Below are positions 1-64,000 of a stretch of 64,000 nt of DNA, in pieces. The first letter of the stretch is position 1, and the number at the start of each line of letters is the position of its first letter. The notes below the pieces were generated by a model. It was not told where the DNA came from and did not search any database. It was given only the letters and a program-made list of their open reading frames with translations. Origin of the DNA: Desmodesmus armatus (taxonomy: Eukaryota > Chlorophyta > Chlorophyceae > Sphaeropleales > Scenedesmaceae); contig VIIQ02000001.1 in NCBI GenBank assembly GCA_007449985.2, positions 918,501-982,500 of the forward strand, given 5' to 3'. Position numbers and translations under genes: made by a program.

Positions 1-14
1 CCACTGAACCCCAC

Positions 15-1570
15 CTGCCAATCTTGCGCCTGACCTCTGCCAGGTCACCCCACAAGGACAGCACCCCATCCAGCCGCTGCAGCAGCCCGGCAGCGTATAC
101 GTCCGCACGCACCTCTGCATCAGGGTGCTGCTGCAGCAGCTGCGTCACCAGCTGAAGGTCCAAGCACACCTCTGTTTCGCCACCTACGCAGCCTGCTGCT
201 GCAGCAGGTGCTGGAGGTGCTGTCTTCATGGCACCTGCTGCTGCAGCTGGTTCGTGTGCCGTCCCCAATATGGGTGCAGGAGAGCCAGCAGGTGCTGTAT
301 GTGCTGACCCCAGGGCGCCTGCTGCTGCAGCAGGTGCTGCAGCTGCTGACCTTGTGGCTGCTGCTGCAGCAGCAGGTCCTGCTGGTATAGCATGCGCCGC
401 CTCCGCCGCACCTGCTGCTACTGCTGCTGCGCCAGCAGACGCTGTGGCTTGCAGTGGTGACAGCAGCACCTCCCTGCTCTCTGCATCGAGTTCGACTACA
501 GGTGCTGCAGCAGGGTCCAGCAGCAGGGCCTGCATCCTGTTGACCAGCACTTTCTGTTCAGCCATGAGGCCAGACAGTAGTGCCTGCTGCTCCTGCAGGC
601 TCAGCACAGATGTGTCTGAGCTGTGCTGGTGCTGGTGCTGCGGGGCTGTCAGGGATGCAGGCGTGAGACTTTCCAGCTGCATATGCCGCAGCAAGCTGCG
701 CGCCAGTGCAGTAAGGACACTGCTGCTGTCTTTGGGATTGCTGCTGCTGTTGTTGTCGTAAAGGCTGCTTGCTGCTGCTGGGGATGACAAGATTGCGAAG
801 AGGTCCACATGAGTGCTGGTGCTGGTGCTGTCTGCCTCCTGCACCTGTTGTGTTGGCTGTGCTGCCTGTTCAAGGTGCTGCAGGCACGCCCACAAAGCCT
901 TGTGCAGCTGTACATCGCTGCACACCTCCTGCTCCAAGCTACGGGCCTCTACAAACACTGCCGTGGCGGCTGCTCGCCACTGCTGGTCCTTGTGACGGTC
1001 CTTCAGGAGGCCACACACGAGCAGCACCTGCACAGGCATGCAGACATTGATACGTCGACACCACCAGCAGTAGCTTTATGAGTCGCACCATTCTGCTTGT
1101 TTGCCACAAGTTGAGCACCACCAGCTGTCAAGCTGACATACACATCAGGTGCACAGTCGGTTGGTGCAGAAGGACTGCGCAGTCCTTATGAGCATGCACA
1201 GCCTTAGGATGCAGCTGGAGGTGCTGGCACACCTACGCACAGCTGGCACACCTACGCACAGCTACAGCTGCTTCAATGGCCTGCAGCACTGTAGGATTAC
1301 GCAACTGATGTGCGCAGCAGTAGGCCCCCCGCTCTCAAACACTTGCGCCCACCTGCTGGCAGGTACCCAATGACGCGTCCAGCTGCAGTAGCACGTGCTC
1401 CACAGCCAGTTGCTCAGCGGCGCTGCTGTCCTGGTGGCCTGTCAGCTGCAGCTGGGAGGTGTGCTGCAGCAGGAACCCCCAGGCTTCTAGGCATGCAGGC
1501 AGGGTGTCCTGCTGCCAGGCCTCCTGCAGGCTGTCAGCTGTTGCGAGCTGCCCCAAGCCCAAGATGGCTG
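15..1570 (-). CDS. unidentified Ala/Gln-rich, helical-repeat-like protein (partial, leaves window at left)
   Basis: I do not recognise this gene. Reading the minus strand, three stretches look like exons: about 1570-1354, about 1304-1250, and 1027-15. The last is open for some 338 codons and ends at a plausible GT donor at the window edge (KIGR then gtgggg). All three have CAG-type acceptors (CCTGCAG, GCACATCAG, CCTGTGCAG). The predicted protein is rich in Leu, Ala and Gln, with stretches such as LEAWGFLLQ, PTVLQAIEAA and LHKALWACLQHLEQA that look like paired amphipathic helices of an ARM/HEAT-type protein. A long Ala-rich linker lies in the middle. An exportin-like protein is one possibility but only a guess. 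The 5' end must lie between 1570 and the divergent gene at 2173. The CAG bias of this exon produces long spurious Ala and Cys reading frames on the plus strand. Confidence 0.45.
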
Positions 1571-2172
1571 CAGGGCTGCATGCTGATGTCCTTCTACGAG
1601 CTCTCGATTGCATGCTGCCATGTGCATGTATCGCTGATGTGACTGCGATGCAGCAGCTGGGTGGCACTTGCTCCTGCGGGGGTGAAAGGGCTCTGCTGCC
1701 GTGCTGTCGAGCCCTGATGGCAGTCCTTGTGGAGCAAAATGCTTGCTGATGGTAGCAGCATGAGCCGTGCTGAGACAACATGCTAGATCATTCAACCACC
1801 AGCAGGAGAAAGAGGGTAGCAGACTGGAGGGGGGCACCGGGGGAGGCGGGGGGGGGGGGGGGGGGGGGGGAGGGATAGGAGGGGGGTAGATCACTGTGCT
1901 TGGTCAACGGGGAAGAGGGGAGGGGTGGTGTGAAGTGCCACAGTACCTTCATACAAAGTCTACATGCGTCAGCAGGTCACCAGGTCTCTCACCATGCAGA
2001 ATTTGACTGGACGTTTTTCCTGAGCTGTCTTGCATGGTCATCAGGCTGTGAGTCACAGCTGATCGCCTGAATTGCTGCTGCTGAATGCACCCTCCCTGAC
2101 GTGGTGCCTCTCAGAAAATATCACTGCTGTGTTTTGGCAAAGGCAACAGGCAAAAACTGCAGGTGCACCACG
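1571..2172. other. intergenic region between divergent genes, with poly-G tract
   Basis: About 600 bases separate the left-hand minus-strand gene from the plus-strand SRPBCC-J gene. The stretch contains an uninterrupted run of 23 G at 1848-1870 inside a purine-rich block (1800-1915). I see no further convincing exon, RNA gene or recognisable promoter element, but the start of the minus-strand gene may be here. Confidence 0.5.
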
Positions 2173-5038
2173 ATGCAGGGCCAGAGGCAGGTTACGCGCA
2201 GTCAATCAATCGGTAGCTGTCGTGTTGTCAGGGTGCCAGGGCTGAGGGTGCGTGCTGACGCCAGTGCTCGTGTCCGAGGCGATGTCAGGAGAGTACATCG
2301 CTGGTTGAGCGATGTGCGGCACTGGAACAGCTTTTATCCAGGTAATGGATGTATTTGGTGGCCTTCTAGGCCAACCACGTGGCCCCACTTGCATCCCCTG
2401 CATCACAGCAGCTAGAAACGTGGCACAGCACACTGCATGCAGCTGCAGGCAGTCAGCACAGTCCTGCAACTTGGCTTTCTAGGCCATGACAGCACCCCTA
2501 ATGTATGTTCAGGCCCTTGTCACGGCTGGTCAGTTGGTCAACTCACTGGGTCTGGTGGTTTGGATGAAGTACAGTTTGCTGGGTGGTCTGTTCTGTGCAG
2601 GGGCCAAGTCTGCAGTGAAGCTGGGCAATGGTCTGGAGCCCATCCGTGTCGGCACTAAGTTTGAGACGCAGCGGGACATGCTGGGCCTCAAGCTGGCCAT
2701 GACGTGAGTTGTCAGCAGGGGACCCCATAGCTGCGCGCAGCCAGGTCACAGCTGCAGGAGGCAGCAGGAGGCAGCAGCAGGCACTGGCATGCAACAATCG
2801 ACATGCACAATTGATCAGGAGCACATAAGAAGCACATGCGCAAGGGTTTTCATTTCTTCCTGGTCGCAGTCCCTGACTTGCACATGCTGCTGTGCACAGG
2901 TACGAGGTGCTGGAGATGGACCCCGGCAAGCGGCTCGTGCTGTCAGGACTGTCTGAGCATCACACTCAGGTGGGAACAGGGCTGCAGTGTATGTGTAAAC
3001 CTTTCATCTTGCATGCTGAAACAGTAACTGCCAAGTCCAGGAGCACTCTCCATGCGCACATCAGCAGTTGGGCCACGCTTGTCTGTGGCGGCAGGAACAC
3101 TGCAATGGCTGCATGCAGGCAGCGGCGTGAGCCAGTGCCTCCAAGTCTGACTACGCGCTGACCCTGGTGCTGCACCTGCTGCATGCCTGCTGCAAATTGT
3201 CGCAGATGGATCAGTTTTTCTTCATGCCTGACCGGCATGACCCTGGCTTCTGCTGCGTGCGCTACATGACGGACGTGCGCCTGCGCGAGTGGAAGGTCTA
3301 TCTGCAGCCAGTCGCCAAGGGTAGGTTCCTCGCAGCTGGTGTGGTGGTGGTGGCAATGGACAGCAGCGCAGCCATGCGTGCATGATGCATGCCGCATGCG
3401 CGTCCGTGCCAAGGCATGCGCATCGGTCCCCAAACAATACTGGCGCTGCCAAAGGACGTCTGTTGCGTCGATTGCTGAGATGACCGTCTCCAGCGCTGCA
3501 GCTGCCGTCATGCCTAAGCCAGGAGGCACGTGGTGTCGCAACCAGCCCAGACACGCTGCTGGGCCTCAACATGCTGCACCGCGTGTTCTTTGTGTGCCCA
3601 TGTGCATCACCCCAGGTCCGCCCGTCACCTCATTGTATGTGTATACCTGCTTTGTGTGTATTTTTCATTTTTGCTTGTACATGTGCGCTGCGTCCTGATG
3701 CTGTGTGCAGGGTTCATGGCCAAAGTGCCTGATGAGGCCATGGCAAACCTGCAGAAGGCCCTGAATGTTGCAGGCTCGCCCGTTTACAGCGCAGAGTTTG
3801 AGCAAGTGTACCGCCAGGAGCAGCGCAACACCAGCAGCAGCAAGGCCGGCAGCACAGCGGGTAGCAAGGCCAGCAGCAGGAGCGGGACCACCAGCAGTCG
3901 TGGCAGCAGCAATGGCAGCAGCAAAAGCGGGTTGAGCAGCGGCTGGCTGAAGAACATGTTCACTGGTGGGTCCTGCTTTGGCACAGCGCACCATCAGGCT
4001 GGCTGCGCTGCTGCATATTTGGAGGGTAGTCACCACAGTACCAGCCAGCCCCACCTCGCAACCAGCACAGTATCTGGGCACAAATACTTCTGGGCTGGGT
4101 CCGCAGCATGGCCAGCGACTACTGTGTGCAGCTTGAGTGTGCGCAGCCGGCACTGCGCAGCTCTCGCAGCTGCTCTGCTGTACAGCCACTTTCAGACTTG
4201 CGGTGCACGTGCGCATGTGCTCACAGTTCATGGTCCATATATATGTTGCTTGATGTATCACAAGGCTTCATGTTGAAGCACCCAACAGGTTGTTCAAGAG
4301 ACGCACCAGAATGTCACACAGTTCAAGTGGTCACCAGCAGCAATGCTGTTCCTGAGTACGCATGTGCTTGTCCCTCCGCTGTGTGTTTTGCGAAATGTGC
4401 AGGCCGTACCGGCAGCACAGACAGTGACGATGGCAGCTATGATGCCAGCAGCAGCGGACGGATAGCTACAGCCATGCCTGTGGTGCTGGACCCCATGGGC
4501 TACTATGAGCTGCTGGGGCTCAAGCCGGACATTGAGGTAAGGGCAGCGGTGAGAAAAGCAACTGCAGCTACCCTGCCCAGTGCAGAGCGTAAGTGCTGTG
4601 CCGTGTGCCCCTGTGTCATGAAGCAGTTGCAGCATCGACTGCATCTGACAGCTGGGATGCGCAGCATTATCATGTAACAGCACATGAGCGAGTGTCTCAA
4701 GGCCCTGTTACATCATGTTGGCCATTGTTGGCCATTTTTGAACGTCTGCTGCTTGTGCTGGCTATGCTGTGCCACTCATGTTGTGTCTGGTGCCGTGGCG
4801 TGTTGTGCCCTATACCTTGGTTGTGCGACAGGTGGACGAGGATGAGATCAAGTCAGCCTACAGGCGGCTGGCAATGCAGTACCACCCGGACCGCCACCTC
4901 ACTAAGGACGCAGCCACGCGCGCAGCAGCGGAGCAGCAGTTTGCGCAGCTGCTCAAGGCGTATGACACGCTAAAAGACCCCGAGCAGAGGGCCCTGTACA
5001 ATGCAGGACACCTTGTTGAGGCCACGCTCAGCTTGTGA
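2173..5038 (+). CDS. SRPBCC (START/Bet v 1-like) domain protein with C-terminal J-domain
   Basis: Seven exons join with consistent phase: 2173-2341, 2601-2703, 2900-2969, 3146-3320, 3711-3965, 4403-4536 and 4832-5038, giving about 370 residues. Residues about 30-170 read as an SRPBCC/polyketide-cyclase-like hydrophobic-ligand domain (RVHRWLSDVRHWNSFYPG; then VGTKFETQR, YEVLEMDPGKRLVLSG, MDQFFFMPDRHDPG, LREWKVYLQPVAKG). After a Ser-rich linker, residues about 288-365 form a J-domain (YYELLGLKPDIE; IKSAYRRLAMQYHPDRH; LLKAYDTLKDPEQR) with the HPD tripeptide intact, so it should stimulate an HSP70 ATPase. Placing a J-domain behind a lipid-binding-like domain suggests an HSP70 recruiter with a ligand- or membrane-sensing module; that is inference. 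The start ATG at 2173 is the first in frame but precedes the conserved part by about 25 weak residues, so an upstream exon is possible. No organelle-targeting call is made. Confidence 0.75.
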
Positions 5039-6957
5039 GGCCTGTAAGCAGTGGCAGCGTTCTTGCCTGGCATGCAACCCTTCAAGTGCGTTGCAGCTTA
5101 CTTTATGTGGGCGACTTGCTGCAATAGCTTCCAACAAGGTCAGCTAAAGCAGTAACAGTACGTCCGCATTGATGGATGGTGGGCACTGACATGTTGTGTT
5201 TGTGGCCCAGCTTGGCCGAGTAGGTGTCAATCACGCAGTGACTATCTTGACGTGCAGGCCTTTAGTGTGACGTGCGGGGTTTGGGGTTCTGGGTTGCTGC
5301 ATGATAACGTGCCAAACCTGTGATGTACTGGGAGGCCTTGCAGCTGCTACCTGCACATGGTGGTTACAATAGCCTCATTATGCTGGGGATTGGCAAGTTG
5401 TGATGTTCTGCACTCCTCTGGGCTGGGTCACTTTTAGGCGTCAGATTGATTGTACTCCTCCTGTGCCCCTGCGCAAGCATGCTACCACAGCTGCTGCTTG
5501 TGACGGTGTGCCGTGTAATTTTCTAATTAAAATGCAGGCTCTTGCCTGCAGCTGCCCGGGCTGTGTGGCGGCGCAGCTGTGGCCCTACACAGTGCACTGC
5601 ATTGCGAGCATGCATGCACTGATTTGCTGTCAGCGGAGTTGGAATCAAGCAAGCCTCAAGCTTGATTGCCCTGCGCTCTCTTTTGCGTTTGGTTGTGTGC
5701 TGGTGCCTGCGGTAGTGTCGTGCAATTTGCGCCTTTAGTGCAGCGCTTGCACCTGCATGGTGTCATCAGCAGATAGAGGCATCATTTCGTGTGTTTGGGC
5801 AGGGGTAATTCAAGGGTTTTGGCTGTTCAGGGTGCAGGGATGTTTGCTGCATTCGGCAGGCAGCTGGTAGATTAATCCAAGACCGGTGGTGTGAGCGTTG
5901 CACTTTTGGGCAGGCTGTGAATTTTGTTGCGTGCCTGCGGTATTGTTAGGGCTTGTGGATGTGCCACTATGTGCCGTGTGGCGTTGAGATGCAGTACTTG
6001 TGGTGAATGCAGCACTTCTAGGCGCGAGCAGGGCTGTCAAGGTGGGACGAAGAAAGGAAGAGAGCTGCAGGCACGCACACTTTGTGCCATTGTTGTTTGT
6101 GTACATCACCAGCGAGCCTGTGTATGTTGCCAGGCGTCGCGCGTCGTCAGTCATGTTGGGTCACTGCCGGCATCATGCAGCCCATCCATGCCAAGGCTTT
6201 GACAAGTGCATAATCACAGGGTCGTCGTCAGGATCATTGTATATCGGTTTGTTTCCCAGCGGTACATCACACATCATGGTTCATGTATGAGCAAGGTGGT
6301 TGGGGCTCAGGTGCAGTCTGTGCTGTTGAGTAGCGCGCATGGTTGTTGTGACGTCTGGCGCAGTCGTGCCCTCATCTGTGGTGCTCGCTCCACTTTCTGT
6401 TCGCAGACTGTGCCAGCTGTTGCGTACTGTGGCTGTTTGGTGGGTAAGGAAATGGTATGGTCTCATGGTTTGTATCCATCAATGCCGGCTGGCCCAGTGA
6501 CTGCGCCCGCCCACCATCTTTAAACACAACAGCCCCCCAGGACACAACCACCTTCAGCAGCACGTTCAGTCTCTGTCAGACCACGCAGTCTCACTCTGTG
6601 TGTGGAGAGGGGGGGTGGGGGGGGGGGGGGGGGAGTCAGAGTTCACTTCCGGTGTGCTTGGACAGTTTTTTGGTGCCCTGACTTTTAGTCCCCCAGCCTT
6701 TTAGCGAGTGTGCGGGAAAGTTCGATATGTGTGCTGATGATTGTCTGAGGGTGGTGTGTGTGTGTGCAGCAGATGGGTGTGTGACGGATGAAGGTACCAG
6801 TACAGTTGGGGCCAGAATGTGGAGGGGTGGTCCAGGCAGGTGGGACAACAAGCCGCATACGTAAGCGCACAACCAAGAATCAAACGACAACATTCTCATC
6901 GTAACTTGCAGCACACCGACAGCTGTCGGCACAAAGCACATTCATGCCTTGCAGCTT
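5039..6957. other. 3' UTR and intergenic region, no gene seen
   Basis: This stretch should contain the 3' UTR of the SRPBCC-J gene and the promoter/5' UTR of the next gene. It is less CAG-rich than its surroundings and carries only short, unconvincing reading frames on both strands. A run of 17 G lies at 6617-6633 in a longer G-rich block. No RNA gene or repeat family was recognised. Confidence 0.5.
5514..5518 (+). promoter_or_regulatory. putative TGTAA polyadenylation signal of the SRPBCC-J gene
   Basis: TGTAA is the usual polyadenylation signal of Chlamydomonas-type green algae. One copy lies about 480 bases after the stop codon at 5038; another TGTAA at 5043-5047 is probably too close to the stop. 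Which is used cannot be told from sequence alone. Confidence 0.4.
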
Positions 6958-9900
6958 ATGAGAGCAGCAAACCGGCTGCTGAGGGACGCAATGCAACGTT
7001 TTGCACATGTCACATGCATTGGTCCGGTGTCGGTGCCTCCTGTTGTGTCCAGGTCATGCAGCAGTCTCACAAGCAAAGCTCTGCCTCTACTTGCCAGCAC
7101 ATCTCGTGCTGCTCAGAGACGTCCATGTCACGGTGTTTTGATTGGTTTCTCGCCCAGGCAGAGGCTTCACAGCAGCAGGGCGGCAGCAGCAGCAGAGCAG
7201 CAGCACTTGGGCAGCAGCAGCAGCAGCAGTGCAGACACTCACGCAGAGGCTGGGCCCAGCCTTGCTGCCAGCAGTGAGATCTTGGATGCAAGCGCAGTCC
7301 ACGTGGAGGCTGAAGTCGAGGCTGAAGCCGAGCCAGCAAGCACACCTGTTGATGTTGTTGACTGGTCAACATTCCTGGAGGCCCTGTGGCAGCGGGGCTA
7401 CTTCGAGGAGCACAGCAGCGGCATGGGCAAGTGAGTGAGACAGGCGTTGGTCGTCAGGTGCTGAATATATGTAATATATGTTGGTGGAGGGAGCGCCAGG
7501 GAGGGCTTTTGCGAGCAACAGCAACCAATAGACGAGCCACAGCCTCAGCAACGTGTACCTGTCCCATCTCCTGCACACAAACACCTACGCCTTTGCAATC
7601 GGGCACCGCCTTGCCAGCCGCCTCACATATCCACCCTCATGTGTCACGCCGCCCTGCGCTGCTTGCGGTGGCAGTTGTCACACTGCTTCGCCGCCCATGC
7701 TGGCGCTGCTCAAACTGCTGCCCTGCGCCCGCCGGCACTGCACACACTTGCTGCCCTTTGCACGCTCACTGCTCATACCGCTGCGCTGCGCTGCTTAACC
7801 CCTGCTGTCTGCAGGGACGCAGCCACCGACAGCCGACGTGACATCAAAAAGGCGCTGCAGCACTTTTCCAGGACCCGGCCAGACATTGTCCTGCAGCTGC
7901 CACGTCAGCTACTAGCAGACCTCGCCAGCCAGCAGTACCCAGAGCAGCTTGAAAAGAAGGCAAAGATAGCTCTTGCCAGGCTGAAGGCAGACGCAGCTGA
8001 CATGACCGCAGGCAAAGCAGCAGGCGCAGCGGCAGATACAGCAGCAGACGCCGCAGCAGACTCAGCTGTAGCAGCTGTAGAGGTTCAAGACCTCCAGCAC
8101 ATGTCACAGGGCGGGCCAGCACGCAGGATGTCCTGCGCGCTATGTGGGCGCTGACAGACACCAGCACAGCAGGCGATGCTGGGGCCACAAACGGTGACGG
8201 CAGCAGCAGCAGCAGCTCGGTCTCCAGCACAGTAGCAGGTGGGCAGGTGTCATCATTTGGGGTCAACACCACATGGACATGTCACATGTGCGAACATCAT
8301 CTTGAAGCGTGGAACCGCAACACCTGCAGCAGGTCCATTATGTGGGCCCAGGCGTGACCAGATGCACACTTGCCATGCGTACTGACAAGCCGTGACTGAC
8401 AGCGTTGTAGTGCGCTACACTGCTGCTCCATCACTGAGTCGGTACTGCTGCGCGCTGACATGACATTTGTGGCTGCTTCCCTCCTTGCTTTTGTTCCCAC
8501 AGAGGTTGTTGCCCGCTGTGCTCGTGCTGTGATGGAGTTGGAGCAGCAGCCCCCGGATGAAGCCCTCATGGCAGCTGCGGTGGCCGCCATTGCCACACCC
8601 AATGCTGCAGCGTACGAGCAGCACCAAGCAAGCAGCAGGAAGCACCCAGCTCTCGGCAAGACACCAAAACTGCCGCTGCCGCCGACGGCAGCACCACCAC
8701 CAGCCGCAGCAGCGGAAGGGAAGGGAAAGCCACAGAACGGCGCAGCAGAAAAGAGGACAGCAAGGGCGGCAGTAGGCAGGAGCAGCAGCAGCCGGAGGGG
8801 CCGAGATTCCCTGGTTCTGATGACCCTGTCATTCAGCACAAACTGCGGCTCCTGAAGAGTGCTCCCTACACACGAGCTAAGAGCTGGTGACTGGTTCTGT
8901 GGACAGTGCGGGGCACACAACTACGGCTTCAAGCAGCTGTGCTTCAGGTAGGCGGGGTGGGACGGGTCCGTTTTCATAATCTGGGGCGTGTATGGTACGT
9001 GGTGTGCATACATCGCCAAATTGTGTCGCAACCACTTGCGTGTGCCACTTGCGCGTGGTACGGAGGGGGGCAGACAGCTGGGCGGCTGGTGCAGCATGTG
9101 CTAGACTGCAACGACACCCGAGTAGCACCATTGCTATTTCACTTGAGGTAGGCAGGGGCACATAGTAGGCTAGTGGCAGCCCGTCTGCTATATGGGCCAT
9201 CGTTCCTGCAAGGGCAAGGCAGCACTAGGGCCCCGAACTGTGAAGCCTGCGTCTGCAGTAGTGCGTCAGGTGGCGACAGTAGAGTGGGCCTGGTGGGTTC
9301 TGCACTGCACCTTTCACTGTTCAGCATGCGCAAACTATTTGAATCAACCACCAGCCAGTAATTGCCTGCAGTCCTGGCCCATATCCGCACGTCATGTCGT
9401 TGCACTCAGGTTCTACACTTGCTCACTTCATGCCCCTATACTGCTGCTGCTGCGCTGCTGCCGCTCCCGCAGGTGTGAGGTGCCCAGCAGCAGCCTAGGT
9501 GTCAGCAAGGTCACCGCCAATGACGTCCGCATGCTGCAGCAGCTAGGGCTGGGCCAGGCAGTGGCCTTCGAGCAGCGCCCGGCAGCTGTCGCTTCACTCT
9601 GCAAGTGGCTGCATCTGTGTCAGCAGAGGCCAGCCTGCCTGCAGCTGCCAAGGCTGCAGGGCTGAGCAAGTTCAAGCCGTCGCCCTCCCAGAGCAGCCTG
9701 CAGCTGCAGCAGCACCTGCGGCACGCCCTGGCAGCAGTAGCAGAGAGGATAGAGACAGGGACAGAGGCAGGGACAGCAGGGAGGGGGGTGGCAGGGGGGC
9801 GCGATGGGCAAGGGGCAGAGGCAGGGAGAGGGAAGGGGGGCTCAGGGGCCGTGCTGATGGCAGCAGGCGGCTTCAAGGCAGCGCCCTGGTACAAGGGAGA

Positions 9901-11073
9901 CGCTGCTGCAGGACTTGCTGACAGTGACAGTGAGAGTGAAGAGGAGGAGCAGCAGGCAAGGGCCCCTAGCAGAGGCAGCAGGGCCAGCAGCAGCAGGCCT
10001 GAGCCCTCGCGTGAGCGAGGCGCTCGCCCTAGCCTGTTTGCTGGCGCTGACGGCAGGGCTGCAAGGACCAGCAGCAGGGGCAGCAGTGGCGGCGACGGCA
10101 GCGACAGTTTTGCAGATGCACTCACAGAAGCCTTTGGAGGCATGCGGGCGGAAAGTCTTGGCAGTGCTGCTGCGGCTTCCCGCCGGCCGCAGCGGCAGCA
10201 GCGGCAGCAGTCGGAGGAAAGTGAAGACGCAGAGCCACCATCAAGCAGCAGCAGCAGCAGCAGGGTGCGGAGGCTGCGGTCTCGAGAGGCGGAACTGGAG
10301 GGGAGGGACAGTGGACCGTGCAGCGACTGGGGATGGCGAGCGCCAGCAGCCGTATTATGGCAGTGAGCGCTTTGCAGGAGTGCCCAGCAGCAGGATGAGG
10401 GGCAGTGACAGCAGCAGGGGCAGGGGCAGGGTTAGGGCTGATGACGATGACTTGTCAGGCTGGGCTGCTGATTATGCAAACAGGGTTGAGGGCGACGGCG
10501 AGGGTGCTGCTAGTAGACGTCCCTCTATCAGGAGGTCAGGGTCTGACGAGGACTGGGCAAGCTCTGACCGCAGCAGCAGCAGGGATGGTAGGGGTGGCCG
10601 CGGCAGGGGGTTCAGCCGTGGCAGGGGTGGGCGGGGCGAGGGCAGGGGTGCGTGGGAAGGCAGGAAAGCAGGGGGGGGCGGGAGGACAGGTTTGGGTGGG
10701 ACAGCAGAGAGAGCAGGGTGGGTGGGAAGGTAGGGAGAGCAGAGGTGGGCGGGGAGGCAGGGGGAGTTGGTCAGATGAGAGGGGTTCACGTGGTGAGGGG
10801 CGCTGGGACCAGCGCGAGGGTGGGGGCAGGGGCGGCAGGGGTGAGGATGATGGTGGTGCTGGTGGGGATGATGGGTTCTACCAGCGGCCTTGGCAGCGGC
10901 GTGATACAGGTGGCAGGGGGGGCAGGGAGGCAGGGGAGGCAGGGGAGGCGGGTGGCGGGCGGCGGCGGGATGGGGATGGCAGCGGGGGACAAGCCGTCTG
11001 GGCGTCGCTGTTGACTAGCCTGGTGTTGAGGGAGGTCGTGGTGGCCCCTGGTTTTGATTTATGTCTGCTGTAA
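6958..11073 (+). CDS. organelle RanBP2-type zinc-finger protein, VAR3/OZ1-like
   Basis: Exons: 6958-7430, 7815-8238, 8503-8947, then from 9473 to about 11014 or 11073. The Arg/Ser-rich, acid-poor N-terminus looks like a chloroplast or mitochondrial transit peptide. Next comes WSTFLEALWQRGYF and a helical block (DIKKALQHFSRTRPDIVLQL) that resembles the region shared by plant VAR3 and the OZ editing factors. Across the junction 8947/9473 the sequence reads GDWFCGQCGAHNYGF and QLCFRCEVP: a RanBP2-type zinc finger with all four Cys (C-x2-C-x10-C-x2-C). The C-terminal third is Ser/Arg/Gly-rich with RGG-like runs, suggesting RNA binding. In land plants this family acts in organelle RNA editing or splicing and carotenoid-related plastid phenotypes; the role here is inferred. 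The frame must shift several times (near 8110, 8650-8880, 9600, 10260-10330 and in the G-run near 10670), and the stop at 11014 or 11073 depends on the last one. Confidence 0.6.
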
Positions 11074-11540
11074 CAGGCGTTGCGGGAGTGACTCGGCAGT
11101 TGGAGGTTCCTGTGCACAGTGGTTCCACGTGGTGCGCAAGTTGACAGCTGCTCTTTCAATGCAGTCGTTCCCTCACTCATGTGGAATCATCCAATCCAGA
11201 TTTGAACTTCTTCGTATAAAACTGGTTGGCATGCACTGTACTGTCAAGCTTGTGGAGGAGGGGTTTATTGCAGGGCCGCAGTCGAGGCAGAATCCAGTGC
11301 AGGGTAGCAGCAGCTCTGCTGCAGTGAGCAAAGTTCAAGAGTACATACCTATAGAGCCTAGGCTGGTCGAACCCAAACGATCTCCTGCAAGTGAATTACG
11401 CAGCGAGGCACAGAACTGCTGTTGAGCAGGTTCAATGCTGCTGGACCACGGGTGACTGCAAACACGAAGACTGAGCCCCCCAATTCACAACGAAAACACT
11501 ATGTTCTTCACTAAAAATATCTGAACAACGTGCAAGCTAG
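11074..11540. other. probable 3' UTR/intergenic stretch
   Basis: There is an open frame here (about 11054-11425) but it lacks neighbouring exons, domain similarity or the codon pattern of the flanking genes, so I read it as 3' UTR. Just downstream, 11588-11617 holds a tandem 14-base direct repeat (two copies of CGGTTTCGTTGCG plus a spacer base). Confidence 0.4.
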
Positions 11541-11761
11541 ATGTCTCCCCTACCGGCGTTCCTTGTCAAGACAGTTGGGAGGGAACGGTTTCGTTGCGAG
11601 CGGTTTCGTTGCGGGCAGATCGTCACAGTAGGATGTGATCAGAAGCGGGTTGGCTCAAAAATTATACTTTGCAAACATTGTAGCACCCAGCACAGATCAG
11701 ACGTCTCACTTGGTTGGGGTTGCTGCTCTGCAAGCACTGCGCAGGCATGACTGTTGCAGGT

Positions 11762-14186
11762 GCCCAGGCACCTGGAGGTCGGCCCCTGAGGTTGGCTATA
11801 TACAATCAGGTCACTACCACCTGCATGTCGTTGCTGGGGCTATGCGTGTGTTGCAGCCCCTCACATCAGCACCAGTCACTCTTCTGACGAGCAAGGTGCT
11901 GAGGAACAACTGGTTTGGCTTTATGGACTGGCTGGGTAACGAGAAGGGCTTTGTGTGGAAAGAACTGGAGGACTATGCTGGAGAGGAGTACGAGTAAGTG
12001 GCAGCTAGGATCCATCCAAGCAGTGAACAGCATCCTGTGAGAGGGAACAACAGCCTGTGCACATCGGCACCTGCAGAGCAGCCTTCCTGAACCTGTGCCA
12101 AGCAGAAACAGCACGAAAAGCAACATCACAACACGGACTCAACACTGAAAAATATTCTGAACTGCCCATGCCCCTGCCCTGAGACACTACCTCACGCTCT
12201 CCCTGCTGCTGTTTCGTCTCACGCCCGCAGCTTCGTATGGTTCATCAGCCCAGAGTTCGACCTGGACTCCATCACCCAGGTGTCACAGCAGATGCAGCCT
12301 GCCCTGCAGCTCTTCTACATCCACAACGGCCACTGCCCAGATCAGGACTTTGAGAAGCTCAAAGCCCTCAGCCCAGACCTGCCGCTAGTTGGCATGGCTC
12401 CTCACGTCGCCAGTTACGTCACTAGCAGACTCCAGCAGCAGCAGCAAGCAGCAGCAGGATGGGCAGCAGGAGGGGCCGCAGCAAGCAGCATGCTCTGAGG
12501 TGCAAGATGCAGCTGCAGCGGCAGCAGCAGGGTCCAGCACAGCAGAATGGTTGCTTCCTACATGGCCGTTTGAGCCACAGCAGCCGTGCAGCCAGGTGAG
12601 AAGACCTGTGGGTGCTACTGCACTGCATCCAGGGTGCATGCTGTGCTGTGCTGTGCTAGGCAGCTTGGTACCGTGCGCTGTTGTCCGCCCTCCCTATTGT
12701 GCTGTGTGCTCCACAGGCCAGCATGCATGGTGCGCACCATTTTTACGCCTTATATGAATTGTTCCCATGTGCGCTCGGCTTCCTGCGACGCGATCACATG
12801 GAAGCCGTGCAAGCCCACACGCACCTCGGCACCGATGGCACTAGTGTGCTTGGAGTGAGCGCGCTGCCGGTAAGCAGCGGCCAGTCTGATATGACCCATC
12901 ACAAAAGTCTAGCTTGGTTCTGACTGGGACTGTGTGCTGCACATGCGCAGGGGGACAGCAGCGCCCTGAAGGGCTTCAGCATCATCGGCAGCCTCGACAA
13001 GTCCCTGCGCAACTATGGGAAGATGTGGGAGCTGATACGCAGCTACCAGCAGCGTGAGGGGCCAGATGCGCTGCAGCACTTCAAATTGAACATCTTGGGC
13101 GACGTGCTGGGTGACTTTGTAGTGCCAGGTGCGGCGGCAAGAGCTGCTTGCTGTGCTGTGTCAGCTGTGCTGTATGCTGTGCATTGCACTTGGGTGAAAG
13201 CTATGTGATCAGCGTTGGCCGCTGCTCAAGCTAAGGTCCTCAAATTCGCTTTTGGATGGTTCAGCAGGTGGCAGCAAGCAACACCCTGCCGCTTGGCGGT
13301 TTGATCAAGCCATCTGGTGAAGCATAAGCTGTCATCGTGTAGCGTATGCGTCTGGCCGAGTCGCTCCCCATGGTGTGTCTGTCTTTGCAGAGGACTTGCA
13401 GCAGTATGTGGAGCTGTACAAGACACCCCAGACCCCGTCTTCTATGACATCATCTACCACAGCTACGGCATCGTGCCAGCGCTGGCGAACCCGGCCTACT
13501 ACACATGCAAGCTGACATCAGCAGTCATCACCACGCTGATGACAGGTGCGGCCTCCCTTGAAGGCTTCAGCAGCAGCAACGCTACTGTCGCACCTGCAGC
13601 ACTCAGAAACACCACACAGGAACGTCATCACACCATGCAACAGCACAAAGCAGCGCACTAACAAACCTGCATGCATAGCGTTGACGGCTTGGCAAGCTGC
13701 TGTAGCAATGCGACTGGGGAACCCACAGCACCCTCACAAGCACAATGCGGCTTGCTGATGCTGCTGTTGGTCCCCTCTTCCTTGCCGCACACACTGGTGA
13801 CAAGGAGCCTCCCTGTCACCAGTCGGCGACAGAGTCAACCACTGATCGCAGCTCGTTCATTGTATTGTCATGTGCCTTTCTTTACTGTCCGGCACTGTAC
13901 TGGCAATGTTGCAGGCGTCCCCGTGCTTGCAGACCGTGCCTTCCTTGAGGCCTACAGCCTGCTGTCAGCAGACACAGTGTTTGAGCAGCAGCCAGGAGAG
14001 GACGAGTTGGATGCAATGTTCAGGGTGGCACGGCTGCCTGAGGATGCTATCTGGCGCACCCGCACGGCGCTGCAGCAGCTGCGTGAAGAGATGAATGGGC
14101 GGTGTGTGCGGCTGCTGCTGGGGTGGCTGCGGGGTAAGGGGCTAGAGCCAGACAGCAGCAGTGCTGTGGTGTTGCAGGGGCTGTGA
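11762..14186 (+). CDS. putative glycosyltransferase (GT-B-like), 5' end unresolved
   Basis: Exons: about 11762-11993, 12231-12596, 12717-12869, 12951-13128, 13391-13545 and 13915-14186. The protein begins in the visible part with GYIQSGHYHLHVVAGAMRVL, continues with WLGNEKGFVWKELEDYAGEE and YDFVWFISPEFDLDSI, and later has GFSIIGSLDKSLRNYGKMWE, a stretch ending in FYDIIYHSYGIVPALANPAY, and GVPVLADRAFLEAYSLLS. The last parts resemble the C-terminal half of an uncharacterised group of glycosyltransferases in which a donor-binding loop precedes a conserved VPVLAD-type motif. That assignment rests on pattern memory only. Two exons (12231-12596 and 13391-13545) are each one base short of what their splice phases need; the losses map to the CAG run near 12435-12465 and to the CCCC runs at 13426-13437. 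An ATG at 11541 may be the true start through a further exon. The next gene, on the minus strand, converges on it 300 bases downstream. Confidence 0.5.
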
Positions 14187-14485
14187 GATCTCTGACCAGC
14201 TGCTGCTTTTGACCGTGTTTTTGTTCGTAATCCAACCAATTTTGACTGTGTCTGCTGATGCAGTTCAGATGGGGTGTGTGGGGGGCAGTAGTCTGATGTA
14301 TTGCTTGCTGAGGAGGGCGGCATGTGGTACCCTTATTCGTCATCAGGGATGCATGTCGATCAGTGTGAGCATGGTGCCGTACACTCAGTTGTAGCTTTAC
14401 CTTGACACACCTCTTGTATTCAAGAACCCCAGTATCCAGATCTGTGCGCACAGTGGAAACCAACACCCTATGGCAGCTGAGCAAC

Positions 14486-17400
14486 TCATTCTACAGCAAC
14501 TTCTGGGGCCCCAGCTGCTTGATCTGCGGGACGATCCCGCCACTGCTGCTGCTGCGCAGCGGCTTTTGCACGTTGCTGAACAAGCAGCGCACAGTTCTTG
14601 GCTGCAACTGCTGCCACCTCCATTGCTGAGGCTGCATTCTCCAGAGCATTGTTGTAGCATAGCCCAGGGCCAAGCAGGAAGGGCGCAAACTTCTCTGGCG
14701 GTTGAAACCTGTGCAGCAACACACAAAATGTTGATCCAGACACCTGTGTGGCAGAGAGCCAACCTTCACGTACACAAAGCACAACTCAGCAGCCTGAGGA
14801 TCAGCGCTGTATTTGATTTGTCACTCCTGTGCTCAAGCTGTAGCTAAGTATGCAGGCGGCAACAACACACACGCAGGGCAGCACCTCCCTTGCTGATTAA
14901 TCACACGTGCTATGCCATGGTGCGGCAAGTCAGCCCTTCACACAACAGTCCTGCATGGCCTGTGGGCCCCTGACCCCCAAACACGGTCACACTCCTGCAT
15001 GCATACATAACAGACTGTGAAATACAGTGTTCAAATCGAGGTTCAACAGCACTCACTTGGGATATGCCGCCCACGTCTTGCTGGCCACCACTGTGCCATT
15101 GACAAACAGCGTGCGCAGGTCGTGCCAGCTCAGCGGCTGCTCAGAAAACACCTTCCACAGAGGTATCTGCTCCGGTTCCTGCAGCTGCTGTCCAACTTGC
15201 TCCAACCCTTGCTTGCCAGCAGTGCTGTCCTGCTCCTGCTGTGCGTGCTGAGGGATGCTGCGGCTACCCACCTGGCCCCCGCAGACGTCTGAGCTGTCTG
15301 CCTCCTGAGGTACAGCAGTGACACTCACAGTCCCCTTATTAGCCACCACAGAGAACGGCGTTTGAGCCCTATCGGTTACAAAGATATCCCCAGGGGCTAA
15401 GTCAGCCCTGTTGAAGAAGGAGGCGTCGAGGTACCCAGTGACAAAGCTGGTGGTGGTTTGCTGGTAGCTGCGCGGCGGCAGGTGGGGTTTAGGGTCTAAA
15501 CCCTTGAGGGTCAGGCCGCTGCCTTCTAAGGGGGTGGCTATGATGACGGCATCATATGGGCCAAGTTCCTGCACCTCCCTGGGAACCTCCTGCTGATCTT
15601 CCTGCTGCAATGACGGCTGCTGCTGCTGCTGTGGCTGTAGCTGTTCATCTCCTGAGCTTAGGCTCCCACTGTGGCCTGTTGTATGGTGTGCAGCCGTCGC
15701 TGCTGCCTGCATTGCTGTTGCAGCAGCGGTGGCGGCTGTGGGCCGCACTGTCAGGTTGAACGTGCCGTCGCTGGCCATAGTGACAGTCTGGACGCTTGTG
15801 TGCAAGTGGAGTCCCTGCAGCTTGGCTGCTGCTGCCAGTTTCTGGGGTAATGCTGCATTGCCCTCCTTGATGGCGTAAACCTCAGGGTTTGCAGCTGGGA
15901 GGTATGACACAAGACCTGCGCATCAAATTCAGGGATGCAAGATATGCAGGTTGGGGGCAGGAGAAAAGCCATGAGGAGCCAGAGGTGCATGAGCTGACTT
16001 CCGTGTCGCGCTGAGCATGTACTGGAGGTCAGAGGGGACCTGCAATCGGGCAACACAAGGGGGATCAGTGTGCGGCAACTGCTCTCCCTGGCGCACCTGG
16101 TATGGTTCAAGGTTTAAGACTTCTGCAATGTTTGATGGAAGTCCCCAGACCGCCGCGCGCCCTGCTCCAGTCCCCACCATGCCGTCCCCCCAAAGCGCAG
16201 CAAAAATCACCTGCTAGGGCATTGAGCTGCTCATTGTTCTGGTTGTAGTTGATCCTGTTGATAGCGCCAGCAAGCTCGTCGATAAACCGCCCAGCACCGT
16301 AGCGCCACATGCCTTGCTTCAAATGGTCCTGCAGATTTGAGCAACAGGTGGTTGAGACAGCGTAAGCCACAAGGTTGACGCCACCCGAAGTCGCTGGACT
16401 GTAAAAGGAAGGTGCCTGTGCCAGGGGGACAGTCTCTGCCACTGACCTACGGCCAAAGTCCAGGTAGCGGCAAGGCGGATGAGCTACATTGTTGTTTGTG
16501 TAGTTGTGTTACAAGGTACAGCCTAGGGAAGAATGTCTTGTGAGCCCATTTAGCAAGAGTGAAACCAGTCCCGGTAGCCGATTGCTTTGTCTCCGGTGCC
16601 TTGCCGGCAGTGCCTACTACGGTAGCAGTCTCATGCATCTTGCTGAGTGAGCCTTTGGGTGTAGTCTGGTTCATAACAGCATAAGCAGCATCCAAACACG
16701 AGATACTTATTGCTTTTGAGGTGCAACTGGCCCGGTGCAGGGCAGTCACGTCACACCATGGACCCTGGCCACCACCCCGCACAGATCGTTGCCCACAGCA
16801 CTGTAGTAGTCAGGTGCCTCATTTTCAGGGGTCAGTTCTATGCAGTAGCACTCTGGACAACACCAAAAGCCTGCAAACAGGGTGTATGATTTATGTTTGT
16901 GGCGATGTTGGGGCGCTGGGGGCACCCCATGCCCTAGCCACCACCCTCATGTGCCTTGCCGGCAGTGCCTACTATGGTAGCAGTCCCACGCATCTTGCCG
17001 AGCGCTTGTCTGTGTGCAGTCTCGCTCATAACAGCATAAGCAACTTTCTAATACAGAAAAATTATTGCTGTTGAGGCGCCACTGACCCGGTGCAGGGCAG
17101 TCACGTCACACCTTGGACCCTGGCCACCACCCCGCACAGATTGTTGCCCACAGCACAGTAGTAGTCAGGTGCGTCATTTTGAGGAGTCAGTTCTATGCAG
17201 TAGCACTCTGGACAACACCAACAGCATGCAAACAGTGTGTATAATTTATGTTTGTGCACAATGCACGTGGCAATGCTGGGGCGCTTTGGGCACCCCATGC
17301 CCAACCCACCACCCCTCCTCCACATGTGCCTTGCCGGCAGTGCGTACCACAGGCAGTAGCAGTCTCATGCACCTTGCTGAGCTAGCCTCTTGGTGTAGTC

Positions 17401-20400
17401 TGGCTCAGAACAGCATAAGCAGCATCCAAACACGAAATACTTCTTGCTGTTGAGGCGCAGGGCAGTCACGTCACACCATGGACCCTGGCCACCACCCCGC
17501 ACAGATTGTTGCCCACAGCACTGTAGTAGTCAGGTGCCTCATTTTCAGGAGTCAGTTCTATGCAGTAGCACTCTGGACAACACCAAAAGCACGCAAACAG
17601 CGTGTATAACTATGTTTGTGGCAACGTTGGGGCGCTTGGGGCACCCATGTCCTAGCCACCACCCCTCATGTGCCTTGCCCGCAGTGCCTACTACGGTAGC
17701 AGTCTCATGCATCTTGCCGAGCGGTATCTGTGTGCAGTGTCGCTCATTACAGCATGAGCAACTTCCAAACACGTAAAAGTTATTGCTGTTGAGGCGCCAC
17801 TGGCCCGGCGCAGGGCAGTCACGTCACACCATGGACCCTCGCCACCACCCCGCACATGTTGGTGCCCACAGCACAGTAGTAGTCAGGTGCGTCATTGTGA
17901 CAAGTCAGTTCAAGGCGGTAGCACTCTGGCCGACACCAACAGCATGCAAACAGTGTGTATAATTTATGTTTGTGGCAACGCGGGGGCGCTTGGGGCACCC
18001 CATGCCCAGCCGCCACCCCTCATGTGCCTTGCTGGCAGTGCCTACTACGGTAGCAGTCTCATGCATCTTGCCGAGTGCTTGTCTGTGTGCAGTCTCGCTC
18101 ATAACAGCATAAGCAACTTTCAAACACGAACTACTTATTGCTGTTGAGGCGCCACTGGCCTGGTGCAGGGCAGTCACGTCACACCATGGACCCTGGCCAC
18201 CACCCCGCACAGATTGTTGCCCACAGCACAGTAGTAGTCAGGTGCGTCATTTTGAGGAGTCAGTTCTATGCAGTAGCACTCTGGACAACACCAACAGCAT
18301 GCAAACAGTGTGTATAATTTATGTTTGTGCACAATGCACGTGGCAATGCTGGGGCGCTTTGGGCACCCCATGCCCAACCCACCACCCCTCCTCCACATGT
18401 GCCTTGCCGGCAGTGCGTACCACAGGCAGTAGCAGTCTCATGCACCTTGCTGAGCTAGCCTCTTGGTGTAGTCTGGCTCAGAACAGCATAAGCAGCATCC
18501 AAACACGAAATACTTCTTGCTGTTGAGGCGCAGGGCAGTCACGTCACACCATGGACCCTGGCCACCACCCCGCACAGATTGTTGCCCACAGCACTGTAGT
18601 AGTCAGGTGCCTCATTTTCAGGAGTCAGTTCTATGCAGTAGCACTCTGGACAACACCAACAGCACGCAAACAGCGTGTATAACTATGTTTGTGGCAACGT
18701 TGGGGCGCTTGGGGCACCCATGTCCTAGCCACCACCCCTCATGTGCCTTGCCCGCAGTGCCTACTACGGTAGCAGTCTCATGCATCTTGCCGAGCGGTAT
18801 CTGTGTGCAGTGTCGCTCATTACAGCATGAGCAACTTCCAAACACGTAAAAGTTATTGCTGTTGAGGCGCCACTGGCCCGGCGCAGGGCAGTCACGTCAC
18901 ACCATGGACCCTCGCCACCACCCCGCACATGTTGGTGCCCACAGCACAGTAGTAGTCAGGTGCGTCATTGTGACAAGTCAGTTCAAGGCGGTAGCACTCT
19001 GGCCGACACCAACAGCATGCAAACAGTGTGTATAATTTATGTTTGTGGCAACGCGGGGGCGCTTGGGGCACCCCATGCCCAGCCGCCACCCCTCATGTGC
19101 CTTGCTGGCAGTGCCTACTACGGTAGCAGTCTCATGCATCTTGCCGAGTGCTTGTCTGTGTGCAGTCTCGCTCATAACAGCATAAGCAACTTTCAAACAC
19201 GAACTACTTATTGCTGTTGAGGCGCCACTGGCCTGGTGCAGGGCAGTCACGTCACACCATGGACCCTGGCCACCACCCCGCACAGATTGTTGCCCACAGC
19301 ACAGTAGTAGTCAGGTGCGTCATTTTGAGGAGTCAGTTCTATGCAGTAGCACTCTGGACAACACCAACAGCATGCAAACAGTGTGTATAATTTATGTTTG
19401 TGCACAATGCACGTGGCAATGCTGGGGCGCTTTGGGCACCCCATGCCCAACCCACCACCCCTCCTCCACATGTGCCTTGCCGGCAGTGCGTACCACAGGC
19501 AGTAGCAGTCTCATGCACCTTGCTGAGCTAGCCTCTTGGTGTAGTCTGGCTCAGAACAGCATAAGCAGCATCCAAACACGAAATACTTCTTGCTGTTGAG
19601 GCGCAGGGCAGTCACGCCACACCATGGACCCTGGCCACCACCCCGCACAGATTGTTGCCCACAGCACTGTAGTAGTCAGGTGCCTCATTTTGAGGAGTCA
19701 GTTCTATGCAGTAGCACTCTGGACAACACCAAAAGCACGCAAACAGCGTGTATAACTATGTTTGTGGCAACGTTGGGGCGCTTGGGGCACCCATGCCCTA
19801 GCCGCCACCCCTCATGTGCCTTGCCCGCAGTGCCTACTACGGTAGCAGTCTCATGCATCTTGCCGAGCGGTATCTGTGTGCAGTGTCGCTCATTACAGCA
19901 TGAGCAACTTCCAAACACGTAAAAGTTATTGCTGTTGAGGCGCCACTGGCCCGGCGCAGGGCAGTCACGTCACACCATGGACCCTCGCCACCACCCCGCA
20001 CATGTTGGTGCCCACAGCACAGTAGTAGTCAGGTGCGTCATTGTGACAAGTCAGTTCAAGGCGGTAGCACTCTGGCCGACACCAACAGCATGCAAACAGT
20101 GTGTATAATTTATGTTTGTGGCAACGCGGGGGCGCTTGGGGCACCCCATGCCCAGCCGCCACCCCTCATGTGCCTTGCTGGCAGTGCCTACTACGGTAGC
20201 AGTCTCATGCATCTTGCCGAGTGCTTGTCTGTGTGCAGTCTCGCTCATAACAGCATAAGCAACTTTCAAACACGAACTACTTATTGCTGTTGAGGCGCCA
20301 CTGGCCTGGTGCAGGGCAGTCACGTCACACCATGGACCCTGGCCACCACCCCGCACAGATTGTTGCCCACAGCACAGTAGTAGTCAGGTGCGTCATTTTG

Positions 20401-23400
20401 AGGAGTCAGTTCTATGCAGTAGCACTCTGGACAACACCAACAGCATGCAAACAGTGTGTATAATTTATGTTTGTGCACAATGCACGTGGCAATGCTGGGG
20501 CGCTTTGGGCACCCCATGCCCAACCCACCACCCCTCCTCCACATGTGCCTTGCCGGCAGTGCGTACCACAGGCAGTAGCAGTCTCATGCACCTTGCTGAG
20601 CTAGCCTCTTGGTGTAGTCTGGCTCAGAACAGCATAAGCAGCATCCAAACACGAAATACTTCTTGCTGTTGAGGCGCAGGGCAGTCACGTCACACCATGG
20701 ACCCTGGCCACCACCCCGCACAGATTGTTGCCCACAGCACTGTAGTAGTCAGGTGCCTCATTTTCAGGAGTCAGTTCTATGCAGTAGCACTCTGGACAAC
20801 ACCAAAAGCACGCAAACAGCGTGTATAACTATGTTTGTGGCAACGTTGGGGCGCTTGGGGCACCCATGTCCTAGCCACCACCCCTCATGTGCCTTGCCCG
20901 CAGTGCCTACTACGGTAGCAGTCTCATGCATCTTGCCGAGCGGTATCTGTGTGCAGTGTCGCTCATTACAGCATGAGCAACTTCCAAACACGTAAAAGTT
21001 ATTGCTGTTGAGGCGCCACTGGCCCGGCGCAGGGCAGTCACGTCACACCATGGACCCTCGCCACCACCCCGCACATGTTGGTGCCCACAGCACAGTAGTA
21101 GTCAGGTGCGTCATTGTGACAAGTCAGTTCAAGGCGGTAGCACTCTGGCCGACACCAACAGCATGCAAACAGTGTGTATAATTTATGTTTGTGGCAACGC
21201 GGGGGCGCTTGGGGCACCCCATGCCCAGCCGCCACCCCTCATGTGCCTTGCTGGCAGTGCCTACTACGGTAGCAGTCTCATGCATCTTGCCGAGTGCTTG
21301 TCTGTGTGCAGTCTCGCTCATAACAGCATAAGCAACTTTCAAACACGAACTACTTATTGCTGTTGAGGCGCCACTGGCCTGGTGCAGGGCAGTCACGTCA
21401 CACCATGGACCCTGGCCACCACCCCGCACAGATTGTTGCCCACAGCACAGTAGTAGTCAGGTGCGTCATTTTGAGGAGTCAGTTCTATGCAGTAGCACTC
21501 TGGACAACACCAACAGCATGCAAACAGTGTGTATAATTTATGTTTGTGCACAATGCACGTGGCAATGCTGGGGCGCTTTGGGCACCCCATGCCCAACCCA
21601 CCACCCCTCCTCCACATGTGCCTTGCCGGCAGTGCGTACCACAGGCAGTAGCAGTCTCATGCACCTTGCTGAGCTAGCCTCTTGGTGTAGTCTGGCTCAG
21701 AACAGCATAAGCAGCATCCAAACACGAAATACTTCTTGCTGTTGAGGCGCAGGGCAGTCACGTCACACCATGGACCCTGGCCACCACCCCGCACAGATTG
21801 TTGCCCACAGCACTGTAGTAGTCAGGTGCCTCATTTTCAGGAGTCAGTTCTATGCAGTAGCACTCTGGACAACACCAAAAGCACGCAAACAGCGTGTATA
21901 ACTATGTTTGTGGCAACGTTGGGGCGCTTGGGGCACCCATGTCCTAGCCACCACCCCTCATGTGCCTTGCCCGCAGTGCCTACTACGGTAGCAGTCTCAT
22001 GCATCTTGCCGAGCGGTATCTGTGTGCAGTGTCGCTCATTACAGCATGAGCAACTTCCAAACACGTAAAAGTTATTGCTGTTGAGGCGCCACTGGCCCGG
22101 CGCAGGGCAGTCACGTCACACCATGGACCCTCGCCACCACCCCGCACATGTTGGTGCCCACAGCACAGTAGTAGTCAGGTGCGTCATTGTGACAAGTCAG
22201 TTCAAGGCGGTAGCACTCTGGCCGACACCAACAGCATGCAAACAGTGTGTATAATTTATGTTTGTGGCAACGCGGGGGCGCTTGGGGCACCCCATGCCCA
22301 GCCGCCACCCCTCATGTGCCTTGCTGGCAGTGCCTACTACGGTAGCAGTCTCATGCATCTTGCCGAGTGCTTGTCTGTGTGCAGTCTCGCTCATAACAGC
22401 ATAAGCAACTTTCAAACACGAATTACTTATTGCTGTTGAGGCGCCACTGGCCTGGTGCAGGGCAGTCACGTCACACCATGGACCCTGGCCACCACCCCGC
22501 AGGTCGTTGCCCACAGCACTGTAGTAGTCAGGTGCCTCATTTTCAGGAGTCAGTTCTATGCAGTAGCACTCTGGACAACACCAACAGCATGCAAACAGCG
22601 TATATGATTTATCTTTGTGGCGACGCTGGGGCGCTTGGGGCACCCATGCCCTAGCCGCCACCCCTCATGCGCCTTGCCGGCAGTGCCTACTACGGTAGCA
22701 GTCTCATGCATCTTGCCGAGCGCTTGTCTGTGTGCAGTCTCGCTCATTACAGCATAAGCAGCATCCAAAAACAAAATACTTATTGCTTTTACGGCGCCAC
22801 TGGCACGGTGCAGGGCAGTCACGTCACACCTTGGACCCTGGCCACAACCCCGCAGATGTCATTGCCCACAGCGCTGTAGTAGTCAGGTGCGTCATTTTGA
22901 GGAGTCGGTTCCATGCAGTAGCACTCTGGCCCACACCAACAGCGTGCAAGCAGCGTGTATGAATTATGTTTGTGGCGACGCTGGGGCGCTTGGGGCACCC
23001 CATGCCCTAGCCGCCACCTCTCAGGTGCCTTGCCGGCAGTGGAGTGAATCTACTACGGTAGCAGTCTCATGCATTTTGCTGAGCTAGCCTTTGGGTGTCG
23101 TCTGGCTCATAACAGCATAAGCAGCATCCAAACACCAGGAACTTATTGCTGTTGAGGCGCCACTGGCCCAATGCATGCTGGTCAGTGATTTGAAGGCGTG
23201 GAGTCCGATCCCCCTTTTTTGCATTGTGAAGACTGCCAGGCTTTTTTGTGATGTACCAATCAGCGGCAATGAGCCTGAGCTGCAGTGCTGCATGCAACAG
23301 TGCTTGAAGCACAAAGGGGGGATGCGTACATACACACCACAGGTGTGTAGCTAAGTCCTGGCGGCCAGCTGGACGATGTATGCTGCTGGTGCAGCATTAG

Positions 23401-25430
23401 AGGCGCAAAACAGCACAACAGAAGTACCAATCCCTGCAGTTCTGTGTCAAGCCAGCTAACAGGCTCACCGTCATGTAGTCTGCGGCCCGTTGCTGTGTCA
23501 CATTGTACAGATCCAGCTGAGTCAGCCATGCCTCAGGTGTTGTGAAGGCAATGCCCTGCTGCTGCAGCTTGTATATGCCGCCAAACTTCCTGCCGGCCTC
23601 TTCAGAGAGCCACTTGTACCTGCAGAGCACCACACAGACCCAAGGTGGCGTGCGCATGTTGTCAAATGCGCCACATTGCCCGGTGACATGTGGGGCCATA
23701 CTCTGACACTGGCAGGGAAAGCCCCCTATGCCTGAATGCAGACACCATGCAGAGATTCTCTTTCCACAGAGCAGAACAGACCACCAACAGAGCTTTAGTC
23801 AAGGGCCAAGCCTGGCTAGGCCTCTGGCAGTGAGCCCTTGAGGGGCCTTTTCGTTGTGTGCTTTGCCGCCAAAACGAGCTCCTCTACCTCTGCATTCATG
23901 CACCCGCAACTAATGCTGCCGCCGCAGCTGCTAATGGATTTAAAGCCAGAGGGACTATCGTATGCATGGCTCACAAGGCAGGACAGACATGCTGCAGCAA
24001 GGGGCATTCAGTGGTCTACCGCACCTGAGCGGCGTGACTCCATACCGCTTGGCTACAGCCCAGAAGTCGGCAAGGGCATTGCCTGTCTGCGGCCAGCACA
24101 TATCAGAGGCACAGCACAGCACAGCACAAGCTCGAATCACCAGCAGGGCATCACTAGGGGCCCTTTGTCTCCTTCCTGATGCCACAGCTGCTAGGTCAAG
24201 CCTACCAGCACCCTTCATGTTGGTGTGTGTGCATGCACATTGTTGTTCAATGCACACCTAGTCATCTCACATCCAGGTGCCCTTTTTCTCCATCAAGGTG
24301 GGCCACTCCATGGCTGCATGGCGAACATGAGAGCCATGCAACAGCTGAACGACCAGAGCCATGCATGCAGTCACCTCTGGACCTTGCCATGCAACAACTC
24401 AGGGTCAACACTGGGGTTTCACCTGAGAGAGTACAAAGTCCTTCCCATCCCATATGCTGAAGGCTGCCCCTGTGTCATCTCCTGTGTCCAGGGTGAGGCC
24501 CATCTCCTTTGCCAGTGACAGCATGTACTCATTGGCCCCGTGGATGATGGAGGCACCCAGCTCTAGGACCTGCACCGAGGGGGGTGGGGGGAGCGGCGGG
24601 AGAGGGGGAAGGGCAAGGGGGAAAGCAACGAGACGTCTGGTATTGAGTGGCTCCGTGAATGATGGAGGCACCCAGCTCCAGGACCTGCACCAAGGGGGGG
24701 GGGGGGTAGCGGCGGCAGGGAAGGGGGAAGGCAAGGGGGAAAGAACGGAGTTGCCTGGTATTGAGTGGCTCCGTGAATGTTGTGGGTTCCAAGCTCAAGG
24801 ACCTGCAAGGTGGACGCGGGGCAAAGGGTGGGGTGTCTGGAGTGAGTGGCTCCGTGGATGATGGAGGCACCCAGCTCCAGGACCTGCACCGAGGGGGGGG
24901 GGGGATAGCGGCGGTGGCAGCTGCCTTGGCCTGTTGTGCTGCGGCAATGCATGGGCCACATGGGTGCAGTGCACCCTTGTGTGCGGTCTTGCCTGTACAC
25001 GAACTGACCAGGCCTGGCTACCAGATTCCCTGGCCTTCTCCAACATTTTCTATCCAAAGCTCACCTTGCCATCCAAGGTCACTTCTCTAGTGCGGCCACC
25101 AACGCACTCATCCCTCTCAAACCTGAGAGCAGAGGGGGTGGGGGACATGGCTCATGTTACCTGCTTCCTGTCGAGGGTGAAGCTGCAAACGGTGCCAATG
25201 GTGGTTTGCATGTAAAAATGGTTACACCTGACCTGGCTGCTTATTGTGTAAGCTATGTCAGCAATTGGTGCGACTCACAGCTCGATGTGCCAGTCAGGGT
25301 TGTCCTTGCGCAGGAAGTATGCAGCTGCTGTGCCTCCGACACCACCTCCCACTATGGCTACCTTTGTAGCGACGACTGCTGTGATCAGCAAGGGCCACAG
25401 ACAGCAGCATGCTAGAGAGATTTTGGGCAT
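14486..25430 (-). CDS. FCLY: prenylcysteine oxidase / farnesylcysteine lyase
   Basis: FAD-dependent enzyme that oxidatively cleaves farnesylcysteine to the aldehyde, cysteine and H2O2, recycling prenyl groups after protein turnover. Exons in transcript order: 25430-25279, 25122-25065, 24569-24423, 24086-24025, 23619-23469, 16328-16211, about 16190-16096, about 15919-15057 and 14708-14486. The start encodes a hydrophobic signal-like segment followed by the dinucleotide-binding KVAIVGGGVGGTAAAYFL (Gly motif at residues 28-33), then FERDECVGGRT. Later family signatures are LGASIIHGANEYML, IWDGKDFVLSQ, INRINYNQNNEQLNALAG, VYAIKEGNAALPQKL, IIATPLEGSG, WAAYPK|FQPPEKF, and LENAASAMEVAAVAAKNCAL at the C-terminus. 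A Gln/Ala-rich insertion sits in the big exon. The exon near 16190-16096 needs a one-base frame correction or a tiny intron and is the weakest part. The 7.1-kb intron between 23469 and 16328 is almost filled by a satellite array. Confidence 0.85.
16580..23170. repeat. intronic satellite array: ~355-bp monomers, 1,073-bp higher-order unit
   Basis: About 18 tandem monomers of 353, 355 and 365 bases lie in one intron of the farnesylcysteine lyase gene. The landmark GTCACGTCAC falls at 16745, 17100, 17465, 17818, 18173, 18538 and 18891, and continues in the same rhythm to 22110, 22465 and 22818 (it is mutated to CACGCCAC at 19611). From 17100 to 22464 the three monomer types repeat in fixed order as a 1,073-bp unit, five copies in all, which differ by only a few single bases. 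The outer monomers (16580-17099 and 22465-23170) are more diverged. The short reading frames in each monomer are recurrent by-products of the repetition. Nothing in the unit looks like a transposon end or a coding domain. Confidence 0.9.
24535..24915. repeat. four tandem copies of a splice-acceptor/exon-start block in the lyase gene
   Basis: Four consecutive copies (about 24539-24650, 24654-24770, 24773-24849 and 24854-24915) share the sequence of the 3' splice site and first ~26 bases of the third lyase exon, including the codons for LELGASIIHG on the minus strand, followed by a G-rich spacer. Only the left-most copy (exon 24569-24423) continues into the full exon. The others are interrupted copies upstream in the transcript. 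The unit is about 115 bases, about 80 in the third copy. Confidence 0.8.
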
Positions 25431-25741
25431 GTGATCCAGGTGTTCAGGTGGTTTGCATGCCTGTTGAGCTTGATCAGCGCTGCGATGGACAAGGTAAAAT
25501 ATTCAGCTAAATCGGTAGTCATCTGCGTGTGCCCTGATTGGCTGATCCACAGCTTTTCGCGTTCTTCAGCAAGCCATGCATGGGAATCCTTGCATGGCAG
25601 TTGGCAACTTCCAGAAGCAGCAAGCAGGCACAGCAGCAGTGCATATGCATTGCCAATGTAATAGGTAGCCCGCAGCAAGTCTCCAAGAATACATCAACCC
25701 AGCAAGGCTTCAGCTGCACAACACTGCTTCTGATCACCAAC
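25431..25741. promoter_or_regulatory. bidirectional promoter interval between FCLY and TTC1
   Basis: The two start codons (25430 minus, 25742 plus) point away from each other and are 311 bases apart, so this interval must contain both promoters and 5' UTRs. I see no clear TATA box or other named element. Confidence 0.5.
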
Positions 25742-27857
25742 ATGACCACCAGCCCAAACGACCAGGCAGACATCCTTGGGCAGTCCCAGTCCTGCACGAT
25801 AGAAGAACTGCCACCAGAGGATGACGTTGGCCCAAGCAGTGTGCTGCCCGAGGCCGCACAGGCAGGAAGCAGTGAGGGTGCAAATCCTGCAGCAGATGCG
25901 AATCATCCTGAGCAAGAGGAGGCATCAGCAGTGTCCACCAGTGATGCTGAACAGCTGCGGCAGCTTCTAGCCGACTGTGATCGTTTGAAGCAGGAAGGCA
26001 ACGCAGCTTATGCGCGAGGAGATCATGATGAAGCACTGCAGCTGTACTGGCAGGTATGCTGTCCGTGACCCGTGCTTCTGCTGTGTGTCTGCTGTCAGTG
26101 TCTGTGGTGTTGTCTATATGCAACATCATCAGAAGACACAGCATGCGTTCATGAACTCCCCAGCAGCAGCTGCGTTCGGTCTTGATGGTGTTCTGCAGGA
26201 TCTGGACACTTGCCCTTTGCCAACGCATCCTATGCAGATGCCCATTTCATAGGCTTAGGTATGCTTACTCCTTTGCATTCAGCACATGCAAAGTGCTGGC
26301 ACCACACTTGCGCTGCGCCTGCTCCCTGCACCTGCATGCATGCAGGCGATAGACCAGGCCCCAGAGGATGCACAGCAGCGGGCTGTGTACCTCTGTAATG
26401 CTGCAGCATGCTACTTGAAAAAGGAGATGTGGCAGCTGGCAGTGGAGCAGTGCACAAACGCGCTGACAATCAACGACTCCTACGTAAAGGTAAGCTGCGG
26501 TGGCTTGCGCAGCAGCTGCATGCATGTTGAGGTATGGCAGAGTGACCATGCCCAAGTCAGCAGCATCGACGCAATCAAGCTAACTTGCAGTGTAAGCACA
26601 TGCGCGCAGTGCCAATGCTGGGAGAGAAGTGGTCAGTCTCACAGCGTGGCCCTGCCACCAGCATCTGCCTTTTCTGTCCAGCTGTGACATGAACACAGCA
26701 AGGCCTGCTGGGAGCTTCAAACACAACCACGAAGCTCCACAGGTGGCACGACTTTGCATGTTTGCACGCTATTGCTCCACTGTATGTATCCTTTGTTGCT
26801 GCCTGTGCTCAATGGTACCGTGATGTGCTGTGCTGTGCTGGGATGGCTGACATGCAGGCGCTTGTGCGGCGTGCCCAGGCGCTGCAGGAAATGGACGATT
26901 TGGAACGTGCGCTTGCAGATGCTCAGAGGGTGCGCTGACTCAACTTCGACTGGCACTGTCTAGCACCTATCTGCAGAGCGTTCCCAGCATGCTTGTGGTC
27001 ACATCAGCAGCGTCAGCTCAGCGTCCGCTAGGCTCAAGTCAGTAGTTCCTGAAGGGGCCTACACAGCAGCAACAGGCCAGCTGGGGTGCACACACTACCT
27101 ACTGTGGTGGGAGGGCATGTTGTTGGACCTTCAAAGCAGTGCCTGTTCATTTTTCAAGTATCATGCCTGGCATTGAAGTCACCCTGGTCTCATCTTCACA
27201 GTTGCCATGCACAGTCACACTTCACACTTTGTCATGTTGTCGCAGGTGCTAGAGTTGGAGCCGGACAGCAGCTGGGCAGCCAAGCTGGTGCAGGAGCTGC
27301 AACCGGAGGTGCAGCAGCGGCAAGAAAAGATGAAGGAGGAAATGATGGGTGAGTTTTAGTTGCAGCTGTGCTAGTCAGCGCCCTCAGCACCCCATATCCA
27401 AGCGCAGCTGTGCCGGTCAGTGCTGTCAGCACCCCTTTTTGAAGCGCAGCTGTGCCAGTCAGTGCCTTGCAGTTGTGCCAGTCAATGCCATCAGCACCCC
27501 GTTGTGTGGTGCTGGCACGTGGATGCCAGGCCCTGGCCTCATGCTCCACTAATGGGATGATGCCAAGGTTCTAGTGCTGGCCTGCGCAATGAGAGACAGC
27601 TTTCCATGTGCATGCGTAATCAGACACTGGACGCCAAGGCGGTATGCGTGGGTTGTCTCTTGCCTTTATGTTGCACTCTCCAGAAACCCCCTGATCTCTC
27701 AGCCTTTTCGACACCCCATTGGATGTGTATGCTGCCTGCAGGGAAGTTGAAGGACTTGGGCAACAGCCTGTTGGGCAAAATCGGGCTGTCTTTGGATAAC
27801 TTCAAGGCTGAGCAGGACCCAGCAACTGGCGGGTACAGCATCAAGTTTTGTCAGTAG
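25742..27857 (+). CDS. TTC1: tetratricopeptide repeat protein 1 (TTC1) homologue
   Basis: Five exons with perfect phase: 25742-26053, 26346-26489, 26858-26929, 27246-27348 and 27742-27857, giving 248 residues. After an acidic N-terminus of about 75 residues come three TPR-type helical pairs (KQEGNAAYARGDHDEALQLY; AVYLCNAAACYLKKEMWQLA; ALVRRAQALQEMDDLERALA), then VLELEPDSSWAAKLVQEL and a conserved C-terminal tail (KLKDLGNSLLGKIGLSLDNF ... GGYSIKFCQ). That tail is the signature that separates TTC1 from other TPR co-chaperones. TTC1 in animals binds chaperones and small or heterotrimeric G proteins through its TPRs; the same adaptor role is assumed here. The start at 25742 is the in-frame ATG just before the acidic region. 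A weak minisatellite lies in the last intron. Confidence 0.88.
27362..27501. repeat. degenerate minisatellite in TTC1 intron
   Basis: About four imperfect copies of a ~45-base unit built around CAGCTGTGCC-GTCAGTGC and TCAGCACCCC lie in the last intron of the TTC1 gene. Confidence 0.6.
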
Positions 27858-28053
27858 TAGCATTGCAGCAGCAATGCTGCATCAGCCAGCTGCGGCTACT
27901 GCAGCAGTGCATAACCAGCAGGATGCATGGCTGCTGCTGTCGTTGTGGGACAAGCTCGTCGGGTCCCATAGCATGCAGGGTGTGTGGCAGCATGGTTACG
28001 GGCAGTTACAAGCGTTGACGTCACTGTGTAGGCAGTCCAGCTGGGGACGGGGG

Positions 28054-28058
28054 TGTAA
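28054..28058 (+). promoter_or_regulatory. putative TGTAA polyadenylation signal of TTC1
   Basis: TGTAA lies about 200 bases after the TTC1 stop codon at 27857, a normal distance for green-algal 3' UTRs, and about 60 bases before the converging minus-strand frame ends. Confidence 0.5.
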
Positions 28059-28120
28059 TTTCATGCAGTGAAAGCATCGGGTCACTGTCCATCAGTGATC
28101 CTCACTGTCGAAGGTAGTTG

Positions 28121-28775
28121 TTATCGTGAGTGAATGGACTCGTATGGTTGCAACTGCTGGTGACCAGAGGTCCGGTCATCCGTGTACGCCTGCACCTGAC
28201 AGTATACAGTATTGAGGTTTTTGATATCTGTTGCAGGCAAAGTCACAGCAGCCTTGCAACAGAACCCACGCTCTGAGCAGCGTGCATGCATGCAGCAAAC
28301 AAACCATTTGGACAGCTGGTCAGCTCATGGTCAGGGCATTGTGAAAGGGAGTTCCGATCTCCCACCAGTGGGGTACAAGTACTGCCAGTGAGCACCCCCC
28401 CTCCGCCGCCCTGCATGTTCCTTGGGGCATTATCTGCAACCAAGCTGGCGTCGTGGTAAGTTTCATTGATCTGTCTAAAAAAGTTTTTGGGTGCATGTAT
28501 AGAGAATGCAGGTCTGCCATTTGTGGCAGAAGGAGGCAGCTGCAGGGCAACAACACACGCTGGGGTCAGCATATGATACACTTCATAGCCAAATGCATCT
28601 GTGAGTTTCAGGGTTGTCCCTAAGAGGCGATCAGGCTATCATAGTGTGCACCATTACAGTACCTGTACCAGTGGGATCACCTCCAAATTGAAATCGTCGC
28701 CATGCATGTGTGCGGCTTACCCTGGCCTCAATAAAATAATGATTAGCGGCAATTGAATCAATTCAGATCACGGTA
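28121..28775 (-). CDS. unidentified short gene or gene fragment
   Basis: Not recognised. On the minus strand three stretches join in phase: about 28775-28663 (ANHYFIEARVSRTHAW, RRFQFGGDPTGT), 28619 to about 28386 (GTTLKLTDAFGYEVYHMLTP; FSIHAPKNFFRQINETYHDA; LVADNAPRNM) and about 28254-28121 (AAVTLPATDIKNLNTVYCQV; YTDDRTSG), ending with TAA. GT and AG borders are present (gtactg donor, CTCTTAG acceptor, GCAAG acceptor). The amino-acid mix is balanced and unlike the Ala/Gln/Cys-rich noise of this window, which argues for real coding sequence. No in-frame ATG precedes the first stretch, where an in-frame TGA lies about 15 bases upstream. It is therefore either missing a first exon or is a 5'-truncated remnant. 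It faces away from the Tyr/Lys-rich gene, about 165 bases from that gene's start. Confidence 0.4.
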
Positions 28776-28789
28776 TTAGGGTGGGGTTA

Positions 28790-28850
28790 CAATAGGACAC
28801 TATCCTAAAGTACACTGTACGCTTGCCGGTAAGTACTGTTAACTTCTTCT
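28790..28850. promoter_or_regulatory. cluster of short dyads upstream of the Tyr/Lys-rich gene
   Basis: Two small inverted repeats, TAGGA-cacta-TCCTA and GTAC-act-GTAC, lie 90-150 bases before the ATG at 28941, between two divergent genes. They may be regulator-binding sites; this is suggestive only. Confidence 0.25.
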
Positions 28851-28940
28851 CGCCGGTGGCTCCATACTAAAGCAAGCGCTGCCAGCCAACGAGGAGAAAA
28901 CAAACATCTTCAACTTCGGCTTGTAAAAACGTCAGGCAAC

Positions 28941-30977
28941 ATGAGGCGTACATTGATAGCGCTGGCCCTGCTGGGCATGGTGGCCCTAGCAGCAGCCGAG
29001 GTCAGTTTTTGGCCACCTGCTGCTGCAATACACAGGCTTCCCCAGCCAGTAGAGTGCACATCGTCACTAAGCAAGTATGTCACAGCAACTGGAAGCCTTT
29101 GTGGCCACTAAAGTGCCGTGTGTCTCTGCTCTGCCACACCATGTCCTGCTGCAGCAAAAGAGCAAGGACAAATGGCACAAGTAAGTTGGCCCAGAAACTG
29201 GTCGAGCAGTGTGCCAATCAAGTGGCCTCCTTGCAGCTGACACAAAGCAGCTTCATGAGTCTGGTTCACGTGGTCATGCATGTTATGCTGGCCGCAGCAC
29301 CTCTGCATGCTGCCAAACAAGCAATAATACACATGCAGGCATGTGTGGCTAGGCGTCATGTGCGTATGATCTTGGGGTGTGCCTCACATGCAGAGGATTG
29401 CATCACCTGCACTACTTCAGCATGTTGACACCGCAGTTTCAGGACACTCACATTTAAATACCTTCACCCCCTTCACCTACACAGGGCCGAGCCTGAATAC
29501 AAGGAGTACAAGAAGGATGACTACAAGGAGGACGAGTACAAGGACGAGTACAAGAAGCCTGAGTACAAGGATGACTACAAGAGCAAGGATGAGTACAAGT
29601 ATGAGGGCAAGGATGACTACAAGAAGTCCGAGTACAAGAAGCCTGAGTACAAGGACGAGTACAAGAGCAAGGACAGCTACAAGTATGAGAGCAAGGACAG
29701 CTACAGCAAGGATGACTACAAGAGCAAGGATGAGTACAAGTATGAGGGCAAGGATGACTACAAGAAGTCCGAGTACAAGAAGCCCGAGTACAAGGACGAG
29801 TACAAGAGCAAGGATGAGTACAAGAGCAAGGACAGCTACAGCAAGGATGACTACAAGAGCAAGGACAGCTACAAGTACGAGAGCAAGGATGACTACAAGA
29901 AGTCCGAGTACAAGAAGCCCGAGTACAAGGACGAGTACAAGAGCAAGGATGAGTACAAGAGCAAGGACAGCTACAGCAAGGATGACTACAAGAGCAAGGA
30001 CAGCTACAAGTACGAGAGCAAGGATGAGTACAAGAAGCCCGAGTACAAGAAGCCCGAGTACAAGGACGAGTACAAGAGCAAGGATGAGTACAAGAGCAAG
30101 GATGAGTACAAGAGCAAGGATGAGTACAAGTATGAGGGCAAGCCCGAGTACAAGGACAAGGACAGCTACAAGTATGAGAGCAAGGACAGCTACAACAAGC
30201 CTGAGTACAAGAGCAAGGACAGCTACAAGTACGAGGGCAAGGATGAGTACAAGAGCAAGGATGAGTACAAGTACGAGAGCAAGGACAGCTACAAGAGCAA
30301 GGATGAGTACAAGAAGCCTGAGTACAAGGATGAGTACAAGAGCAAGGACAGCTACAAGTATGAGAGCAAGGACAGCTACAGCAAGGACGAGTACAAGAAG
30401 TCCGAGTACAAGAAGCCTGAGTACAAGGATGAGTACAAGTATGAGAGCAAGGACAGCTACAAGAAGCCTGAGTACAAGGATGAGTACAAGTACGACACCA
30501 AGGACAGCTACAAGAGCAAGGACAGCTACAAGTATGACAGCAAGGACAGCTACAAGTATGACAGCAAGGACAGCTACAAGAGCAAGGATGAGTACAAGTA
30601 AGACACAGCACACATGCATGATTGTGCTTTCTGGCTGTGATCATGTGCTATCATAGCGACCAGAGCTTTGTGTTGTGCGCCTTAGCTGTCACTGCCGATT
30701 GCATGCAAGACATAGCAGTAATGAGCACGAAGGTGGAATTACGGCATTGCAGCACAGCCTCTGTGCCACAGTTGGCATTGCAAACCGCAACAACTTGCTC
30801 GCCTAAGGCAGACGGCCAGTCTGACTTTCAGTTGCACGACCCACCACCGCACCTGGACAGCACAGCTACACATGCAGCCCTAGTGTACTATGTTCAGGCA
30901 GAGACCTGACAAGCTGTGTGCCCTGCTTCGTCGCCTGTAGGCCTGCCACCCCTCCTGCCTACAGCAGCAAGCCTTAA
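28941..30977 (+). CDS. secreted Tyr/Lys-rich repetitive protein
   Basis: Four exons: 28941-29000, 29155-29180, 29485-30597 and 30941-30977; phases agree throughout and give about 411 residues. Exon 1 encodes a textbook signal peptide (MRRTLIALALLGMVALAAAE), with likely cleavage after an Ala near residue 19. The 26-base second exon gives QKSKDKWH. The third encodes about 370 residues made almost only of Lys, Tyr, Asp, Glu and Ser, with scattered Pro and Gly. Short words recur (DEYK, DDYK, KKSEYK, KKPEYK, SKDSYKYE, SKDSYSK) in longer blocks of roughly 45 residues. Acidic and basic residues look nearly balanced, and hydrophobic residues other than Tyr are absent. The end is either a TAA directly after EYK (30599-30601) or, at the same place, a consensus AA|GTAAGA donor spliced to 30941, which adds KPATPPAYSSKP. 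I know no family with this repeat. Composition suggests an extracellular matrix, wall or adhesive protein able to cross-link through Tyr. Confidence 0.75.
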
Positions 30978-32624
30978 GTGGAGCCTGCACAACCTGCTGC
31001 CACCAAAGGATGAAATGGTGAGTCATGTTGAGGGTTAAATGTCGGGCGAAGTGTGCATGGCATGCAATCCTTGCGCGGACTGCTGAAAGACACTGTGACT
31101 CAACCCAACCTTTGCGACTGAAACGATTACTGTACTGTACTGTACTGTATGAGCATTTCCTCAAATTTCATCGACGTTGCTTGTATCTGCTGCCACCCAC
31201 AGGATCGGCGCTTCCGCGGACGAAACTCCAAGGAACGAGTCGATGAGCGTCGAGCGTCGCGTGTCTTCCAGCGTGCGTTTGTTCACAGCGTTCGTGACTT
31301 TTTCTTGTTGATTCGCTTGCAAAAAAGCTCCGCCTGGCGCTTCTAGGCTTCAGCGTAAGATGGTCAGCATGACTCGTGTGTGGGCCTTGTTTGGGCTGGT
31401 CAGCGCGGCATGCCTCACTGTGTGGAGGCATGATCGTGTGTTGCCCTCTATCCAGTCTCCATGTGCAGTTTCTGCTGATTTCTTAGTATTGCTTCATTCT
31501 GTTTGGCGGGGAATTGTGTTGACATTACTGCGAGCAATTGCACGCGGTCTGGTCGGTCCAATTTCTTCAACAGGGTCGTGAGTGATGTCTAGCGCTCTGC
31601 ATGGATGTGGCCAAAGTGTGATGGGATGGTCCTGATTCTTTGGGATGTTTCTTCACACGGGTGGGGCGTTGCTTCCTGCAGGCTTGGTGCAGGCCACCTA
31701 GGGCGGGAGGCTAATGGCACCACTGGCATGCTTAGCGCAAGTTTTCTGTTCTGCTTGTGTGTGCAAGTGTGACAGCTGCCTGGGAAGGGATCAACTTTGC
31801 TTTCTTGAGCAAAGGGTATGCATACGGCACTGCAAAGTGTCTTTGAGTGTTGCACATCTTCTAAAGATTGTGAGCACCAATAACTGGCCAGCGCTGCATA
31901 AGTGCTGCCAGGTTGTGCCAACACACCCAGCCCTGCATAAGGGTTGACAAACCAATTTTGGTGATGGCCTCTGAGTCACATCAAGCGTTGAATGTGTTTC
32001 AACAGTCTAGTTGAATTCAACATTCATACACCCCGGAATAAATGGAATATTCAGAAGCTTTGTGAAGGCAATCATTGGCAACCAGCTCTGATATCTGTAT
32101 GGCATGTGCAGTGGCAGTCGGAAAAGTGAGGCCAGCAGTAAAGCATCTCATCATGCACCATATCGCCAGCAGTTTCATATTCATGATGCAGAAGCAAAAA
32201 ATCTACCTAGGTGATCAAACAGCACCACCAGACATGTCTGGGAAAGTATCGAGCCTTCCAGCGCTTGGGCCGCTTGTGGCCACGTCATAACATGTGTACA
32301 GGACATGGGACAAACACTATAGACGAAGATAAAACACTGCTCAAGGCTGCTCCTCACATGTTGCTCAGCTGATACCAAACAACACTACTGCAGCCAAAAA
32401 CTAGTGAGTTGTCTGTGCAGATACAACAAACACAGCAGCACTCCCCAAAGAGCACAGTGCTCCACTGCACCTTGTGCCAAGCAAGTTGGCTGTGATGTGT
32501 TGTAACACAAGGCTTGATGGCCATGGTGATGCATGAAAGGTCAGCCAACAACCAACAACCACACGTATGACAGTGTGCACCGTCAGCAGCAGCTGCAACA
32601 GAACGCAACGCGTGCATGTATGCC
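30978..32624. other. long intergenic region without a supported gene
   Basis: Only short reading frames without splice context were seen on either strand. 31129-31149 carries a short CTGTA/TACTG pentamer repeat. The region is less CAG-rich than the genes. It presumably contains the 3' UTRs of the two converging genes. Confidence 0.45.
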
Positions 32625-34005
32625 CTATGTGTCGAAACCATCCAGACCCCAAATGCCATCATCCATCTGTGCTACTTCAATCCTGCTATAGCCAGGCGGC
32701 ACCTTTGTGATGCAAGCACGCACTACTGCAGGCGACGTAGCCGCTGCTTTGTCCTGCTCTGGATCGCCGCTGTATTTGTACACCTCAACCTGCAGGATGC
32801 AAAGCAGAAGCGGCAGCCGCCAGCTGGGTGACAAACAGACAGCTGTTTGGGAGAAACGGTGGGGCATGCGTAATCATCATCCAGCATGATGAGCAGGGTG
32901 CTGTAGCATTGGAGCGCCTGCGAGGGGGTGAATTGAGTTGGCATGGCTGCCAGCCATGTAGCCATGCTGCCAGCAGTGCTGCATTGCTGAGGGCACATGC
33001 ACAGACAGCGACAAGCAACAGTTGCTGGCGCGCAGCTGTGGGGAGGCTGTGATGACGACAACCATTCACCAATTGCGCCCCACTGCACAGGATGGCACAA
33101 CCTACTGCTTGCAACCTGAGCCTGCAGCCTCCGCTAAGAGGTGTGGCATGTTACTGTCGTGCGCACCTCACAAATGCCGCAGTTCCCTTGCCAACACCCT
33201 GTAGGGATGGTCACTCCACAGCTGCTGGCCACCTGCACAGAAACACACAATGCTTGTAGTAATGCCTTGTGCAGTCACATACAGCGTGTCTGTGATTGTC
33301 ACAGACAGGGTGATGTTTGCGTACCAACAGCGCACAGGCACTTCACCATAGAGTGTCCTCCAGGTGCACAGCTGATGGTGCCAATTTACATTGCACAGCA
33401 ATCTGGTCAGACAATTGACAAGTTGCGACCTTGCTGCTGCTGCTCCTTCTGCTCCTTCTGCTGCTGCCCTGGTATTGCAGCTGTGCCCACGTGGCTGTGC
33501 CTCCACCAGCACAAACCTGCACTAGGTCATCTCCAGGAGCAGCCACAGCACTGACTTGGTCTTCTCTGAAGTACACTGTGACACTCTGTGCTTGAGGTAT
33601 ACAGCCCGCTCGCAATCTTGGCCTGCTGAGCTGGGGTTGCAACCTCCCTACTGTCCAGCTGAGGTGCATGCTGCTGCTGTTGCTGCCTGGTGATCCGCTG
33701 GACCACGGTGAACGAAAATACGCCCAACTGATCTTTCTGACTTGAGACTTGTTCTGTTTTGAAATGGAACAGTCGGCTGATCCTGGACACGGATTGCTTG
33801 GCGCGATCGACAAGCTTGATTGCTACAGCCTCGAGCCAGGCGTTTGTAGTGCGCTTTGGGTATGACCGTGAATCAGATAGGATGTGCATGACAAGATGAG
33901 CACGAGGTGGATTGCAGGCTGTCCCACAGCTTCTCTTGCTGGGAAAGTCTGTTCAAACTCCTGCCAGCCTGGCATGGTGCAATTTGCAACGTTGACGGCA
34001 TGCAT
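32625..34005 (-). CDS. unidentified multi-exon gene
   Basis: Not recognised. From the right, an ATG at 34005 opens MHAVNVANCTMPGWQEFEQT. The frame then moves to SRSYPKRTTNAWLEAVAIKL and FHFKTEQVSSQ (about 33880-33600), VTVYFREDQVSAVAAPGDDL (about 33590-33350), GQQLWSDHPYRVLARELRH (about 33237-33170), AQLVNGCRHHSLPTAARQQL with an Ala/Leu-rich helix (about 33090-32930), and a clear last exon, 32792-32625 (VEVYKYSGDPEQDKAA; AQMDDGIWGLDGFDT then TAG). Several borders fit GT-AG rules (TTCTGTGCAG and CCTGTGCAG acceptors, a GTGAGG donor), but phases between the first three pieces are not fully resolved, so exon limits are approximate. No domain could be named. It does not look like a transposon protein. 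Confidence 0.4.
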
Positions 34006-34626
34006 TTACCCTAACATATTGTGCGTAACAGGTTGATGGTAGATGTGATTGCTATTCAAGCACAGCATACATCTTCATTGCGCCAGTCCTCAACGAAGCA
34101 CTACCATTACCTCTTGCTGTTTTCCACAACCTCTGTCTGACAGCATACTTGGCAACATTACCATGTCACGGTTGCACACTTGTAGGACTATTCACATAAG
34201 CAGATAACATGCAATCGAGGGACAAACCTAAAGTGCCACCGGGAGCCGTGCTGGCTTGCATGTTGCAGCAGACCGTGCGCCAACAGCCCACGAACATAAG
34301 GAATGAGGAAGACCACCAAGCCAATGCTGCAGGGGTACAACTAGGGTAGCAGCCCCCCAAGCACAACATAACAATCACAATTTGACCAGCCAAAGCCTGC
34401 GTACAGTGTGCCAACACAATAACAATCCCTACGTGCAGGGTTCCCACCCACCAACCCTACCGCCTGATGTACATGCGCTGCAGAGGCTCTTGCCACATAT
34501 GCAGCACTTTGAAGCACGCACAAGTGCCACTCACCCATCCATCGAACTCCGCGCTGTTGCTGTGATCCATCCTATCAGCCCCATCACCTGATCGACACAA
34601 ACTACACAAGCTGTAGCTGCAGCAGC
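34006..34626. other. intergenic region, nothing recognised
   Basis: Lies between the start of the unidentified minus-strand gene and the stop codon of the lipase gene on the same strand. It should hold the lipase 3' UTR and the downstream gene's promoter; no element could be identified. Confidence 0.4.
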
Positions 34627-37600
34627 TCAGGCATACACGCGCACAAGGTATGCTGTGTCGCCCAAGCGCTCCTTGTAAACAGACTCTTCCAGGGGCCTCA
34701 CTGGCAGGTGCTTGTCTGCTGCTGCAGCAGCCAGCTGTGCAGATGACGCCTGTAGGGGCATGGCAGATATCACCGGTGAAACAGCAGCAGCAGAGTATCA
34801 AAAACTTTCAAGGCAGTGGCAATCGGGCGAGCGATTACATGAAGTGAAACATAGGTGTACAGCCGTCTGACAGGCACTGCTGGGCTGAGACATCATGATG
34901 GCCCACTCCTGGCAACACGCACAGCCAATGAAAAGCATGCAGGCAGCAAATCAGCACTGCCATCGTTTGCTGCACGTCCTACTGACAGTAGACAATGCTT
35001 TGCATGACAGCCTCACAACCTGCCCACAACCCCAATCTATTCCCCATTCCACCCACCTTCTCCAAAGCCTGGTCATGGTCTAGCGAGTGCGCCTTGGGCG
35101 GCCGTGCATCCCTACCCGCCTCTGCAGCCCCACTGCCCACACGCCCCTGCTGCTCGTCCGCCACAATCATGTTCTCATCCGCTGCTAGGTGATCCATAAG
35201 CGACTCTGCCCTCTCAAACCCACCCAACCCTGCATCAGCACCACCCCCGCTGCTGCTGCTGCCATCACCCTGAGGGGACAATCCATGTGGCTGCTGCGCA
35301 GCGTCTTGCTTGCCGCTACTGCTGGCCTGTGCTGCCTGCTGCTGCTCCCATTGCTGCTGGAGCTGTAGGGCTGCTGGTGTGTTGCTGAGGGGCAGGTGGT
35401 CCTGCATGAAGGTGTGGCTGGACCATATGATCACATCCTGCACCTGCTGGGGGTCAACCTGAGCCTCAGGAGCTGTCTTGGCACCAGCCTGCACACACAC
35501 AGGACAAAAGCGCAACAGTCCTGAGAGCAACTCCTGGGGAAACAGGAGAACCGAAAAGGCAAAGCCAGACCAGTATCGAAGTGAGCTGGGTACTGCAAGC
35601 TCTCCTGCTGACATGCACTCACGAGCAGCTGGGGCTGGCTCATGCAACTGGTGGGCTGCACCGAGCAACAGCATGCACCAAACATTATGAGCACCCAACA
35701 CCTGAACGGGCAACGTGCAAGCTAGCGATACGCAGCCACAGCGGCGCAGGTGGTATACGAGAATACCAGTATACAACCCTCCACTCACCAGCTTCCTGAG
35801 CTGGTTGCTGACCCAGGGGTTGATGAGGAAGGGTAGGTCTGTGAAGCTGCCGTGGCTGCTGCCAGCAGGCACCACGTGAATGGCACCACCTCCAATACCG
35901 CTGCTGTCATTGCTGCCATTGCTTCCAGTGGTGGCTGCCACAGGGATGCCACGTGCCATGGGCCTGGATGTTGCCCTGCTGCTGCTGTTGCTGTTACTGT
36001 GGCAGCAAGACTTGAACACCGCTTCCTGCCGTGCACCATCACACCACATCTTGCCAGGCATGTTCCAGTCCTGCGAACAGCATCAAGTAGCACAGCAGAG
36101 CAGCAGCACTAACCGCGTGAGTACCGAGCATTACTGACGTTCTGGCAGGACGCCTGGAAACCAGGTGACAATCGCAGTCTGTAGTAGAAGCGCTGGGACT
36201 TTTGGGATAAGCCAAATTGAACACCTGGCGCTTGACCCTGATCCTTCGATAGGGATATAGCAACAGCCTCCACTGTCACAGCGCAGACAGCTCACATGCA
36301 AGAGGTGTGCAAAATGGTGCTTACTTGAGATCCCAGGACTAGCAGTGGGCTGTTGGTCTGCCATCCCTTGAGCGCAGCGCTGTTGCTGGGCAGCAGAGGC
36401 CACCAAGGGTCCAGGGCGATGCCACACTTGAACTCTGAATGAAGCAGCAGGCACGAACATGAATGCGGCAGCAGACACCACCATGAAAGGTGACGATGTG
36501 TAGCCCAAGGTTCGGTTTTCATTCAAGCATGGACTGGGATTGCTGTGCTACGAAACAAGTTGCATGCTCACCACGCCTGGCATGACATGTCGTGCCAGCT
36601 GGTTGTGATGCACCCTCGTTCATGGATACTAACAAGACGCACCGCCTACCTCCGTGAGCCGCCACTGCAGCAGCTGCTGTTGCGCCTCCACAGGAGTGCC
36701 CCATGACCGCCATCCTGTCAAGGTCCAGCAGGCCCTTGAAGGTAGACAGGGGCGAGGAGTGGCCTGACAGGCTCAGCCCAGAGATGTCAGCACCTGCAAG
36801 CATGCAGGCCGTCAGGTGTACAACCACGGAACAGCGCGCACCACCACCAGCATGCAGCAAAACAAGGCAGGCTTGTGGCAGCTGGTGCTTGTGGCAGCAG
36901 TGGCAATCAAGGCAAACAGCAACTGACGTCCAACGTGGCTTCGCAGACCCTGCCTACACCCCATGGGATCCACCTTCGCCTGTGCTAAGGCCCCCCACTT
37001 GCCTGTGTTCATTGCCTGCAGCACCCGAGCCATGGTGAGGCACTCCTCTACACGGTAGTCACACTTGGCCTCGAGCTCAGCACCCTTGCCCAGGCCTTGC
37101 AGCAGCTTCCACTCGCCATTGGCAAGCTGTGACAGCAGCAGGAGCAGGGCGAGGCACAGCGTTTCAAGAACAGCACTGAGCCTTCCACACAAGAGCAGCC
37201 TGGACGGTCGAGTCTTGCAGACTTGCACAAGCCAATCGGGGTGAGCTATTGACGGCAGCAAGGACAACAACAGCCCCAGGCAACAAGGTGAGGTTTCCGT
37301 TGCGGCCGGGCAATTTGTACAGCACGAACCACGCAACCATTGCACTGCTCCTGCGCATAACAGGAGGGGGGGGCTGTTCATGCTCATAGCAGCAGAATCT
37401 ACAATGGCAGCTACACCCCTGCAAGAGAAAAAGCACTGCCCCACCTATGCAACTACCAGGTGCACAAGCAGCCACCACCATCCCCAGACTGTGCCTTCAC
37501 AGTATGCGCAGCCGCGCAAGGGCGCTCTGCACTGCCAACGACAGGTCACGATCATGGCACTACAAAGAGTGCTCACCTCTGTGCAGCAGGCGGTGCCGTC

Positions 37601-39295
37601 GGCATGCTCCACTGCTGCCACCACGAAGCCGCGTGAGGCGAGCTCACTGCAGATGATGCTGTACGTGTTGCGCATGCTGGCAGCACTGCGGGACAAAACA
37701 GCGTGCAGCATCCGGCCATATGGCGTTACTCGCATGGTCATGACCCATGCACGAGCTGATGCCTTAGCGCACATTGCACTGAAGGGTTGGTTGGTTGCGA
37801 AGCTGGCTCACAGCACAGCATCCTGCGCACGGCTGTGTACTAGTCAGACACACCGCCCCTACTCTGCAGCTTCAACAGAATGTTTCTGAGTCCACCTGTG
37901 GCTGCTGTGATGTTCAGCGAGCACGGCAGATACCAAGAAAGCAAGTAAGCTGCTGCTGCGCTCACCCATGGCTGAAAACGATGACAGGGAAATTGCCCTG
38001 CGAGTCTTCTGGTGGTGGGTTGTACGTGGCGTTCAGCAGGCGCGTCAAGCCTGCAGAGCAACAAACAACACACAGCAACATCAGTGTGACCACAGCTCCT
38101 GGTACTGACTGCACCGCGCAACGACACGGCCTGATCCCTCTCCCACCACGACTTGAAGCTGCTGGATTGCTGGCCCAGCAGACGCACAGCCAGTATGTTG
38201 CTGGTATGACAGCTGGACTGCTGGAAGCACCTCTGTGGGGCTGTCACTACTGGATGCACTTGCAGGCATGCCTTCGCTCCAGGCATTACTACCCTGCATT
38301 CACCGTGAAAAGGTGACAGGTACACCGTCTGCATGTCTGTACAGGTGCTCTTGTTTATCAATAACTAACTCCTATACTGCAGCGCCAGAGCGCACTTACC
38401 TAGAGCAAAGACTGTGTTCTGTGCTGTGGCCTTGAGCAGCTTCTCCTTGGTGGTGGAGGGGTTCCTGAAGCCCCAGCTCACATAACCTGAAATCAGGGCA
38501 GTACAGCAGTCCACATAGAGGATTCATACACAGGTGTGTCCAACAGTGCTGGTGACTGTGCGCTCAGTAGATCGTGACTTGCTTAGCCAAGGCTTGCAAG
38601 GTTGCAAGGCGCGATCTCGTTGCACCTGCGGTGTGCATGGGGGCTGGGAGGTGACTGCAATGGGGGCTGGCCGCCTTGGTGCCTGGGTGCACCCCAACCT
38701 AGGTATGGTCAGCGTGCTGCAACCCCCGCTGGTGACATCACCCACGGCCCGACTGCATGTTTGGTTTGAATGTGATTAGATGCTGCTACTGCACTTGCTG
38801 CTGATGCTTTCAGACAGCCGCCAGGCCAAAGCGCCACAGCTGGCTGGCTCACCCTTTGCATAGTGCCAGTCCCTGATCCATGTCAGTGGGGGGCTGACCA
38901 CTCTGCTGAGCAGGCTCTGACACTTGGCAGGATAGTACAGCCTACCCACCACATGCTGCGGAGCGTAAACCATAGCGGGTGGGGAAGGTGGAAGGGGGTG
39001 GGGTCGGGAGGCGATCAAATTCCATGCATGCCACAACCTCACGCTCACAAAAGGGCTGCAGAAGCCGACACATGCTGTAAAAACACAAACTTGATCCAGT
39101 GCTGACAGGTTGATGCATGCACACAGTGCTGGTGTGGCCCAGCAAGCCACGAGTGTGGTTGTGGTGGGGAGGGGGGTTGGTGGGAAGTCAGTGACTCACG
39201 TTGTCAGCTGCGATCGCAGCCTTATCTGGGTGGGCACAATACTTCAAGTCCTGGCACCCTACTGGGAACCGCCCTGTGGGCTTGAGCAGAAACAT
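34627..39295 (-). CDS. platelet-activating-factor acetylhydrolase-like phospholipase A2
   Basis: Serine hydrolase of the PLA2G7/PAFAH2 family, which removes short or oxidised acyl groups from the sn-2 position of phospholipids. Eleven exons join with perfect phase: 39295-39200, 38955-38853, 38486-38400, 38050-37966, 37685-37577, 37126-37003, 36793-36650, 36434-36325, 36070-35789, 35488-35057 and 34749-34627; total 564 residues. Family landmarks in order: PTGRFPVGCQDL, VVGRLYYPAKC, FPVIVFSHG (oxyanion region), YSIICSELASRGFVVAAVEH, GHSCGGA with the nucleophile Ser at about 235, GIALDPWW with the catalytic Asp at about 258, and GSSHGSFTDLPFL with the catalytic His at about 359. The triad is complete, so the enzyme is probably active. 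The intron 37002-36794 starts with GC (ACAG|GCAAGT). A C-terminal extension of about 180 residues, partly Gln/Ser/Gly-rich and ending in ERLGDTAYLVRVYA, is not part of the usual family fold. Confidence 0.85.
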
Positions 39296-39818
39296 GCTGC
39301 TGCACACACAGGTTTGATGGCAGCACCGAGCAGTGTGAAGTGTAGTTAGTGGTGGGAGAATGTGAGCCTCGTTTCACTCAAGAATGTACAACTGCACAAC
39401 AGACACGTTGAGCAAGGGAGTCGTTGTCTTCCTTGTCCGAACAAAGCATGACTAAGCGTTACTCAAGCTGGGCTGGAGTAACCCAGTCAGCAACCAACCG
39501 TATCGGCCCTTAAGGGTGCACCCTAATATGTGATTACTGGGTTGCTTTGCAATGGGGTCACAAGAGCCACATATCTTTACTCAACTATCATTGACTTCAT
39601 CTGATCTGGCTCCCAGACAATCCTTGAGCCTAGAGCCCATCCTTCTGACAATCTGTTTTTTTTCCTTTGCCTTTCAAGTCTGTTTCACGAAGGCCTGGTC
39701 ACATGGCCAACCTGGTGTGCCAGGTTGTGCAGGTCAGAGGCCTGAGCAGCGGACAATGAGGATCAGCTCTGGCTGACAGCCCTGCAGCCAGTCAGCACGC
39801 AGCCAAGATCAAAACACA
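39296..39818. promoter_or_regulatory. bidirectional promoter interval between lipase and TFB1 genes
   Basis: Start codons at 39295 (minus) and 39819 (plus) diverge across 523 bases. The interval contains a few AT-richer patches (for example 39520-39660, with a T-run at 39655-39664), but no named element can be assigned. Confidence 0.45.
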
Positions 39819-42800
39819 ATGGCAGCAGACAGCATCCTATGCAACAAGCCCTGCGCGCTGCAGAATGCAGACAAGTCTTACTCAGAAGGCACTCTGTATG
39901 TATTCAAGAGCCGGATCAGATTCGTGGCGAGGGGTGGGGCAGCGCAAAAGCTGGAGATTGCAGTGGAGGATATCAAAGGTGATGTGCAGTGCAGCTGAGG
40001 TCCTATGGGGCCCACATGGGCGTCAACAAGCCCCTGCCCTATGCAGACTTGCAAGGTTGGCAGTGGCGGTTGTCATGCTTGCAAGCAGCAGCAGAGTGTG
40101 CTATGTGCAGCATGTCAGCGGTCTCTGTTGCCAGGAGTGTGGGCTCCAGGTCGGCACTGAGCAGCTGGAGTGACAACATGGTACAGGTGCAGCTGCTGCT
40201 GCTGCTGACGCTTGCAGGCCCTGCACCCCCACACGCAGCTCCCCACTGCTTGCAGTACAGACACTAACCGCTTGCAGGACAGAGGACGTCCAGTAACATA
40301 TATGTGCTGATGCTGCTGCCCAATCGCTTATCACTGGCTGTAATGCTTGCAGGACAGAAGAGGTCTGTCAAGAACCCGCTGCTCATGTTGGAGGCTGGCA
40401 CTGTTCGGCCTGTGTTCAGATTCCAGCTGCAGCAGGAGCGAGATGAGCTGTGTGCAGCCATAACACACGCCCAAGAAGCCCAGCGGGCAGCAGCAGATCA
40501 AGCAGAGCTAGCAGCAGCAGCACCCACCGCACGAGCAGGCACGCCTGCTGCCGGTGCGGCTGCCGCTGCCGCTGCTGGCAGCAGCCAGGGATTGTCTCAG
40601 CTGACACCTAGGGTTGCATCGGATGAGCGGAGAACTCTGCTGGCCGCAAACAAGTAGGTGCATTTATCTTACACCATGAGGCTGTGAGAGTTCTTGTTGG
40701 GTGCATGTCGCCATGGGAGATCCTACAGCCACAGCTGTAGCTGCTTCGCTTTGCGACGTTGCACCTAAGTATGGATGCTTCTTTACACCAGCACCAGCAC
40801 CACAGTGCTGCAGCAGCTGCTAGCACCAAGGCAGCTAAGGGGCTTTGATGAACCGCGGCGCGGTGCTGGAGGCACTGTAGCTGCAGGAAGGCCTCCTCTC
40901 GGCCTGCAAGTTCACTATCACTACTATCACTTCTCTGATGTATGCTCACCTCTGATTTATGCTCACCTGCAGGACTCTTCAGCATCCCCTCACCCCTTGA
41001 CGGGTATGCTTGCTCTGAGCACCCCTCTCCCCCTGACGGCGTGCACATGCCTCACTCTGCTGACTGCAGGCAGCTGAGTGACCAGTACAAGAAGCTTGTG
41101 CTGGAGCAAAAGGCGCTCACTGAGGACGAGTTCTGGAGCAGCAGTGCCATGCTGAAAGTGGCCGGGGTTGCAGGTGGGGCCTTGGCTTGTCAAGGGCTTG
41201 GGTGCATCCCTGAAGTGGGGCTTGGGCATACCCCTGACGTAATTGCCTCTTGTGTTTTGGAGGGAAAGCCGGCTGTACTGGGCGGGGCGTGATGGTAGTA
41301 CGGCTGGGATACTCGAGCACAGTGCAGCACTGGCATCGGCGTTGCCTTACTGCCTTGCAGTTTGTCAGGCTCTTTGTCGTCATGATTGTTGCTGTGCTAT
41401 GTAGAGGTGCTGGGCAGCAGCGAGTGCTATTGATAGCAGCTGGTCATAAAGCACCCCATGGCAGTACTGCTGGAACTAGTTCCAGCATGCCAAACTGCCG
41501 TTTGTGCTTGCAGCCTGTTTGGTTTGCTTATGCTGACGTTTATGGTTGCAGTCCAGCCCATGCTGCAGGCATGAAGTGCCTTGTCACCATGCCAGCAATT
41601 GTCATCTGCAACTGTCGTGTGTGCTTTACGCATCAAGTGCACGCAACTGGCAGTCTGGGTAGGGGGTTACTGGTGCGCTGAGGCATGCATATACTGCTGC
41701 TGCTTTGCAGGCAAGCCATCCCACACAGCTCGCTCCAGCAGACGCGGGTTGGCCAACAAGATTGTTGACCTTGCTAGGCAGGTGAGCAGGGCAGGGATGG
41801 GAGACGGTGTGGAAGTTTGTCAATCGCAGCAAGTGTGAGTGAGTGAGTGAATGAGTGAGTCAGTGAGGAAGTAAGGGATAAGGTTTGAGCAGGAGGCAAG
41901 AGGGAGTGCGGTGTGATTTTGGGGTGTTTTGAGCACCTCACCGTATCATGGGTGTGAGGCAGACACCCTGAGGGGTCTTGTTGGTTGGCCAGCACAGCTT
42001 GTCCTGGACAGTCAGACAGATGACTGTACATTTTCCAGGCCCACGTGGTGTTGTGCTGCTAGACTTAACCGCCTGTGGCATGCATACTCGTCAAAGCAAA
42101 ATGGCTGTGTGGACAGTCAGCATGTGCTGAACCATAAGCCGTGTCATCGTGTGCGATGTTTTGTGCAGTTTGGGTCGTCTGGTGACAAGCGCATGGCCAC
42201 ACTCCAGCTGACAGCTGAGGATGAGCGGCAGCTGCTGGCTGAGAAGCCTGCACTCAAGCAGATCTATGATGCCCAGGTGAGGCAGGACCTCAGGGCATGA
42301 GGTTCATGGGTAGGTTGTACCCTCACCCTCTCAGAGTTGTCACCATGGTGGTGGGTGGGTGGGTAGGGTGGAGGGTTGTGGAACGTTGCTTGGTGTAACT
42401 TTCTGCCAGCTGGCACGCCGCTTGTTTGGACGATGCTACTATTCAGGCGCGGCTGCGGCAAGCATCAGAGTGTGATGATCCTGGCAACAGGCCAGCATCT
42501 GCTCAATTGCTTGTGCTGTTGCACACACGCTGTGTGAGCTGAAGCGTTCTGTGCTGTCATGTGTCTACAGGTTGGATATGTGGTCAACAGGGAGGAGTTC
42601 TGGGTGCGCTACTTCAAGTATGTGCTGACACCTTGTTGGTGGTGCAGTGTTCAGGAGCTGAAGAGGAACCAGACCGTGGCATGCCAGAGGCCTTGAGGCA
42701 TCGTGCATGACGCATGCGCCACATCTGCTGTGCTGAGTCCGCCAATCATCTCTTGGTGTCTTCACCAGCACTCTGCACACTGCACCACCATGTCTACTGT

Positions 42801-45800
42801 TGCGGTGTGAGTCTTTTTGGCAATTATAAGCAGGTTGAAATATAGAAGCTGGCGGTGTTTTGAGTGCTGCCCTTGCTTGGTCGTGCTGTGTGCAGGTACT
42901 ACATGTCAAAGCACAAGAAGCGCAGTGGCTCACTGAAGCGCCTCAAGGCCATTCAGGAGAACTATATGGCGGACTCGGCAGCTGCGGTGGCCGGCATGGC
43001 TGGGGACAAGCCAGATGATCCAGCAGACTTTGATGTTGCGAGTACGGTGGTACCAACGTCATGCAGCGTGAAACCGGATCTTTTAGCAGGGGTGCATTCC
43101 AGCCTTCATTGCGCGGCAGCATTAGGGGGAATGGGTGTGCTTGGGCAGGGTAAGCTGCATGTAGCTGCCATAACGTTGGCAGCAAGCACAAGCGTTGCAT
43201 GTTTCCGCCAGATTCAAGCCTCCTGTCCCACGCAAAAGTGCAATTAGCACCCTGTGTCTTCCCTTGCGTGCCCTGCAGCCATGTTCCTCACCCTGGAGAC
43301 CCCAAGTTCCATGGATGACAACGCACGCAAATCCCTGAAGCGGCGGCTGAACCCCGTGGTGGATCTGGCAGCAGCAGCAGAGGACAGACTCACGGCGGAC
43401 GGATATGGCTTGGCACACAACTCAGCACGAAGCGAATTGGTGGGTACTTTTGCTGAGCAATCTCAGGCGTGCGTTGCCTGGGCGCATCCCTGCATGCTGC
43501 TGCTGTATAGGAGACCTGGGTTTTGCCCTGCGTCAGCGTCTCTTCTTTCTTTGTTGGTCAGCAGCCTGAGCACCCGGACGTGTCGTGCATGGCCATCTGA
43601 GGGTGTGAGCGCCCGGATTCTGTGTCGTACCGTACTAGCGCCATGTCAATTGAGCGCTGTACTGAGCATGTGTTCTGTCTCAAGAGTGTGTATGCTCACC
43701 ATGTGGTCTGTATGTCGTGTTAGCGTTCACTGACGCCTAATATGTCCCTTTGGACTCGTCACCACTGAATTACAAGCTGCTGCGGGGAATCACTGCCCCA
43801 AGGGTCACTGCCCTTCCCTTCCTCTTCTGCTCGACACGACTGAGATCCACTCCACAAATAGGCGATACTAGGCGTGCCCTTCACGGCACGCGCTCCCGCA
43901 CAAGGCCCTCGCATGGCCTGAAGCTCAACAGGCACAAGGCAAAATATCTACCTTGCCCTTTGACCAGAAGTCAGTCAGCCATTCTCATGTGGCTCTCTCA
44001 CCCACTCAACCTCCAACCGTGTCTTCAACCTCAAAGCACAACTCTATGCACAACTCTAGGAACCGATCGGTCAGTAGCCACAATCGGGCCTGACATCTGG
44101 TCCTGAGCTTGGGTTTTGGTCACAGCATTGATCTCTTTCAGCCCTCAGGCTGCCTTTTGACTGTGCACATTGCAGCGGGCTAGTTGGGCCCTCAACTGCT
44201 GTGCTGGCTTCTTTTTTTTACCAGGGGGGGGGGGGGCGTTATCCCACTGGCTGGCCACACACAGCGCAATCAGGCGAACCCAACTGCCGGGCCGGAGGCA
44301 AAGCCTCACCAATGAGATCGCCTAACACCCCTATACCTGCTGGCTTGTGTTGTCATGCAGGAGCAAGTGCAGGGCTACTCAGCCCTCAGTCAACAGCTGG
44401 CACAGGATTACAACGTGCATGCAGCAACAGTCATGGGGCATGCACCCTCAGCACACACAGCGTCAGCACAAGCAGGGTCGTCCAGGGCGGCAGCAGCTGC
44501 TGCAGCTGGTCAGCCTGGTGCTGAAGTGATGAGTGAGATGAGTGAGGAAGACCGGCGGCGGTTTAGGCAGCAAGCAGGTGAGTGAATATATGCTTGAAGG
44601 AGGAAGTGAAGGGTTACGCCCTGCAGCTCAATGTGTAGAGTCGTCTCACAATGCTTTTTAGCAGGGTGATGGCGTGCTGACTGTGCTGCAGCTTGTGCTG
44701 CATGCAATGTGTCAATTGCTGGCTGCTGCCTGCATGCTCAAGTGCTCTTGAGGTCATCTGGTGGGTTTTCAGAACGCTTGGTTCACAAAGCAGCAGCAAA
44801 AACAGCAACAACGTGTATGTCACATCACCACGTTGACCGCGCGTCTTGAATGTTGTGTGCACAGGTTCTGGCCTAGACGACCTCTCAACCCCTGTGCAGC
44901 AGCAGTTTGAGGAGCTGAGCGTCACCAACCCCCGCTTGTACTTCACCCACATACAGCAACAGCAGCAGCAGCCGTCCTCGCAGCAGGCTCAGGGCCTGCC
45001 TTTGAAACAGGAGCAGCAGGGTTCACAGCAGCAGCCGCAGCAGCCGCAGGATGTCGTGCGGTTACTGCGGGGCATCGACCCCCACGCGCTGACGGACAAA
45101 CCTATGGAGCCAACGGCGGCCAACAAGGTGCGCAGGCAGGCGCTGAGTGCAGCCTGACGGCAGCTGTCGCTGGAGTTCTAGAGAAGATACCCGTGTTTTA
45201 CCTGCACCTCTGCCTACCTGTCACGCGCAGGTGCTGGATGATTTGTGCAGTGTGATGTAGGGGCACAGTCGCCTGCATGTAATGGATCAAGTTTGTCAGG
45301 GTGTACGGGCAAGCGTTGCGTACAGTAAAAGCCTCACAGTTGATTCACCGTCTCAATTACCGTGTGGTCAGCCAAGTTCCTGCCTGCCAATTTGCTGCTG
45401 CCTGCCTGTCAATCTGCTGTCACCTTGCTGTCAGCAGGTGTTGGATGAGCTGTGTGGGGGTGATGTGGCGGATGCAGTGCGCACTGGAGGCACACACGGC
45501 CTGCCAGAGCCTACAAAGGCAGCACTGCAGCAGGAGACCATGCTGGTGAGTTGGGCATACCTGAGTCGAGAGACTGACTTGAGACCCTAGGGGCGCCCTC
45601 ATGACCCTTGGTTTGCTGGCTAGTGCCGAGGTTGACCCCGTCTCCGACATCTGTCTGTACTGTACTGTACTGTACTGTGTATTGTTCTTTGCCTGCTAGA
45701 GACCCTGATAAGCTGCCGTATCACGGGATGCCGTGGCGCCATCGCAACTTCGTGCATGGCAGCTTGCAGACCAACGTTTCCGCCAAGCCGCTGCATATGG

Positions 45801-46811
45801 ATGCGCACAGCTCATGTGTGTCTTGTGGGTTGCTTCCTTGAGCACTGAGCACTATCACTATTATGTTATGTTATTTTGTTATTTGTTATGTTATGCAATG
45901 CCCCACACGCGTTCACCACAACATGTGGTTGGCGGTGTCCCACCCATAACTTATGACGGTCACCAACACAATGCTTTTCACCTAATGTCCACTGCACCTG
46001 GGACACTGTCCTGAGGTACATATTGTGTTTGTACCGCTGGCTGCTTGCATGTTGCTGGCTTGCAGGTTGATGAGCTGCTGAGGCACTTCTGGGGCTTGAT
46101 CCCATGCAACTCAGATGAGAAGAAAGCCAAGATCGCCCGCATACAGGTATGTCACCGCACTGCACAGGTGTTTGCAGTCACTTGGTGTTGATGCTCTTGG
46201 AAGTCAAAGTGTCACAGTGTGTTACTTTCAACTGTGACATGATGACAATGAGTTGTAACTACAGCAACCACGAAGTATGCCAGACAACCTGCATGTGATG
46301 TACCCTTTTGTGAACATGCATGAAGCCCAGGTGATGAGGGTTGGTTCTGGAGGAGTACACACGAGAATTCTCTTTTTCTACACTGTGCTTTTTCAGGGAC
46401 CAGCCCTCATCACTTGGCCCATGGGCTTCATGCACGTTCACAGAAGGTTTTGCAGAACATGCGGATTGTATGCAGCTGGCAAGATACCTCAAGGCGGCTG
46501 TCTGCTGTGTGTGCTTGCTCCCCCTGCTGCTGCTGCCGTCCGCCACCACTGCTGCCATTGCTGCCATCGCTGCTGCTGTTGCCCCTGCCTTGCTGCCACC
46601 ACTGTTCCTGTTGCTGCTGCAGCAAGCCCTGGTGCAACGGGGTGAGGTCCTGAAGGAGCACGAGGACAGGTGTGCCCCCCAGATGAAGGTGTCTCTGTCT
46701 CGCCTCATACGGCCCCTGTGGGCACAGCTGGACATGGCCACCAAGGCATACAATGCCATACAGACAGCCTCCAAGAAGCAGATGCAGCAGCAGCGAGCGC
46801 AGGCGCGGTGA
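39819..46811 (+). CDS. TFB1: TFIIH core subunit p62/TFB1 homologue
   Basis: Subunit of the TFIIH core complex used in transcription initiation and nucleotide-excision repair. Exons: 39819-39978, 40353-40653, 41070-41173, 41711-41781, 42169-42276, 42571-42617, 42896-43041, 43279-43439, 44361-44577, 44865-45127, 45438-45545, 46066-46146 and 46623-46811; phases agree and give 651 residues. The N-terminus reads as the PH-like domain (GTLYVFKSRIRFVARGG; KLEIAVEDIK; PVFRFQLQQERDELCAAI). BSD-type segments follow (YKKLVLEQKALTEDEFW and NREEFWVRYFKYYMSKHK). The C-terminal half has LDDLSTPVQQQFEELSVTNP, VDELLRHFWGLIPCNSDEKK and a final helix, MATKAYNAIQTASKKQ, as in other p62 proteins. Poly-Gln and Ala stretches are insertions. 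An extra open stretch at about 45690-45830 has splice-like borders but I could not fit it in phase; it may be an alternative exon. A decayed copy of the start of exon 45438 lies at 45229-45260. Confidence 0.85.
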
Positions 46812-47574
46812 AGGTTGCTGCAGCCACCAGTGCGTGCTGTAGATGCAGTGGCTGGCAGGTGTGCATGGCAAATGCGGTTGGCATGCAGGAAGGAAGGCGG
46901 CGGGTCCTTTGCAGCACACGACTCGGTCGTTGTGTCGAGGCAGGAGTTAGGGACGCCTGCTGCGTTTTGGCTCAGGCAGGTACTTGGCCTGCTTGGGGCA
47001 GTCCGTGCGTGCCTGCTCTTTCTGGCTTACATCTCACTGGGTTTGCTGTCAGCTGTGTGTGCCACTCAGTGAGTGAGCTACCATGGGCCCACGTTTGCTG
47101 GCGAGCTGTCTTGGCACCCAGCGTGAAATCCTTGCAAATCCACGCCTGCTTTCTTTGTGTTGGGTATGTGTGACTGTGTGTTGGTTGCTTGTACATTCCC
47201 TGGGACACCTCAGCTGCCTGTGTGGCCTGGTGGTCGCAACCTGGGACGGCTCACACCACCCAGCATCGCCCCTCCTGATTATGGCCAGAGTGTCTGTGTG
47301 CACCATACGCAAGTGCCTGCTGGACCGTCAGGCTTCCTGCCAGCGTTCACTAGCCCAATCTTCTGTGCTGTTACACCAAGTGAGCTTGAGGGTCAGCATT
47401 ACACTGCATCGCTACAGACAGCATCATTTTTTTGAGTTATCCAAGGCCACCAACAAGTTGTTGCAAGTGGCCAGCACTTGAGATGTCACACTTAAAATAG
47501 GCACAGAGCTGTTGCAACTGGATCACTGCAAGCCAAGTTCTACAAAACGATGCCTCACAGAGTCAGGCACAGCA
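46812..47574. other. convergent 3' region of TFB1 and HAD genes
   Basis: About 760 bases between two facing stop codons. Apart from TGTAA signals for the minus-strand gene, nothing was recognised; the reading frames here have no supporting splice context. Confidence 0.5.
47371..47375 (-). promoter_or_regulatory. putative TGTAA polyadenylation signal of the HAD gene
   Basis: TTACA on the plus strand, i.e. TGTAA on the minus strand, about 200 bases beyond the stop codon of the HAD hydrolase gene. A second copy at 47399-47403 is an equal candidate. Confidence 0.45.
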
Positions 47575-50500
47575 TCACTGTAGTTGCAACACCTTCAGCA
47601 CAGCATCTAAATCTTCCAAGCTGTCCAACACCACCAGCTGGCCTGCACCAGCACCTGCAGCTGCCCCTGCTGCCTCTAGCTGCTCTCTGCTGAATATGCC
47701 TGTTGCAACAGCTACTGCTGTGCTGCCAGCCGCCAGCGCTGCCTGTATGTCCATGGGGGTGTCTCCTACATGGAAGCAGGCCTGGACACCGCCTGCGCAA
47801 CAGCAAGTGACAATGCCAGCAGCAAGGAGCAAGCACTGCCTGATGAGGATCACGCTGGTACCACATGTGTGTCTAGTCTGGCAGCTGCTGTAACAGATGT
47901 AACCAGTCTGTGCTTCCAGTGAGGCAGCGCTCCAACGCCCTCCTCCCTTCTGTGTCCGACACATGTAGACCCGTGCTGCCAGCACACGTGTGCATTTGGC
48001 AAGGTTGGCATGCAGGCTGGCGTCAGCACAGCATATGGACATGAAAGGGCTACACGCGCACACCCTGCAAACATACTTGCAGCAAACCGAAAGCCTCGGT
48101 GGGAGGTCACCCTTACCTGCGCACAGCTGTCGCGCCCTCTCTCCTGCAAGCCGGACAAACTCGCTGCGGTCCCTCCAGCTCTCCTCATAGTTGCCGCTGC
48201 ACAGATCTGAGCCAAAGCCGCCAAACCTGCAAGCAAACAAGGGGCAACATAGAAGCGTGTACACTAGGGCAGCCGACAGTAGGGAGGGTCGTGCATAATC
48301 GCACACCGCACCCATCACTTGCATGCACATCGCACCCATTAACTGCACAAGCCGTGGAGGATGCAGTGATGGTGCGGCCAAGTGCTCAACAAACCAGCGC
48401 CACAGCTTGCTGCTGCTTGTTACCATACTGCCGCTGGCGGCCGGCATGCAGGCACACACCAGTCTCTGAAATAATGTGCGCCTTGCGCTGGAATCGGACA
48501 AGAGGTGATGCCGTGGGCAACCCAGCCAGTGCATGTATGGGTTGATTCTAACTTTGAAAGAGCAGCTCAACCCCATTTTGGGCTGCATCATGTCGCCTGC
48601 ATTCACTGCTCTAGGCATGCTGGAGAGGCAGATGGTAGTGGTAGATGTTCTCGGTTTGGGTTGCCTGATCCAACAAAATCTGGCAACCCAAACCCAGACC
48701 ATCTACCACTACCATCTGCCTCCCCAGCATGCCTAGGGCAGTGAGCGGGTGGGCAGAAGGCGCAAAACCACACATCCAGCATCGACCAAAAATCTGAGGC
48801 AGCACCCTGATGGCCGCAGAACCCTAGTGGCACCAGCCTCCCCATGCTGCATCTGGCTGGCACCTGCCTTGTGCTGCACTGCACATGGGAGAGGAGTTTG
48901 CCAGCCAGACACAGCAATAGGAGGCCGAGGGAGTCGACTGCAGAGACAATTCAACCACACACATATGACAAAGTCGCCTCCAGGACCCATGATGCTGAGT
49001 CAGCAAACATGAGACTTCTCTGTAGTGAGCGCGTAAGTGAGCAAGAACGCATTCAGAAACCTCATGGCAGGAGTAGAGGCTGGTAGGGGTGTGCACGCCT
49101 AGCATGCTACAGTACCACACACCCCACAAGCCCCTTCCGCCTAGTGCTGGAAAACGTCACCTCAGATGACTCAAGACCTCTAGCTACCAAGTACTGAATC
49201 ATGTACTGAATACGCGGATAAAATCAGAACCTCACATGATTTGGGTGAGCAGGCTGTGAACTTGTACCCAGCATGCCAGACCACCACACCACACCACCTG
49301 CCCTTTCAGCCCAAGGGCATGGAAGGGTGCAAAGCTTCATCATCCTCACGCCACTGCATATGCTGATGCATCTTGGTCCAGGACAACCTGCGCAACGCAG
49401 CCTCCACCTGCTGTATCTGGCTGGTATCTGCCTTGTGCTGACTGCATATGGCGGATGTCTCAACCAGAAGCAGCGCCAGGAGGAGCCAGTCAACCGGCGT
49501 GAGTTGACGCCAAGGTACTGTGCCTGTCTAGCATGCTGGAGTACCACAACCCCCACCTGCCCCTCCAAGCCCAAGGGCATGCCATGATAGGGGTCTGTCC
49601 CCTTCCAATGGAGGGAGTATCTACCTCCCCCCCCCCCCCTCTACACCTCAGGTCAGCAGAAGCTTACTCACCGCAGCCTCCCCATGCTGCATCTGGCTGG
49701 CATCTGCCTTGTGCTGCCTTGCACCTGGCCATGTCAGCCAGAAGCACCAACAGGAGGCTGAGCAAGTTGACCGCAGAAACAGTCCAAGCACACACTTGAC
49801 AAAGTCAGCTCCGGGACCCCCACTGCTGAGTCAGCAAAACGAGACCTCCATATGACGACTGCAGGAATTAACACGCATGTGTGTGGACCTACTGGCATGA
49901 GCACAGGCTGGTAGATGTGTGCATGCTCAGCATGCTGTACTACCACACATGCCACATGCCCCTTCAGCTCAAGGGCATGAAAGGTTCTTTACCTTTGTCT
50001 ACCCTCGTCCCCTCCACACCTCAAGTCAGCTAAAGCCGGTCACAGCAGCCTCCCCATCATGCTTCTGGCTGGTGCCTGCCGTGCGCTGAAACTGCACATG
50101 GCGGACATCAACCAAAAGTAGAAGGAGGAGGCTGCCAGCCACAGGCTGTGGCGAATGCAAAAAAAGCTCAAGCATACTCTTGAGAAGGTCACCTGCCGCG
50201 CCTCAGTTGACGCAAGACCTCTACCTGTTCATGAGTCTGGTACTCAGTGATTGCGTAAGTAAGTACGGACGTACGGAAACTGGCACGGGTTATGTGAAAG
50301 AGTGCTGTACAAATCTCGCATGCTGGACCACCACACCGCACCACACCACCTGCCCCTTTCAGCCCCAGGGCATGGCAGGCCTTCCCCACCCTAGGGTGCA
50401 AACCTACATAGTCCGTCACCCCACTGCGTCTTGGTTGAGGACAACCCTGTCAACTCAGGCTCCCCATGCTGCATCTGGCTGGTATCTGCCTTATGCTGAG

Positions 50501-52740
50501 CTCCAAATGGCATACATATCAGCCAGAAGCAGGACATGCATGTCCATATGGAAGCTGAGTGGGTCGATTGCAGAAGCAGTGAGGGCGCACACTTGTGGAA
50601 GGGTTCAGACCTCTAGCTGTCCTCGTCTTTCTATACCTCATGTCAGCAGGAGCCTGTCAGCAGAAGCATGTCACTGCAGCCTCCCACTGCGCATTTGGCT
50701 GGTGTCTGCCGTGTGGTGAGCTACACATGAGCAAAATAATCAGAAGCAGCAGGAGGAGTCTCTATGGGTGACTCCTAGGAACAGCTCAAATCACCACCAC
50801 AACATGCATATGCACATGCACACACATGACGGTGCCATGCACACCATCTACGAGGCCTGGTAACCACCGCACGGCGCCCTTGCCACGCTTCTCAGCCACC
50901 TAATATGACCTCTCGCTGAGTCAGCAACTGGCAACTCAGCTGGCTCCTGCTGCTCCTGCGTGCTCCCTGCCTTGCGCCAACAGCACAACCAGGGCATCAG
51001 CAAGACGGAAGGGAACAAACCCACAACAATAGCAGGGAACCAGAAGCCAGCCGCTGCATTCCAACATGACAGTCAAGGGAACCCAGAGACATGTGTTCAC
51101 CCAGTCAGCTCACCGTGGTTGTGTGAAAAGGTGCTCAATGCCCAGCGCCTGCATCTTGCCCCACCCCACAGGCTCAAGGTTTCCTGTCACCAAACAGGTT
51201 GCCACATCACCACGCGCCTGCAGCAACACACACAGCAGCACCCGTCAGCAATCATGCAGGGCACTGCGCATTGGGCCTGATCCCAAAACTGCTTATGTCC
51301 CTGCTGATCCAGGCCCACAGTTCCTCAGGGCGGGTTCGCTCGACATTGAACAGTATACGCGCTGCATACACCATGCTGCTGCACACTAAACACTTTGTGG
51401 GTGTGATTATGCTGCACACACAAGGGTGCAGGTGTGCACTGATTGCACTGTCATTGCAACGAGCCAGGATGCATGACGTGATTTGCGACAATGCCTGGGG
51501 CTGCTGCTGCAACTAGTCCATAGCAAGCTTCAGCAATCAGGCCACAGGTCAGGGGCCTACCAGGTGCAAGACCCTCCTGAAGCCGACTAAAGCTCATAAC
51601 TCCTGCACAGTAGCTAGAAGGTCGGTCACCTTTTGAGCCCTGAGCTGACTTGTGTTGAGGCTGGGACTGGGTTTTGCTAACACCTGCATCGTAGTGTAAT
51701 GCACTGCCCTAGCCGCAGTATGTTCCTTGTATCACCCACGGCGTCACTTGCCTTGAGTGTCTCCAGCAGGCTCTGCACTCCTGGCAGCAGCTCCAAGCCC
51801 AGCCCAGCTCTGCTTGACTGTGAGGTGAAGTAGCGCGTCATAGCATCCTGAATCGCCGCCAGTTTGGGCATAGACTGCGACAATGCAACCACGGGAATGG
51901 CACTGCCATCAAAGTTTGATGCACACATACGAACATTTCAGGTAGACCTCGCCTTGCCAAAACCGAAGGAGGCAAAGGAGAAAAGAGAGGGGAGAAGAGA
52001 GGGAGAGAGAGGCGGGGGGGGGGGGGAGAAAGTGCGCGTGCTGTCAAACTGCCAGCGCTACTGGGTTGTGGCATCCACAGGACAGCCGCCAGTTTGGGCA
52101 GCGCTTGCTCACAGCCCACAGCCCACATGGGGTTTACATGTACTCAAAACACACCAAGCAACCTGATACTCGTGCTGCGCGAGCCAAGCACTGCGGCAGG
52201 TGCGCCAAGTGAGAGTACTGCACAACACCTGCTGCACATGCATGTGCGTTGGCGTGTCATCCAGGCCCCGCTCTTTCCTTGATGCCTCCTCTGTCTGTGC
52301 ATGTGCAGCCCGCTGGGTGTGCAAAGAAGCTCACCTGTTCTTTTGGTATGCCATGATGCTCCAACACCTTGAGCACAATGAGAGGGTCTGTAGAGCCGTG
52401 GTGCTCCACAACATCGATGTTTGTGTCCAAGCCAAACACCTCCTTGAAACCAGCAGTGAAGCACTCCTTGTGCAACTTGTTCGCCTCCTTGCCGATGGAG
52501 TGAATGAGCGTGCCGTCCACGTCTGTAGGGTGTTGTACGCACAGTCGTCGGCAGCACAGTGGTCAGCAGGGGTTGGTGAGTGGACAGTACCGCAGAGGGC
52601 TGCTCAATGGATGTTCAGGGCAAGCTAGTCGAAGGTGACAGCTGCCCACGTGTTTTGAGTGTGAGTGGAGCTTGAGGCTTACCGAAGCTAACCAAGGTGA
52701 CTGGCTTGGCTGCTGTGACGACCTGGTCCTGCACTGTCAT
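47575..52740 (-). CDS. HAD-superfamily hydrolase (phosphoglycolate-phosphatase-like)
   Basis: Six exons with perfect phase: 52740-52683, 52522-52335, 51874-51740, 51217-51114, 48226-48117 and 47792-47575, giving 270 residues. Motif I is FDVDGTLIHS (Asp20 nucleophile, Asp22). The helical cap follows (NKLHKECFTAGFKEVFGLDT; LAAIQDAMTRYF; LLPGVQSLLETLKA). Motif II is LVTGNLEPVGWGKMQALGI, with Thr about 138. The loop FGGFGSDLCSGNYEESWRDR precedes motif IV, HVGDTPMDIQAALAAGS, with Asp about 209 and 213. These residues are those needed for Mg-dependent phosphate-ester hydrolysis through an aspartyl-phosphate. The TGN...GFGSD arrangement is typical of bacterial and algal phosphoglycolate-phosphatase-like members, but the substrate cannot be inferred and no transit peptide is evident. 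Intron 51113-48227 is packed with diverged repeats and a long hairpin. It is head-to-head with the polymerase gene. Confidence 0.82.
48604..48743. repeat. long near-perfect inverted repeat (hairpin) in HAD intron
   Basis: Arms 48604-48665 and 48682-48743, 62 bases each, are reverse complements with four mismatches and are separated by a 16-base loop (48666-48681). Either transcript strand would fold into a stable hairpin. It lies within intron 51113-48227 of the HAD gene. It could be a small-RNA precursor or a miniature inverted-repeat element; no flanking target-site duplication was evident by eye. Confidence 0.85.
48837..50730. repeat. diverged dispersed/tandem repeat family in HAD intron
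   Basis: At least six diverged copies of a core resembling CTCCCCATGCTGCATCTGGC followed by TGGTATCTGCCTTGTGCTG occur at about 48837, 49399, 49679, 50049, 50461 and 50681. Shared neighbours include a CATGCTGGA-CCACACC block with CCCCTTTCAGCCCAAGGGCA. Spacing is irregular (220-560 bases), so this is an old, eroded tandem array or clustered mobile-element remnants. A 13-C run is at 49627-49639. Confidence 0.7.
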
Positions 52741-53060
52741 GCTGTGGCACCTCCCAGAAGTGGTGGGGTAACGCCTGACTGCGCAACGGGGTAGAACCGA
52801 TCGTGAAGACACGCAAATCATGGCAACTGGCGATTGCATCGACCATCAGCTCTCCTAGACGACGAGCAAGTTTGGGGGGTTGGATCATGAGTCATGATCT
52901 GAACCGCGGGTCGTGTCTGCTTTCGATTGCTGGGAAACATTTTAGTATGCTCCACATTGAAACAAACTAGCGTCATCTGCAGCAGCATGATCATGGCAGC
53001 AAGAATGAATGGCAGCACTGCTGACAGTGCAATGCAGTGTAGAAGAGTGCATTGAGTGTA
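52741..53060. promoter_or_regulatory. bidirectional promoter interval between HAD and polymerase genes
   Basis: Start codons at 52740 (minus) and 53061 (plus) diverge over 320 bases, which must hold both promoters. No named element was identified. Confidence 0.45.
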
Positions 53061-54003
53061 ATGCAGTTTGTGGCACTGGGGCCCAAACACACATTGATAG
53101 ATCTTCGTAGTGACTCAGTCACCATTGGAAGAGCCCAGTGGGATGGCCAGGATACACGCATCAGCAGACAGCATGTCCTAGTGGCCCCAACAGGGGATGG
53201 TGCCACTGTCACCGCGCTGAAGCCGTGTTACCTTCACTCTGGGGCAACAGGGGATTTGCAGCACCTTCGCAGTGGCCAAGTTGAGGTAAGCTGTGCCAAT
53301 ATTGTACCTTTTGGCCCCAAACCCCACCCGCCCTGGACTTGAGCACTGACATGCACATCCTCCCGAGCCAAACTTGTTTCACAAGTTGACCTGTGTGGCT
53401 GCTCCCCACACCTGCTTCTGCTGATGAACTGCAGCAGCTGAGGGTGGGAGATACGCTGTACCTCCTCAAGGCAGCAGGCAGCTACACAGCTGGCTTCCAG
53501 CTGCAGCGCACACCCATCAGCCATGCTGCTGACACCTCCACACAAGCAGCAGCACCAACACCAGCACCAGCACTTGGAGGCAGCCCCACCCAATCAGCAG
53601 CAGTAACAGCAGGCTCCCTCAGTAGCGTGGATGCAGATGCACCTGCTGCAAAACGCTATAAGTCAACAGCTTCTGCTGTCCATCCCCCAGCAGCAGCAGC
53701 AGCAGCAGCAGCAGCGCCTGCTGCTGCCAGCCTGGCAGGTTCTGCTGCTGCCAGCCCTGCTGCTGCCTGTACCTCAGCAGAGCAGCACCTCAGCAAGAGC
53801 ACAGGCTCGGTTGGTTGCACCATCACTGAGGCTGGTACCTTCAGTGCAGCTATAGCCGCAGCAGCAAAGGCTGGCTCCCCGGATCCTGTACCTGCAGTCA
53901 ACAACAGCAGCAAGACAGTGATACCCACTGTGCAGCAATCTCCGCAACGGGTTGTTCTGCCGCAGCAGCAGCATCCTGTGCAGCAGCCCCAGCAGCAGCC
54001 CTT

Positions 54004-54036
<33 letters not shown>

Positions 54037-57000
54037 CATGCAGCAGCAGGAGCAGTTGTTTGCCGGTGTGAGGCTGGTTGACTGGGATGGCCACCACACA
54101 CACCTGGCTCTCACAAGGGCAGCTGAGGAGGGCGCAGTGGTCAGCCAAGTCCTGGACAGTTCCACCACACACATCCTTGCAAGGTCGGATGCATACAACA
54201 CAGCACCTGCTGCTGAGTGTTGTGGACTTGCATGGCTTTCCATGCTGCCTGTGCATGTGCGTATCTTCTGTGCAAGCAACTGTTGGCCAGCCAGTATGTA
54301 GGATCACGCACCACCAGCAGTAAACCAGGCTCTGCTGTCTGTCAGCGTGCTGCTTCTGTTGTCTCTCAAATATGTGGGAAGCATGCAACCGATGCGTCAT
54401 CATCACAAACATTTTGTGTTCACACCTTCAATGCTGTGTTGCCCTGCATGTATGCATGTGTGTCTTCCCAGGCAGGAGCTGTCAGCTGCTGAGGTGCACA
54501 GGAGGCTGCAGGCAGGGGCGCAAAAGCAGCAGCAGCAACCCCGCCACCACCGCCTCTCAGCAACAGCCAAGCGCCCCTCACCCCGCACCAAGCCCTTACA
54601 GCGGCTCTCCCCCTTGCAACAGCAGCAGCAGCACCAGGCTGGGCTACAGGCAGCAGCCCTGGTATCATCCCCAGGGCATGTTCAGCAGTCGCCATCAGCA
54701 GCAGCAGCGCAGCAGCGTCAGGAGGAGGGTGGGCAGGGCACTAGCAGCAGTGGTCTGGGTGGCAGTGCCCAGTTGCCTGCTGGTGTGCAATTTGTGACGG
54801 TGGCTTGGATCAGCTCTTGCCTCAGGGCTAGACAGAGGTGGGCAAGCGCAAATGTTGTCAATATGCAGCCACACACTGTAACCCTGATATTTGTGTATTA
54901 CGCATACACATACACAAGACAGCTGCAGCCGTGCTGGCTGTTGACAATCAGCCCATGTACGAAAGCACATGCATGTGCTGTCTGAAGTGTTTCGGTGTTG
55001 CTTGCAACCTACCTCAGTAGCCGCAGCAGGCAAGCTTTGAGATGTTGGGGCGACACTGCCCTGCACGCTGCAACTGCTGTAGAACTGCCTGCTGTGTGCT
55101 GTGCTGTGCAGACTACCTGAGGCTCAGTTCTACATCCCCTTGCAGCACCAACTCCAGCCCGACCCCTCAGGCGCTCACACACTCCTACCCTCACAACCTC
55201 GACATGACCCCAAGCCTGCCACTCGTACTGCTGCTTGCGAAGGGTCGGCGGCTGCCACTCAGCTGTCACCCCTAGCAGCCGCAGCAGCTGCCGCAGCAGC
55301 TGCTGCCCCCAGTAGTCCAGCTGCAGCAGCAGCAGGGTATAGTGGTGCCGCCGGTGTCCCCATCAGCCCCATCAGCCCCCAGCAGCAACAGCAGCAGCTA
55401 GAGCGGGACTTTACTGGGGGCAAGGCCCAGCGGAGGGCTCAGAAGCAGCAGCAGGTTGCAGTGCCAGGGCCTGAAGAGATTTGTGAGCCAGGGACAGCCT
55501 GGGGCACTGACGACCGCTGGATAGAGGCCTGGGATGAAGCAGCAGGTGAGGTGGGGGTGCAGTACTGTAGCCAGCTGTTGCTGGGCTGCTTCTGCATGCA
55601 CGCTGACTGTTGCTGGTACAAGTTGGTGCAGGCTGCTTTTTGTCTCTCAAGCACAATTGTCGCCACACATTGATGGCGACACCACCTGCTTGCCACCCAT
55701 CCTGACCAGTTGATATGGTCACTGCGGAGGCTTCTGCAACACGGGCCTGGCAATGTCATGGACCCTTCCAACTGGTGTCGGTCCCGCCACATTGGCGCTG
55801 CTACTACTCAAGCCAGTGCAATGACTCACTTCATTTTTGCTGCTGGCTCCTCTTACCAGCGCTCGAGTCAATTGACCGACTCATGGTCCACTGGCACCAA
55901 ACAACAGCAAAACATCCCAGGCCTACTTCAGGAGCAGCCACCTCCCCACCAGGTGGTTCACACCACAGCGACAGCAGCAGTACCAGCAGCAGGCGAGACA
56001 GGGCGTCAGACCATGAGGATGAACAGTTGATGCCGTTCCAGCAGCAGCAGCAGCAGGCAGGGCAGGCGCTGGGGTCCAGCAGTGGTGGTGGTGGTGGCAG
56101 CAGTGAGGCGCCTTGTGAGCATGTGGCGTGCTCCCGGCTGACCTTCTGCCTGGTGGAGGAGATGGAGCGCCTCAAACGAAACTACCATGGCAGGGCAGAC
56201 CAGGTGTGCTGCTTTGGTTTTTTTCTTTAATGTTTCTCTACTTCCAATCATGTTTGAAAGGGCCCTGACTCAAGACGCCTTGTCGTGCAGCTTGGGTGGC
56301 TTTATCATTCAAATGGTGCTGGCATGACTCACTGACACCTACCCTGCATGCCAAAAGCAGAAAATATGGTCGTGTGTTGAAGAGCTGCTGTGCTGTAAGT
56401 GCGCGGAGCATAAACACATCAAGAGTGCTGTGCGGTGCTGTTCCAGCTGTTTCACAACATGCCAGGTTGACCTCTCTGCTCAACCGTGCTGTGCTGTGCA
56501 GTTTCGTATCAAGGCAGCCAGTCGCGCCATTTTGGAGCTAGAGCGGCTGCAGCAGCCTATCGTGGGGCCACAGGTGGGTGGATAGGGAAGAGAGCAGACA
56601 CATGCGCGCACACTCGCACACGCATCCATGTTCATACGTTGCAGGCGCAGCCGCTGACATGCAGGCTGCTGCAGGAGCTGGTCCCCGGTGACGATGCCAC
56701 AGTCCTGCCCTAAGAGGTTGCGGCTTTCATAACTTCCAGCAGCTTTGCATATCTCCTATGGTCCAAGTATGACTATCTGGGCAGGGATAACATTGAATTG
56801 GTCTTGCGAACTTGAATCCTTCACCTTGAAGTTGAAGGTCACAATGTGTTGGATTGTTGGCATGCATGGTGTGTCGTGCATGCAGGACATCGAGGCCCTG
56901 GCTGTTGGTGAGAAGAGCAAGGAAAAGCTGCAGGAAATTCTGCAGACGGGCCGGCTGAGGCGCAATGATGTGCTGGAGGGTAGCGAGCTGCACAGGACCC

Positions 57001-59143
57001 TCCAGCTGTTTATGACGTAGGTGACTCACGACTCAGCTCAGCAGCTTTGTTACTTGGCGTGTTGATGATCCAGACAGCCACTGCTATGCCCAGGCCTGTG
57101 GTTTGTGTGGATCAGAAATGCTGGCTGTGCCGTGCTGCGGCTGTACTGGCTGGCTGATGTTGCTGGGTGAAGCTGCACAATCTACACCAGGTATCGACGG
57201 TGTCCCGTGATGTCTGCCACTTGACAGAGACCTTTTTGGATTGACTTGTGTGTTTGCAGGGTGTGGGGCTGTGCGGACAGTACAGCGCGCAAGTGGTGGG
57301 GTGAGGGCTGTCGGAGCTTGGATGACGTGCGCAACAAGGCCAGTGGTTTGACTGCCATCCAGCAGATGGGCCTGCGGTACTACGACGACTTCCAGCACCG
57401 CATTCCACGCGCAGAGGTGACAGAGGCCGTTGCCATCATACGAGAGACCGTGCTGGACGTGCTGCAGGTGTGCGCGCGCAGGCATACTACTTCTGAACGA
57501 AGTATGTTGGGTTATGTGCGGTTAGATGTCCAGACGTGATATAATTGCCACCCTTATGCGCATGAGGTCTGCTTCTGGGGTGTGAACAGAACAAATGTAC
57601 AACTGTTGTGTTGGTGTGCTGCTTCCAGGATCTGACCGGCAAAGCAAGGAGTGACCTTGACCAGCAGCTGCATGTGCGCGCACTGGGGTCGTATGTCCGC
57701 GGCAAGCTTGACACCGGGGACATAGGTGGGCTTGATATGGTGCGCTTCACTTCATCCCTGCAGCATCAATGCTTGTCACATAATGATACACAGTACATTT
57801 TCAAATTCCAGCAGCCAGAAGCACTGTCGTCAGATGTGTGTTTCAGGCGCATGTGACGTGCCCACGGCCGCACCCAAACGCGCTTGGGCTAGGGTTCTGC
57901 TTTGTGCGTGGCTGTGTTGATGCCGCACAGTGATGTGTGATGCAGCCAGGTTCCTGCCTGACCGTGTACTGCTTTGCAGACATGCTACTGGCCCCTGGGC
58001 CTGCAGCAGAGGACGTGATGCCTGGCCCCTGTCGACCGGCCTGCTGCAGAGACTCAAGGCTGCTGGCTTTGTACCTGAGGTAAGGCATGCATTGGGTTTG
58101 TGCGGCAACCTTTGGAGTAGCCCAAACCTTGAGACGCAAGTGCCTGAGGTTGCAGGCATGGCACACAACCGCGACGGCAGGCGTCCGTTTATGCCGTTGA
58201 TCGCGCACTTGTTTGAGGGGTACAGCACTCTCGGGAACACCCCTTGGGACGTGGTGGTTGTACTGTCGCTGATGCTAGTGATGACAGTTCTGTTGCGGTG
58301 ACTGTCTGTGTGCCGTGTGTGTGCAGGGGTTGACGTTTGACCACAGGAGCCAGCACAGCTTGGAGACAGCCCCACGTGTGAGCTGGATGGGTGTGTACAA
58401 GGGCCCCTCCTCGCCCTGCTACAGGCGGCTGGACATCAAGGCCTATGAGCGCACTGCGCTGCCGTATGCAGTCAACTACTTCTCCAGTGGACAGGACTGC
58501 AGCAGAGCCATTAGGTGAGGTACATTTACTGCATTACAAGCAGACCGTTTTCTGGGTGAGGGCATGGGGTGGGTGTTCTCAGAATTCTTGCCGTGCTTGA
58601 AAGGCTAGTACTGGCGATGTTTCTATAAGCGATGCGGTTAATTGCTGCCAGAGTTACCGCCACAACACACTGAGCCTTCTGGGCATCATCTTGCACTATA
58701 CTGCTGCTGCCGCCAACAGGTACTGGTGCAACAGACCTACTCCTGACGTGGCAGCCCTCGCAGCCACCATCCACCCAGCAGCCAACGCCTTCCACCTGTC
58801 AGACACCGGCCTCTACGTGGTCTACAAAGCACAGCGCACCAAAGCAGCAGCCTCGCTAGCCAGCCGCAAAGGACTACGCCTCTCAGCCGCCACAGCAGCC
58901 GCCGCAGCAGCCGCAGCGGCGGCTGCTGCAGATGGGGATTCAGACGGGCAGGGTCGTGTGGGTGTTGACGCACAGGGTGAGGATGGTGCAGCGTCTGCAG
59001 CAGCTGCTGGTATACCTGTGATGACTGCTGACAGTCACGGGCCGGCGGGGCCAGCAGGCAGGGTGGAGTGCAGCTGTGAGAGTGACATTTTCAAGGCGGT
59101 GGGCTTGGCGTATGTTCCTCCACACTTGAGGAGCTGGCATTGA
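53061..59143 (+). CDS. family X DNA polymerase (Pol lambda-like) with N-terminal FHA and BRCT domains
   Basis: Gap-filling polymerase for base-excision repair and end joining. Exons: 53061-53285, 53435-54216, 54472-54837, 55112-55545, 55860-56203, 56502-56573, 56886-57016, 57260-57467, 57629-57725, 57980-58079, 58327-58514 and 58720-59143, about 1,120 residues. Residues about 1-90 form an FHA domain (TIGRAQ ... TRISRQHVLV ... LRVGDTLYLLK). A Gln-rich linker precedes a BRCT domain at about 283-460 (GVRLVDWDGHHTHLALTRAA; SSTTHILARSDAY; FVTVAWISSCLRARQR). The PolX core has the 8-kDa helices (AVGEKSKEKLQEILQTG), a fingers segment (ARKWWGEGCRSLDDVRNKAS; IQQMGLRYYDDFQHRIPR), GSYVRGKLDTGDIDMLLAP with two catalytic Asp, RRLDIKAYE with the third, and LPYAVNYFSSGQDCSRAIR. 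It ends in IFKAVGLAYVPPHLRSWH. Exon 57980-58079 is one base short of its required phase, at the CCCC run 58026-58029. All other phases agree. Confidence 0.82.
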
Positions 59144-59301
59144 TTAATGCCAGGTCATGAAACGCTGCCTGCATGGGTCAGCAGCTGGCAGCTCATGACG
59201 CGGGGTTTGACCCAAGCAGGGTGCACATGCACGTGTTGCTGTTATGAATCTTGTTGTGTGTGAAGGTGCATTGTGTGGCTGCAATATGCATCGTCTTCTG
59301 A

Positions 59302-59306
59302 TGTAA
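59302..59306 (+). promoter_or_regulatory. putative TGTAA polyadenylation signal of the polymerase gene
   Basis: TGTAA lies about 160 bases after the stop codon at 59143. Confidence 0.5.
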
Positions 59307-59440
59307 ACAACCATGTCTCTGCACAAATTTACCCAGCGTGACTGTGAAGGTCACTGCTTTGAGAGGTGTTGTACTGTGACTGTTGGTATGTTTTGTCTTG
59401 GACCCCTATACCTGCCCCGCCCAAAACACATGAAGCTTAC

Positions 59441-60990
59441 TCAGTGTGGCAGTGTCATGCAGCCACAAGCAAGACAAACATTGCAGCACCTGCACAAATC
59501 GGCAGTCTGTGGGTGCCATGCAGCATCACTGCAGCACAGACATGCATAGTCTCTTCCATAAAGAGCCGAGACCCCAGCGCGGCAGGTGCCATCAAACAGC
59601 AACCCTTCAGCGTATCCATGAAGTGCTACCAGGCGCCACAACACCAGATGCATCCAAACAACACACCTACAACTGGTTTTTTGCCATGCCACACCCGCAC
59701 AGAAACCACATGTTAGGAGGGCACAGGGCCCGTAGCAGGTGCACCCACACCTACTTGGGCACACTCACCTTCGTCAGCAAGTGCACCAAGCTGGATGCAA
59801 TGCCCAGTACTGTAGTGCTGCTCTTGCAGCCTGGACCTCAGGGAAGGCCAAGTAGCCCACACCGCAGCCTGACACCAGTCCATCAGTGCCTGCATGTTCT
59901 GTGTTCAGCAGTATGGCACGAATCATGGTGGGGTGAGGCAACCCACTATGTTCCTTGACATGTGGCCCAGCAACATAGCACATTGCCAATGTGCACCGCA
60001 CAGCATGAGGAATCCCCCCGAGGATTGTATGAATAACTTCAGCTGAGACTACTGTCGTTAAGCAGTACGCAACATACCACGGCAGCAGCAGCTGCTGCGG
60101 CTGCCGCCCCAAGTGTAGCAAGGCTGTGAACAGACCTTTGCAGCATGTGCAACACGTGTTGATGCCACAGTTGAATCGACAGGGGGTTTGAGTGGCGGCC
60201 CAGCAATCAACCCAGCTGTTGTAGGCACCAAGCACAGCAGCAGCTGCTGGCATTCAGCAAAGCCCTGCCAGAGCACCAGTGGTGCATGCTCTCTACAATA
60301 TCCTCCCATGTTTTCACCTCAGGGCCTGTCGGCTTGCACCCATATGAAAACAATGCTGGGACTGGAAGCGTTTGGTGGACATGCTTAGCCTGCCTGCTGC
60401 TTGTCTGCTGTGGTCTGCTACCGCCCTGGCCTGTAGGCTGGCATTGCTGTTCCAAGGAGTGCTGTCACACACAACTGGCCGCTGCACATGAGGCTCAGCT
60501 GCACACTGTCACTGTTCAACATGTGTATATGTGCGCTGAGTGGGCATAATCCCAACCCTTTCAAACTGCTGCTGTGTGCCACGACCTCAAATGTTGGCTG
60601 AAGAGGCATGGCCCATGGTTCGGATACAGGTAACAGGAGCCTGCATGGATGCCAGCTTAGTTTCACAGAGCTGTCCGATTAACACATAGCAGTTTCTTCT
60701 GGACGAAGTGTGCTGGGCGGATGGAATTTTGTGATGGCAGACCAGGCAGCCTCGGACCTGCTGCTGCTGCTGCTGGTGCTGCTATACAGCATGTGTCTGT
60801 GACTCCCACCCAGCGCTGCCCAGGGGCATACGGTCTTTTGACAACGCATTTGATAGGGAGAAGTGCAAGCGATGGTCTGTTGGCTGAGGACGAAGTTGCC
60901 TTGAGCTGGGAACGCCTGCTCGTCTTCCGGCTGTAGCATCCTTCCTGGCCTATAACAGTCGAGCGCCCCAGACAGTCAGCCATCATCCAC
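59441..60990 (-). CDS. possible minus-strand gene, very uncertain
   Basis: Several minus-strand stretches have non-random amino-acid mixes: about 60940-60679 (MLQPEDEQAFPAQGNFVLSQ ... ends ETAMC), 60340-60058 (EVKTWEDIVESMHHW in one frame; QGFAECQQLLLCLVPTTAGL in another), 60060-59775 (EVIHTILGGIPHAVRCTLAM; HVKEHSGLPHPTMIRAILLN) and about 59640-59560 (ALHGYAEGLLFDGTCRAGVS). Acceptor-like CAG sites are present, but I could not join the pieces in a consistent phase or recognise a domain. It may be a gene of unknown function, a decayed gene, or chance. Confidence 0.2.
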
Positions 60991-60999
60991 ACAAACTCA

Positions 61000-61600
61000 A
61001 AATCATCCCAGTGCTCAGTGTTATTGTATACACCTAGGATGGTTTATTTACTGTACTAAAGAACCGCAGAAAGTTCTGCGGTAATGGCGCCCCACGCGGG
61101 TCGCTCGTTGGTGAGTCGGTCCATTTGCTGGACTCAATTGAACTCATAACGGAGTAGAGGTTCAGCCAGGGAGAAGCTTGCGAGGACTTGGGCTAGCGAC
61201 CCTCTAGAAACTAGTCCAGATAGGCACAGCAGCCTGTTTACAAAATGAAGGTTGAAAGACTCACCCCTTTCTCCATACTCTGCTACTGCTTGTCATAACT
61301 CTTCAGTGCTGAAGCTAGCTGGCTATATCGATACTGAACTTAGCTATAGCTGCCCTTGTCTCTGCTGCTGCTGCAGGGCTTGTGTGGCTGGCTTGTGGTC
61401 TGTGCCCTCAGTATTGATACCCCTTCATTGTGTGTTGGTTGCAGGTGCCAGGCTAGCTGCTTCCGAAGCGGCGGTTGCCGTCTGCTGCGGGGCTTCTGGT
61501 ACCTTCAACTGTCCGCCAACCACTGGGCTCAACCAGCTGGGCTTGTGGCACCGTGCCATGACATGACAGCAAGGTGAGCAAGGGGCATGGGAGGGGTGGC
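61000..61600. other. intergenic stretch with AT-richer patch and short hairpin
   Basis: 61020-61240 differs in base composition and lacks the usual CTG words. It contains a perfect short hairpin at 61063-61082 (ACCGCAGAA-ag-TTCTGCGGT). No tRNA, snRNA or other known RNA could be matched by eye. The remainder up to 61600 shows no supported gene. Confidence 0.4.
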
Positions 61601-62530
61601 TTGCAGCACCTCATCAGGAGGTTGGCTGCGGCACTAGAGCGTGCAGGCCCAGACACAACCACCCCTGGTTTGACCAGAAGGGACCCTGCTGGTGAAGTGT
61701 GCGGTCCGTCACGGCGGCTCACCTACCACACGGCTGCAAGGCTGTGCTGGGAGCAGGCACTGTGTCTGGGTTGCTGCCGCTTGCCAGTACTGGCTCTAGG
61801 GGTTTGGGGTATGTTTCAAACATAGAGTCTATGCATCAGACAGTGAATGCTAGGCTAGCAGCGCCTCGGCAGGAGGTTCGCTGCAGCACGGACGCGTGCA
61901 GGCCCAGACACAACCACCTCTGGTCAACACCAGAAGGGACCCTGGCTGGTGGGTGTGCATTTGCAAAATGACGACCCATCTACCACACGGTCGCAAAGCT
62001 GTGCTGGGAGCAGGCAATATGTTTGGGCTGCTGCCATATGCTAGTACTCAGTACCAGTGGTGCTAGGAGTTCAGCAAAAGATGGTGCATGCTAGGCTGGC
62101 AGTACCTCAGCAGGAGGTTTGCTGCAGCACGGACGTTTGCAGGCCCAAACACAACAACCCCTGGTTTCACCAGAAGGGAACCTGGCTGGTGGGTGTGCAT
62201 TTGTAAGATGACGACCCATCTACCACACGGCCGCAAGGCTGTGCTGGGAGCAGGCATTGTGTCTGGGTTGCTGCCATATGCTAGTACTGGTGCTAGGAGT
62301 TCAGCGGTAGACAGTGAGTGCTAGGCTAGCAGCGCCTCAGCAGGAGGTTTGCTGCAGCACGGACGCGTGCAGGCCCAGACACAACCACCTCTGGTCAACA
62401 CCAGAAGGGACCCTGGCTGGTGGGTGTGCATTTGTGAGATGACGACCCATCTACCACACGGCCGCAAGGCTGTGCTGGGAGCAGGCACTGTGTCTGGGTT
62501 GCTGCCACTTGCCAGTATCAGTGCCAGGGG
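61600..62530. repeat. four-copy degenerate tandem repeat, ~230-255-bp unit
   Basis: Four copies of a unit containing GCAGGAGGTTTGCTGCAGCA, TGCAGGCCCAGACACAACC, CACCAGAAGGGACCCTGGCT and CATCTACCACACGG occur with the TGCAGGCCCA landmark at about 61642, 61897, 62138 and 62368 (steps of about 255, 241 and 230). Copies 2-4 are similar to one another; the first is more diverged. No coding domain was seen. Confidence 0.8.
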
Positions 62531-63630
62531 TCAGCAGCAGTCATCATGTGCTAGGCACATGGCTTGCTTGCATTGCACCATGAGGGGGCTGGTGCTCACA
62601 AGCAGTCCAATTCTGCTTCCTCTCGGCTTTCTTGGCATGCATGGCAGTTTACTGCCAGCGCAGGCCCTCCACTCAGTGTGGTTTCATAACTTCAAAAGCA
62701 AATATGATGCCTTGTCCGTCGCTGTCAGTTGTACTCACCAAAATGTTCATTGAAGTATGCCTGGGCACCCTGCAGGAGTCACCGATGCACCATGCGTCCC
62801 AGGTTGCCAACTGACATCGATCCGTCAACCTCACTCCTGTGCAATCGCCGTGATTGAATAGAGTCTAGCAGTCCCCCTTTATTTTCTGGCATTCCCACTA
62901 CTCGTGGGACTGTTAGGCGTACCCACTGCCCCAGAGGCATGGCATGTTTATCTTTCCTGCAGGTGCACCAACTGGGTGACTGACTTGCACACCCACCATG
63001 CGCCAACGGCCCCCAGCACACGAGTTCGCATCAGTAGCAGCTCCCAGCCCTGCTGCAGCTGTAGCTGTTGAAACTCCGCAGCCCTCCTGCTATGCAGGAC
63101 TCAGCGGAGCCTGCTGGTCATCCTGACAGCTCACACTGCACGCAGGGCCCCAACAGGAACAGCAGGAACAGCTGCTGTCATGTTGCCGTGCGCAGCTGGG
63201 CTGGCTAAGATTGGGTGCGCATTTTGCTGCCGCTTGTATGCAAGCCGAGATCTTCAAAGCTCTTGCTTTGCTGTAACTGCTGCAACACAGCCGCTGGCCC
63301 AACACGTGGCGTGCAGGACTCCTTGTGGGCCTCACACCTGCCATTCACACTGTGCTCGGAGGGGCCTGCACCTGCTTGACCACTGGGCTTCAAGCGATTT
63401 GAAGCTGTGGCTGGCTGCGACTGTGGTGATGCATTTATGCATTTTTGGGCCAGCATGCTGCTGCAACAGCACTGTGCTGGCACTCACTGACATCCGCTGC
63501 TTTCCTGCAAAAAGTGGGCATCAGGCTAAGCGTGCGTGCAACATGCGCGCAAGCCGCATGGAGCGTCATGGCGGGTGTATGGCTGCAGGACTTCTGGCTT
63601 TGCGTCTTCAGCCACCAAGTGCTGGGGCCC
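62531..63630. other. unresolved region, possible exons of flanking genes
   Basis: A minus-strand stretch at 62945-62779 (MPLGQWVRLTVPRVVGMPEN; LHRSEVDGSMSVGNLGRM) has a balanced composition but no splice partners, so it is not called as a gene. The rest shows only Cys/Ala-rich chance frames. Upstream exons of the plus-strand gene ending at 63981 may lie here. Confidence 0.3.
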
Positions 63631-63639
63631 GGGCGCATG

Positions 63640-63981
63640 CGTCTGCATGGCGTGCGCACGTGTGGCCCTGCGCGACATTGACGCCCCCCCCCCCCTGTCC
63701 AACTGCCTGCTTCAACTGCTGAAGGTGGGGTTCACCTTGTAAGCAGCTCAAAGAAGGTGGTTTGCCTAGCGGGTGTCAACTTGACAAGGCGTAGTACGCC
63801 TTGGCCTGCTGCACATGTATTCAGCACCACGCGTGGTGCACCGGGCCCAGATCCCTCCCTTCTCCTGCGCCAACACCAGCCTCACACCTCATCACAACAC
63901 CCCCTCTCCCACCCTTGTGTGCAGTTTTGCTCAGCACAAGGACTGCAACGTCCCCCTTGAGCATGACAAGAAGCTGCCTTG
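63640..63981 (+). CDS. 3' end of an unidentified gene
   Basis: Two stretches splice in phase: about 63640-63731 (ALRDIDAPPPLSNCLLQLLK, VGFT, then a GTAAGC donor) and 63924-63981 after a GTGTGCAG acceptor (FFAQHKDCNVPLEHDKKLP, then TGA). The junction TT|T restores a Phe codon. A 12-C run at 63684-63695 encodes the prolines, so the frame upstream of it is uncertain. The earlier exons could not be traced and no family was recognised. Confidence 0.35.
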
Positions 63982-64000
63982 AAGGTCGTGACCGCCACTA

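Follow-up and report, generated by a model that had tools for sequence, protein, structure and literature searches.

The window, the 64,000-nucleotide stretch of DNA analysed here, carries a putative four-exon gene between positions 28941 and 30977. Splicing of this segment joins the exons into a single continuous frame of 411 residues:

28941-29000, + strand: exon 1, MRRTLIALALLGMVALAAAE followed by the donor gtcagt in phase 0; it encodes the putative signal peptide MRRTLIALALLGMVALAAA and E20, with the cleavage site judged by eye
29001-29154, + strand: intron 1, 154 bp, GT-AG
29155-29180, + strand: exon 2, 26 bp, between the acceptor tgctgcag and the donor gtaagt (phase 2); it encodes QKSKDKWH plus two bases of the codon that follows
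29181-29484, + strand: intron 2, 304 bp, GT-AG
29485-30597, + strand: exon 3, 1,113 bp, between the acceptor cacag and the donor gtaaga; it consists of (D/E/S)YK words, with longer repeat periods near 42 and 135 bp
30598-30940, + strand: intron 3, 343 bp, gtaaga...tgtag
30941-30977, + strand: exon 4, 37 bp, after the acceptor tgtag; it completes a Lys codon, then encodes PATPPAYSSKP and ends in the stop TAA

The initial annotation had proposed this four-exon model, which the sequence bears out: the introns are GT-AG and the exons are in frame. A model built by exon chaining agrees on exons 2, 3 and 4 and splits exon 1 wrongly, because its codon scores penalise hydrophobic residues. Retention of intron 3 would bring an immediate stop (TAA at 30599-30601) and remove the tail PATPPAYSSKP alone, so that three- and four-exon models carry an identical repeat. 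The tail is absent from the ends of all models of the paralogues described below. The usual poly(A) signal of green algae is TGTAA; it does not occur in 30,602-32,500.

The neighbouring genes, in the scanned parts of the window at 11.7-16.6, 24-40.6 and 47-51.9 kb, give no pointer to function. Upstream on the + strand are weak TPR matches at about 26-27 kb, below Pfam cut-offs, in a gene ending near 27.86 kb that we take to be TTC1-like. Beyond it, on the minus strand, lies a prenylcysteine lyase gene (C-terminal part at about 15.0-15.6 kb, E 1e-34). Downstream, no Pfam domain was found at E 0.1 within 30,978-35,915, beyond which the minus strand carries a PAF-acetylhydrolase and a HAD hydrolase. 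A satellite at 16596-23169 (355-bp unit, about 18 copies, 82% matches) sits between the lyase exons and a weak NAD-binding match at about 25.3 kb on the minus strand, below the Pfam cut-off. This match may be the N-terminus of the lyase, in which case the 355-bp array may lie within an intron. Scans of the window for Rfam families and tRNAs found nothing.

The composition of the encoded protein is extreme. The 391 residues past residue 20 comprise 20.2% Tyr, 29.7% Lys, 15.3% Asp, 13.3% Glu and 14.1% Ser, with 4.1% Pro, 1.0% Gly and one Trp; Ile, Leu, Val, Met, Phe and Cys do not occur at all. The earlier description of a Lys/Tyr/Asp/Glu/Ser repeat without aliphatic residues and with charges near balance is thus accurate (Asp and Glu 29%, Lys 30%, net charge +4), and the same charge, with the signal peptide recognised by eye, agrees with its proposal of a secreted polyampholyte. 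By computed composition the protein is an extended, soluble polyampholyte, and it is predicted to be secreted. The 78 gaps between successive tyrosines are regular: 33 span 6 residues, 20 span 5, 14 span 2 and 9 span 4, with one gap each of 3 and 8. Lysine in the repeat exon is encoded by AAG in 111 of 111 cases, and synonymous variation is found at Asp (GAC/GAT 36/23), Tyr (TAC/TAT 69/9) and Pro (CCT/CCC 7/5). A structure prediction is consistent with disorder: mean pLDDT is 46 and none of 371 residues reaches 70, although AlphaFold was run on a single sequence without an alignment, which makes the test weak.

Is the reading frame real? Several frames are open across the repeat, long minus-strand ones among them, so openness by itself is no proof. 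The locus could then be no gene but an expanded minisatellite, open in several frames by chance, and the selection signal inside the exon, being weak, leaves room for this. Near-identical 60-nt blocks inside exon 3 are offset by 3n (371 overlapping pairs, against 0 and 0 elsewhere), a pattern that any unit of 3n bases would also produce. Among the six frames, EYK shows the smallest ratio of amino-acid to nucleotide differences (0.47 versus 0.50-0.69 over 306 overlapping pairs); over 5 independent pairs it has 19 changes versus 21-27, a weak test. The long minus-strand frames over the repeat were rejected, as no splice or signal-peptide support for them was seen.

Evidence from outside the window makes the minisatellite scarcely credible. 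We searched the 115.8-Mb assembly (831 contigs, with the window on contig C1) using the DNA of the window gene (2,037 nt) and obtained 24 matches, its own place included, whereas a reversed control of 600 nt of the repeat exon gave none. One match, on contig C739, belongs to a paralogue of 12 exons. All 11 of its introns are GT...AG, and splicing gives a frame of Tyr/Lys repeats all through. Its putative signal peptide, MSKWFVAVALLGMVALAAAE, closely resembles that of the window gene, with 89% DNA identity over 45 nt, donor included. Among its donors are AA|G ones, and intron retention there would give AAG TGA, as proposed for intron 3 in the window. A chance-open repeat accounts poorly for in-frame splice sites on both sides of the window repeat, for a signal-peptide exon common to C739 and a further paralogue on C192, and for a Tyr/Lys frame kept in every exon of the C739 gene. 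The C739 paralogue is the strongest support for the reality of the frame.

The window gene thereby seems to belong to a large Tyr-rich family, apparently undescribed. DNA searches with four paralogues gave 78, 68, 17 and 115 matches; most of these pieces are exons, and each query's own place is counted among them. Together with the search by the window gene they matched 21 contigs. Tyr/Lys/Asp/Glu repeat frames are present in 16 of the 17 stretches inspected, on 13 of 14 contigs; the matched contigs outside this inspection are C742, C743, C334, C81, C69, C71 and C279. One member, on C563, was accepted under a looser rule only (KEDKKYDSKEDKKYDS), and the stretch on C697 (L018), which has no Tyr-rich frame, was dropped. 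A bias-corrected search of the genome at the protein level returned 4 matches, the window gene and three pieces on C597, so the evidence for the wider family comes from DNA matches and inspection of the frames. Common descent is best supported, as far as the sequences can tell, for the members on C597, C739 and C192; for the others, part of the likeness could be convergent composition.

A second link among members is the signal-peptide exon. A pattern of the ALLGMVALAAAE type, in phase 0 at the GT, occurs with at most 3 mismatches at 8 places in the genome, and its backward control occurs at none. The pattern was built from the window and C739 copies, whose 0 mismatches hold by construction; the copies at C192, C742 and C743 differ from it by 2 mismatches. 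The pairs of genes on these three contigs are 99.7-99.97% identical; the assembly probably shows a single tandem pair three times over, and the distinct genes with the signal-peptide exon then number four. In the C192 pair a close copy of the exon precedes the tandem genes, and the model of the second gene starts at an ATG other than the common exon. The models at C1:1411k and C666 open with looser but clear signal peptides; the C666 model, which had joined two genes, was cut by hand for the shuffle test below, and it and others contain doubtful tiny exons. Exon chaining placed no reliable start in C597, C657, C127, C374, C692, C83, C812 and C1:1470k and yielded no model for L013, and we did not count these as signal-peptide members.

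What do the members have in common? The spacer words between tyrosines differ: EYK in the window and C597; SYYK/KYDDKYG in C739, C374 and C692; KYED in C657; SKDSKYGKD in C127; YKPEYK in C812 and C83; and GYDKYG in C192, C666 and C1:1411k. The common plan would be a signal peptide followed by charge-balanced repeats with Tyr about every 2-6 residues. Six members were chosen for comparison with composition-matched shuffles (the window protein, C739, C192, C1:1411k, part of C666 and the core of C657). In all six, charges are less segregated (by delta) and tyrosines more evenly spaced (by the spread of their gaps) than in 1,000 of 1,000 shuffles. Across them Tyr ranges over 20-30%, net charge from -5 to +4 and Gly over 1-21%: what is constant is regular Tyr and balanced charge.

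Repeat exons of the GYDKYG and YKPKKEYY kinds are densely clustered in two regions, C1:1470-1502 kb, on the window's own contig, and C666:220-268 kb; their density suggests recent tandem expansion. On C127 (L012, 6070-6948) a Tyr-rich repeat stands between two globular-looking segments, neither of which has a Pfam match above a cut-off. The layout resembles that of pherophorins, but the spacer is Tyr/Lys.

Searches for relatives elsewhere agree with the earlier statement that no named family was known. Even at E 10 Pfam returns nothing for the window protein, and there is no credible match in protein databases: among the best-sharing 7,992 candidates scored from 5.8 billion proteins, none matched at E 1e-3. 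A single PDB match at E 1 was dismissed as chance-level. Bacterial gene callers might have put relatives in the wrong frame, so the +1 frame was searched as well; none of 7,997 candidates matched it. In a phmmer control the window protein and a shortened copy scored highly, at 704 and 395 bits, despite bias correction. The open frame of the repeat exon contains no in-frame ATG, GTG or TTG; relatives may therefore never have been called as proteins, and absence from protein searches is weak evidence. At the DNA level, exon 3 gave 4 and 106 pattern matches to viral and GTDB contigs, respectively, and tblastn confirmed none. Among ten paralogue frames scanned against Pfam, nothing exceeded a cut-off; matches below it include a C597 frame to Extensin_1 (E 0.003, 17.8 bits, cut-off 105) and a C597 frame to Decapeptide PF25296 (E 0.009, 16.3 bits, cut-off 45).

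The C192 protein fared differently: 11 of its 144 candidates matched. Seven of these (P0003, P0004, P0005, P0007, P0008, P0009 and P0011) look like exon fragments of algal genes, and the signal peptide of P0007 closely resembles that of the C666 gene. The other four (P0001, P0002, P0006 and P0010) look like bacterial proteins in which GYDxxGYDxxG repeats stand beside other segments. They have the GYDKxGYD word in common with the C192 branch but differ in their other, globular-looking segments and in having no similar signal peptide, and none was returned by the window protein's own search. Their likeness is by word only, and possibly reflects convergence. The wider family thus seems to exist in other sampled algae; the EYK branch, with no possible start codon in its repeat exon, has so far been seen in this genome only.

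How does the protein compare with known systems? Like extensins and other hydroxyproline-rich glycoproteins (HRGPs), pherophorins included, some of which are Tyr-cross-linked, it would be a secreted repetitive wall protein. Unlike them it is strongly charged, has 4.1% Pro and no Pfam match, and SPP is absent from its 411 residues; it has neither the repeated Ser-Pro(3-5) blocks of extensins and HRGPs nor the pherophorin domain DUF3707 (PF12499). Diatom proteins such as AC3362 of Amphora coffeaeformis are also Tyr-rich, secreted and at the algal surface, but they are built on KG dipeptide repeats, a comparison made by description from passages of one study (PMC4220933). An exaggerated hydrophilicity, repeats and predicted disorder are also what a LEA or hydrophilin-type protector against stress or desiccation would show, here with a secretion signal. 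We consider such a role very unlikely: Pfam at E up to 10 finds no dehydrin or other LEA domain in the window protein, most LEA proteins have no signal peptide, and evenly spaced Tyr is not known as a LEA trait. The window protein would appear to represent a sequence family that is new, within a functional kind that is known, the Tyr-rich secreted structural repeat proteins.

Mussel foot proteins are the closest counterpart in composition: they too are secreted, repetitive and rich in Tyr and Lys. The traits given for them in a passage of PMC4220933 (Tyr >10%, Lys >11%, repeats, secretion) are found in the window protein, at 20.2% Tyr and 29.7% Lys. It differs in that Asp and Glu balance its Lys, Pro is scarce and there is no sequence match, for example to Decapeptide PF25296. 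Could it be a Tyr/Lys-rich adhesive, or a spine or bristle protein, that acts through DOPA in mussel-foot style? Besides the composition, tyrosinase genes with signal-like N-termini in the genome would fit this. The Tyr-rich diatom protein AC3362, however, was on the cell wall and missing from adhesive trails, according to a passage of PMC4220933, and we regard the adhesive as distinctly unlikely. The initial annotation had also named underwater adhesion and condensate formation as roles, and none of our results supports either.

Regular tyrosine is the constant feature, and enzymes able to act on it are encoded in the same genome. A domain search found tyrosinase exons on C18, C65 (at least 3 copies) and C71, in 9 matches; the genes lie at C65:192-214 kb (at least three in a row), C18:35-37 kb and C71:122 kb. 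Two of the C65 genes, read unspliced, have signal-like N-termini upstream, MGVKGTVTAFVLFCCCALVAVNA and MASRLAVGLLLALCAATVYADA. Both contain WHRAY, and DPLFWLHH is present in L052; we take these to be tyrosinase copper-site words. Exons of An_peroxidase, known by domain matches only, gave 15 matches, in about three animal-type haem peroxidase genes at C132:40-54 kb and C783:102-107 kb, two of them in tandem. All these candidate enzymes lie on contigs other than the window's. For chlorophytes at large, passages of one survey report no PPO genes found in five other genomes (PMC3472199), and passages of a later survey report tyrosinase-type proteins (PMC10541563). The pherophorin domain DUF3707 (PF12499), searched exon by exon, has a single match in the genome, on contig C567. 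Chlamydomonas and Volvox have large pherophorin families.

The reading we favour, while granting that it may equally well be wrong, is that the window gene encodes a secreted, disordered, proline-poor protein that helps to build the wall or outer coat and is set by oxidative tyrosine cross-linking. It is favoured by the signal-peptide exon and repeat frame in common with paralogues, the fine charge mixing, the weakly supported disorder, the regular Tyr, the oxidising enzyme genes, the single pherophorin-domain match and a precedent: passages of PMC6912462 describe isodityrosine and transglutaminase (Lys-Gln) cross-links in the Chlamydomonas zygote wall. The protein would enter the secretory pathway and, as computed from its sequence, would stay extended and soluble, since opposite charges are interspersed on a fine scale and it has no aliphatic residues. 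Known chemistry and the enzyme genes suggest that outside the cell tyrosinase, haem peroxidase or both would oxidise its tyrosines, giving DOPA/quinone or (iso)dityrosine, and that the quinones may react with lysines. Evenly spaced links would then yield an insoluble hydrated mesh. The differing spacers of the paralogues (EYK, KYED, GYDKYG) would tune stiffness or suit particular wall layers or life stages. Oxidation of Tyr, which the initial annotation had raised by analogy, is thus reasonable chemistry in a genome with haem peroxidase genes and tyrosinase genes, two of the latter with signal-like N-termini. As to place, surface ornaments are our guess; passages of PMC9372998 report Scenedesmus surface spines as glycoprotein.

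The protein might instead be secreted and remain free of cross-links, as a soluble, hydrated polyampholyte in the mucilage or inter-layer space that serves as a spacer, a lubricant or a binder of metal or water. Near-neutral charge, fine charge mixing and the lack of aliphatic residues all favour a soluble extended coil. A plain hydrophilic spacer, though, would have no need of Tyr, which is kept at 20-30% and evenly spaced in six members despite their differing spacers, and we think this alternative unlikely.

Published work on walls bears on the cross-linked wall or coat protein in several ways. In S. obliquus, most LC-MS/MS spectra of maternal-wall protein went unidentified, for which the authors suggest modification, and the main wall polypeptide is related to Chlamydomonas gp3, according to passages of PMC11839794. 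According to PMC9372998, the most abundant amino acids in Scenedesmus sp. B2-2 walls were Gly, Glu, Asp, Thr and Ala, and at day 10 positive side chains amounted to 350 versus 667 nmol/mg for negative ones. Most of the wall protein of that strain is therefore of another kind, and Lys/Tyr proteins in such a wall could be minor components or be confined to particular layers or stages. Acid hydrolysis converts Asn and Gln to acids, and oxidised Tyr would be under-counted. The open-access literature yielded no account of a tyrosine-rich Scenedesmus cell wall protein; for green-algal tyrosine-rich wall proteins the nearest was the diatom study, and the papers met on dityrosine and green-algal walls were, judging by title, not about such a protein.

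A broader proposal is speculative, and we think it probably wrong: that Scenedesmus-type algae largely replaced Chlamydomonas-like proline-rich wall glycoproteins with expanded, proline-poor Tyr/Lys/Asp polyampholytes, which would be hardened through DOPA/dityrosine by secreted tyrosinases and haem peroxidases and would have been overlooked in resistant walls and ornaments. They would have been overlooked because of tiny tryptic peptides, low-complexity masking and repeat exons without in-frame start codons. Digested in silico with trypsin, the window protein yields 3 peptides of at least 7 residues out of 104 and the C739 protein 5 out of 97, so trypsin-based proteomics would miss these proteins even if unmodified.

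Scenedesmus-type algae have tough, multilayered walls, whose toughness hinders industrial use and whose proteins are poorly known; this is why these genes matter. A large set of putatively secreted Tyr-rich repeat proteins and candidate oxidising enzymes in one genome offers concrete genes to test. The earlier view of a single gene is enlarged: besides the window protein, the same genome encodes many other Tyr-rich repeat proteins. If the proposed chemistry is true, it would be a further case, from a green alga, of a charge-balanced protein material hardened through tyrosine, and useful in the design of polyampholyte glues and gels.

A last observation concerns the mitochondrial genetic code of the same assembly, by which the host is most likely a member of the Sphaeropleales and probably of the Scenedesmaceae. 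The two cox1 stretches on contig C278 contain 19 in-frame TAG codons in their matched parts and 20 in their open frames, and one matched part also contains TAA. TCA accounts for 0 of the 37 Ser codons in the open frames, an overlapping off-frame stretch (2 TCA) being left out. TAG is read as Leu in the chlorophycean mitochondrial code, and a lack of TCA agrees with the Scenedesmus one (tables 16 and 22).
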